The notes beneath the pieces are model-generated. The model was not told the DNA's origin. It saw nothing but the letters and a program-made list of their open reading frames with translations, and ran no database searches. A stretch of DNA of 39,700 nucleotides from Pseudomonas sp. Lineage in GTDB: Bacteria > Pseudomonadota > Gammaproteobacteria > Pseudomonadales > Pseudomonadaceae. Both the position numbers and the translations under genes were made by a program. Below, one piece after another: positions 1 to 39,700 of the stretch. The DNA lies in NCBI GenBank assembly GCA_022448005.1, contig JAKUTK010000048.1, positions 1-39,700 on the forward strand, written 5' to 3'. Within the stretch, counting starts at the first letter, position 1, and the number at the start of each line of letters is the position of its first letter.

Positions 1-2
1 AG

Positions 3-68
3 ATTGGCGAGCTGCTTGGCAAAGTGCGGCAGATGCTCGATCAGTCGGTAACGTCGACTGCTGACTGA
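3..68 (+). CDS. C-terminal fragment of an unidentified protein
   Basis: An open frame enters from the left edge and ends at a TGA at 66-68. It encodes about 21 residues, beginning IGELLGKVRQ, with a short helical character. The other two forward frames also run to stops within about 63 bases, so the choice of this frame rests on its Pseudomonas-like codon use (ctg, ggc, cag). Too little is present to name the family. Confidence 0.4.
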   Translation: MGELLGKVRQMLDQSVTSTAD

Positions 69-102
69 CCGAACAGTAACGTCAGCAGCGCTACTTGCTG
101 CC

Positions 103-297
103 TCAGTCAGCCTTGTCGGTCGCAATCAGGTCTCCCCAGTCGCCAAACTCGTACCAGTCGTCCCCCATCATTTCAGCCGGATGCTGCGTTCTGCCGGCAC
201 CATTGCCGCAAGCCAGTGAGTCGGCTGGGCAATAGCGATCGCACCCCCAACAGATGCGCTCGGGATGTGGCGGGTTAAGCGGGAATTTCTTGGCCAT
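103..297 (-). CDS. DUF3079 domain small cysteine-rich protein
   Basis: A complete 64-residue protein made almost entirely of the DUF3079 domain. The recognisable core is the segment with PHPERICWGC followed by a YCPAD element. Cysteines at residues 16, 19, 23 and 30 are spaced like a small metal-binding knuckle, and a GDDW motif lies near residues 45-48. The family is short, cytoplasmic and of unknown function; metal (probably zinc) binding is inferred only from cysteine spacing. The ATG at 295-297 is the only sensible start. The gene stands alone, reading away from the exchanger gene at 531. Confidence 0.88.
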   Translation of the reverse strand: MAKKFPLNPPHPERICWGCDRYCPADSLACGNGAGRTQHPAEMMGDDWYEFGDWGDLIATDKAD

Positions 298-530
298 CGC
301 AGGCCCCGGGGTTCGCTTGAAGAAGGCCCCAGGCTAACCAGACCACCGCTGGCTGAACTTGATCAGGCTCAAAATCGCCACTTTCCGGCCGGTCCGTAAC
401 GGCTTGGAAACGCCTGAACTCGGCCCCTTGCACCTCCCTGGGCCGCTTTACAGCGCTTGCGAGCTGAACCCTGGCCAAGCGCGTAGCTCTACAGAGTCAT
501 CACCGCAACGAAGCGGCCAGAGGAGAGGGG

Positions 531-1580
531 GTGTTTTTGCCAGAACTTCAGGCAATGGGGTTGTCGATGAGCGTGGGCCTGCTGTTGGTCTGCGCAGTGG
601 TGATTGGCATCGTGGGCACCCGCCTGACACGGGTCGTCGATGAACTCGCCGACCGCACCGGCATGGGCGAAGCGATGGCCGGTGCCATCCTGCTGGGAAT
701 GGCGACGTCGCTGTCGGGGATCGTCCTGTCCGTTACAGCTGCCTGGCAAGGGCAGCCAGAATTGGCGATGAGCAACGCACTGGGTGGCATCGCGGTGCAA
801 ACGTTATTTCTGACGGTGGCCGACCTTGCCTTGCGGCGGGTCAACCTCGAACATGCGGCCGCTTCGATCGGCAATCTCATGCAGGGCACGCTGGTGTTGT
901 GCCTGCTGTCGCTGATCCTCGTCGGCTGCTTTTCCCCGGATGTCACCGTCTGGTCTATTCATCCTGTCACCCCGCTGCTGCTGCTCGGCTACCTCTATGG
1001 CCTGCGCGTAATTGCTAAAGGCCAAAACGAAGCCATGTGGCTGCCAGCGCGAACCCGCGAGACCCGCGAGGACACCCCCGACGAACAGTCAACCAACCGC
1101 TCGCTGACTTCGCTTTGGGTTCGCTTCGTGATCATGGCTGCGATACTCGGTATCAGCGGCTGGCTGCTGGAAGCTTCGGCCAGCGAGATTGCATTGCATA
1201 CCTGGCTCAGCGAAGCGGCAGTCGGCGTCCTTTTGACTGCCGTGGTGACGTCCCTGCCGGAACTCGTCACTTCGGTCGCGGCTGTCAGGCGTGGCGCCCT
1301 GACGCTAGCCGTGGGCGGCATCATCGGTGGCAACGCGTTCGACACGCTGTTCGTCGCTGCCTCGGATGTCGCCTATCGCGACGGTTCGATCTACCACCAT
1401 ATTTCCAGCAACGTTCTGCTCTGGGTGGCCCTGTCGATACTGATGACCGGCGTGCTGCTCATGGGCCTGCTACGCCGCGAGAAGCACGGACTGGGCAAGA
1501 TCGGCTTCGAAAGCGTCACGCTGATCGGCCTGTATTTCGCCGGCGTCGCAATGGTCCTCGCCAAAAGCCAGTTCGGTTGA
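531..1580 (+). CDS. Sodium/calcium exchanger family cation antiporter
   Basis: A 349-residue integral membrane protein of the Ca2+/cation antiporter superfamily, which exchanges a cation for Na+ or H+ across the inner membrane. Two homologous alpha repeats are visible. The first, around residues 44-70, contains GEAMAGAILLGMATSLSG. The second, around residues 234-285, contains TSLPELVTS and GGNAFDTLF; the acidic residue in the Pro-Glu of this repeat is typical of the ion site. In the first repeat the usual TSxPE element reads TSLSG, so the matching acidic residue is missing, which could change ion choice or activity. About ten hydrophobic segments are present, and a hydrophilic loop near residues 165-185 separates the halves. 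The start is a GTG at 531 with an AGGAGAG ribosome site just upstream. Confidence 0.85.
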   Translation: MFLPELQAMGLSMSVGLLLVCAVVIGIVGTRLTRVVDELADRTGMGEAMAGAILLGMATSLSGIVLSVTAAWQGQPELAMSNALGGIAVQTLFLTVADLALRRVNLEHAAASIGNLMQGTLVLCLLSLILVGCFSPDVTVWSIHPVTPLLLLGYLYGLRVIAKGQNEAMWLPARTRETREDTPDEQSTNRSLTSLWVRFVIMAAILGISGWLLEASASEIALHTWLSEAAVGVLLTAVVTSLPELVTSVAAVRRGALTLAVGGIIGGNAFDTLFVAASDVAYRDGSIYHHISSNVLLWVALSILMTGVLLMGLLRREKHGLGKIGFESVTLIGLYFAGVAMVLAKSQFG

Positions 1581-1586
1581 GAGCGA

Positions 1587-3965
1587 TCAGAACAACCCGA
1601 GCTGCTCATCGATCAGTGCGTTGAAGCTGTCATTCACGAACGGCAGGATGGCATCGGCGATGGGTTGCAGCTGGCGGCTGACGTAATGGTCGTAGTCGAT
1701 CGGTGCGCGCCTCACTTCCAGTGGTTCGGGCCCCGCCACGGTGATCAGGTAGCTGATCCAGCCGCCGTTCTGGTACTGCCGCTGGCGACCGTTTTGCAGG
1801 TTGTAGTCGTCGGCAATACGCGCCGCCCGCACGTGCGGCGGGACGTTGCGCTCGTAGTCATCCAGGCGTCGACGCAAGCGCTTGCGAAAGATCAGCAGGT
1901 CGTCCAGCTCACCGGCCAGCGTACGCTGGACGTAGGTGCGCACGTAGTCCTGATAGGGCTCGCGACTGAAGATGCGCCGATACAACTCCTGTTGGAACTG
2001 CTGAGCCAGCGGCGACCAGTCGGTCCGCACCGTTTCCAGCCCTTTGAACACCAGGCCGTCGCGGCCATCGGGACGCGTCACCAGCCCGGCATAACGTTTC
2101 TTACTGCCCTCCTCCGCGCCACGAATCGTCGGCATCAGGAAGCGCTTGAAGTGTGTTTCGTATTGCAGTTCCAGCGCACTGTGTAGACCGAACGTTTGCT
2201 GAAGGTGTTCGCGCCACCAATCGTTGATGCGCTGCACCAGTTGCGTGCCAATACGCGCGGCGTCTTCGTCATCATGGGCGCGCTTGAGCCAGACGAAGGT
2301 GGAGTCGGTATCGCCGTAGATCACGCTGTACCCCTCAGCCTCGATCAACTCGCGGGTGCGGCGCATGATCTCGTGGCCGCGCAAGGTGATCGATGAGGCC
2401 AGCCGCGGATCGAAAAACCGGCAGCCGCTTGAGCCGAGCACGCCGTAGAAAGCGTTCATGATGATTTTCAACGCCTGCGACAGCGGTTTATTGCCCTCGC
2501 GCTTGGCCGATTCGCGCCCTTCCCAGACGCGCTCGACAATCGCCGGCAGGCAATGCCGCTTACGCGAGAAACGCGCACCGCGAAAGCCGGGCACCGAGTC
2601 GCTGTCTTCCGGTTGGCGCATGCCTTCGACCAGCCCCACCGGATCGATCAGAAAGGTACGGATGATCGAGGGGTAAAGGCTCTTGTAGTCCAGCACCAGC
2701 ACAGACTCGTACAGGCCCGGCTGTGAATTCATCACAAAACCGCCAGGGCTGGCCTCCGGTGGTCGCTCGCCGAGGTTGGGCGCGACGAAGCCCTGGCGAT
2801 GCATCAATGGGATATAGAGGTGTTCGAACGCCGCCACCGAGCCTCCGCTACGGTCGGCTGGCAGCCCGGTGACAGTGGCGCGTTCGAGCAGAAAGGTCAG
2901 CAACTCGGTCTTGTGGAAGATCCGCGTGACCAGCTCGCAATCCTTGAGGTTGTAGCGCGCCAACGCCGGCTTGTCTTCGGCGAACATGCGGTTGATTTCA
3001 TCCATCCGCTGATAGGGCGTGTCGATGGCTTTGCCTTCACAAAGCAGCGTTTGCGCGACATTCTCCAGACTGAACGAAGGAAAACTCCAGGTGGCCGAGC
3101 GCAGGGCTTCGATGCCATCGATGATCAGCCGGCCCGCCGCTGCAGCAAAAAAATGGTTGCCTCGGCTGCCGTGTTCACGCCAGGCCATTTCTTCCCCACC
3201 ACGCCCCAAACGCAGCGGCACCTGATAGCGCTGGGCCTGATCACGCAGCACCCGCAGGTCGAACTGCACCAGATTCCAGCCAATGATGGCGTCTGGGTCG
3301 TGCCGCGCCATCCAGTCGTTCAGTCTTTCGATCAGCTGTTTGCGGCTGTCGCAGTATTCCAGCTGAAAATCCACGGTTTCGGCATTGCCGTTGGCCGGAC
3401 CGAGCATATAGACCTGGCGCTCCCCGCAGCCCTCCAGGCCTATGGAATACAGCTCGCCGCGCATGGTGGTTTCGATGTCCAGCGAAACCAGCCTTAGTTG
3501 CGGCCGATAGCTCGGCGCAGGCTTGATCTGCGCCTCGACCCACACGCCCTCTTCGTTCGGCTGGCCGGTATAGCTGACCGGGGCGGTGATGAAGCGCTCC
3601 ATCAGGTAACGCTCTGGCGGGCGGATGTCGCCTTCGTAAACATCCAGTCCCGCGTCGCGCAGGCGCTTGTCGAGGTTCATCAGCTGACGGTGCTGCTTGC
3701 AATACAGCCCGACCACCGGACGGTGGCGGAAATCAGTCAAATTCAAGGGCCGCAGCTCAGCGTCTCGTTCGCCCTTGAGCAGCATTTCAACCTTGCGCTG
3801 CTGAGCCGCTGGAATGAAGGCAATCGAAGGCTGGTACGGCACCCGCAGGCGACGTGGGCCGGCATCAGTTGCCAACCAGAACTCGACCTCTGTACCCGCC
3901 GCGGTATCGCGCCAGTGTCGAGTGAGCACAAATCCTTGCTGCAGATCCACCGTTCGCCGCCCCAC
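1587..3965 (-). CDS. polB: DNA polymerase II (family B)
   Basis: A full-length 792-residue family B DNA polymerase with 3'-5' proofreading. Members act in SOS-induced replication restart and translesion synthesis. The exonuclease motifs are visible in order: SLDIETT (Exo I), GWNLVQFD (Exo II) and YNLKDCELV (Exo III). The polymerase motifs follow: [10 protein letters not shown] (motif A), [15 protein letters not shown] (motif B) and [10 protein letters not shown] (motif C, with the two catalytic aspartates). Length matches the E. coli enzyme (about 783 residues). No LexA box was recognised with confidence just upstream. The gene is convergent with the exchanger gene, 6 bp between stops. Confidence 0.97.
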
Positions 3966-4091
3966 CTATTGCCGTGACAGCCATTCTACGTGGCTAAGGC
4001 CGCGGGAGCGCCCTTGAATGAAAAACCATAGTTATCGGACAACACTATGTGTTGAGCAATTCAAGAACCCCCAATTCAGCGGCATTTCGCT

Positions 4092-4120
4092 TTGACATTG
4101 GCGTAGGCGCTGACAATACT
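4092..4120 (+). promoter_or_regulatory. Sigma-70-type promoter of the SMP-30 gene
   Basis: A perfect TTGACA at 4092-4097 is followed by a 17-base spacer and AATACT at 4115-4120. Transcription would start near 4127, leaving a leader of about 40 bases before the ATG at 4168. This is the clearest housekeeping promoter seen in the window. Confidence 0.7.
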
Positions 4121-4128
4121 CATCGATG

Positions 4129-4146
4129 TTGTACGACGTCTAACAA
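4129..4146 (+). promoter_or_regulatory. Palindromic operator candidate, GntR/FCD-like
   Basis: The 18-base sequence TTGTACGAC GTCTAACAA is a palindrome with seven of nine matching positions per arm. It lies just after the predicted start of transcription. The TTGT...ACAA ends resemble sites of FCD-type GntR repressors that control sugar-acid genes, which would suit a lactonase gene. The regulator family is inference. Confidence 0.45.
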
Positions 4147-4167
4147 TAACAAACGGATGAAGCACTC

Positions 4168-5289
4168 ATGACGATCACCATCAACGCGCCACTGACCAGC
4201 GACAAGCCAGAAAACGACAGACGCTCTTTTTTGAAAAGCTCGCTGATGTTCTCAGCCGGCGTTGCGTCGATGGGCAGCCTCGGCTTTCCCAGGCTTGCTT
4301 CAGCTGAACCGCTGACCCAGCGTTACCCAGACGAGTTGGTTGAAATACTCGACGAGAGTTTCGCCAAGTATCGGTTGTTCAATGCCAGCGTCGAACGTCT
4401 CGCCACCGGCATGCGCTGGGCAGAGGGCCCTGTCTGGGTGGGCGACGGTCGCTACCTGCTGGTCAGCGATATTCCGGAAAACCGCATCATGCGTTGGGAC
4501 GAAATCACCGGCTCCTTCGATGTGTTCCGCCAGCCTTCCAACCATTCCAACGGCCTCGCGCGCGACCTTCAGGGCCGGCTGCTGACGTGCGAAGGTTCGA
4601 CCACCAATGATCTGGGCCGTCGTGTGACCCGCACCGAGCCCGACGGCAGCATCACTGTGCTGGCCAGCGAGTTCGAGGGTAAGCGCTTCAACTCGCCCAA
4701 TGACCTGGCAGTTCGCGGCGACGGCTCGATCTGGTTTACCGACCCGCCTTTCCAGACCGGCAACTATTACGAGGGCCACAAGGTCCAGACTGAGCTGTCG
4801 GATGCCGTTTACCGTATCGACGGTGAAACCGGCGCCGTGACCCGCGTAATCGATTCGATATCCGGGCCTAACGGGCTGTGCTTCTCCCCTGATCAGAAGA
4901 CGCTCTATGTCGTGGAAGGTCGGGCCAAGCCGAACCGTTTGATCTGGGCTTACCCGGTCAAGGACGACGGCACCCTTGGCGAACGCCGCAAGCACATCGA
5001 AGCCTCGGCGTATGGCGCACTGGACGGCATCAAGTGCGACGAGGACGGCAATCTATGGTGTGGCTGGGGCAGCTCAGGCGCCCCGGAAGCGGTGACCGCC
5101 GACCTTGATGGCGTGATGATCTTCAACCCGGCGGGCAAGGCGATCGGAAAGATCCGATTACCGGAACGCTGTGCCAACCTGTGCTTCGGCGGCGCCAAGG
5201 GCAACCGCCTGTTCATGGCCAGCAGCCACTCGCTGTATGCGCTCTACGTCAACACACGTGATGCGAGCTTCGGCAAGTACGGCGCGTGA
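4168..5289 (+). CDS. Tat-exported SMP-30/gluconolactonase/LRE family protein
   Basis: A 373-residue protein with a twin-arginine signal (RRSFLK at residues 18-23, then a hydrophobic stretch ending in ASA near residue 46), so the mature enzyme is expected in the periplasm. The rest is a six-bladed beta-propeller of the SMP-30/gluconolactonase family. Signature stretches are EGPVWVGDGRYLLVSDI, NGLARDLQGRLLTCE, NSPNDLAVRGDGSIWFTDPPF and GPNGLCFSPD, which carry the metal-binding Glu, Asn and Asp of the family. Likely reaction: hydrolysis of a sugar lactone to the acid; the true substrate is unknown. It is a single gene with its own promoter and operator candidate, followed by a hairpin at 5297-5317. 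Confidence 0.9.
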   Translation: MTITINAPLTSDKPENDRRSFLKSSLMFSAGVASMGSLGFPRLASAEPLTQRYPDELVEILDESFAKYRLFNASVERLATGMRWAEGPVWVGDGRYLLVSDIPENRIMRWDEITGSFDVFRQPSNHSNGLARDLQGRLLTCEGSTTNDLGRRVTRTEPDGSITVLASEFEGKRFNSPNDLAVRGDGSIWFTDPPFQTGNYYEGHKVQTELSDAVYRIDGETGAVTRVIDSISGPNGLCFSPDQKTLYVVEGRAKPNRLIWAYPVKDDGTLGERRKHIEASAYGALDGIKCDEDGNLWCGWGSSGAPEAVTADLDGVMIFNPAGKAIGKIRLPERCANLCFGGAKGNRLFMASSHSLYALYVNTRDASFGKYGA

Positions 5290-5296
5290 AGATTAA

Positions 5297-5317
5297 GGCG
5301 GCGCTTTCAGCGCCGCC
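5297..5317. terminator. Hairpin between SMP-30 gene and cheV
   Basis: GGCGGCGC, a five-base TTTCA loop and GCGCCGCC form a perfect 8-bp stem. It lies 7 bases after the lactonase stop and about 40 bases beyond the cheV stop on the other strand. The minus-strand reading is followed by TTAATCTT, so it may serve both converging genes. Confidence 0.55.
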
Positions 5318-5358
5318 GCTACGCAGAGGCTTTCGCGAAAAATACGACAACAGGCTTT

Positions 5359-6267
5359 TCAAGCGACCGACGCATCCTCGCCGAGGTGAATCACCCGGGC
5401 CGCACGTAGCATGCATTTGGTCATTTCGGGTGGTGAAAACTTGGTCAGGATGTCATTGGCACCAGCAGCCTTGGCCTTGTCGGTGCTGATGGTGCTGTCC
5501 AGCGAGGTATGCAGCAGCACATAAATGGACGCGTAGTCCGGGTGCTTGCGCAGCGCCTGGGTAAAGGAATAGCCATCCATTTCGGGCATCTCGATGTCCG
5601 ACACCACGCAATTGATCGCCTCGTAGCCACCCTTGAGGCTATCGAGTGTCTCGAACGCTTCACGCGCACTTCTCACTGCATGGCAGGTGATGCCCATCTT
5701 GGTCAGCGCGGACACCGACATATGGATGGCCACCTGGCTGTCATCGACAATCAACGCGCGGGTTTCGGTGAGCAGTTGCGCATCCTGGTCATCAAGATGA
5801 GAAATGTCGGCCTCACCGGGCACGGGGGCGATGTTGTGAATGACCTTTTCCACGTCGAGGATCTGGATCAGCTCGCCATCCACTTCCGCCGTTCCGGTAA
5901 TGAACGAGCTGGCGCGTGCGCCATAGGGCGGCGGGAGGATTTTCGACGTCTGGATATGCACAATCTTGACCACCGCCTGAACATGCAAGCCCTGTTTGGA
6001 ACGGCTGATCTCGGTGACGATCAGGCATCCCCCTTTGGGGTCCTGCAACGGCGCCATGCCGATCGCCAGGCTGAGGTCGATCACTGACAACGGCTGGCCC
6101 CGCAGCGTAGCGACGCCTCGGACGTGGGGATGCGATTCGGGCAGCCGAGTGAGCGACGGCGTTGGAATGATTTCGCTGACCTTCAACAGGTTGATCGCCA
6201 TCTGCTTGCCGCTGCGCAGCGTGAACAGCAAAAGCGATAAGGCGTCGGTAGCGGATGCGTTGTTCAT
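5359..6267 (-). CDS. cheV: Chemotaxis coupling protein CheV
   Basis: A 302-residue two-domain protein. Residues 1 to about 160 form a CheW-like coupling domain that links chemoreceptors to the CheA kinase (stretches KQMAINLLKVSEII, RGVATLRGQPLSVIDLSLAIG). From about residue 170 there is a receiver domain with the acidic pair in ALIVDDSQ, the phosphate acceptor in CVVSDIEMPEMDG and a conserved lysine in ILTKF. The length and order are those of CheV, which is thought to buffer receptor signalling by phosphorylation. There are no other chemotaxis genes adjacent, which is common for cheV. Confidence 0.93.
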   Translation of the reverse strand: MNNASATDALSLLLFTLRSGKQMAINLLKVSEIIPTPSLTRLPESHPHVRGVATLRGQPLSVIDLSLAIGMAPLQDPKGGCLIVTEISRSKQGLHVQAVVKIVHIQTSKILPPPYGARASSFITGTAEVDGELIQILDVEKVIHNIAPVPGEADISHLDDQDAQLLTETRALIVDDSQVAIHMSVSALTKMGITCHAVRSAREAFETLDSLKGGYEAINCVVSDIEMPEMDGYSFTQALRKHPDYASIYVLLHTSLDSTISTDKAKAAGANDILTKFSPPEMTKCMLRAARVIHLGEDASVA

Positions 6268-6392
6268 GAATGGTCCTGTGAAAAGCCGGTCTCGTGCCGA
6301 GTGGTCACCTCGCTAGAGCCTTGTCGGCTGCTGCGCACAAATCTTCAATGGAATCGGCGCAGGCCGGACGAGTTGCCACCGCATCTCCGGAT

Positions 6393-7580
6393 TCAGCAGC
6401 GCTCGAAGACCGCCGCGATGCCCTGCCCGCCACCGATACACATGGTCACCAGCGCGTAGCGGCCCTGAACGCGCTGCAGTTCATGGATCGCCTTGACCGT
6501 AATGATTGCACCGGTCGCCCCCACCGGATGACCGAGCGAGATACCCGAACCGTTGGGATTTAATCGCGACGGGTCCATGCCCAGCTCCTGCATGACTGCG
6601 CAGGCCTGGGCAGCGAAGGCTTCGTTGGCTTCGATCACGTCGATCTGGTCGAGATTGATCCCAGTGCGTTCCAGCACCTTGCGCACCGCCGGCACCGGGC
6701 CGATGCCCATGTAAGCCGGGTCCACGCCCGCATGGGCATACCCAACCAGTCTCGCCATGGGTTTTAGCCCCAGCGCCTGTGCCCGCCCCGCCTCAGCCAG
6801 CACCAGCGCAGCAGCGCCATCGTTGAGCCCGGAGGCGTTACCCGCCGTCACGCTGCCGTTGTCTTTCTTGAAGATCGGCTTCAACGCCGCGAGGCGCTCG
6901 GCGGTCAGGTCCGCGCGCGGGTGCTCGTCGATATCAAACAGCACACTGCCTTTCCGGGTGGTGATTCCAACCGGAACGATCTGCTCGCGAAAGCGGCCAC
7001 TTTCGATTGCCTGCACGGCGCGCTGCTGACTTTCCAGCGCCAGCGCATCCTGCTGTTCGCGGCTGATGCCATAACGCTCGGCCACGTTTTCCGCGGTGAC
7101 GCCCATATGAAACTTGCCCCAGGGGTCGTGCAACAGGGTGTTCATGTAGTCGATTGCCTGACTGTCACCAAGGCGCGCGCCCCAGCGCAGGTTCGGCAGG
7201 ATGAACGGGCCGCGGCTCATGCTTTCCGCGCCGCCACCAATGGCCACATCGGTGTCACCCAGCAGGATTGACTGGGCCGCCGAAATCACCGCCTGCAAGC
7301 CCGAGCCGCACAGTCGGTTGACGTTGAATGCAGGAGTTTCCAACGGGATACCGGCGTCCACCGCAGCGACCCGCGCCAAGTAGCCGTCCCGTGGTTCGGT
7401 GGGGATCACGTTGCCCATCACCACGTGACCGACGGCGTCCGCTGGCGTGCCGGAACACTCAAGCGCACCGCGACAGGCAGTGGTGGCGAGAGTGATCAGG
7501 TCGACGTCCTTGAGCGCACCACCAAAGGAGCCAATCGGCGTGCGCACCGCGCCGACAACCACGATTTCACGTTCAGCCAT
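6393..7580 (-). CDS. Acetyl-CoA C-acyltransferase (thiolase)
   Basis: A 395-residue thiolase II. Such enzymes join two acetyl-CoA or cleave a 3-ketoacyl-CoA, feeding fatty acid, ketone-body or polyhydroxyalkanoate metabolism. Catalytic elements: the acyl-accepting cysteine in [11 protein letters not shown] near residue 90, NEAFAAQ, the histidine in [13 protein letters not shown], and the C-terminal cysteine in CIGGGQG. The frame extends upstream to 7766, but the family N-terminus ([17 protein letters not shown]) begins right after the ATG at 7578-7580, so that start is chosen. Whether it is biosynthetic or degradative cannot be told from sequence alone. Confidence 0.93.
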
Positions 7581-7731
7581 GAGTTTCTCTCTGCTGCGAA
7601 GTTCGAGCCGTGCTGGCGATGCCGGCACGGCGAGTCGCCCGATCCTAGCGGCCTGACGCGAGAGATCAATACGCAGCTGCGCAGAGGCGTGTGCGAATTT
7701 GCAGAACCGAACGGTCAGCCGAAAGCGGCGA

Positions 7732-9867
7732 TCAGCAGGCCGGGGCACGCGGCGCCATGGCATCACTGGCGATCAGCCCGCTCTGCGCCTGTCGGGCCGC
7801 CTTCTCGGCTCGCTTGCGCGCGCTGATGGTGGCCACGCACTGGTCATCGTTGTTGAGGATGACGATGCACTCCAGGCACTGGATGCACTCGTCATAGTCG
7901 ATACGTCCATCGCGCTTGATGGCGCCGATCTCGCACTGATGCTTGCAGTGCTGGCAGGGCTGGCCGCACGCGTCGATGCGCTTGAGCCAGGAGAACAGGT
8001 GGAACTTGCCGAGCATCGCCAGCCCCGCACCCAGCGGGCAGACGTAGCGGCAATAAAACTTGTGCACGAACAGCCCGAGCCCGAGCAGAACCACGGCATA
8101 AAGCACGAACGGCCAGGAGCGCACGAAGAACAGCGTGATGCTGGTCTTGAACGGTTCCACTTCGGCAAGCCGCTCGGCCAGCGTCAGTGAATAGAAGGCG
8201 GTCGGCACCAGACCGATGAGGATCAGGTACTTCAACCACTGCAAGCGCTGATGGCTGCGATCGGAGATTTTCCATTGGCGGATGTGCAGGCGCTTGGCCA
8301 GCCAACCGAGCATTTCCTGCAGCGCGCCAAACGGACAGAGCCATCCGCAGAATACGCCACGGCCCCAGATGAACAGGCTGACAAAGGTAAAGCTCCAGAG
8401 GATGAAGATCACCGGGTCCATCAGGAACACACGGATATCGAAGTTCTCCCCCAGCGCCAACAGCAGCGTGAAGATGTTCACCACCGAGAGCTGACCTTGG
8501 GCATAAAGACCGATAAACACCAGGGTGAACAACAAGAAACCCGCTCGGAACAGATGGAAACCGCGGCTGTGCTGGCTGATGCGGTGCTGCCAGATAAACA
8601 CCCCGCTCAGCAGGATCAGCGACACGCCAAGCACGCCGATCTGCCACACCCGCTCCTGCCACATGCGCAACCAGATGGGCGTCAGCTCGACTGCGGCCTG
8701 TGCCTCCTCGATGTTGAACAGCGCCTGGTCGAGCTGAAAGTCACGGGTGAAGTCCGTGCTGCTTTGCACCAGATGGTTGCGCTGCAGGTTCACGTTCAGG
8801 CGCAATCCAGCAGGCTCGGCCGGGTTGAACGCGCTATGTGCCTTGATGCGGAAGATCTGCGCCTCGCCCTCTTCAAGCGGTGCGTCAACCAGCTCCATCA
8901 CCGCGCCGTTGTTGAAGTTCATGTCGTAGAGGTCGATGGCGCGACCGTTCTGCATCAACACCAGTCGGCTGGGCGATGTGGCCGGCACGAAGTCGTCCGG
9001 CACATGGCGGTACATGCCAGAAGAGAGCACCAGCACCGCCTGCTCGTCGGCTTTCAATTCTTCGTTGAGTCTGGCGAATCCTGCGTCACCCAACAGGTTG
9101 CGACCGATGCTTGGCGCGTTCAGATAGGCGAAGTAGAGGTCGGTGAAGGGCTGCGTATCGCTCTCCGGCTCGATACCCAGGTATCCATCAATAGAATGGC
9201 CCAAGCCACGTTCGACCTCCTCGCGGCTGATCGACCAGTGCTGAAGATAGTCACGCTGCAGCAGCTGTGACCAGTCGAGCGGTTCATAGAGGTCAGGCTT
9301 GGCCGTGGCCAAGGGACCACTGGCGAACCCTTCGAGCAGCTTGCGGGCCACGCTCAGGGCGGAGAGCAACACGGTTTCGTTGAGGATCACCACCGACACG
9401 GTTGCCTTGCTCACCCCGTCGATTCGGACAATCGACTCACTGGCGCTGGCCCCACCCTGTGAACCGCCCACCACAATGGGTATGCCGATTGATTTCTGTT
9501 GGTACTGGTCAACGAAGTCGAACAGAGGTTGTTCGCCCAGCCCGTGCAAGAAAACCGGCTCGTGATGTTCCAGCACTTTCACCCCGGCCAGCACACCCTG
9601 AGTGTCCATGCCGATCAGCAGACGGATCGGCTTGCCGGAAAACCCCTGCAGGTTCGAGTAGTCGGTGGATTCGAAGGCATAGCCGAGCAATTCGTCCAAC
9701 TGATAGACGCTGTGCACCGGCGGGTTGTCTTGCTTCGCATCGATGCGCGTAGCCTTGGGAAATAGTTGCTGGATCTGCGCGTCGAGCTCCTGCGCAAACA
9801 GCGTTGGGCAGGCGAGCAGACTTAACAGCAACAACAGGCGCGAAAAGAAGCTGGCGCGACGTGTCAT
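7732..9867 (-). CDS. NosR/NirI-family flavin and iron-sulfur membrane protein
   Basis: A 711-residue protein with the full NosR/NirI layout: signal peptide (residues 1-25), periplasmic FMN-binding domain (about 80-190), a further periplasmic domain, then about five or six membrane segments from residue 415. Two membrane CxxxCP motifs (CGWLCPFG and CRYVCPLG) are present, followed by a C-terminal ferredoxin-like region with CGQPCQHCKHQCEIGAI and CIQCLECIVI. NosR passes electrons toward nitrous oxide reductase and is needed for nos expression; NirI is its paralogue in nitrite reduction. The flavin-attachment segment reads VSKAT where NosR proteins usually have SGAT. No nosZ, nosDFY or apbE gene lies within the window, so the partner is unknown. 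Confidence 0.88.
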   Translation of the reverse strand: MTRRASFFSRLLLLLSLLACPTLFAQELDAQIQQLFPKATRIDAKQDNPPVHSVYQLDELLGYAFESTDYSNLQGFSGKPIRLLIGMDTQGVLAGVKVLEHHEPVFLHGLGEQPLFDFVDQYQQKSIGIPIVVGGSQGGASASESIVRIDGVSKATVSVVILNETVLLSALSVARKLLEGFASGPLATAKPDLYEPLDWSQLLQRDYLQHWSISREEVERGLGHSIDGYLGIEPESDTQPFTDLYFAYLNAPSIGRNLLGDAGFARLNEELKADEQAVLVLSSGMYRHVPDDFVPATSPSRLVLMQNGRAIDLYDMNFNNGAVMELVDAPLEEGEAQIFRIKAHSAFNPAEPAGLRLNVNLQRNHLVQSSTDFTRDFQLDQALFNIEEAQAAVELTPIWLRMWQERVWQIGVLGVSLILLSGVFIWQHRISQHSRGFHLFRAGFLLFTLVFIGLYAQGQLSVVNIFTLLLALGENFDIRVFLMDPVIFILWSFTFVSLFIWGRGVFCGWLCPFGALQEMLGWLAKRLHIRQWKISDRSHQRLQWLKYLILIGLVPTAFYSLTLAERLAEVEPFKTSITLFFVRSWPFVLYAVVLLGLGLFVHKFYCRYVCPLGAGLAMLGKFHLFSWLKRIDACGQPCQHCKHQCEIGAIKRDGRIDYDECIQCLECIVILNNDDQCVATISARKRAEKAARQAQSGLIASDAMAPRAPAC

Positions 9868-10070
9868 GGGTGCTCCAGTCGTATTGTTATACGGCCATGC
9901 TATCCCCCGCTGGGCACACCGCCATGCGACTTGCTGGTTGATACGGCGCTACTTCAGTCGCATACCCAGCCCTAGGCGGCCAATGCGCGCCCGTCGCGCG
10001 CGGTGATCGTGACGGAACGATGCCCGCCAACTGCGGGCCCAAGCTACACAACCCAAAGGGAGGCCCAGCG

Positions 10071-10382
10071 ATGACCAAGGCAGTCAAACCGGACGCCGAA
10101 GAGCCCTACTTCGAAGCCCCTGCCCATATACCCAGCGGCAGCAACCATCAGATTCCGCACAGCCATCGGCTGGTCTACCGCGATCACGACGTAATCGTGC
10201 ACCTCACCGGGTATGAGTACGAGACCTTTGGCGAGACGTTGTGGGCCGTAGGCGCTGAAGTGGTGAAGGATCTGGAAATCGTCGTCCCGGTGAGCGTTGA
10301 CCAGACGCAGCACTTCAACAGCTATGACGAAGGCCTGGCACACGGCACCGCTCTGGGCAAGCGCCTGGTCGACGAGCTCTAG
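10071..10382 (+). CDS. Conserved hypothetical protein, 103 residues
   Basis: The ATG at 10071 is preceded by a strong AGGGAGG site, so it is preferred over the in-frame upstream start at 10020. The protein is soluble, acidic and has no signal peptide. A His-rich patch near residues 26-34 (NHQIPHSHR) precedes a stretch that looks like a mixed alpha/beta fold. I do not recognise the family. It heads a run of four small genes in the same direction (gaps of 63, 42 and 33 bases), suggesting one transcript. Confidence 0.75.
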   Translation: MTKAVKPDAEEPYFEAPAHIPSGSNHQIPHSHRLVYRDHDVIVHLTGYEYETFGETLWAVGAEVVKDLEIVVPVSVDQTQHFNSYDEGLAHGTALGKRLVDEL

Positions 10383-10445
10383 CATGCCCTCACCAGAACA
10401 GCCCTGCCGCCCCAACGCGGCCTCACCAACCGGAGATTCAATTCA

Positions 10446-10739
10446 ATGAACGACAACAACGCGGTCGTGCGTCACGACGAGTCCCAGCAATGCTATGTCC
10501 TCAACGTCGGCGGCGAGTCGCTAGGGGTCGCCCGCTATGAAGACGAAGGCGATCGCCGGGTGTTTAGCCATACCGAGGTCGACCCAAGCCTGGAGGGTCA
10601 AGGCATGGGCAGCAAGTTGATCCGTGAATCGCTCGATGACACCCGTGAGAGTGGCAAGCGCATCGTTCCGGTGTGTGAGTTCGTCGCGGCCTATGTCAAG
10701 AAGCATCACGACTGGGACGATGTTCTCGAGGCCCGATAA
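10446..10739 (+). CDS. Small GNAT family N-acetyltransferase
   Basis: A 97-residue single-domain GNAT protein of the COG2388/YjdJ type. The acetyl-CoA binding loop is seen as EGQGMGSKL, preceded by a beta strand with FSHTEVDP and followed by VPVCEFVAAYVKKH, the usual C-terminal element of this subgroup. Substrates of this subgroup are unknown. An ACCGGAG-type ribosome site precedes the ATG. It is probably co-transcribed with its neighbours. Confidence 0.9.
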   Translation: MNDNNAVVRHDESQQCYVLNVGGESLGVARYEDEGDRRVFSHTEVDPSLEGQGMGSKLIRESLDDTRESGKRIVPVCEFVAAYVKKHHDWDDVLEAR

Positions 10740-10781
10740 AAGCACGCCGAGGGGCAGGCATTCATCGCTCAGGCGAGTACC

Positions 10782-11165
10782 ATGCCGGCCCCCCTGATCA
10801 AAATGCCGCGCATGACCTGTACCAACCGCAAAATCGATCACCTGCGCCGCCAGATTCCGGGCTTCGCCTGCGAACCCGGCTGTCACGATTGCTGTGGCCC
10901 GGTCACCGCTTCTTCGGAAGAAATGGCCCGCTTGCCGCACAAGAGCGTTGCTGAGCACGATGCTGCCCTCGCCCACTGGAATTGCGTGCATTTGGGGCCG
11001 AACGGCTGCGAGGCCTATGCGCAACGACCGCTGATCTGTCGACTGTTCGGCACCACCGCCAGCCTGCCCTGCCCGCGCGGCCGCGGCCCGGAAACGCCCA
11101 CCGCGCCAGACGTGGAAAAGCAGGTGCATCAACTTATTGCCAGCACGCGCCAGGTGCTGGTCTAG
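10782..11165 (+). CDS. YkgJ-family cysteine cluster protein
   Basis: A 127-residue protein with the YkgJ/CxxCxxCC-type metal cluster signature. Cysteines in ACEPGCHDCC near residues 30-37, in WNCVHLGPNGCEAY near 66-80 and in PLICRLF and LPCPRG further on are typical of this zinc or iron-sulfur binding family. Its function is unknown. The start is uncertain: in-frame ATGs at 10782, 10803 and 10812 lack strong ribosome sites, and the first is listed. Confidence 0.82.
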   Translation: MPAPLIKMPRMTCTNRKIDHLRRQIPGFACEPGCHDCCGPVTASSEEMARLPHKSVAEHDAALAHWNCVHLGPNGCEAYAQRPLICRLFGTTASLPCPRGRGPETPTAPDVEKQVHQLIASTRQVLV

Positions 11166-11198
11166 CAACGAACACACCAAAACATCACGAGAGACACG

Positions 11199-11540
11199 AT
11201 GAGCAACGAACTTCGGATCGAAGACATCCAGCTTGGCGACGGCAAGGCCGTGGTCAAAGGCGCCCTGATCACCACGCAATACCATGGCCAACTCGAAGAC
11301 GGCCGCGTCTTCGACTCTTCCTATGATCGCGGCAAGCCGTTCCAGTGTGTGATCGGCACCGGCCGGGTGATCAAGGGTTGGGACCAGGGGTTGATGGGCA
11401 TGAGAGTCGGCGGCAAGCGCAGGCTTTTCGTCCCCTCCCACCTCGCCTATGGCGAACGGCAAGTAGGTGAACACATCGCGCCGAACTCGAACCTGCTGTT
11501 CGAGATCGAGCTGTTGGTAGTGCTGACCCGTGATGACTGA
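11199..11540 (+). CDS. FKBP-type peptidyl-prolyl isomerase
   Basis: A 113-residue single FKBP domain with no signal peptide, so cytoplasmic. FKBP landmarks are visible: YHGQLEDGRVFDSSYDRGKPF, IGTGRVIKGWDQGLMGMRVGGKRRLFVPSHLAYGER and the final LLFEIELL strand. It catalyses cis-trans isomerisation of proline bonds and may assist folding. There is no C-terminal chaperone domain. It closes the four-gene run, and a hairpin follows at 11619-11650. Confidence 0.94.
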   Translation: MSNELRIEDIQLGDGKAVVKGALITTQYHGQLEDGRVFDSSYDRGKPFQCVIGTGRVIKGWDQGLMGMRVGGKRRLFVPSHLAYGERQVGEHIAPNSNLLFEIELLVVLTRDD

Positions 11541-11618
11541 GCACAGCCGCTCACTGCAGGGTCGAATAGAGAGCAGCCTGTCCCGCAGCCGCTCCACAAG
11601 CAGACGCTACTCGCACCG

Positions 11619-11650
11619 ATGACGGCTGCAGCCAGCGCAACAGCCGTCAT
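11619..11650. terminator. Hairpin between FKBP gene and dadA-like gene
   Basis: ATGACGGCTG and CAGCCGTCAT form a perfect 10-bp stem around a 12-base loop, placed between two converging genes. Neither strand has a clear T tract afterwards, so terminator activity is only likely. Confidence 0.4.
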
Positions 11651-11655
11651 ACGCT

Positions 11656-12921
11656 TCAGGCGTGGACGGGCTGGCTGCTAGCCGCGGTCGTCGATGAGGA
11701 GCTGCCCATCGACTCGCTCACCACGTCACCCAGCATGTCAGCAGTGATCGCGCAGAGCGTCCAGCCCAGGTGGCCGTGGCCGGTGTTGTAGAACACACAG
11801 GGTGAACTGCCGCGGCCGACCTTGGGCATCATGTTTGGCATCATCGGCCGCAAGCCAGCCCAGGGGACCACACTCTGGGTACTGACCCCTGGGAAGCACT
11901 CGGCTACCCACTCCACCAGCGGACGGATCCGATCCGCGCGAATGTCACGGTTATAGCCGTTGAACTCGGCGGTGCCGGCTACTCGCAGGCGGCTGTCGCC
12001 CAGGCGACTGGTAACCAGCTTGGTTTCGTCGTCCAGCAAGCTGACGGTAGGCGCCGCGGCGCGACTGGTATCGTCGTTGAGATTGACGGTGATCGAGTAG
12101 CCCTTCACCGGATAGATGTTCACCCGATCGCCGAGTTGCGCAGCCAGCGCGCGGCTAGCGGTTCCGGCGCATACCACCACGCCATCGAAGATTTCGGTTT
12201 CGTCTCCACCCGGTGTAGCGAGCGTCACCCTTGCTTGGCTGCCGTTGGTCGATACGCCTTTCACTTCCTGACCGTAACGGCATTCGACACCCAAGCGTAT
12301 GGCCGCCGCCGCCAGGCCGTTGGTGAACATATGAATGTCGCCCGTGGAATCGCACTCGGTGTAGTAGCCGCCGTAGTATTTCCCTGCCAGCGTTGGCTCG
12401 ATAGCCCGCATCTCGTCGGGTGTCACGCTACGCCGGGGTAGCCCGCCTTGTGCCAATAAGCTGGATACCTGGCCGGCATGGTCGAAACCGGCCTTGTCAC
12501 GGTAGATGTGCAGGATGCCGGCCTTTTTCAGGTCGAAATCGATGCCCTCTTCCTCGGCCCAGGCGAACAGGTGCTCGCGAGCGGCGATAGCCATGCGAGC
12601 CGTTTCGATGGTGTTCTGGCGGTATTGCGGAATAGAGCCGATGAACTCGGCGAACCAGGACAGCTTATGCCAGCTGGGTTTGGGGTTGACCAGCAGAGGC
12701 GCGTCGCTCTTTAGCATCCACTTGATGCCCTTGAGAATGGTCGACCAATGCGTCCAGACCTCGGCGTTGGAGGCGGACAGTTGGCCGCCGTTGGCGAACG
12801 AGGTTTCCATCGCTGCGTAGCGATGCTTTTCCAACAGCGTGACGGCGAAACCGCGCTTGGCCAGCGCGTAGGCCGTAGTGATGCCGGTGATACCGCCACC
12901 AATGACAGCGATCGTTTTCAT
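11656..12921 (-). CDS. dadA: D-amino acid dehydrogenase, DadA-like FAD protein
   Basis: A 421-residue FAD-dependent DAO-superfamily dehydrogenase. The dinucleotide-binding GGGITGITTAYAL starts at residue 8, and ETSFANGGQLS and the C-terminal WAGLRPMMPNMMPKVG with NTGHGHLGWT match DadA small subunits. DadA oxidises D-amino acids to 2-keto acids and passes electrons to the membrane quinone pool. The gene lies behind a tandem glycine riboswitch (12980-13161), so its natural substrate may be glycine or a glycine-derived amine rather than D-alanine. No alr or lrp gene accompanies it, unlike the classic dadRAX locus. The last 20 or so residues are Ser-rich and nonconserved in look. Confidence 0.9.
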   Translation of the reverse strand: MKTIAVIGGGITGITTAYALAKRGFAVTLLEKHRYAAMETSFANGGQLSASNAEVWTHWSTILKGIKWMLKSDAPLLVNPKPSWHKLSWFAEFIGSIPQYRQNTIETARMAIAAREHLFAWAEEEGIDFDLKKAGILHIYRDKAGFDHAGQVSSLLAQGGLPRRSVTPDEMRAIEPTLAGKYYGGYYTECDSTGDIHMFTNGLAAAAIRLGVECRYGQEVKGVSTNGSQARVTLATPGGDETEIFDGVVVCAGTASRALAAQLGDRVNIYPVKGYSITVNLNDDTSRAAAPTVSLLDDETKLVTSRLGDSRLRVAGTAEFNGYNRDIRADRIRPLVEWVAECFPGVSTQSVVPWAGLRPMMPNMMPKVGRGSSPCVFYNTGHGHLGWTLCAITADMLGDVVSESMGSSSSTTAASSQPVHA

Positions 12922-12979
12922 GCGTGAAGCTCCAGAACGTCAAGGGGTCAGAGCCCGTCCACAATATGCGGATCAGACG

Positions 12980-13161
12980 CCCCCTCTGTTCTGGACCTGA
13001 GAGTTTCACGAGCTCTACTCGCTTGCTCCTTCGGTGCGACGGGCGACGATGGCCCGACGGCTCTTCAGAGTTCACCCGTGATAACGGTCCTTTTGCCTGA
13101 GAGTTTCCGGGGCGGTTGCTCCTTCGGCGCTGCACACGGCCAAACCGTTGCAGTCTCTCCC
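12980..13161 (-). promoter_or_regulatory. Tandem glycine riboswitch
   Basis: Read on the minus strand, two glycine aptamers follow each other. The first (about 13161-13082) begins GGGAGAG and contains CCGAAGGAGCAA and GAAACTCTCAGGCAAAAGGACC. The second (about 13070-12980) begins CTCTGAAGAG and contains CACCGAAGGAGCAA and GAAACTCTCAGGTCCAGAACAGAGG. These are the conserved cores of the class. The 3' end lies about 58 bases before the dadA-like start. No terminator with a T tract is seen in that gap, so control may be at translation; glycine riboswitches commonly switch genes on. Confidence 0.93.
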
Positions 13162-13378
13162 GATATCACTTCAAAGCCATGAACACTTGCTCACGGCAGT
13201 CTTGTCACAAGCACAATGCGCGCCACTCAGCACTCGCACGCCTCGGCTGCAATCAGCCCTTTGCAAGGCCCTGATACTGCACCGCCACAGCTCAATGTCC
13301 ATGCGAGTCGCAAGCAGATGCTCTTTTCTAGCGCAGTAGCGAGACAGAAGCTAGCCCCATCCTCAACATCGCCTAACC
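13162..13378. other. Gap upstream of the riboswitch with no gene seen
   Basis: Together with the riboswitch this makes a gene-free stretch of over 450 bases. This part should hold the promoter for the riboswitch transcript, but no convincing -35/-10 pair was found. No hairpin, repeat or open frame with coding character was recognised. Confidence 0.5.
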
Positions 13379-16300
13379 TCAACCGCCGACTACGGCGATC
13401 AACCGACGCAGGTCGACTGGCTTGGTCATATGAATATCGAAGCCTGCGGCTAGAGCCTGCTCACGATCGCTCGGCTGGCCCCACCCGGTGATGGCGATCA
13501 ATCGCACACTGGCGCCGTTTGGATGAGCACGGATCGCCCGTGCCACTTCGTCACCCCGCTGGCCAGGCATGCCAATGTCCAGCACAACCACCTCCGGCTT
13601 GAGCTGCAGGTAACGCTCGAAGGCTTCGATGCCATCAAACGCCAAGTGCACCTCGTGGCCCTCCATTCGAAGGAGCTCGGCCATGGTTTCGGCGATGTCA
13701 CGGTTGTCGTCGGCAACCAGAACGAGCCGTTTGTTCAGTGTGACGCTTTCGCTGACATCACCGCCTGTGCCTGCGCTACTGGCAGGCAGCACCGGCAGGG
13801 TCAGGCTGAACTCCGAGCCGTGACCCAGCCCTTCGCTGCGCACCCGAAGGTCTGCTCCGTGCAGCTTCGCCAGCCCTTTGGCCAATGCCAGCCCGATGCC
13901 GAGGCCGGAGTTGATGTGCGATCCGGCGACCGGCACCTGCGCAAACCGTTCGAATATCAACCTAAGATTTTCCCGCGCAATCCCCACACCGTTATCAACG
14001 ACCGAGACCTTGGCGGTTTCGCCTTCCAGAGTCGCGGTGATGCGAATGCAACCGCCATTGGGCGTGAATTTCGCGGCGTTGTTGAGCAGGTTGGTCAGGA
14101 TCTGCTCGAGACGAAGCGGATCGGCGTCCAGCAGGATGGGCGTGGCCGGCAGCGTCACTATAAGCTCATGTTGCTTCGCCTCAATCTTCTCTCGCGCCGT
14201 CTCGACAGCCGCCTCGATGACGTTCCGCAGATCCAGTTGCTCCTTTCGCAGGGCCAGCTTGCCAAGCGTGATACGGGAAATGTCGAATAGATCGTCGAGC
14301 AACAGCGCCATGTGCCGCACCTGGCGTTCAATGATTTGCTGGCTGCGGATCTTTTGCGCATCACTTGCCGCTGCAGAACCAAAGATGCCGGCAGCCAAAC
14401 GAATCGGCGCCAGCGGGTTGCGCAGCTCATGGGCCAGGGTCGCCAGGAATTCATCCTTTCGCTGCGCAGATTCACGGATTTCCTGCTCATGCTGCTTGGC
14501 CTTGGATACGTCAGCGAACCACACGGCCAGGCGCTGATCGAACGGCGTCGCGATCACCCGCACCCAACGCTCGCTATCGAACGCAGTGCTACGGAGTTCC
14601 AAGTCGCATGGTTGCTGAAACCGGGCTACCTCCAGCAACGTCTGCAATGCTTGCGGATTGGCGGCCTCGCCAAGCACCTCACGAAGGCGCCGCCCGGTCA
14701 GCTCGGCGACCGTTCCGCGCAGGCTGGACGCACCGGTAGGGTTAATGAAATCGAAGCAGAAGTCGTCCAACTCACCCGCCGCGTTGCGATGGGGAGACAG
14801 GACGGCAAAGGGCACGGTAGACGAATTCAGCGCCACCTGCAGGCGCTGTTCAAACATGCCCGCCTTGGTCTGCGCCCGCGCCCGGTCGATGAACACCGCG
14901 GCCATGCCCGCTAACACATCGGCCAGTCGAACCTCCCGTTCCGTCGGCGATCGCGCCTCTTTGAGCTGCACCGTAAGCGTGCCCAATACGCTGTTGTCAC
15001 TGTGCCGAATCGGTGTGCTGTGAACCGCGCGAAATCCTTCGCTGCGGGAGACGGAGACAAATTCGCTGAAGCTGGGATCGGTCTCGGTATCGGACACCAC
15101 CACGCGGGCCCCTTGTTGCACCGCTGTGCCACAGGCACCCAAGCCAGGCTGCACATCATCCATGAGCGCCAACGAAGCCACCGAAAATCCTCTCGAAGCA
15201 TGAATGCGCAAGCGCGACGCGCCGTCGCTGAGCGCCAGCAGGCCATGCGCGGCGCCGTGCAGCTGGCACAAGGCATCGATGATCGCTTGTAGCTGATCGT
15301 TCAGAAACGGCATTTCCAGCAGGCGACTGCTTAATTCCTGAACCAACTCCAGGTCGCTGACCTGCTGGGTCAGATCCTGCTGCGCCAGCTCCAGCCTCGC
15401 CAGCATGCTGTCGCGCTCGGCCTCACTCGACAGACGCGCCTGCGCGGCGCTTTCCAGTGCACGCCCGACTTCACTGATCTCTTCGATCTCGCTATTGGGC
15501 GCCTTAAAGGCCTGTCCCTGGCCGATAGCCTGAGCCGCTCGCCGCAAATGCCTCATCGGCAGGTTGATTCGGCGTGTAGCGAACAGTGCCGCAGCCACCG
15601 CAAACACCAGCGACAGCAGCAGTCCGCCACCATAAAGCGTGTAGGCCCGCGCCGCCCCAGCTTCGACCGCCTCGGTGGGCACGCCGGTTGCCAACACCCA
15701 ACCGGACGGCTGCAATCTCACGAACGAGGTATAGACCGAGTTGCCTTCCATGGTCTTGGACAGGCCGATGCCCTCTTCGCTGTCATTCTCCTCCAGCATG
15801 GCTGCTAGCGTGGGCGAAGCAGGCAGTCCTAGCGTCTCCTCGTGATGCAGCGAGCGCGCGATGCGCACGCCATTGGAATCCAGCACGGTGTTGACCCAGC
15901 CAGCCGGAAGTCTGCGATTAGCGATCACGTCCGCGATCGCCTGGGGCTTGAGCACCGCAGTCAATACGTAGTGAACAGCTCCGTATTGAGGTACCGGTAC
16001 ACGCAGTGGAACACCCCAGACGCCACCGGGCCCCTGACTCATGCTCCCCACCTGCGGTTCGCCTGTTTGGATCAGCTCAGCGAAGCTGCGGGGCTCGGCC
16101 ATTGCACTGGAGGCCGGCGGGTTATGCAACGAAACTCGTCTGAGCACCTCCCCTTCCGGGCTGAGAATCAGCAAGGCATACCAGCTCGGGACCGAGGGCA
16201 ACACGCGGCGAACCATATCGGCGAACCCATCGATATCGCCGTTATCCAGCAGGGGCGACTGCGACAGTGCCTGGAGCACGTTGAGCGACCGACTCAACTC

Positions 16301-16498
16301 GACCTCCACGGCGGTTGCGGCAAGGCGTGTCGCTTCAAGGCTGCGCTGCTTGGCCAGCTCAGTCTGTTCGGAGACGATCGAGAGCATACCCAGCCCTGCA
16401 ACCAGGGCCAGCGGCAGAATCCCAGCCAAGGCAATGGTCAACAGACGGCTGCGCAACGGTACCGACCGTCCCGATTTGGCTCCCGTTGCGTGATTCAA
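13379..16498 (-). CDS. Hybrid sensor histidine kinase (Cache-HAMP-GAF-PAS-HisKA-HATPase-REC)
   Basis: A 1039-residue membrane hybrid kinase. A first membrane segment (about 19-42) and a second (about 284-306) enclose a periplasmic Cache-type sensor domain. A HAMP linker, a coiled coil, a GAF domain (about 400-545) and a PAS-like domain (about 550-675) follow. The HisKA box has its phospho-histidine in ATLAHELRNPLAPIR. The ATPase has N-box LTNLLNNAAKF, DNGVGI and GLGIGLALAKGL. The C-terminal receiver has its acidic pair in LVADDNRD and acceptor in VVLDIGMPG. The signal sensed is unknown. No response regulator gene lies next to it, so phosphate may pass to a distant partner. Confidence 0.93.
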   Translation of the reverse strand: MNHATGAKSGRSVPLRSRLLTIALAGILPLALVAGLGMLSIVSEQTELAKQRSLEATRLAATAVEVELSRSLNVLQALSQSPLLDNGDIDGFADMVRRVLPSVPSWYALLILSPEGEVLRRVSLHNPPASSAMAEPRSFAELIQTGEPQVGSMSQGPGGVWGVPLRVPVPQYGAVHYVLTAVLKPQAIADVIANRRLPAGWVNTVLDSNGVRIARSLHHEETLGLPASPTLAAMLEENDSEEGIGLSKTMEGNSVYTSFVRLQPSGWVLATGVPTEAVEAGAARAYTLYGGGLLLSLVFAVAAALFATRRINLPMRHLRRAAQAIGQGQAFKAPNSEIEEISEVGRALESAAQARLSSEAERDSMLARLELAQQDLTQQVSDLELVQELSSRLLEMPFLNDQLQAIIDALCQLHGAAHGLLALSDGASRLRIHASRGFSVASLALMDDVQPGLGACGTAVQQGARVVVSDTETDPSFSEFVSVSRSEGFRAVHSTPIRHSDNSVLGTLTVQLKEARSPTEREVRLADVLAGMAAVFIDRARAQTKAGMFEQRLQVALNSSTVPFAVLSPHRNAAGELDDFCFDFINPTGASSLRGTVAELTGRRLREVLGEAANPQALQTLLEVARFQQPCDLELRSTAFDSERWVRVIATPFDQRLAVWFADVSKAKQHEQEIRESAQRKDEFLATLAHELRNPLAPIRLAAGIFGSAAASDAQKIRSQQIIERQVRHMALLLDDLFDISRITLGKLALRKEQLDLRNVIEAAVETAREKIEAKQHELIVTLPATPILLDADPLRLEQILTNLLNNAAKFTPNGGCIRITATLEGETAKVSVVDNGVGIARENLRLIFERFAQVPVAGSHINSGLGIGLALAKGLAKLHGADLRVRSEGLGHGSEFSLTLPVLPASSAGTGGDVSESVTLNKRLVLVADDNRDIAETMAELLRMEGHEVHLAFDGIEAFERYLQLKPEVVVLDIGMPGQRGDEVARAIRAHPNGASVRLIAITGWGQPSDREQALAAGFDIHMTKPVDLRRLIAVVGG

Positions 16499-16644
16499 AT
16501 TATCGTTTCCTTTGACGCCCAGACGGTTCAGCCGCGAAATATTCTGCCGAAACGGGTACAGCGTGGCGCGCAGCGCGCTAGCTTAAGCGATCAGTTGATG
16601 GCGCGCATTTAATTGGAAACCCGGGTGCCAAACAGGTTCCATTT

Positions 16645-16657
16645 ACCCCCTGGGGGT
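16645..16657. promoter_or_regulatory. C/G-tract palindrome upstream of the DUF1272 gene
   Basis: ACCCCC, a central T and GGGGGT form a perfect 13-base palindrome 63 bases before the DUF1272 start. It resembles operator cores of the CsoR/RcnR/FrmR class of metal or aldehyde sensors, but the match is short and no such regulator is nearby. Confidence 0.3.
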
Positions 16658-16720
16658 GCGCTGTCATGCAGTACCCCAGCGGAAGTGCCCAATCATCAGA
16701 ATCGAGAAATAACCAGCCCC

Positions 16721-17116
16721 ATGCTTGAACTTCGCCCAGGTTGTGAATGCTGCAACGTTGATCTACCGCCTCAGTCGGAGCACGCGTTGATCTGCTCTTT
16801 CGAGTGCACGTTCTGTGCGAGCTGCGCGTCCGCTAAGCTGGGTTTCATCTGCCCCAACTGCGGCGGTGAGTTGGTCGCCCGGCCCCGCCGCCCGGTAGGT
16901 AAACTCGCCAACAACCCGCCCTCAGCCCACCGCGTCTACAATCCAAAAAGGACTGTCGCGACCCCGAAAATTGAAAGCGCAACCTGCTGGGGAAACAGCC
17001 GAGGCCGCTGGTCACGCCCATCCTCAGGCATTACCGCATTGCCCGACGTCATTCGTCTCGAATGCAGGTCAGCAAGGCATTCAATGTTGAATCACCGTAT
17101 TCGCCGCTCATCGTGA
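16721..17116 (+). CDS. DUF1272 cysteine-rich protein, possibly frameshifted 3' end
   Basis: Residues 1-75 are a clear DUF1272 domain: LELRPGCECC, then SFECTFCASCA and CPNCGGELV, eight or so cysteines arranged like a zinc ribbon. DUF1272 proteins are about 80 residues long and of unknown function. Here the frame runs on for about 55 atypical residues to 131 and overlaps the 3' end of the converging gene at 17049. One extra A in the run of five A at 16945-16949 would instead end the protein at 16974 with 84 residues. The start at 16721 is chosen because the domain begins there; the frame is open upstream to 16613. Confidence 0.75.
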   Translation: MLELRPGCECCNVDLPPQSEHALICSFECTFCASCASAKLGFICPNCGGELVARPRRPVGKLANNPPSAHRVYNPKRTVATPKIESATCWGNSRGRWSRPSSGITALPDVIRLECRSARHSMLNHRIRRSS

Positions 17117-17399
17117 GCGCACGGCGCCCTTCAGGCGCGATGATGGTGATCGGCGTGCTATCCAGGCCGGGAGAGGCCTCGGTTTCGCCAGGATGGAGCT
17201 GGCATGCGACTTTGAAGCGCTCGTGATTGGTGATCAGAACCTGAACCAGCCCGGACTCGATTCCGGGGCCGGGGTCGGTCTCCAACTCACTGACCTCGAC
17301 ATCGACGCGCAAGTCATTCAGCTCACGTTCAAGATGCAGCGGCTCGGCCATGGCCACCGCAGGTAGCAACAATAATCCCAGCGTCAGAGACGGATTCAT
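17049..17399 (-). CDS. Small exported protein of unknown function
   Basis: A 116-residue protein with a clear signal peptide (LTLGLLLLPAVAMA, cleavage near residue 18), so periplasmic. The start at 17397-17399 has a GGAGG ribosome site and is preferred over an in-frame ATG at 17423. The mature part has two cysteines (in VACQLHPGE and LLTCIRDE) that could form a disulfide. It resembles short Pseudomonas periplasmic proteins sometimes mislabelled as a kinase; no function is known to me. Confidence 0.75.
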   Translation of the reverse strand: MNPSLTLGLLLLPAVAMAEPLHLERELNDLRVDVEVSELETDPGPGIESGLVQVLITNHERFKVACQLHPGETEASPGLDSTPITIIAPEGRRALTMSGEYGDSTLNALLTCIRDE

Positions 17400-17509
17400 C
17401 AAAACCTCCAGAGCGTGGTTCAAACCATATGGAGCCGCTACCGGCCCGGGGAGTTCGCGTCCGGCGTTGCCAACGCGCGGCTTTCACCGCCGATGCCACC
17501 TCATAAACG

Positions 17510-17540
17510 CCAGAAGGCCCGCACATGGCGGGCCTTCTGG
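17510..17540 (-). terminator. Strong hairpin terminator after the MucD-like gene
   Basis: CCAGAAGGCCCGC (17510-17522) and its exact complement (17528-17540) form a 13-bp perfect stem with a five-base loop, 18 bases after the protease stop. In minus-strand reading it is followed by CGTTTATG, a weak T run. Confidence 0.8.
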
Positions 17541-17557
17541 TCTTGCTCGATGACCGC

Positions 17558-18967
17558 TTACTTTGGCAGCTTGAAGGTGATGAAACTGGCGCGACCTTCA
17601 CGCAGTACCCGCATCGAAACAGAGCGGTTTTTCGGCAGATCCTTGACCACCTTGGTGAACTGCTTGACCGAATCGATCGCTTCGTTGTTCAGGTGAGTGA
17701 TGACGTCACCCGGGCGCAGGCCGATCATCGCTGCCGGGCCCTGGCTGATGTCGCGGATCACCACGCCGCCGGAGATCTCCAGCGCCTGACGCTGCGCATC
17801 GGTCAGTTCAGCTACCGAAACGCCGAGGCGATTGGCGCTCTGCGTGTTGGCGCCCGAGCCATCGGCCGAAGCGACGACGTCACCGTCTTCCGGTAGCGCA
17901 CCGATGTTGATGTTCAACGTCTTGCGCTGGCCATCACGCACTACTTCCAGCTTGGCTTTGCTACCGGGCTTCATCGCGCCGACCAAGTGCGGCAGATCAC
18001 CGGACATATCAATCGACTTGCCGTCGACGCTCAGGATCACGTCGCCAACTTTCAAACCGCCCTTGGCTGCCGGTCCACCATCCATCACCTGTGCGACGAG
18101 CGCACCAGCAGGACGATCAAGCCCGAACGATTCGGCCAGGTCCTTGTTCACTTCCTGGATGACTACGCCAAGCCAACCGCGGCTGACCTTGCCGTCTTCA
18201 CGCAGCTGGTTGGCCACGTCCATGGCAACGTCAATCGGGATCGCAAACGACAGCCCCATGAAACCACCGGAGCGGGTAAAGATCTGCGAATTGATGCCTA
18301 CGACTTCGCCTTCAAGGTTGAACAGCGGGCCGCCGGAGTTACCTGGGTTGATTGCCACGTCGGTTTGGATGAAAGGCACGTAGCTCTCGTTCGGCAGGCT
18401 GCGACCTTTGGCGCTGACAACGCCTGCTGTCACCGTATGATCGAAACCGAACGGCGAACCAATCGCAACCACCCACTCGCCTGCTTTCAATTCTTCGGAG
18501 CTGCCAATCTTGACGGTTGGCAGGCCGTCACCTTCGATTTTCAGCAAGGCCACGTCGCTGCGCGGGTCAGCGCCCACCAGCTTGGCTTGCATCTCGCTGC
18601 GATCCGGCAGGCGCACCATGATCTCGTCCGCGTCAGCTACAACGTGGTTGTTGGTCAGTACATAGCCGTCTTCGGAAATGATGAAACCCGAACCCAGCGA
18701 CTGAGCTTCACGACGACGCTCGGGTTGCTGAGGCATTCCACGCTCGAAAAACTCGCGGAACATGGGTGGAATGCCCTCAAGATCAGGCATTTGTGCCTGC
18801 GCGTGGCCGCGCATCGGCTGCTTCTGCTTGGTGCTGATGTTCACCACTGCGGGCGAAGCATCCTCCACCAGAGGCGTGAAGTCCGGCAGGTCAGCGTGGG
18901 CCATGAGCGTCTGTCCAAACAGCGCCACGCCGGCCACGGCAGCCAGGAAGTTTCTACGAAGAATCAT
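17558..18967 (-). CDS. mucD: Periplasmic DegP/HtrA-type serine protease, MucD-like
   Basis: A 469-residue HtrA family protease. A signal peptide ends at AHA near residue 25. The catalytic triad is visible as H108 (TNNHVV), D138 (SDVALLK) and S211 (NPGNSGGPLF). Two PDZ domains follow, about residues 270-360 and 385-465 (the second with GLRPGDVITHLN). MucD degrades misfolded envelope proteins and in P. aeruginosa restrains AlgU signalling. The frame is open to 19069, but the signal peptide fixes the start at 18967, with a GGAGAG site upstream. The gene is not next to algU-mucAB here. Its 285-base upstream region shows no AlgU-type promoter that I could read. Confidence 0.92.
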   Translation of the reverse strand: MILRRNFLAAVAGVALFGQTLMAHADLPDFTPLVEDASPAVVNISTKQKQPMRGHAQAQMPDLEGIPPMFREFFERGMPQQPERRREAQSLGSGFIISEDGYVLTNNHVVADADEIMVRLPDRSEMQAKLVGADPRSDVALLKIEGDGLPTVKIGSSEELKAGEWVVAIGSPFGFDHTVTAGVVSAKGRSLPNESYVPFIQTDVAINPGNSGGPLFNLEGEVVGINSQIFTRSGGFMGLSFAIPIDVAMDVANQLREDGKVSRGWLGVVIQEVNKDLAESFGLDRPAGALVAQVMDGGPAAKGGLKVGDVILSVDGKSIDMSGDLPHLVGAMKPGSKAKLEVVRDGQRKTLNINIGALPEDGDVVASADGSGANTQSANRLGVSVAELTDAQRQALEISGGVVIRDISQGPAAMIGLRPGDVITHLNNEAIDSVKQFTKVVKDLPKNRSVSMRVLREGRASFITFKLPK

Positions 18968-19252
18968 AGTGACGGGTCTCTCCACGATGAAAAAATGGGG
19001 TTGAAAACGACCGGTCTCGCGCCACAGCCGATCCTGGTCAAAAAAAGCAGCGGGTTGCCGCATGCACAATGGCTGACTCTAAGCTGACAGCCGGGTTGCG
19101 GCAAACCCACCCAAAGGAGCTGGCTGTTCCGTCAGCCTGAACCAGACTGTACGCGTGAGACGGTCAGCTTGGTGTGTAGCGGGCGTAAAGGAAAAGTAAG
19201 GTTTCACAAACAGCTGTCACCTGAGCCATCGCTCCAACAGTCGGTAACCCTG

Positions 19253-20515
19253 CTAGCCCGAAACGTCGAGCAGTCCTACCTCCTGTGCTGCCTGGCGTAC
19301 CCGTCGATAGTCATCTGGCAACGACAGGCCTGCCTCTGCGCGTTTGAGCACCGACTGGGCGTGATGGTTCGCTGCGAGCGTGATAGCCGCGTCGCCAAGT
19401 CGCCCAAGCGATGCCAGTGCCTGCTGCAAGCGAATGCCGACTTCGACAATCGCCGCGCCGTCACGTGAAATGGGTGTAAAGAAATCGTCGAGCATGTCCG
19501 CTACGCTCAGTCCCGGCGCAAATACCCGGTCGAATTTCGGGTCTTCCGGCGGGGTCGGCCTGGACAGGTGCGACAGTACGCGAACGCCTCGGCCAATCAC
19601 ATCGACGGCGGTGCCCTGGTCGTTTATGGCAGGCGACAGCGCTCGCGAGGCGACCTCTGCCATGACGATGATGCCGTAGCGTGGGTCTCGGTCGAAGGTT
19701 CGCTGCGCGCCGATGACAAAAGCATCACGCAACGCGTCGTCGCAGTCTTCACCGATCCCCACCGACCAGGCGATTGGCTGCGATGGCTCCACGAAAATCC
19801 CCGGAAGTATGCATATATAAACCGCGCGATCCTCCGCCTGGGTCAGTTCGCCCAGCGCGGGCATATCGATGTGTTGCACGAAGCCGATCTTCTTGGGGTA
19901 CAAGGGGCGTGCACCCGGCAGGGCTTTGGGATCGACTTCCAGCGGGCGGCCGCCCAGAAAAGGCTGCTCCATCCGCTGGCACAACGCCTGGGTGGCGGCC
20001 TTCTCGACTCTGGCCGTCGTTTCGGCAACCCGGCCCAGCCCTGACAACTGATCGATCCAGCGCAACAACGCGTAAAGCACCAGCATGACCACAATGATCG
20101 TCGCCGCGAACAGCACCACGCGGCCGTTATCACCATATAGGCCAGTGCTCAATGCGATGATGCCGACCAGACTGAAAATGAATGAACCAATAAAGGTGGA
20201 GAGCGTGTTCTGCGTGGTGGGGTCCTCTACCAGCAGAGAAATGGCACGGGGCGTGACATTGTTTGTCGCTGAGCCGTAGGCCGCCACCATGATGCTCAGG
20301 GAAAAGGTGGTGACCGCGAGCATGCTGGACGCCAGGACACCGAGGATGTTGTCGACGGCATCGGAGCCGATCTTCGTTGATAGATCATCCGGGATGTAAG
20401 GAGCCACCACCAGCGCCACCAACGCAGTCGCTATTCCCAACACAGAATACAAGCTGGCCCGGAACCAGGGTCGCTTACTGATGCGGATTAAAAACCACTT
20501 CCAACGCTCGACCAT
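19253..20515 (-). CDS. DUF2254 membrane protein
   Basis: A 420-residue protein of the DUF2254 family. Four hydrophobic segments occupy about residues 15-150 (for example LYSVLGIATALVALVVAPYI and FIGSFIFSLVGIIALSTGLYG), followed by a long soluble part. Family landmarks include YGSATNNVTPRAISLL near residue 85 and SRALSPAINDQGTAVDVI near 300. The function of the family is unknown; the architecture suggests an inner-membrane protein with a cytoplasmic domain. Confidence 0.88.
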   Translation of the reverse strand: MVERWKWFLIRISKRPWFRASLYSVLGIATALVALVVAPYIPDDLSTKIGSDAVDNILGVLASSMLAVTTFSLSIMVAAYGSATNNVTPRAISLLVEDPTTQNTLSTFIGSFIFSLVGIIALSTGLYGDNGRVVLFAATIIVVMLVLYALLRWIDQLSGLGRVAETTARVEKAATQALCQRMEQPFLGGRPLEVDPKALPGARPLYPKKIGFVQHIDMPALGELTQAEDRAVYICILPGIFVEPSQPIAWSVGIGEDCDDALRDAFVIGAQRTFDRDPRYGIIVMAEVASRALSPAINDQGTAVDVIGRGVRVLSHLSRPTPPEDPKFDRVFAPGLSVADMLDDFFTPISRDGAAIVEVGIRLQQALASLGRLGDAAITLAANHHAQSVLKRAEAGLSLPDDYRRVRQAAQEVGLLDVSG

Positions 20516-20613
20516 GGGGTACTCACACTAAGTCCGTTTCAGTACAGACAAGCGCGCTGAACGACCGTTGCGCAGGCTCGCCGGTTTCTTCACGCCGTCG
20601 CGTTCGCCAGTGC

Positions 20614-21282
20614 TTAGCGGGCCAGTGCTTCGACCGCCGCTGGCAGGTCACGCATGTCATTGATCACGGCGACCACGCCTAATTCCCGCAGCGCGTGGTC
20701 ATGCCCGGCGGGGATGTGGCTGGCACCGGTGAAGCCAATTACCTGCATCCCGGCTGTTCGCGCCGCCAGCACGCCGGTCGGGCTGTCTTCGACGACCAGA
20801 CAATGGCCGGGCGCGACGCCCATGCGTTCGGCCGCCAGCAGATAGACGTCGGGCGCCGGCTTGGGCGAGCGGACCATCTCGGCGCAAAAGATATTACCGG
20901 CGACCCGCTCGGTCAGCCCGGCCCGCAGCAGCGATGCTTGAACGTTGTGCAAACGGCTGTTGGAGGCCACCGCCAATGGAAGCTTGATGGCCAGCAGCGC
21001 TTCGCGCACGCCAGGGATCGCCTGAACTTCTTCCGCCACGACCTTCTCGCTCTGCCGACGCAGATCGGCATCGAAGGTTTCCGGCATGGCCAGGCCGAAG
21101 CGTTTTTCGATCAGATCGATGATGCTCGGGACGGTCAGACCGAACGTGCCCTCCAAAGCGGCGTGCAATTGCTCGGCCGGAACATGCAGGCTCAACGCTT
21201 CGAAGAGCACGCGGTGGCTGATGATTTCGCTGTCGACGATGACGCCGTCACAGTCGCTGATCAGCAAGTCGATAGAGGCCAT
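20614..21282 (-). CDS. HAD-superfamily phosphatase or phosphomutase
   Basis: A 222-residue HAD subfamily IA protein. The nucleophile motif is DCDGVIVDSE with the catalytic aspartate at residue 10 and the second at 12. Motif II is in LAVASNSRLHNV and motif IV in VVEDSPTGVLAARTAGM. A helical cap lies between residues 20 and 80. It is close in form to beta-phosphoglucomutase-like and sugar-phosphate phosphatases; the substrate cannot be told. Confidence 0.9.
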   Translation of the reverse strand: MASIDLLISDCDGVIVDSEIISHRVLFEALSLHVPAEQLHAALEGTFGLTVPSIIDLIEKRFGLAMPETFDADLRRQSEKVVAEEVQAIPGVREALLAIKLPLAVASNSRLHNVQASLLRAGLTERVAGNIFCAEMVRSPKPAPDVYLLAAERMGVAPGHCLVVEDSPTGVLAARTAGMQVIGFTGASHIPAGHDHALRELGVVAVINDMRDLPAAVEALAR

Positions 21283-21406
21283 CTAATCTCCGTTTGTTGA
21301 TGCGCAGAAAGGCGCGGCGACTCCGGTGTGGAGACAGCCGCTTGGACTGCACCGGCAGCGTTGAGTTTAGCCTGCAACGTTAACGCGACCGTCCAACCAC
21401 GCCGCC

Positions 21407-21880
21407 TCAGCGAATGCCCAACATCCGGTCTGCTGACCAATGCCCGGCACCGCGTCCAATAACAAGCAGCATCAACCCGATCCAGGTCAGGTGTGTGGGC
21501 CAGGCATCGGGGTATACGAAGACCTGGATCACCAGTGTCATGCCCAGCAGGGCCAACGCTGATAGCCGCGTTAAAAGCCCGATCGCCAGCAGAAGCGGAA
21601 ACAGATGCTCGGCATAAGTGGCCAGATGCGCAGCCAGCTGAGGCGACAGCAGCGGAAGCACGTACTCGGTTTCGAACAGGTTGAAGGTGCTGGGTTTGAT
21701 CGTGAGAAATCCGCTGACCTTGGTTCGCCCGGAATAGAAGAACACCGCGGCGATAGCCAGGCGCGCCACCAGACTCAACATCGAGTCGCTGACATGGTGT
21801 TGCAGCCATAAGGCGAGTCGATTCCAGTGCTGCAACGGGCTCGATGTCGGGCTGGCTGGGTTCCTGTGCAAGGCGTGCAT
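21407..21880 (-). CDS. DoxX family membrane protein of the bufferin operon
   Basis: A 157-residue four-helix membrane protein of the DoxX family ([12 protein letters not shown] near residue 50, [37 protein letters not shown] near 90-125). DoxX proteins are often the last gene of MNIO/bufferin operons and are thought to take part in redox handling at the inner membrane. It starts 21 bases after the bufC stop with a TGGAG ribosome site, so it is almost certainly in the operon. Confidence 0.88.
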
Positions 21881-21901
21881 GTCGGTTACTCCAGTGGGTG
21901 A

Positions 21902-22681
21902 TCAATCGGCGACGAAGACCTGGGCGGCAAACAGACCCGCCAGCAACGCATTGAAATCCAGCGCCGGCTGGGACTCGAGCGCGAGATCCGAGGCGCTGGC
22001 AAGGGTATGACCATCGGCGCAAGCGTCGAGAAAGGCGCAACCGCCAAGACTCAATGGCTGCCAGACCACCCGGTTGTCTCGCCGGCAGAGCAACGTGCCC
22101 TCGCCTTGCCAGCGCAGCGGATCGGGCAGCTCGGCGCCTTCGCGGTTGCAACGCCACAGGGTGAAGGCCGGCACAACGGACCAGCGCCAGTGCGCCGCTG
22201 TGCTGGGTCGCAGACGCAGTTCGGCGAGTTGCGCCGGCGCCATCGAACTCAGCGTATGCAGTTCAAGGCGGGGGTGTTCCGGCGCGGCAAAGGCTAAAAG
22301 CCACAGGCGATCGAGGCGCGCGATCTCTGCAAGGTACGGCAGGTCGCGGGCAGGTTCGAACCGCTCAAGAAAGTCTGCAAAGCCTTCGCCATAGCGGACC
22401 AACTGCGGTTGGGTCGGAGGGAACTGCCGTGCAAATACGCGCGCTGCTGCACTCATCCATTCGGCACCCACCAGTCGCTCGACCGTCGGGAAGTTCGCCC
22501 GCAGCGCATCGACGCACCCCTTCAGCACGGTGTTGCGGTAGACCGCGAACCCTGGTTGCGCCGCCAGCCTCGCCAGCCAGTCAGTGGGGGGATTGGCAGC
22601 AGAAGGACCAGGGCCCATGGGTTCGTCGGTCCATAGCGCTTCAGCCAAGCCATCCTGAAAATCAGCGAGCGTGAGCGTCAT
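21902..22681 (-). CDS. bufC: DUF2063 protein, BufC/HvfC-like partner of the MNIO enzyme
   Basis: A 259-residue protein with the DUF2063 N-terminal domain ([15 protein letters not shown], then [28 protein letters not shown] and [27 protein letters not shown]). Members partner with MNIO enzymes, recognising or presenting the precursor peptide. The start at 22681 is chosen since the family begins with the LTLADFQ segment; it overlaps the bufB end by 20 bases, showing translational coupling. The C-terminal half (residues 130-259) is less conserved. Confidence 0.9.
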
Positions 22682-23513
22682 GTCGCCCCCTTTTCTCAAG
22701 CAGCCGCTGCGCATGGTCGCGCTCGATCAGCAGCTCGGCGAAGGTTGGCAGCTGGTCATCACGTTCGATCAATGTGGGTCGTGTGCCGATACGCTCGATC
22801 AATCGGTCATAGAGCGACCAGACGGCGGCCGCTATCGGCGCGTCGTGCGAATCGATCAACAGCCCTGAATGCGCGGAGCTGTCCTGCCTATGCCCGGCCA
22901 GATGCACCTCCAGTACAGCTTCAGCGGGAAAACGATCGATATATGCAGCAGCATCAAAGCCGAGATTGTGAGCGCTGACGTCTACGTTATTGACGTCCAG
23001 CAACAGGCCGCAGCCGCTGCGACGGGCCAGCTCAGCCAGAAACTCGATCTCATCCCACTCATGCCCCTCGAGGCGCAGGTAGTGGCTGGGGTTTTCCACT
23101 GCGATCTGCCGACCCAGCACCTCCTGGGTGCGCTGGATGTTATCGACGATACGCGCCAGAGCCGCCTCGGTTCGCGGAAAAGGCAACAGGTCGGGGTTGT
23201 ACTGACCTCGCCAGGCAGACCAGGCCAGGTGTTCGGAAACCAGTGCAGGCCGAACCCGCTCGATCAATGATCTGAAGCCTTGCAGATGGGATTCGTCCGG
23301 CGGGCAATCGGCAGCCAGTGACAGCGATACGCCATGCAACGAAAGCGGATGACGCTCGCCGATGGCGTCCAGCCAGGCCAGACGGGGGCCGCCGCCGAGC
23401 ATGTAGTTTTCCGGATGCACTTCGAACCAGAGGCCCGGCGCGGCACAGTCAAACGCCGGCTCGTAATGCTCGGGCTTCAAGCCAAGACCTGCTCCCAGAA
23501 CTGACATGCTCAT
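22662..23513 (-). CDS. bufB: MNIO-family (DUF692) multinuclear iron oxidase, BufB-like
   Basis: A 283-residue DUF692/MbnB-type enzyme with a TIM-barrel fold. Iron ligand candidates are seen in [57 protein letters not shown] and IDSHDAP. MNIO enzymes use a mixed-valent iron centre and oxygen to modify cysteines in precursor peptides; for bufferins the product reported is a thiooxazole that binds copper. The gene follows bufA by 13 bases and overlaps bufC. Both spacing and content point to it being the maturase of the BufA-like peptide. Confidence 0.94.
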
Positions 23514-23526
23514 GCGGCGGCTCCTG

Positions 23527-23799
23527 TCAGGACTCGATCGGCGTCAGCGAGCCCATGCCTTCGGGCGTCTTGATTTCAGTGCAAGTACCGGCCGGTACTT
23601 TTTTCCAGGCATTGCCCTGGTAATCCACTTTCGAGCTGCCGGCGCAGCTGGTGCCGGCACCGGCTTTGCAATCGTTTTGGCCGGCGAGCGCGACGCCGTA
23701 GCATTTCTCCATGGCGCCTTCGGTTTTTTCAGCAGCCGTGGCGCCGGCGGCGATGGATGCAAGGGCAACAGCTGCTGCAGCAAGGGCGAGATTATTCAT
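23527..23799 (-). CDS. bufA: BufA1-like bufferin precursor (DUF2282)
   Basis: A 90-residue exported precursor peptide. A signal peptide covers about residues 1-23 (Ala-rich, ending GATAA). The mature part has exactly four cysteines, at residues 33, 44, 52 and 73, in the pattern [22 protein letters not shown] and GTCTEI, which is the BufA1/DUF2282 signature. In characterised bufferins some cysteines become copper-binding thiooxazoles and the others pair. The start at 23799 has a GGAG site and directly begins the signal peptide; the frame is open further upstream to 23949 but that part crosses the promoter. Confidence 0.92.
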
Positions 23800-23854
23800 T
23801 TGATGTTTCTCCAGGCTGTGTTGCTGACAGTGGTTTACTGGCAGCTCGACCAGT

Positions 23855-23882
23855 AATTCGCCCTGTTCGGTCGCTCGGTTAC
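23855..23882 (-). promoter_or_regulatory. ECF sigma-type promoter of the bufferin operon
   Basis: On the minus strand GTAACC (23882-23877), a 16-base spacer and CGAATT (23860-23855) match the GTAACC-N16-CGAA form that I recall for the Caulobacter SigF regulon, which also contains bufferin genes. Transcription would start near 23848, giving a 5' leader of about 50 bases before bufA. Confidence 0.7.
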
Positions 23883-24000
23883 AGCGGGAGCAAGAAATAT
23901 ATTTTTGAGATTTCTTCCATCTCGTCCTACCGTAGCGGCGCGCCGCCACCCTGCCGTGGGTGGATGCAACGGACGCACAGCATCGTTTTTTTCCTTCCGT

Positions 24001-24028
24001 GTAACCAGAGCGACCGATGCAACGAACT
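24001..24028 (+). promoter_or_regulatory. Second GTAACC-N16-CGAA site, over the sigma gene start
   Basis: GTAACC at 24001-24006, a 16-base spacer and CGAACT at 24023-24028 repeat the bufA promoter in the opposite orientation, sharing GAGCGACCGA within the spacer. Its -10 element lies inside codons 3-4 of the sigma gene as annotated, so it cannot drive the full-length frame from 24017. Confidence 0.5.
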
Positions 24029-24583
24029 ACCAGTCATGAGGCGCTCAAGGCACGCGAAGCCCATCTGCAACAGCTGCTACTTCTGGGGCTGGACGGCGAC
24101 GATGAGGCCTATCGGCGATTCTTGACGCTGCTCGGCGCGCATCTGCGCAGCTTCCTCAGGCGCCGACTGCAATCGCCGGAGGTTGAAGACCTGTTGCAGG
24201 AGGCCCTGCTGGCGGTGCACAACGCGCGGCATACCTATCGCCGCGAGCAACCGGTGACCGCCTGGGTACAGGCGATAGCGCGTTACAAACTGATGGACCA
24301 TTTTCGAGCCCATGCAAGGCACGATGCCTTGAACGATTCATTGAGCGACCAGGCAGAGCTGCTAGCCGACGAAGATCACCAGGCCCAGCAAGCGCAGCGG
24401 GACCTGGCCCGACTGCTCGAACAACTCCCGGACAAGCAACGCTTGCCCATTCTTCACGTCAAATTACAGGGGCTTTCGGTGGAAGAAACCGCTCGACGTA
24501 CCGGACTTTCGGCTTCAGCAGTCAAGGTGGGCGTTCACCGCGGACTGAAAGCGCTGGCCGCCCTGATTGGAGGACACCGATGA
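24017..24583 (+). CDS. ECF RNA polymerase sigma factor, SigF-like
   Basis: A 188-residue ECF sigma factor. Region 2 is seen as [23 protein letters not shown] with [19 protein letters not shown]. Region 4 is [38 protein letters not shown] with its helix-turn-helix. Its stop overlaps the start of the anti-sigma gene (ATGA), the usual coupled pair. The divergent bufferin operon is the obvious target. The ATG at 24017 is the only ATG in frame before region 2, but a promoter-like motif runs across it (24001-24028), so the start is open to doubt; only CTG codons could replace it. Confidence 0.92.
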
Positions 24584-25221
24584 AGACCGACGAGCTGATC
24601 AACATGCTCGCCAACCGCGCACCGCCCGTGGATCGGCAGGTCGTGGCGCGACGCTTTGGTACAGCCCTGGCAATTGGTCTGGCGCTGGCAGTGCTGGTGT
24701 TACTGACGGTCTTCCGTATTCGCCCGGACATTGCGCAAGTCGCGACGACACCGCTGTTCTGGGCCAAGCTGGCGCTGCCGGCAAGCCTGCTCGTCGGCGC
24801 TTTGCTGGTAACCACGCGACTCGCCAGACCAGGAGCGCCTGTGGGTAACGGCTGGGTCACTGTCGCAGCGCCGGTGGTAGCAGTTTGGCTGGCGGCGTTG
24901 GGCCTGTTGTTCAGCGTTTCGGCCAACAGCCGTTGGGCACTGATTTTCGGGGAAACCTGGCGAGTCTGCCCGCTGAACATCGCGCTGCTGTCGATTCCCA
25001 CGTTCGCCTGCGTGTTCTGGGCGATCCGCGGCTTTGCGCCGACCCGGCTGCGTCTCGCCGGCGCAGCTGGGGGGTTGCTGGCCGGCTCGATGGCAACGCT
25101 TGCCTACAGCCTGCATTGCCCGGAGATGAGTGTCGCCTTCTGGGCCGTCTGGTATGTGCTTGGCATGCTCATCCCCACCGCCGTCGGCGCCCTCCTAGGC
25201 CCACGGCTGTTGCGTTGGTAA
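24580..25221 (+). CDS. DUF1109/NrsF-type membrane anti-sigma factor
   Basis: A 213-residue protein with six predicted membrane helices, the DUF1109 (NrsF) layout: a short cytoplasmic N-terminus (residues 1-23, [19 protein letters not shown]) followed by hydrophobic segments. In Caulobacter NrsF holds SigF inactive and senses metals or oxidants through cysteines. Cysteines here lie in WRVCPLNIAL, FACVFWA and LHCPEMSVAF. The gene overlaps the sigma gene by four bases. The assignment as anti-sigma is from family and context. Confidence 0.9.
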   Translation: MKTDELINMLANRAPPVDRQVVARRFGTALAIGLALAVLVLLTVFRIRPDIAQVATTPLFWAKLALPASLLVGALLVTTRLARPGAPVGNGWVTVAAPVVAVWLAALGLLFSVSANSRWALIFGETWRVCPLNIALLSIPTFACVFWAIRGFAPTRLRLAGAAGGLLAGSMATLAYSLHCPEMSVAFWAVWYVLGMLIPTAVGALLGPRLLRW

Positions 25222-25309
25222 ACCGTACAACGCGCATTTTCTTCAATACGACGGCTGTGTCCGCTCCTATCGTCGCGCTGGTGTTCAAGCGTACGTTCAG
25301 GAGTTTTCG

Positions 25310-25897
25310 ATGAGTCTTTTGCTGTCCATGGCCGCCTTCGCGCTGGCGTCCTCGATATCGCCCGGCCCGGTCAATATCGTTGCGCTCAGCGCCGGCGCGC
25401 AGTTCGGCTTGCGCCCAGCCATGCGCCACGTCAGCGGCGCGACCCTTGGCTTCACGCTGTTGCTGTTGCTGATCGGGCTGGGCCTGAACCAAGTGCTCGA
25501 TCATTGGCCCTGGCTGACGGACTCGATCAGGCTGGCTGGCGTGGCGTTTCTGCTGTACATGGCGTTTCGGCTGGCGGCGGATGACGGTCGCCTGAATGCA
25601 GACAAACCTGTGGTGCCGCCGACCATGCTGTATGGCGCAGCGATGCAGTGGCTCAATCCCAAGGCCTGGCTGGCCTCGGTAGCGGGCATGGGCTTGTTCG
25701 CTGCCGCGGGCGACGCTCCCTCAGTCTGGCGCTTCGCCGCGGTCTATTTCGTGATTTGCTATGCCTCAGTAGCCTGCTGGGCGTACGCCGGCACCTTCCT
25801 GCGGCACTACCTTAACGAGCCCGCACGAGTACGGCTGTTCAATCGATTGATGGCAGCGCTACTGACCGCCTGCGCGACTTACTTGCTGCTGAACTGA
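25310..25897 (+). CDS. LysE/RhtB family exporter
   Basis: A 195-residue inner-membrane exporter of the LysE family (amino acid or related metabolite efflux). The N-terminal ISPGPVNIVALSAGAQFGLRPAMRHVSGATLGF is the family signature, WLNPKAWLASVAGMGLF lies mid-protein, and about six helices are predicted. AGGAG precedes the ATG. Its 3' end overlaps that of the converging AraC-type gene by 19 bases. The substrate is not known. Confidence 0.93.
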   Translation: MSLLLSMAAFALASSISPGPVNIVALSAGAQFGLRPAMRHVSGATLGFTLLLLLIGLGLNQVLDHWPWLTDSIRLAGVAFLLYMAFRLAADDGRLNADKPVVPPTMLYGAAMQWLNPKAWLASVAGMGLFAAAGDAPSVWRFAAVYFVICYASVACWAYAGTFLRHYLNEPARVRLFNRLMAALLTACATYLLLN

Positions 25898-26757
25898 CGG
25901 ATGTTGTGGTGCACGTTTTGGCCCCCTGTTCGATAGTGCCCGGGCGTGGCGGCCAGCAGTTGCTTGAAGGCGCGCTGCAGGTGTGCCTGGTCGGCAAACC
26001 CCGCAGCCAGCGCCACATCCGAGATAGGCCGGCCGCGCCGCAGTTCGGCGCGCGCGAACTGCACGCGCCGGTTGGTCAGATACGCATGAGGAGTCATCCC
26101 GAAATGCTTTTTGAAAGCGCGGATGAGACTCGACGGTGAGACGCCCGCAATCAGGCTGATCTCGTCCAGCTTGAGGGAGCGCTGATAATTGTCCGCAATG
26201 TATTCAGCGGCGCGCTGCAGCTTTAGATCGCTCACTGGAACCTCAACGTCGAGTCCCAATCGCTCGTGCAGCTGGGAGAAGAACGCTACGGCGCCCGTCT
26301 CCTTTTGCAGCAAGTCGGCATTGTCGTCGATGAGTACCGCATGAAAACGGCGAAAACCAGCCTGCAGCAGCGGGTCGCGCGTCATTATCGGGGCGAAACG
26401 GCGAAAACCTGCGCCATCCATGCCCAGGGCGTCCTGCAGTTCGCTCAACCATCGAGTCTCGACGTAGAGCATGCGATACGCCCACGGCTGGTTCTGGATC
26501 GGATTGCAGGCATGTACGTCGCCGGGGTTCATCAGCACCAGCGTGCCGGCCTCGATGCGGCACTGATGATCGCCGTTGATATAGGTACTGGCGCCGCTGT
26601 CGATCAAGCCGATGGAAAAGGTTTCGTGACTGTGCCGTGCATAACAGACGCGGCGACCATCTTCCACGCTGCGCGACTCGATGAACGGCAGCGCCGCATC
26701 GCGCCAGAAGCTGGACCCGGAAGCTGAACGAGGTTGGGCGGGGATGTGCTGATGCAT
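25879..26757 (-). CDS. AraC-family transcriptional regulator
   Basis: A 292-residue regulator. The N-terminal half is a cupin-like effector domain (RHSHETFSIGLIDSGAS, AGTLVLMNPGDVHACNP). The C-terminal 100 residues hold two helix-turn-helix motifs (LDEISLIAGVSPSSLIRAFKKHFGMTPHAYL and ISDVALAAGFADQAHLQRAFKQLLAATPGHYR). The start at 26757 is chosen over upstream in-frame starts because the domain begins soon after. Sensing of an amino acid and control of the adjacent LysE gene is typical for such pairs, though the two genes here converge. Confidence 0.93.
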   Translation of the reverse strand: MHQHIPAQPRSASGSSFWRDAALPFIESRSVEDGRRVCYARHSHETFSIGLIDSGASTYINGDHQCRIEAGTLVLMNPGDVHACNPIQNQPWAYRMLYVETRWLSELQDALGMDGAGFRRFAPIMTRDPLLQAGFRRFHAVLIDDNADLLQKETGAVAFFSQLHERLGLDVEVPVSDLKLQRAAEYIADNYQRSLKLDEISLIAGVSPSSLIRAFKKHFGMTPHAYLTNRRVQFARAELRRGRPISDVALAAGFADQAHLQRAFKQLLAATPGHYRTGGQNVHHNIRQFSSK

Positions 26758-26875
26758 GTTCGAGTCTGTAACGACGCCAGGGAGTCTCAGCGTAGCCGAA
26801 AACCGCGCGACTGATGCGCAACCCACTGTGTTTTGGCATGGCGAGCAATGACCTTCTAGGCAACAAAAACGGCCA

Positions 26876-27838
26876 TCAAAGGATTTCCAGACCCTCGCAC
26901 TTGTAATCACCGATGAAGATATCGTCCAGAAGCACCTCGCCGTCGAGGTTGAAGCAGAACAGATAGCTCTCGGTTCGATCACCGATTTCGACGCTTTTCA
27001 GGCCAATGCACTCGTTGGGATGGCCCGGCAGGATCTTGAACGAGGAGATGCCCCGTTCAGGAATACGCTGACCGACTTCAAGGGTTCGGATCTGGCTGAA
27101 ATCCTCATTGGCAATAATCAAGGTATTGGCCCCGCGCTCCCGCTCGTCTACCGCCTCGTCGAAGGGCTCAGTCGAGATTTTGCGCGGAAAGAACAGCCAT
27201 TCGCGGCGATAAGGATGCCACTCGGCCGCCTCGTGAATCACATAGCCGTCTGGCCCGACGCCGAGCGCATCGCGGATGCGTTGATAGCGACCCGACCAGT
27301 CCACGCTCTGCACGGCGTAATGCCGGTCAAGCAGCTTTATCCACTCCTCGGCAGCCTTCTTGCCGTGGCTCCCGACGACTAACCGGTCGTTGTAGAGCGT
27401 TGCCCACTCCGCCTTGAAGCCCTTGAAGGCCTCGTCGCCACTGCCGGTCATGAGAATGTTTCGGGGCACCAGCTGATTCTGGTCGCGGATTTCACAGACC
27501 AAGCCGGTGCGGTCGTCGAAGGTCACCAAGCGGTTGCCCCACAAGGCCCGCTCGGAAAATTCAGCGCCACGCCCGCGCTCGGCGATGAGACTGACCAGCT
27601 GGAACTCACCACCCTCGTGCTCTGGGATATCCTCGAACCGGTAGTGTGGCTTACCCGTTTGCGGGTCGATGTCACGGTGCAGCCGATCATGGCGCAGGGT
27701 CGATTGCCAGCCGATCTGGCCGCAGTCCAGTTCAACCTGGGAGGCGTGGTCCTCATCGGTGATGATGGCCAGCAGGTAGTCACGGGTGCTGCTGTCGTAG
27801 CGTTCGAGTCGCCGAACGTCGAAGTGCGATTCGCTCAT
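26876..27838 (-). CDS. Calcium-activated nucleotidase (apyrase) family protein, CANT1-like
   Basis: A 320-residue protein related to the animal soluble calcium-activated nucleotidase and insect salivary apyrase family, which splits nucleoside di- and triphosphates with Ca2+. Family landmarks: GNRLVTFDDRTGLVCEI, GFKAEWATLYNDRLVVGSHGK, GYVIHEAAEWHPYRREWLFFPRK, DERERGANTLIIANEDF, GISSFKILPGHPNECIGLKSVE and the final KCEGLEIL. The fold is a five-bladed propeller. No signal peptide or membrane anchor is seen, so it would be cytoplasmic, unlike the secreted animal enzymes. The start at 27838 lacks a strong ribosome site. Confidence 0.82.
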   Translation of the reverse strand: MSESHFDVRRLERYDSSTRDYLLAIITDEDHASQVELDCGQIGWQSTLRHDRLHRDIDPQTGKPHYRFEDIPEHEGGEFQLVSLIAERGRGAEFSERALWGNRLVTFDDRTGLVCEIRDQNQLVPRNILMTGSGDEAFKGFKAEWATLYNDRLVVGSHGKKAAEEWIKLLDRHYAVQSVDWSGRYQRIRDALGVGPDGYVIHEAAEWHPYRREWLFFPRKISTEPFDEAVDERERGANTLIIANEDFSQIRTLEVGQRIPERGISSFKILPGHPNECIGLKSVEIGDRTESYLFCFNLDGEVLLDDIFIGDYKCEGLEIL

Positions 27839-28002
27839 GAGGTCAGGTGCTCGTCTCAGGTTGGCGCTACCGGCACGCCGGGGCTCGTCTGGTTTCGGAC
27901 AGCACGTACCACTCAAGTTCACCAGCAGTCGCATCAACTGCGGCAGAACGGCTGCGTCTGTTTTACTGTCCGAACCTGCACCACGTATTCAGATGGGACC
28001 GC

Positions 28003-29172
28003 ATGATTTTTCTGCTCTCCAAGCGCCCGGCAACGATTGCCGACTCGCACGCGCCTACCTCGACCCTTTTTACCTGGGCCAAGCGCCGGCTCGCCATTAC
28101 TGCGGCGGGCGCCTTGCTGGCTGGCCTGGCCGGCTGCGGCACGCAAAAACCTGAGATCCCAGCGCCTCGTCCGGACGACGTCCGCGCCAAGATCGTTCGG
28201 CTGATTCCCAGCACCATCCCGAATCGCCAGGGCTGGGCTACCGACATCTACGCTGCCTTCGATGCGTTGGCGATCCCGCCGACCAATGAAAATCTATGCG
28301 CTGTCCTGGCCGTCACGGTGCAGGAATCCACTTTCCAAGCGACGCCACCGGTCCCGGGCCTGGCCAAAATCGCCCGTGAAGAGATCTACCGCCGCGCGTC
28401 CCGATTGCATGTCCCCCGCTTCATTGTCGACGCGGCTCTGGACGTTCAATCACCCAACGGCAAGACATACAGCCAGCGTCTTGCAGCGGTGCGCACTGAA
28501 GAACAGCTAAGCGCGATCTTTGACGATTTCCTCGGCATCATGCCGCTCGGCAAGCAATTGTTCGGCACATTGAATCCGGTCAAGACCGGCGGCCCGATGC
28601 AAGTCAGCATCGCATTCGCTGAGGACCGCGCACGTGACTATCCCTACCGCCGGGAAGGCTCTATCCGGGATGAGGTGTTCACCCGCCGCGGTGGCATGTA
28701 CTTCGGCATCGCACATCTGTTGGATTACCCCGCCAGCTACACCCAGCCGCTGTACCGCTTCGCAGACTTCAACGCCGGCTGGTATGCCAGCCGCAACGCC
28801 GCATTTCAGGCTGAGGTCAGCCGCGCCAGTGGCATCAAGCTGGCCCTCGATGGCGACCTGATCATTCATGGCAGCAGCAAAGCCGGCCAGACCGAACGTG
28901 CGGTTCGCTCGCTAGCGGGCAAGCTCGACATGAGCGAGACAGCGATTCGCAACGCCCTTGAACGCGGCGACACACACGGATTCGAGAAAACCACCTTGTA
29001 TGAGCGCGTGTTCGCGCTGGCCGAAAAACGCGCCGGAAAACCCCTTCCCCGCGCCGTGCTTCCAGGCATTCGCCTGGAAAGCCCGAAAATCACTCGCAAC
29101 CTGACGACTGCCTGGTTTGCCAATCGGGTCAACGACCGCCATCTGGCCTGTATGAAACTCGCCGGCAGCTAG
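28003..29172 (+). CDS. DUF1615 lipoprotein
   Basis: A 389-residue protein of the DUF1615 family, whose function is unknown. A lipobox (LLAGLAGC) near residues 39-46 follows a hydrophobic stretch; the preceding 25 residues are an unusually long N-terminal region, so a later start cannot be excluded. Conserved stretches include WATDIYAAFDAL, VTVQESTFQATPPVPGL and FNAGWYASRNAAFQ; the glutamate in VQESTF recalls lysozyme-like folds, but this is only a resemblance. The gene diverges from the apyrase-like gene across 164 bases. Confidence 0.87.
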   Translation: MIFLLSKRPATIADSHAPTSTLFTWAKRRLAITAAGALLAGLAGCGTQKPEIPAPRPDDVRAKIVRLIPSTIPNRQGWATDIYAAFDALAIPPTNENLCAVLAVTVQESTFQATPPVPGLAKIAREEIYRRASRLHVPRFIVDAALDVQSPNGKTYSQRLAAVRTEEQLSAIFDDFLGIMPLGKQLFGTLNPVKTGGPMQVSIAFAEDRARDYPYRREGSIRDEVFTRRGGMYFGIAHLLDYPASYTQPLYRFADFNAGWYASRNAAFQAEVSRASGIKLALDGDLIIHGSSKAGQTERAVRSLAGKLDMSETAIRNALERGDTHGFEKTTLYERVFALAEKRAGKPLPRAVLPGIRLESPKITRNLTTAWFANRVNDRHLACMKLAGS

Positions 29173-29231
29173 CGGGAACATTTTGTTACCGGCACCGTTC
29201 GCAATAGAGGTATCGCGAATACCGAGCCTTC

Positions 29232-29520
29232 ATGACCCAGCTGATCATTGCACTCGCCATCATGGGCGGCGTTGCCGTCTGTATTGCCTGCTGTCGGCGC
29301 TAATCAAGCGCAGCCCTGTATCCGAACCGGCGCTGGCCGTGCTGGCCGTGCTGGTCGGGCTTGCGGTTGGTCCATATGGCTTGAGTTGGCTCGACCTGCA
29401 CGCTGGGGCGACACGTCTAGCATTCTCGAGCAGGCGGCTCGGTTGACGCTGGCGATTGGACTGATGGGCGTTGCACTGCGCCTGCAGCTCGCGGCGCTGA
29501 ACGTAGTGTTCACGCCGATC
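29232..29520 (+). pseudogene. Decayed, truncated cation/proton antiporter
   Basis: An ATG at 29232 opens MTQLIIALAIMGGVAV but stops after 23 codons. The continuing antiporter-like sequence is in a second frame (LLSALIKRSPVSEPALAVLAVLVGLAVGPYGL) and then a third (DTSSILEQAARLTLAIGLMGVALRL), after which similarity ends near 29520. Joined, the pieces look like the first 90 or so residues of an NhaP/CPA1-type antiporter with two frameshifts and the rest lost. The remaining sequence up to 29628 holds one GC-rich hairpin (GCGGGCC 29536-29542 with GGCCCGC 29553-29559) and nothing else I recognise. Confidence 0.7.
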
Positions 29521-29628
29521 ACTGCCCTTGCGCGAGCGGGCCCCCCTTGGGTGGCCCGCGGGCGCGCACTACCCGACGAGTCGGTCGGCGCCGGAAACAA
29601 GAGAAGCGGACCCTTACGGACGAGCCGA

Positions 29629-30222
29629 TTACCCGATCAGTCCCATGCCTGCAAGCACGAACGCGCCAACGGCAAGAATCAGTCCCAGCACGATGGCCGC
29701 GCCATCCTGTGTGGTAATGCCAAGGCCGAACAGACCAATCGCCGCGAATGGAGCAGTCGAAGCAAATGGCAGCAATTCCAGCGGTGGCACTGAGGTTGCC
29801 AACACGATGCACAGCACCGCGATAAATCGCAGAAAGCTATTGCTCGTGGCCCAGCCCAGTCGCCTGTTACTCACCTTGTCCAGCCAGCGCACCACCGGAC
29901 GAACTTTATTTAGACCCTTCTCAAGTTTGGGTCCGCTGACGGAGCGATGCGCAAGAAAGCCGGGCATCCAGAAATGATGTCGCCCGAATAGCAACTGGAA
30001 AGCAAACAACGCAACGATCAGCGCCAACATGCTTGGCACACCGGGAATGCCCCCGACCGGACTGATCTCGATGATTGCAGGAACGAACAGGAAAGGTCCG
30101 AAGCTGCGCTGACCGATTTCCTTCTGAATGTCACCAACTGATACCTTCGGTTGGTCATCACCAAGCTCGACGACACCGTCGATTACTTGTTCAAGGCAAT
30201 CGTGTCCGTTGGCCTCACTCAT
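29629..30222 (-). CDS. ExoD-like exopolysaccharide synthesis protein
   Basis: A 197-residue membrane protein of the ExoD family. SVGDIQKEIGQRSFGPFLFVPAIIEISPVGGIPGVPSML is the family N-terminal signature, followed by four or so hydrophobic segments and a final glycine-rich helix. ExoD was tied to exopolysaccharide production and alkaline tolerance in rhizobia; the mechanism is unknown. The start at 30222 has a strong AGGAGG site. Confidence 0.88.
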   Translation of the reverse strand: MSEANGHDCLEQVIDGVVELGDDQPKVSVGDIQKEIGQRSFGPFLFVPAIIEISPVGGIPGVPSMLALIVALFAFQLLFGRHHFWMPGFLAHRSVSGPKLEKGLNKVRPVVRWLDKVSNRRLGWATSNSFLRFIAVLCIVLATSVPPLELLPFASTAPFAAIGLFGLGITTQDGAAIVLGLILAVGAFVLAGMGLIG

Positions 30223-30441
30223 GTTGTCCCTCCTCATCGCAGCGGCTTGATGCATGCGGCAAAATACCGTCGCAGATGCCCCCTTATATGTCAGCCTTGA
30301 CGAGCTACAAGCGTTTTTATGCTCGCACCGAAACAGAGACCAGCAATCAAAGCGACATTCTTTTACAGATTTTATACAAATTCTTCAGTCTTGCATTACA
30401 TCCGTGCCGCCGTACAAGTTAATAGGCGGCGGTTGCAGGAG

Positions 30442-30454
30442 CTGAGTGCAACAC
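30442..30454 (+). repeat. IS30 left inverted repeat core
   Basis: CTGAGTGCAACAC, an exact inverted match to 31513-31525. It lies two bases beyond the transposase stop codon. Confidence 0.8.
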
Positions 30455-30456
30455 GG

Positions 30457-31485
30457 TTATTGGATTGAGGCTGGAGCATCATGCCGCATAGCTATGGCTG
30501 CTTGCATCACCTCGCCCATGACTTCGATAGGGCATTTGAAGTCGAAGCGCTTACGCGGACGCATGTTCAGTTGCAGCGCTATGGCATCCAACTCTTCCTG
30601 GCTGTGTACCGACAGGTCCGTGCCCTTGGGCAGGTACTGGCGGATCAGGCCGTTGATATTTTCGTTGCTGCCGCGCTGCCAGGGGCTGTGCGGGTCGCAG
30701 AAATAGATCGCGATGCCGGTTTTCTGAGTGATCTCAGCATGCCGCGCCATTTCTCGGCCCCGGTCATAGGTCATGCTCTTGCGCATCGCCAGCGGCATGC
30801 GATTGAGCGCCGCGCTGAAACCTTCCATCGCCGAGGTCGCCGTCGCGTCGTTCATCTTCACCAGGATCAGGTAGCCACTGGTGCGCTCTACCAAGGTGCC
30901 TACGGACGAGGCGTTGGCCTTGCCCTTGATCAGGTCGCCTTCCCAATGGCCCGGCATCAGTCGGTCTTCGATCTCCGGCGGGCGCACGTGGATACTGACC
31001 ATCTCGGGGATCTGGCCGCGCCGATCCACGCCACCAGAGCGCGGCCGGCGCGTCGTCTTGCTTTGGCGCAGGCAGATGATCAGCTCCTTGCGCAGTTCGC
31101 CGACCGGCAGGGCATAGATCGCGTTGTAGATCGTCTCGCGACAGACGTAGGCATCTCTAAGGCTGGAAATGTTCATGCTGCGCAGCTTGCCGGCAATCTG
31201 CTCGGGAGACAAACGCTCACGCAGCATGTGGACCACCAACTCGAAGCGCTCACTGCCCGGCAGCAGCTTGCGCTTGGGCCGGCAGGCTTGGCGCCGAATC
31301 CTCATCTGTTGTTGGGCGCTACGGGCCGCGTAAGCACCAATGCCGTCTTGATTGCGTCTCAGCTCGCGGCTGATGGTCGAGGGCGATCGGTTGATCAGGC
31401 GAGCAATCCCGCGCAGGCTGAAACCTTGGGCTTGACCGAGTTGAATGGCGGCGCGCTCTTCGACGCTGAGTTCGGAATAGGACAT
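30457..31485 (-). CDS. IS30-family transposase
   Basis: A 342-residue transposase. The N-terminal helix-turn-helix (LSVEERAAIQLGQAQGFSLRGIARLINRSPSTISRELRRN) is the IS30 hallmark. The catalytic DDE residues are seen in GHWEGDLIKG, KSMTYDRGREM and GSNENINGLIRQYLPKG. It is intact, so the element may be mobile. The start at 31485 is preferred over 31521, since the latter lies within the terminal repeat. Confidence 0.95.
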   Translation of the reverse strand: MSYSELSVEERAAIQLGQAQGFSLRGIARLINRSPSTISRELRRNQDGIGAYAARSAQQQMRIRRQACRPKRKLLPGSERFELVVHMLRERLSPEQIAGKLRSMNISSLRDAYVCRETIYNAIYALPVGELRKELIICLRQSKTTRRPRSGGVDRRGQIPEMVSIHVRPPEIEDRLMPGHWEGDLIKGKANASSVGTLVERTSGYLILVKMNDATATSAMEGFSAALNRMPLAMRKSMTYDRGREMARHAEITQKTGIAIYFCDPHSPWQRGSNENINGLIRQYLPKGTDLSVHSQEELDAIALQLNMRPRKRFDFKCPIEVMGEVMQAAIAMRHDAPASIQ

Positions 31486-31512
31486 GGGGCAACACCGTAC
31501 CGGAAAGGTCAG

Positions 31513-31525
31513 GTGTTGCACTCAG
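31513..31525 (-). repeat. IS30 right inverted repeat core
   Basis: Inverted copy of the 13-base core found at 30442-30454; it overlaps the upstream extension of the transposase frame and ends 40 bases before the response regulator gene. Confidence 0.8.
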
Positions 31526-31565
31526 TTTTTGCCGCCGCCCTTTTTTAATTTGAGATAAACAAATA

Positions 31566-32240
31566 ATGCGTGTTCTAGTAGTGGAAGACGAAGCCAAAAC
31601 TGCCGAATATCTTCAGCAAGGGCTTACCGAAAGTGGCTATATCGTTGACCGGGCAAGTAATGGTGTCGATGCGCTGCACCTGTTCCAGCACAACACCTAC
31701 GGCCTGGTCATCCTGGATGTGAACCTGCCCAAGGTGGACGGCTGGGACGTGCTCGACACGATCCGCAAGACCAGTCGGGTTCGCATCATCATGCTGACCG
31801 GTCGTGGCCGCCTGCACGACAAGCTGAAGGGCCTGGACGGCGGCGCCGACGACTATCTAGTGAAGCCGTTCGAGTTTCCGGAACTGCTTGCCCGCATCCG
31901 CTCGCTGCAGCGGCGTGGCGACAAGGTGGTGGACCACCCGACCTTGCGGGTCGCAGACCTTGAGCTGGATCCGGGTCGCCACCGCGCGTTCCGGGGTGAC
32001 CTGCGCGTCGAGCTGACTACCAAGGAATTCGCCCTGTTGCGCCTGCTCATGAGCCACCCAGGGGAAGCCCTGACCCGCTCGCAGATCATTTCCCTAGTCT
32101 GGGACATGAACTTCGACTGCGATACCAACGTGATCGACGTGGCGATCCGGCGCCTGCGCGCCAAGATCGACGATCCGTTCGAGAACAAACTTATCCACAC
32201 CCTGCGCGGTGTGGGCTATGTGATCGAGGAGCGTTCATGA
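31566..32240 (+). CDS. Heavy-metal response regulator, CzcR/CopR-like
   Basis: A 224-residue OmpR-family regulator. The receiver has the acidic pair in VVEDEAKT, phospho-acceptor D51 (LVILDVNLP) and the lysine in DDYLVKPF. The winged helix carries LTTKEFALLRLLMSHPGEALTRSQII and NVIDVAIRRLRAKIDDPF, typical of metal regulators CzcR, CopR, CusR and IrlR. It overlaps the kinase gene by four bases. The metal sensed is unknown. An IS30 element ends only 26 bases upstream, so its native promoter has probably been cut off; the ribosome site is weak (GAGA). Confidence 0.93.
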   Translation: MRVLVVEDEAKTAEYLQQGLTESGYIVDRASNGVDALHLFQHNTYGLVILDVNLPKVDGWDVLDTIRKTSRVRIIMLTGRGRLHDKLKGLDGGADDYLVKPFEFPELLARIRSLQRRGDKVVDHPTLRVADLELDPGRHRAFRGDLRVELTTKEFALLRLLMSHPGEALTRSQIISLVWDMNFDCDTNVIDVAIRRLRAKIDDPFENKLIHTLRGVGYVIEERS

Positions 32241-33631
32241 AGCGCTTCAGCCTGGCCGCCAGGTTGGGACTCAAAGTCGGCTTGATGAGCGTGATACTGC
32301 TGGTGCTGCTCTCTATCGTGGGCTACCTGATGCTCGGCCAGGCGCTGGAGCGCACGGCGCAAAGCAGCCTGATCACCAAGATGGGTGGCATGGCCCATAA
32401 CCTATCGACCGTCGCGGATCTGTCCGAGGTCACCGCAGACTCCCACCAGTTGGTCGACCTTGCGATGGGCCACAACAACCTGTTCGTCAGCATTTTCGAT
32501 ACGGCAAACAGCCGAATCCCCCTGCTGACCATCGGCTCGAAAAAGATAACCACCGAACTCACCAGCTTTCCTGCCAACGATCAAGTGGAGTTCTACGAGT
32601 GGAACAACGAACTGGGCATGCCCATGCTCAGCGTTTCCCAGCTCATGCGTCTGGCTGACGGTACCCAGGTCGGTGTGTACATGACCGTGGATGAATCCTC
32701 CGATGCCGAATTGCTCCGGGCGATGCTGAGCTGGGCCCTGATGGCGTCACCCTTCATCCTGGCGCTGATCATGGTCGTGGCCTGGTGGACGGTACGCCGG
32801 GGCTTGCTGCCGCTTACGCGCTTTCTGAAAGTCGCGTCGAAGATCTCCACCGACAACATGCAGCATCGGCTGCCTACCGACCGCTTGCCGATCGAACTGC
32901 TGGAGCTCGCGGACGGCATCAACTTTATGCTGCACCGCCTGGACGGTGGCGTGCAGCAGCTATCGCAGTTCTCGGACGACCTGTCCCACGAGTTGCGTGC
33001 TCCGCTCACTAACCTGATGGGCAAAGCACAGGTGGCCCTGTCACGACCACGCAGCTCGGAGGAGTACCGTGAGGTGCTGGAATCCTGCGCCGAGGAGCTG
33101 GATCGCATGAAAAGCATGGTGGCCGACATGCTTTTCCTGGCACATGTCAGCCAGCCTGCAGCCTTGGTGCAATTCGAGACGGTGGCACTGGTCGACGAGG
33201 TGCAGAGGGTCAGTGACTTGTTCAGCCTGAGTGCCGAAGAGAGCGGCGTTCGGCTCGATGTGTCAGGCAGTGTCGATGTGATCCAAGGCAATCGCCTGAT
33301 GATTCAACGGGCAGTGTCCAATTTGCTCTCCAACGCCATTCGCTACTGCCCACAAGGGCAGGCTGTAGTGGTGAAGGTTCACCGTGAGCAGGAGCACATC
33401 AGGCTCAGCGTAGGCAATCCAGGCCAAGGTATTCCGGAAGAGCACCTGCCTCATCTGTTCGAACGCTTCTATCGGGTCGACAAAGGGCGTGCGCGCAGCG
33501 AGGGAGGCACAGGCCTCGGGCTTGCCATCGTGCGATCGATCATGAGCCTGCACCAAGGCGTGGCGAAGGTAGAAATAACGGGCTCGGGCTTTACCTGGTT
33601 CCACCTGAGTTTTCCGGTGAACCGTCTCTGA
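32237..33631 (+). CDS. Heavy-metal sensor histidine kinase, CzcS/CopS-like
   Basis: A 464-residue membrane kinase. Two membrane segments (about 13-37 and 168-190) enclose a periplasmic sensor domain; HAMP follows (about 190-240). The phospho-histidine lies in FSDDLSHELRAPLTNLMG, the N box in NLLSNAIRYCPQG, and glycine boxes in NPGQGIPEEHL and GGTGLGLAIVRSIM. This is the heavy-metal sensor kinase subfamily. The start ATG overlaps the regulator stop (ATGA). It forms a pair with the preceding gene. Confidence 0.93.
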   Translation: MKRFSLAARLGLKVGLMSVILLVLLSIVGYLMLGQALERTAQSSLITKMGGMAHNLSTVADLSEVTADSHQLVDLAMGHNNLFVSIFDTANSRIPLLTIGSKKITTELTSFPANDQVEFYEWNNELGMPMLSVSQLMRLADGTQVGVYMTVDESSDAELLRAMLSWALMASPFILALIMVVAWWTVRRGLLPLTRFLKVASKISTDNMQHRLPTDRLPIELLELADGINFMLHRLDGGVQQLSQFSDDLSHELRAPLTNLMGKAQVALSRPRSSEEYREVLESCAEELDRMKSMVADMLFLAHVSQPAALVQFETVALVDEVQRVSDLFSLSAEESGVRLDVSGSVDVIQGNRLMIQRAVSNLLSNAIRYCPQGQAVVVKVHREQEHIRLSVGNPGQGIPEEHLPHLFERFYRVDKGRARSEGGTGLGLAIVRSIMSLHQGVAKVEITGSGFTWFHLSFPVNRL

Positions 33632-33698
33632 GCCCAAGGCGTCTTTCAACATTGTAATTCGCGCCTCACGTTGTCGTCAGAGACGCTTCTTTAAGCTT

Positions 33699-33743
33699 CA
33701 GGGGTATCGAAAATCTCACGATCCATTGAGATCCAAACCCCTG
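33699..33743 (+). promoter_or_regulatory. Two-tier stem-loop ahead of a small exported protein gene
   Basis: Outer arms CAGGGGT (33699-33705) and ACCCCTG (33737-33743) enclose inner arms ATCTCA (33713-33718) and TGAGAT (33727-33732). The outer right arm overlaps the CTGGAG ribosome site of the gene at 33756, so it could mask translation, or it may be a terminator for the kinase gene. Confidence 0.4.
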
Positions 33744-33755
33744 GAGTTTCTGAAA

Positions 33756-33962
33756 ATGCGACTGACCCAAGCGCTTCTCATCGGTGTACTGGCTGTTGGT
33801 GTGACGACACCGGTATTTGCCGAAGATGGCTACGACCGCTCGATCGAATTCAACAAGAAATTCCGCGAGGACCAGAAACGCCTCTGGGGTGAAAAAGACA
33901 CCGCAGACAAAGCCAAACCGGCAGAGACCAAAGAAAAGGAAAACGCTAAAAGCCCATCCTAG
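33756..33962 (+). CDS. Small exported charged protein near metal sensor genes
   Basis: A 68-residue protein. A signal peptide covers residues 1-22 (LTQALLIGVLAVGVTTPVFA), and the mature part is short and very charged (SIEFNKKFREDQKRLWGEKD, then Lys/Glu/Ala-rich), with no cysteine or histidine. The ATG at 33756 has a CTGGAG site. I do not recognise the family; its position downstream of the two-component genes suggests it belongs to their regulon. Confidence 0.7.
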   Translation: MRLTQALLIGVLAVGVTTPVFAEDGYDRSIEFNKKFREDQKRLWGEKDTADKAKPAETKEKENAKSPS

Positions 33963-34011
33963 GCTCATGGATGTGCTGTTTCTCTACTTCCTCCTTCCCC
34001 CTCGATCTTGA

Positions 34012-34033
34012 GGCAGGCGCTTGACCGCCTGCC
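34012..34033. terminator. Hairpin between small exported protein gene and chrA
   Basis: GGCAGGCG, six-base loop, CGCCTGCC: a perfect 8-bp stem between converging genes. No T tract follows on either strand, so the role is likely but not sure. Confidence 0.4.
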
Positions 34034-34060
34034 CCGGATCACCCTCAAGCGGCATCCTCC

Positions 34061-35428
34061 TCAACGCATCGACAGCTGGACCGCCAGCCCCGCCAGTGCA
34101 CTCATCACCAGCACCTGGATCACACCGCGCTTGAAGTAGAACAGGGCAATAGCGGCGGCCGCGGCGATAAGTGCGGAGGCCCACTCGAATCCTCCCCCAA
34201 AGCCGTTGGGCCAGAGCACGTGGTAACCGAAGAACAACGCCAGATTCAGGATCACACCTACCACGGCGGCGGTGATCCCGGTCAGCGGCGCTGTGAACTT
34301 CAGTTCGTTGTGCGTCGACTCCACCAGCGGACCGCCGGCAAGGATGAACAGGAACGAGGGCAGGAAGGTGAACCAGGTGACCAGCACAGCCGCCACCGCG
34401 CCCGCCAGGAACGGATGGTCGGTGCCGAACATCGGGTGGATGTAGCTGCCAATGAAGCCGACGAAAGTCACCACCATGATCAACGGCCCCGGCGTTGTTT
34501 CCCCCAGGGCCAGGCCGTCGATCATCTGCGTGGGCGACAGCCAGCCGTAGTGACCGACCGCACCTTGGTAGACATAGGGCAACACCGCGTAGGCACCGCC
34601 GAAGGTGAGCAACGCAGCCTTGGTGAAGAACCACCCCATCTGGGTCAGAGTGCCTTGCCAGCCGAAGATGACGGTCAGCAACCCCATGGGGAGCATCCAT
34701 AGCGCCGCACCGATCAGGATCAGCTTGAGCAGATAGCTCCAGCGGAAACGGGCATGCGCGGGTGGCGGTGTATCGTCATCGATCAGCGCAGGCCCGTAAC
34801 TGGCCTTCCCGGAGCCATGCTTGCCAGCGGTCACGAACTTGTCCGGCAGCACTTTTCCGCCGATGTAGCCCAGCACGGCAGCGGCCAGAACGATCAGCGG
34901 GAACGGGACGTTCAGGGCAAAAATGGCGACGAAGGATGCTGCGGCGATCGCCCATAGCCAGCCATTCTTCAATGCCCGGGAACCGATGCGGTGCGCCGCA
35001 TGAACGACGATCGCGGTGACCGCCGGCTTGATGCCATAGAAGATCCCGGCAACCACCGGAACGTTGCCGAACTCGATATAGACCCACGACAGCCCGATCA
35101 GGATGAACAGCGACGGCAGCACGAACAGCCCGCCAGCAATCACCCCGCCCCAGGTCCGGTGCATCAACCAACCGATGTAGGTCGCGAGCTGCTGGGCCTC
35201 GGGCCCGGGCAGCAACATGCAGTAGTTCAGGGCATGCAGAAAGCGCTTCTCGCTGATCCAGCGGCGACGCTCCACCAACTCCTGGTGGAGGATGGAGATC
35301 TGTCCTGCCGGCCCGCCAAAGCTGATGAAGCCGATCTTCAGCCAGAACAGCAACGCTTCGAACAAGCCCACCGGGGTCGCTGGCTTGAGGGGGGCTTCGC
35401 CCGTGGCCAGCGTCGTCGTTTCAGCCAT
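34061..35428 (-). CDS. chrA: Chromate efflux transporter ChrA
   Basis: A 455-residue long-chain CHR transporter with two homologous halves. The first has GFISFGGPAGQISILHQELVERRRWIS and CMLLPGPEAQQLATYIGW; the second has ALLTFGGAYAVLPYVYQGAVGHYGWLSPTQMIDGLALGETTPGPLIM. These FGG and PGP motifs define the family. It exports chromate from the cytoplasm. The chosen start (35428) overlaps the chrB stop by 8 bases and has an AGGAAAA site, so it is co-translated with chrB. Confidence 0.96.
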   Translation of the reverse strand: MAETTTLATGEAPLKPATPVGLFEALLFWLKIGFISFGGPAGQISILHQELVERRRWISEKRFLHALNYCMLLPGPEAQQLATYIGWLMHRTWGGVIAGGLFVLPSLFILIGLSWVYIEFGNVPVVAGIFYGIKPAVTAIVVHAAHRIGSRALKNGWLWAIAAASFVAIFALNVPFPLIVLAAAVLGYIGGKVLPDKFVTAGKHGSGKASYGPALIDDDTPPPAHARFRWSYLLKLILIGAALWMLPMGLLTVIFGWQGTLTQMGWFFTKAALLTFGGAYAVLPYVYQGAVGHYGWLSPTQMIDGLALGETTPGPLIMVVTFVGFIGSYIHPMFGTDHPFLAGAVAAVLVTWFTFLPSFLFILAGGPLVESTHNELKFTAPLTGITAAVVGVILNLALFFGYHVLWPNGFGGGFEWASALIAAAAAIALFYFKRGVIQVLVMSALAGLAVQLSMR

Positions 35429-36362
35429 GACCGTTTTCCTCGTTGGCAAAGGCCGCCAGCAGCCCGTCGAAGATGCCGTTTGCCGCTGCCATCAGTTGGT
35501 TGTCATCGGTAATGCTCTCGCGCAGGCCCGCCAGGACACGCTCGATGCCGGACGCTTCCGCAGGCTGGCTGCCACCGACATCGAGGTAGTGAACCAGCGC
35601 GGCGATGCGTGAAAGGCCTGGAGCCTGCAGCACGAAGCTGTCGATCAGGGTTTCGAAGGTGACGCGGTGCCCGACATGGCTGAACGCGGCGCCATCGAAG
35701 TCAAAGCCCAGTGCATCGGCGGGGCAGTCGCTCGGGGATTCCAGCCAGAGGATTTCCGCGCCGCTGTCGATGAAGCGCTGGATGAGCCAGGCACAGGCCA
35801 GCCGGTCGACCCAGGGACGTCGACGGGTTGCCCAGCGACGCCCCTGGTAATGACTGTGGTCCAGCAGCGTGACGGGATGATCCTGAATGTGCGGTTCATC
35901 AGGTGAGAGGGCACGGCTGATTGCCGTCTCCAGCGCTTCCAGCGCGGTCTCCGTCTGCTGCTTCGCAACGCCGGGGAAGAAGTCGATCAGGGCCAACTGG
36001 GCGAAGCTCTTGCGCAGTTTTCTGACCTGGCGAGCGACCTGCAGGGCGTTCTCGGGAAGCAGTCCCTCCCTGCACGCGGCGACTTCGTCGCGCAGCTTGC
36101 TGTACTCCTCACTCCGGTCGAACAGGCCGGCGAAGCGAGTTTCTTCGTCCGGGAATGCCAGCAGAAACGCAGTGCCGCCGCTGACCGTCACATCGCGCTC
36201 CACGGACTCGAACGCCTCGCGGCCCGCGTCCTGCTCAGGCAACAGGTACACACCGTCGCGCAGCACGGCAGCGCCGCAAGCCTTCAACGCCCGCCAGGCA
36301 CGCATACGTTCGGTCGCGTTGGCCGTGGGGAGTGCCAACACAAGAAGAAGCCAATTTTTCAT
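35421..36362 (-). CDS. chrB: ChrB, chromate resistance and regulatory protein
   Basis: A 313-residue ChrB with both usual halves: an N-terminal domain (WLLLVLALPTANATERMRAWRALKACGAAVLRDGVYLLP) and a C-terminal domain (WATRRRPWVDRLACAWLIQRFIDSGAEILWL, FDFDGAAFSHVGHRVTFETLI). ChrB acts as a chromate-responsive regulator of chrBA and may aid chromate reduction. No ribosome site precedes the ATG at 36360-36362, and a 35-bp palindrome abuts it, so the mRNA is probably leaderless or nearly so. Confidence 0.94.
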   Translation of the reverse strand: MKNWLLLVLALPTANATERMRAWRALKACGAAVLRDGVYLLPEQDAGREAFESVERDVTVSGGTAFLLAFPDEETRFAGLFDRSEEYSKLRDEVAACREGLLPENALQVARQVRKLRKSFAQLALIDFFPGVAKQQTETALEALETAISRALSPDEPHIQDHPVTLLDHSHYQGRRWATRRRPWVDRLACAWLIQRFIDSGAEILWLESPSDCPADALGFDFDGAAFSHVGHRVTFETLIDSFVLQAPGLSRIAALVHYLDVGGSQPAEASGIERVLAGLRESITDDNQLMAAANGIFDGLLAAFANEENGHG

Positions 36363-36397
36363 GTAGAGAATCAAACATAAAATGTATGAATCTCTAC
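36363..36397 (-). promoter_or_regulatory. 35-bp palindrome, probable ChrB operator
   Basis: Two 16-base arms (36363-36378 and 36382-36397) separated by AAA match at 14 of 16 positions; arm ends are GTAGAGA and TCTCTAC. The palindrome touches the chrB start codon. It is AT-rich compared with its surroundings and must overlap the promoter. Binding by ChrB is inference. Confidence 0.65.
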
Positions 36398-36453
36398 TTT
36401 AGCTCTGTTCTCAGGAAAATGCACTGCCGGGATGAGGGTTCGATTCACTCACG

Positions 36454-36483
36454 TTGACCGTATCCCCCCAGGGGGGATACGCT
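36454..36483 (+). promoter_or_regulatory. Promoter with CsoR/RcnR-like palindrome, MFS gene
   Basis: TTGACC (36454-36459) and TACGCT (36478-36483) are a plausible -35/-10 pair spaced 18 bases. Between and over them lies a perfect 23-bp palindrome (36459-36481): CGTATCCCCCC, a central A, and the complement. C/G tracts flanked by TA-rich ends are typical operators of the CsoR/RcnR metal sensors; MerR-type control is an alternative because the palindrome fills the spacer. Confidence 0.6.
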
Positions 36484-36520
36484 AGAAACATGAATCACCC
36501 GCACTACCCGGAGGTAGCGC

Positions 36521-37825
36521 ATGCTATCCGTTCTAAAAAATCGTACTTATCGACACCTCTTTCTGGCCCAGGTGATCGCCCTGGTGGGCACTGGTCTGGC
36601 GACGGTTGCCCTCGGGCTTCTGGCATTCGACCTGGCCGGCGCCCAGGCGGGAGCTGTATTGGGTACCGCGCTCGCCATCAAGATGGCGGCTTACATCGGC
36701 GTTGCACCGGTTGCCGCCGCGTTCGCCGAGCATCTGCCGCGCAAGGCGATGCTGGTCACCCTCGATCTGGTCAGGGCAGCGGTCGCGCTGATGCTGCCCT
36801 TCGTCACCGAGATCTGGCAGGTGTACGTGCTGATTTTCGTGCTGCAGTCGGCCTCTGCGGCGTTTACGCCAACCTTCCAGGCCACCATCCCTGACATCCT
36901 GCCGGATGAGCGCGAGTACACCCGGGCGCTTTCCCTTTCGCGCCTGGCCTATGACCTGGAAAGCGTGATCAGTCCGATGCTGGCCGCGCTGTTGCTTACG
37001 GTGGTCAGCTTCCACAGCCTGTTCGCGGGCACGGTGGTGGGCTTCCTGGTGTCCGCCGCGATGGTCGGTACCGTGGTGCTGCCCCTGGCGGCACGAGGAC
37101 CCAAACGCAGCATCTATGAACGCACCACCAAGGGCATGCGGATTTTCCTGCGCACCCCGCGGCTGCGTGGCCTTCTTGCACTGAACCTGACGATCGCAGC
37201 CGCCAGCGCCATGGTCATCGTCAACACCGTGGTACTGGTGCAATCCAAGTTCGCGCTGCCCCAGAGCTCTACCGCCATGGCCTTGATGGCCTTCGGCGGT
37301 GGCTCGATGGTGGTCGCCCTGATGCTGCCCAAGCTGCTGGAACGACTGGACGATCGCAAGGCGATGCTGGCCGGCGGTGCCGTGCTGGTAGCCGGTTTGA
37401 TCCTGGGTACCTTCGTCTCCAGTTACCCGGCGCTGATCCTGTTGTGGCTGGTGTTGGGTGCCGGCTACTCCCTGGCACAGACACCGTCCGGACGCATTCT
37501 GCGGCGCTCGTCCTCAGCCCAGGATCGACCTGCGCTGTTCGCCGCCCAGTTCGCCCTTTCACACGCCTGCTGGCTGATCACCTACCCGCTCGCGGGATGG
37601 TTGGGGGCAAGCGTCAGCCTGACGGCTTCGTTCATCGGACTGAGTCTGGTTGCCGCCGTAGCCTGGCTGGTGAGCAAGCGGATCTGGCGCCCGGAGTATG
37701 AGGAAGACGTGGTAGCGCACAATCACGATGACCTGCCGGAAGACCACCCGCACGTGGCCAACGGCAATGCGCATGCGCACTCGTTCGTCATCGATGACGA
37801 TCACCGGAAATGGCCAAAGCCATAA
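36521..37825 (+). CDS. MFS exporter with histidine-rich tail, NreB-like
   Basis: A 434-residue major facilitator with about 11-12 membrane helices (first: HLFLAQVIALVGTGLATVALGLLAF). It resembles NreB-type and other nickel/cobalt or drug exporters. The last 35 residues after the final helix carry seven histidines (HNHDD, DHPH, NAHAHS, DDDH), a likely metal-binding tail as in NreB. The start at 36521 has GGAGG 6 bases upstream. The metal operator-like palindrome upstream agrees with metal export. Ni/Co specificity is inferred. Confidence 0.85.
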   Translation: MLSVLKNRTYRHLFLAQVIALVGTGLATVALGLLAFDLAGAQAGAVLGTALAIKMAAYIGVAPVAAAFAEHLPRKAMLVTLDLVRAAVALMLPFVTEIWQVYVLIFVLQSASAAFTPTFQATIPDILPDEREYTRALSLSRLAYDLESVISPMLAALLLTVVSFHSLFAGTVVGFLVSAAMVGTVVLPLAARGPKRSIYERTTKGMRIFLRTPRLRGLLALNLTIAAASAMVIVNTVVLVQSKFALPQSSTAMALMAFGGGSMVVALMLPKLLERLDDRKAMLAGGAVLVAGLILGTFVSSYPALILLWLVLGAGYSLAQTPSGRILRRSSSAQDRPALFAAQFALSHACWLITYPLAGWLGASVSLTASFIGLSLVAAVAWLVSKRIWRPEYEEDVVAHNHDDLPEDHPHVANGNAHAHSFVIDDDHRKWPKP

Positions 37826-37874
37826 AGCCCGCGTTGCACGGGTTCTATCGATGATCTTCGCGTAATCCAGAAAG

Positions 37875-37902
37875 AAACAGGGCCGCTTTAGCGGCCCTGT
37901 TT
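37875..37902. terminator. Bidirectional terminator between MFS and lipoprotein genes
   Basis: AAACAGGGCCGC (37875-37886), loop TTTA, and the exact complement ending in TTT (37891-37902). A 12-bp stem with A and T ends, between converging genes, fits a bidirectional intrinsic terminator. Confidence 0.8.
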
Positions 37903-37905
37903 GCA

Positions 37906-38028
37906 TCACTCGTGCGAGTGGCCGTGACCCGCATCGCCAGACTTCGATTCGGTATCAGTACCACCGCAGGCAGCCAACAGGCCGAGGAAGCTCAGCACAA
38001 CGAGCGATTTGAGGATTTTGGTAGTCAT
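37906..38028 (-). CDS. Small His-rich lipoprotein, 40 residues
   Basis: A short frame with all marks of a lipoprotein: MTTKILKSLVVLSFLGLLAAC gives a signal peptide with lipobox LLAAC and the lipidated cysteine at residue 21. The mature part is only 20 residues and ends GHGHSHE, with three histidines in the last six. It lies between the membrane-anchor gene (61 bases upstream) and a terminator, so it is the last gene of the operon. A small metal-binding role at the outer membrane is inferred from the His tail. I know no named family. Confidence 0.75.
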   Translation of the reverse strand: MTTKILKSLVVLSFLGLLAACGGTDTESKSGDAGHGHSHE

Positions 38029-38089
38029 CTTCAGCTATTCCAATTGAGATCAAAAAGTCGGGGCGAACAACAGGTTCGCCCCGGCGGGA

Positions 38090-38770
38090 TTACTTCTTCA
38101 CGTTCAGGTAGTCGCCAGTCGTGTTCAGCACGATGGTGACATCGGCGTTGGTGCGGTTACGCCAGAACCAGCCATGGGTGCCATCGAACAGCGCGGTCAG
38201 GTCGCCCTTGTCGCCTTTCACCTGACGCCCTTTGCTGTAGCTGTGGAAATCGCCTTGGGCGGCGTTGTAGATCTCACCGTGGGTGTCGTGGTTGACCGGG
38301 CCGGATGCGGTCCATTCATAGCTCACAGTGCTGCCCTTGAGCATTTCCAGCTTGATCTCCCGACCTTCGCCTGGCGTCAGGGTTACGGTGACCTGATCGG
38401 ACTTGGCGTTGGCAGCAGGTTTGCTGGATACGGGAGCCGCGGGCTGAGGGGCTGCTGCCACTTGCTGTACGGGTGGCGCTACCGGTGCAGGTGCCGGTGC
38501 AGCAGCAACGACAGGAGCTGGGGCCGGAGCAGCTGCCGCTTTCGACGCAGCCTCGTCAGCCAAAGCCTCGGCAGCGAGGGTGATCTTGATCTCGCCCATT
38601 TGCGTCAGGCCCATGGCGCGGCCCAGGCCGGTCGGGTCGACCGCGTATTCCGAAGGCATCACCACGGTGACCAGCAGGCCCATGGCGACAGCCAGGGCAA
38701 TGACGGTGGAACGAACGAGTTGGCGGCTGCTCGGCAATTCGCTTGCCGATGGGAGTGGAGAATTGAACAT
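38090..38770 (-). CDS. Membrane-anchored periplasmic beta-domain protein
   Basis: A 226-residue protein often labelled transmembrane anchor protein. One helix (about 18-40) near the N-terminus, then a linker (about 75-120) made almost only of Ala, Pro and Val, then a C-terminal beta domain of 100 residues. The domain has SYEWTASGPVNHDTHGE and LFDGTHGWFWRN, with His, Asp and Glu that could bind metal. The function is unknown. It starts 12 bases after the HupE-like stop, so it is in the same operon. The last strand reads DVTIVLNTTGDY. Confidence 0.83.
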   Translation of the reverse strand: MFNSPLPSASELPSSRQLVRSTVIALAVAMGLLVTVVMPSEYAVDPTGLGRAMGLTQMGEIKITLAAEALADEAASKAAAAPAPAPVVAAAPAPAPVAPPVQQVAAAPQPAAPVSSKPAANAKSDQVTVTLTPGEGREIKLEMLKGSTVSYEWTASGPVNHDTHGEIYNAAQGDFHSYSKGRQVKGDKGDLTALFDGTHGWFWRNRTNADVTIVLNTTGDYLNVKK

Positions 38771-38782
38771 GATCAGGAGTCC

Positions 38783-39520
38783 TTAAGCGGTCAGAAACAG
38801 GCCGGAGATCTGGTAACCCATCAACAGGAAACCAGCACTCATCATTGCGACGTTGGCGGTATAGGCATGACGCCAGAAGCTTGGGGTCTGCCTCCAGAAG
38901 CCCATCAGGATCAGAATGGCGCTCAACGCCATCAGCTGACCGATCTCCACCCCTACGTTGAAGGCGATCAGGTTGGGGATCAGCCCATCGGGAGAGATCT
39001 CGTATTCCTGGATCTTGGTTGCCAGGCCGAAGCCGTGCAGCAGGCCGAAAATCAGCGTGGCGGCCTTGGTGTTCGGCTGATAGCCGAACCAGCGCTGGAA
39101 GGCGCCCAGGTTATCCAGGGCCTTGTACACCACCGAGAAACCGATGATTGCGTCGATGACGTACGAGCTGATGCTGACTTCCGTCAGCACGCCGATCAGC
39201 AGCGTCACCGAATGGCCGACCGCAAACAGCGTGACGTACAGGCCGACATCCTTCAGCCGGTAGAGGAAGAAGATGACGCCGAACAGGAACAGCAGATGGT
39301 CGTATCCCGTGACCATGTGCTTGGCGCCCATGTAGATGAAGGGGATCAGCATGACCCCGGTGCTTTCCTGGATGAAGCCCTTGTCACCCTCGGCCACGGC
39401 ATGGGCCAGAGCTTCTGGCATGCCGATGAACAGCGAGGCGACGAGCAGGAACAGCAGATACAACAGGTGGCGTGAACGCATGGCGAACAGGCCCCCACCC
39501 TTTAGGGAGTGCGAATGCAT
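38783..39520 (-). CDS. HupE/UreJ-2 family membrane protein
   Basis: A 245-residue membrane protein of the HupE/UreJ_2 family. A cleavable N-terminal segment (LYLLFLLVASLFIGMPEALAHA) leaves a His-containing mature start. The family motifs are HMVTGYDHLLFLFGVIFF, FAVGHSVTLLIGVL and FGLLHGFGLAT, with histidines and an aspartate in membrane segments suited to a metal. Six or so helices follow. Relatives are called nickel permeases, but this subgroup is not well studied, so metal transport is only probable. It precedes the anchor protein gene and follows a DUF2946-like gene 47 bases away. Confidence 0.87.
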   Translation of the reverse strand: MHSHSLKGGGLFAMRSRHLLYLLFLLVASLFIGMPEALAHAVAEGDKGFIQESTGVMLIPFIYMGAKHMVTGYDHLLFLFGVIFFLYRLKDVGLYVTLFAVGHSVTLLIGVLTEVSISSYVIDAIIGFSVVYKALDNLGAFQRWFGYQPNTKAATLIFGLLHGFGLATKIQEYEISPDGLIPNLIAFNVGVEIGQLMALSAILILMGFWRQTPSFWRHAYTANVAMMSAGFLLMGYQISGLFLTA

Positions 39521-39567
39521 GGATCAATCCTTTCTTGCAGTGATTGTTGGCCGCAGAGCGGCCTTGG

Positions 39568-39699
39568 TCAGGAAGCAAGCACAGGACGGGGTGGGCGTTC
39601 GATACGGAAGATGGGGGGCCAAGGCACGGAATCGCCCAGCATGGCCAGGTGTACCGAGGCTTCGAAATGACTGGAGAAGTGGATTGCAGCTGGTATCTG
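39568..39699 (-). CDS. C-terminal part of a DUF2946-like protein
   Basis: A minus-strand frame enters from the right edge and stops at 39568-39570. The 43 visible residues include HFSSHFEASVHLAMLG and end FRIERPPRPVLAS. The Arg/Pro-rich close is common in short DUF2946/CopL-type proteins linked with metal genes. The start lies outside the window. The family call is tentative; the orientation and 47-base gap put it in the HupE-like operon. Confidence 0.42.
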   Translation of the reverse strand, partial: QIPAAIHFSSHFEASVHLAMLGDSVPWPPIFRIERPPRPVLAS

Positions 39700-39700
39700 T

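Follow-up and report, generated by a model that had tools for sequence, protein, structure and literature searches.

The genes of interest lie within a stretch of 39,700 nucleotides (the window), in which a tight operon, bufABC-doxX, faces a divergent pair of genes for an ECF sigma factor and its putative anti-sigma NrsF (Table 1). A sequence-only reading of this DNA had described a four-cysteine BufA1-like precursor, an MNIO, a DUF2063 protein and a DoxX protein in one operon, opposite a sigma/DUF1109 pair. All six genes were confirmed at the positions tabulated here, as were the gaps within the operon (13, -20 and 21 bases), the 4-base overlap of sigma with nrsF, and the Pfam families, including the PF06532 and Sigma70 matches.

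Table 1. Genes, promoters and ribosome-binding site of the bufferin divergon (window coordinates).
Feature	Position	Strand	Description
doxX	21407..21880	-	DoxX-family membrane protein, GigT-like; PF07681, 63 bits, above cut-off
bufC	21902..22681	-	DUF2063 MNIO partner protein; PF09836, 76 bits, above cut-off
bufB	22662..23513	-	MNIO bufferin maturase; PF05114 (MbnB_TglH_ChrH), 317 bits
bufA	23527..23799	-	DUF2282 Buf1-type precursor, 90 aa; PF10048, 91 bits, above cut-off
buf operon promoter	23857..23883	-	sigma-F-type, TGTAACC-N16-CGAA
P1	23905..23933	+	putative housekeeping promoter of sigma-nrsF, sigma-70-like, TTGAGA-N17-TACCGT
P2	24000..24026	+	embedded sigma-F-type promoter; -35 TGTAACC 24000-24006, -10 CGAA 24023-24026
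sigma	24017..24583	+	ECF16/SigF-like ECF sigma, 188 aa; PF04542, PF08281 (Sigma70 regions 2, 4)
nrsF ribosome-binding site	24569..24574	+	GGAGGA, -9.3 kcal/mol with anti-SD
nrsF	24580..25221	+	NrsF/DUF1109 anti-sigma, 213 aa; PF06532, 248 bits, above cut-off

These assignments support a Buf1-type bufferin cluster beside its own ECF16-type sigma/NrsF pair. The maturase exceeds the NCBIfam NF050167 MNIO_BufB cut-off (356 vs 310 bits) and has 3bww and 8hci among its relatives, while the doxX product is 65% identical to its homolog in Cupriavidus metallidurans CH34 (L160). For bufC the start at 22681 is favored over 22714 by its ribosome site (-10.7 vs -2.2 kcal/mol). The short, hydrophobic, Ala-rich N-terminus of BufA resembles a Sec signal, as read from the sequence, and cysteines 33, 44, 52 and 73 are kept at every aligned position (86/86, 87/87, 87/87 and 87/87; a bufA match was present in 87 of the 148 sampled loci described below, many of which are short). 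A search for a structural relative of BufA gave a best E of 0.2. Scores fell below the NCBIfam cut-offs for BufA2 (30.1 vs 60), HvfC (30.5 vs 142) and HvfX (46.4 vs 80), and the locus is thus not assigned to Buf2 or to the Haemophilus-type Hvf system. The sigma protein lies above its subfamily cut-off (NF009188, 287 bits). NrsF is a member of its family and not a curated equivalog, scoring 151 bits over its full length against the 300 of NCBIfam NF042994; its Cys130 and Cys180 are present in 147/147 aligned loci, and Cys144 in 5/147.

Compared at the sigma protein, the closest relatives that bear a name, among the best 80 of 340 matches, are strains of Stutzerimonas stutzeri, so the host, given as a Pseudomonas, should read Stutzerimonas (Pseudomonadaceae). 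This genome (98.9% complete) has no other DUF2282, MNIO or NrsF match at E 0.001. Across the genus, bufA, bufB and nrsF co-occur: DUF2282 and MNIO matches fall in the same 24 of 56 genomes, all of which carry nrsF, and the module is absent from the other 32. Recent transfer into the host lineage is not supported, as the sigma tree, which has long branches, nests the window inside a Stutzerimonas/Pseudomonas clade. Nor can the circuit be regarded as newly carried into Pseudomonas, as had been proposed, given that the NrsF of Pseudomonas putida and P. entomophila, the PP_0994/PP_0995 pair and the Cupriavidus gig genes were already described. Two conjugative plasmids hold a second buf module that has no sigma gene, with GTAACC-N16-CGAA still placed before nrsF.

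The element GTAACC-N16-CGAA is the sigma-F site of Caulobacter (PMC3511200). Two TGTAACC-N16-CGAA sites lie in the intergenic region, one for each direction, where 0.01 would be expected in the window; two such sites arose in 0 of 100 window shuffles, and chance was rejected as their origin. A sigma-F-type site for each arm of the divergon ties the buf cluster to the adjacent sigma/NrsF pair. Genome-wide there are seven TGTAACC-N16/17-CGAA sites, five beyond the two here, and a backward-read control gave none, so a larger sigma regulon is possible; a plain base count predicts about five. The genes around the five further sites, which we take to be a TRAP transporter, astE, a peptidase, gcl-hyi and rpoB, suggest no target, and no second sigma target was evident around exact TGTAACC-N16/17-CGAA sites in the whole genome.

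The promoter that faces the sigma gene, P2, spans its start: the ATG (24017-24019) falls in the spacer and CGAA in codons 3-4. By analogy with the mapped RpoE7 promoters of Sinorhizobium meliloti (PMC6180224), transcription from P2 is expected to begin at about 24027-24036. This arrangement was found exactly in 78 of 148 sampled relatives with a sigma match, or 66 after identical stretches were dropped. The sample began as 150 loci, from which L034 and L035 drop out for want of a sigma match, and L033 and L036 are one place; part of it was drawn with six peptide patterns from the window sigma, one of which is its first eight residues, with the best 80 of 340 kept. The divergent buf-side site is present in 62 of the 66. 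Across 248 genomes of the Pseudomonadaceae, a sample rich in members of the host genus, 48 nrsF matches were full-length (one of them with two internal stops), and ahead of 45 of these P2 lies over the start; of the three without it, two belong to a single genome, G104, which has two close copies, and one to G226. Because the set of 66 was selected on motif and start codon, each was recounted on its own. Among 71 distinct genes chosen by the start only, codon 3 is CGA in 69, and since CGA makes up 12.3% of later Arg codons, its retention purely for the protein was rejected. Among 79 loci chosen by the motif at this offset only, 77 have ATG and one GTG at position 0, and L058 has GAC. On a tree, the looser label of GTAAC...CGAA across the start requires 4 changes, against 44 with shuffled labels. 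We tentatively suggest, with somewhat more doubt than confidence, that the embedded promoter has been kept across beta- and gammaproteobacteria such that active sigma makes more anti-sigma but no more sigma.

The placement of P2 could alternatively reflect a conventional positive loop whose sigma start is mis-annotated: P2 would be a normal sigma promoter, and translation would begin later, at an NTG codon 10 in relatives or, in the window, at an uncommon codon such as CTG 17. Start-capable codons do occur about 17-23 bases past CGAA in L056-L059 and L052-L053, and 35 of the 66 distinct relatives have one at codons 7-14; Leu occupies codon 10 in 59 of the 66, and TTG is enriched there (28/59 vs 14.4% elsewhere). 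P2 in these relatives may therefore yield a shorter sigma, i.e. positive feedback. The orthologous bcrS operon of Brucella is autoregulated (PMC8315932), and this alternative would bring the locus into line with other ECF16 systems. Against this, the remaining 31 relatives have no ATG, GTG or TTG at codons 7-14, codon 10 is spelled in five different ways (CTC in the window), and the first ATG, GTG or TTG after the start in the window is a TTG, found only at codon 36, in or near sigma region 2 (Pfam match 41-101). L105, moreover, retains ATG-MERTT though its promoter lies 18 bases farther upstream. A start upstream of 24017 is excluded because the TAA within TGTAACC closes the frame. Codons 10-16 evolve as coding sequence (pN/pS 0.34) and codons 5-9 are weakly constrained (0.57), with 0.89 upstream. 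From the ATG or GTG in 78 of 79 loci, the coding-like codons 10-16 and the variable Leu-10 codon, we infer that the ATG at position 0 is used, and a later start appears rather unlikely. A classical positively autoregulated ECF operon has its sigma-dependent promoter ahead of a sigma start that can be used, which this locus lacks; in genomes of this kind a single message cannot use both the sigma promoter and the annotated start.

An unequal output from the pair is also suggested by the ribosome sites. The site at the sigma start is at background level (-2.1 kcal/mol) vs -9.3 for nrsF, itself surpassed by bufC, and the means across relatives are -3.5 for sigma (n=66) and -6.6 for nrsF (n=65), uncorrected for kinship. 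Basal transcription of the pair may come from P1, whose pattern TTGAG[AG]-N16-18-TANNNT, picked by eye after viewing the sequences, occurs in 42 of 62 relatives, leaving 20 that lack it (shuffle mean 0.06; other strand 0). Part of the motif may belong to the A/T tract in the buf promoter. A general scan with the sigma-70 consensus returned 0 promoters. In C. metallidurans, rpoQ-rsqA is RpoD-dependent (PMC10304878).

Taken together, these features suggest a self-limiting switch. P1 would supply a low level of sigma-nrsF message, and the weak sigma and strong nrsF ribosome sites would leave sigma held by NrsF. Periplasmic stress from a copper-like metal or an oxidant, sensed through Cys130 and Cys180 of NrsF, would free sigma to fire both promoters of the divergon. 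The buf-side promoter would then yield the precursor, the cysteine-modifying MNIO with its partner, and DoxX, and the exported peptide, judging by its family, would bind copper in the periplasm. A P2 message would begin inside codons 4-7 and so miss the one standard start of sigma, its main effect being to raise NrsF; since sigma would thereby raise its target and its brake but not itself, the switch would limit itself. This reading as a whole, in which housekeeping P1 makes sigma and NrsF and active sigma raises buf and extra NrsF, seems to us evenly poised between right and wrong. It is carried by the genes, motifs and their conservation, the ATG within P2, the lack of a restart before codon 36 and the ribosome-site contrast; the signal, promoter activity, P1, NrsF-biased output, peptide modification and copper binding are proposed in addition. 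Some observations weigh the other way: a P2 message would have an untranslated stretch of about 540 bases ahead of nrsF, and Rho could end it early; deletion of rpoQ in CH34, where the promoter is upstream and not embedded, is reported not to have abolished gig expression (PMC10304878); and copper is reported to raise both sigF and nrsF in Caulobacter (PMC8224329).

Negative feedback could also arise if P2 were an occlusion site, with sigma-RNA polymerase over the start codon blocking P1 and no useful transcript made. P2 does overlie the sigma start codon along with its ribosome site, and the offset is constant; such autorepression requires no translation past a long untranslated leader; yet the -10 box is conserved to the letter, as initiation predicts, and the sigma-less plasmid module retains the promoter with no sigma start to block, and we consider occlusion unlikely. 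A role in copper or oxidant defense, for its part, is suggested by family. The switch might sense hypochlorous acid or other oxidants, with the peptide mainly an oxidant sink rather than a copper buffer: the Brucella ECF16 sigma/anti-sigma pair responds to HOCl (PMC8315932), a DUF1109 anti-sigma is listed as RCS-sensing (PMC9751292), and P. aeruginosa expresses a DUF692 gene set with NaOCl (PMC9023270). However, the Brucella system goes with a methionine-rich repeat protein and its partner genes, and none of these adjoins the locus here; the same four-gene operon is reported to rise in Caulobacter with copper (PMC8224329) and in C. metallidurans with copper and gold (PMC10304878), whose gig divergon is induced by both metals (PMC10304878, PMC7563307). 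We judge the oxidant alternative unlikely, though copper and oxidant signals could act on the same cysteines.

Many genomes carry bufferin clusters with sigma/NrsF switches, and the Caulobacter model tends to be applied to them, as a simple positive loop. If the overlap works as proposed for the self-limiting switch, the loop would be homeostatic, with pulse-like bufferin expression and weak sigma autoregulation, and "autoregulated" ECF operons whose promoter lies nearer than a 5' leader permits would merit a second look. The cluster type is already known; what is new here is the two sigma-F-type promoters, with the sigma-facing one over the start codon.

The closest parallel is gigPABT/rpoQ-rsqA of C. 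metallidurans CH34, with the same genes, order and orientation (homologs of bufA, bufB, bufC and doxX 50-67% identical, sigma 66%, NrsF 54%) and a GTAACC-N16-CGAA site facing each way. Its sigma-facing site, however, ends at L160:3229, ahead of the first in-frame ATG at 3263 in an unannotated record, and the promoter thus precedes the gene in the usual manner. In Caulobacter crescentus, SigF-NrsF and the bufferin operon CC3254-CC3257 belong to the same families and share GTAACC-N16-CGAA and the two conserved NrsF cysteines, periplasmic there (PMC3511200). The proposal that the window carries the Caulobacter SigF/NrsF circuit stands as to the Buf1 cluster, the ECF16 pair and the two sigma-F-type sites, but with NrsF at half the equivalog cut-off, in contrast to the Caulobacter system, and P2 over the sigma start, this is not simply that circuit. 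Sigma-F of Caulobacter also governs two further clusters (PMC8224329), whereas no second target is evident in the window genome, and the portions of the SigF-NrsF literature available mention no overlap of promoter and start. S. meliloti RpoE7-EcfR7/SMb20530-SMb20527 has a divergent DUF692 and DUF2063 operon, activated by RpoE7, with promoters mapped both ways (PMC6180224); rpoE7 differs in starting with GTG and is interpreted as an activator of its own promoter, and the orthologous promoters are not induced by H2O2, cadmium or chromate (PMC6180224). In P. putida KT2440, PP_0994/PP_0995, likened here by description, is a putative sigma adjoining a DUF1109 anti-sigma (PMC5557654), an alignment from 2012 included NrsF orthologs of P. 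putida and P. entomophila (PMC3511200), and a P. putida GM4FR locus (L093) carries the embedded promoter.

The sequence-only reading had described a bufferin operon (bufA, bufB, bufC, doxX) facing an ECF sigma/NrsF pair; the locus exists as described and is aptly named, and the coordinates of its six genes and the gaps between them were confirmed in the window sequence. Pfam profiles for DoxX, DUF2063, MbnB_TglH_ChrH, DUF2282, ECF sigma and NrsF all score over cut-off here. The maturase (MNIO) is a BufB bufferin maturase above the NCBIfam cut-off and the locus proteins score under the cut-offs of the NCBIfam BufA2, HvfC, HvfX and NrsF equivalog models, which together make this a locus of the Buf1 kind. 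Where aligned, the four cysteines of the precursor and two in NrsF are invariant. DUF2282, MNIO and NrsF matches occur only at this locus in the 5.0 Mb genome; by sigma protein, the closest named relatives are Stutzerimonas stutzeri. The locus is ordinary in its genes and out of the ordinary in its regulatory region.

The motif TGTAACC-N16-CGAA contains the Caulobacter sigma-F site GTAACC-N16-CGAA (PMC3511200). The window has two copies of it (0.01 expected), both between bufA and the sigma gene, and none of 100 shuffled windows held two. Control of the bufferin locus by this sigma is very probable.

Sigma-F-type promoter sites between bufA and the sigma gene
Feature	Position	Direction	Motif
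buf-facing sigma-F-type site	23857-23883	toward bufA	TGTAACC-N16-CGAA
sigma-facing sigma-F-type site (P2)	24000-24026	toward sigma	TGTAACC-N16-CGAA

The spacer of P2 contains the sigma ATG (24017), and its CGAA supplies all of codon 3 and opens codon 4; an in-frame TAA within TGTAACC makes 24017 the earliest possible start. Across the 79 loci where the motif stands at this offset, position 0 is ATG in 77 and GTG in one, with L058 having GAC there and ATG at codon 10. In 28 pairs, sigma codons 10-16 evolve as coding sequence (pN/pS 0.34, vs 0.89 in upstream non-coding sequence), as compared with 0.16 for codons 26-90 and a weaker constraint of 0.57 at codons 5-9. Of 66 distinct relatives, 59 have leucine at codon 10, spelled TTG, CTC, CTG, TTA or CTT. 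The start at 24017 looks real, and we are highly confident that the sigma start codon lies inside the promoter. At L105 (Pseudomonas morbosilactucae) the promoter sits 18 bases further upstream, ~34 before the sigma ATG, with the ATG and MERTT kept; its message is expected to begin about at the ATG (leaderless), which gives the overlap model a natural control.

The window's offset (-16, +6) recurs in 78 of 148 relatives, 66 of them distinct, including Pseudomonas, Stutzerimonas, Cupriavidus, Ralstonia, some Paraburkholderia and others. Among 71 sigma genes starting there, selected without regard to the promoter, codon 3 is CGA in 69 (12.3% among later arginines) and codon 4 is ACT in 59 (6.0% among threonines). 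A tree of 131 sigma proteins accounts for the arrangement with 4 changes, vs 44 with shuffled labels. Of the 48 full-length nrsF matches in 248 Pseudomonadaceae genomes, one of which has internal stops, 45 are preceded by the pattern at a distance of 606-623 bases; of 77 pattern matches in all, 32 lie elsewhere. A second conserved string of the same spacing, GTAACCGCAGGGATTGATGCGTCGAA (e.g. G063:C1:2631666-2631691), recurs across numerous genomes of a single related genus, including genomes with no nrsF match, and probably belongs to an unrelated conserved gene.

The sequence printed for mapped orthologous promoters of S. meliloti includes 10 bases after CGAA, with the start site among the bases printed (PMC6180224); by analogy, the P2 transcript would begin at ~24027-24036, downstream of the sigma ATG. 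The window's sigma gene offers no further in-frame ATG, GTG or TTG until codon 36; in 31 of 66 relatives, codons 7-14 contain no such codon. Predicted ribosome-site energies (kcal/mol) are -10.7 for bufC, -9.3 for nrsF, -6.6 for bufB, -6.4 for bufA, -5.9 for doxX and -2.1 for sigma, the weakest of the locus and at background (mean -2.5). Relatives average -6.6 for nrsF (n=65) vs -3.5 for sigma (n=66; Wilcoxon p 2e-9, uncorrected for relatedness). A start past the ATG, the lack of an early restart codon and the strong nrsF and weak sigma ribosome sites suggest that the P2 message suits NrsF and not sigma. Fired by sigma, P2 would then give an NrsF-biased message without the sigma start, and the overlapping, widely conserved promoter is best explained as a brake, in which active sigma would raise NrsF and not itself. 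The NrsF-biased output, predicted from sequence features, is held tentatively, at slightly under an even chance. An out-of-frame ATG near the expected message start, missing in several relatives, begins a 29-codon reading frame that overlaps the 5' end of sigma (24036-24125, +).

Several points count against a brake. The untranslated leader of 540 bases is a poor start for nrsF in the P2 message. TTG is enriched at codon 10 in relatives (28 of 59 leucines, vs 14.4%), and P2 could therefore yield a shorter sigma; this is possible in many species, though the window has no standard start for it. The Brucella and S. meliloti orthologues have been read as positively autoregulated (Brucella, PMC8315932; S. 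meliloti, PMC6180224), and in Caulobacter sigF and nrsF are reported to rise alike with copper (PMC8224329). Genome-wide, the motif with a 16- or 17-base spacer occurs at seven sites, vs none in a backward control, and by these motif matches the sigma may have further targets.

If the P2 message suits NrsF only, sigma must have another source. TTGAG[AG]-N16-18-TANNNT, a pattern picked after the sequences were viewed, precedes sigma in 42 of the 62 relatives that have a divergent site (shuffles, mean 0.06; other strand, none), and rpoQ-rsqA of Cupriavidus metallidurans CH34 is described as RpoD-dependent (PMC10304878). 

Two bufferin modules lie in tandem on a conjugative plasmid of Pseudomonas sp. 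p1(2021b) (L161:1-6210) and on one of Stenotrophomonas rhizophila (L162:1-6210). The second module has no sigma gene but retains GTAACC-N16-CGAA ~120 bases before nrsF; the site sequences of the two plasmids are identical, and we count them as one event. A Tn3-family transposase (L161) and mer genes (L162) lie near these modules.

Within the genus, bufferin genes and nrsF are one unit: DUF2282 and MNIO are always found together, in 24 of 56 genomes, all with nrsF (one as two pieces), 30 lack all three, and two more have only 3' nrsF pieces without bufferin genes. These pieces (L034 and L035, in G053 and G020, which have no DUF2282 or MNIO match) are probably scars left by module loss. At L033/L036 (G045:C1:1980478-1981087), in a single-contig genome with DUF2282, MNIO and a full-length sigma, nrsF matches as two overlapping pieces, reflecting either a lost brake or a sequencing error. 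DUF2282 and MNIO matches at G005:C6:129134-131474 are ~1.4 kb apart and not adjacent, probably through an insertion within the operon.

The locus is of a known kind. A 2025 survey found genes for a sigma factor and for NrsF among Buf1 clusters and not Buf2 ones (PMC12452194), copper is reported to induce the orthologous Caulobacter operon together with sigF and nrsF (PMC8224329), a 2012 alignment already took in NrsF orthologues from P. putida and P. entomophila (PMC3511200), and PP_0994/PP_0995 are treated in PMC5557654. In the open-access literature searched, no listed paper describes in its title or abstract an ECF16 promoter that overlaps the start codon of sigma. The gigPABT/rpoQ-rsqA locus of C. 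metallidurans CH34 (L160; PMC10304878) is the same divergon as that of the window; in CH34 and Burkholderia-type relatives, however, the promoter lies well upstream of sigma, whereas in the window it lies across the sigma start.
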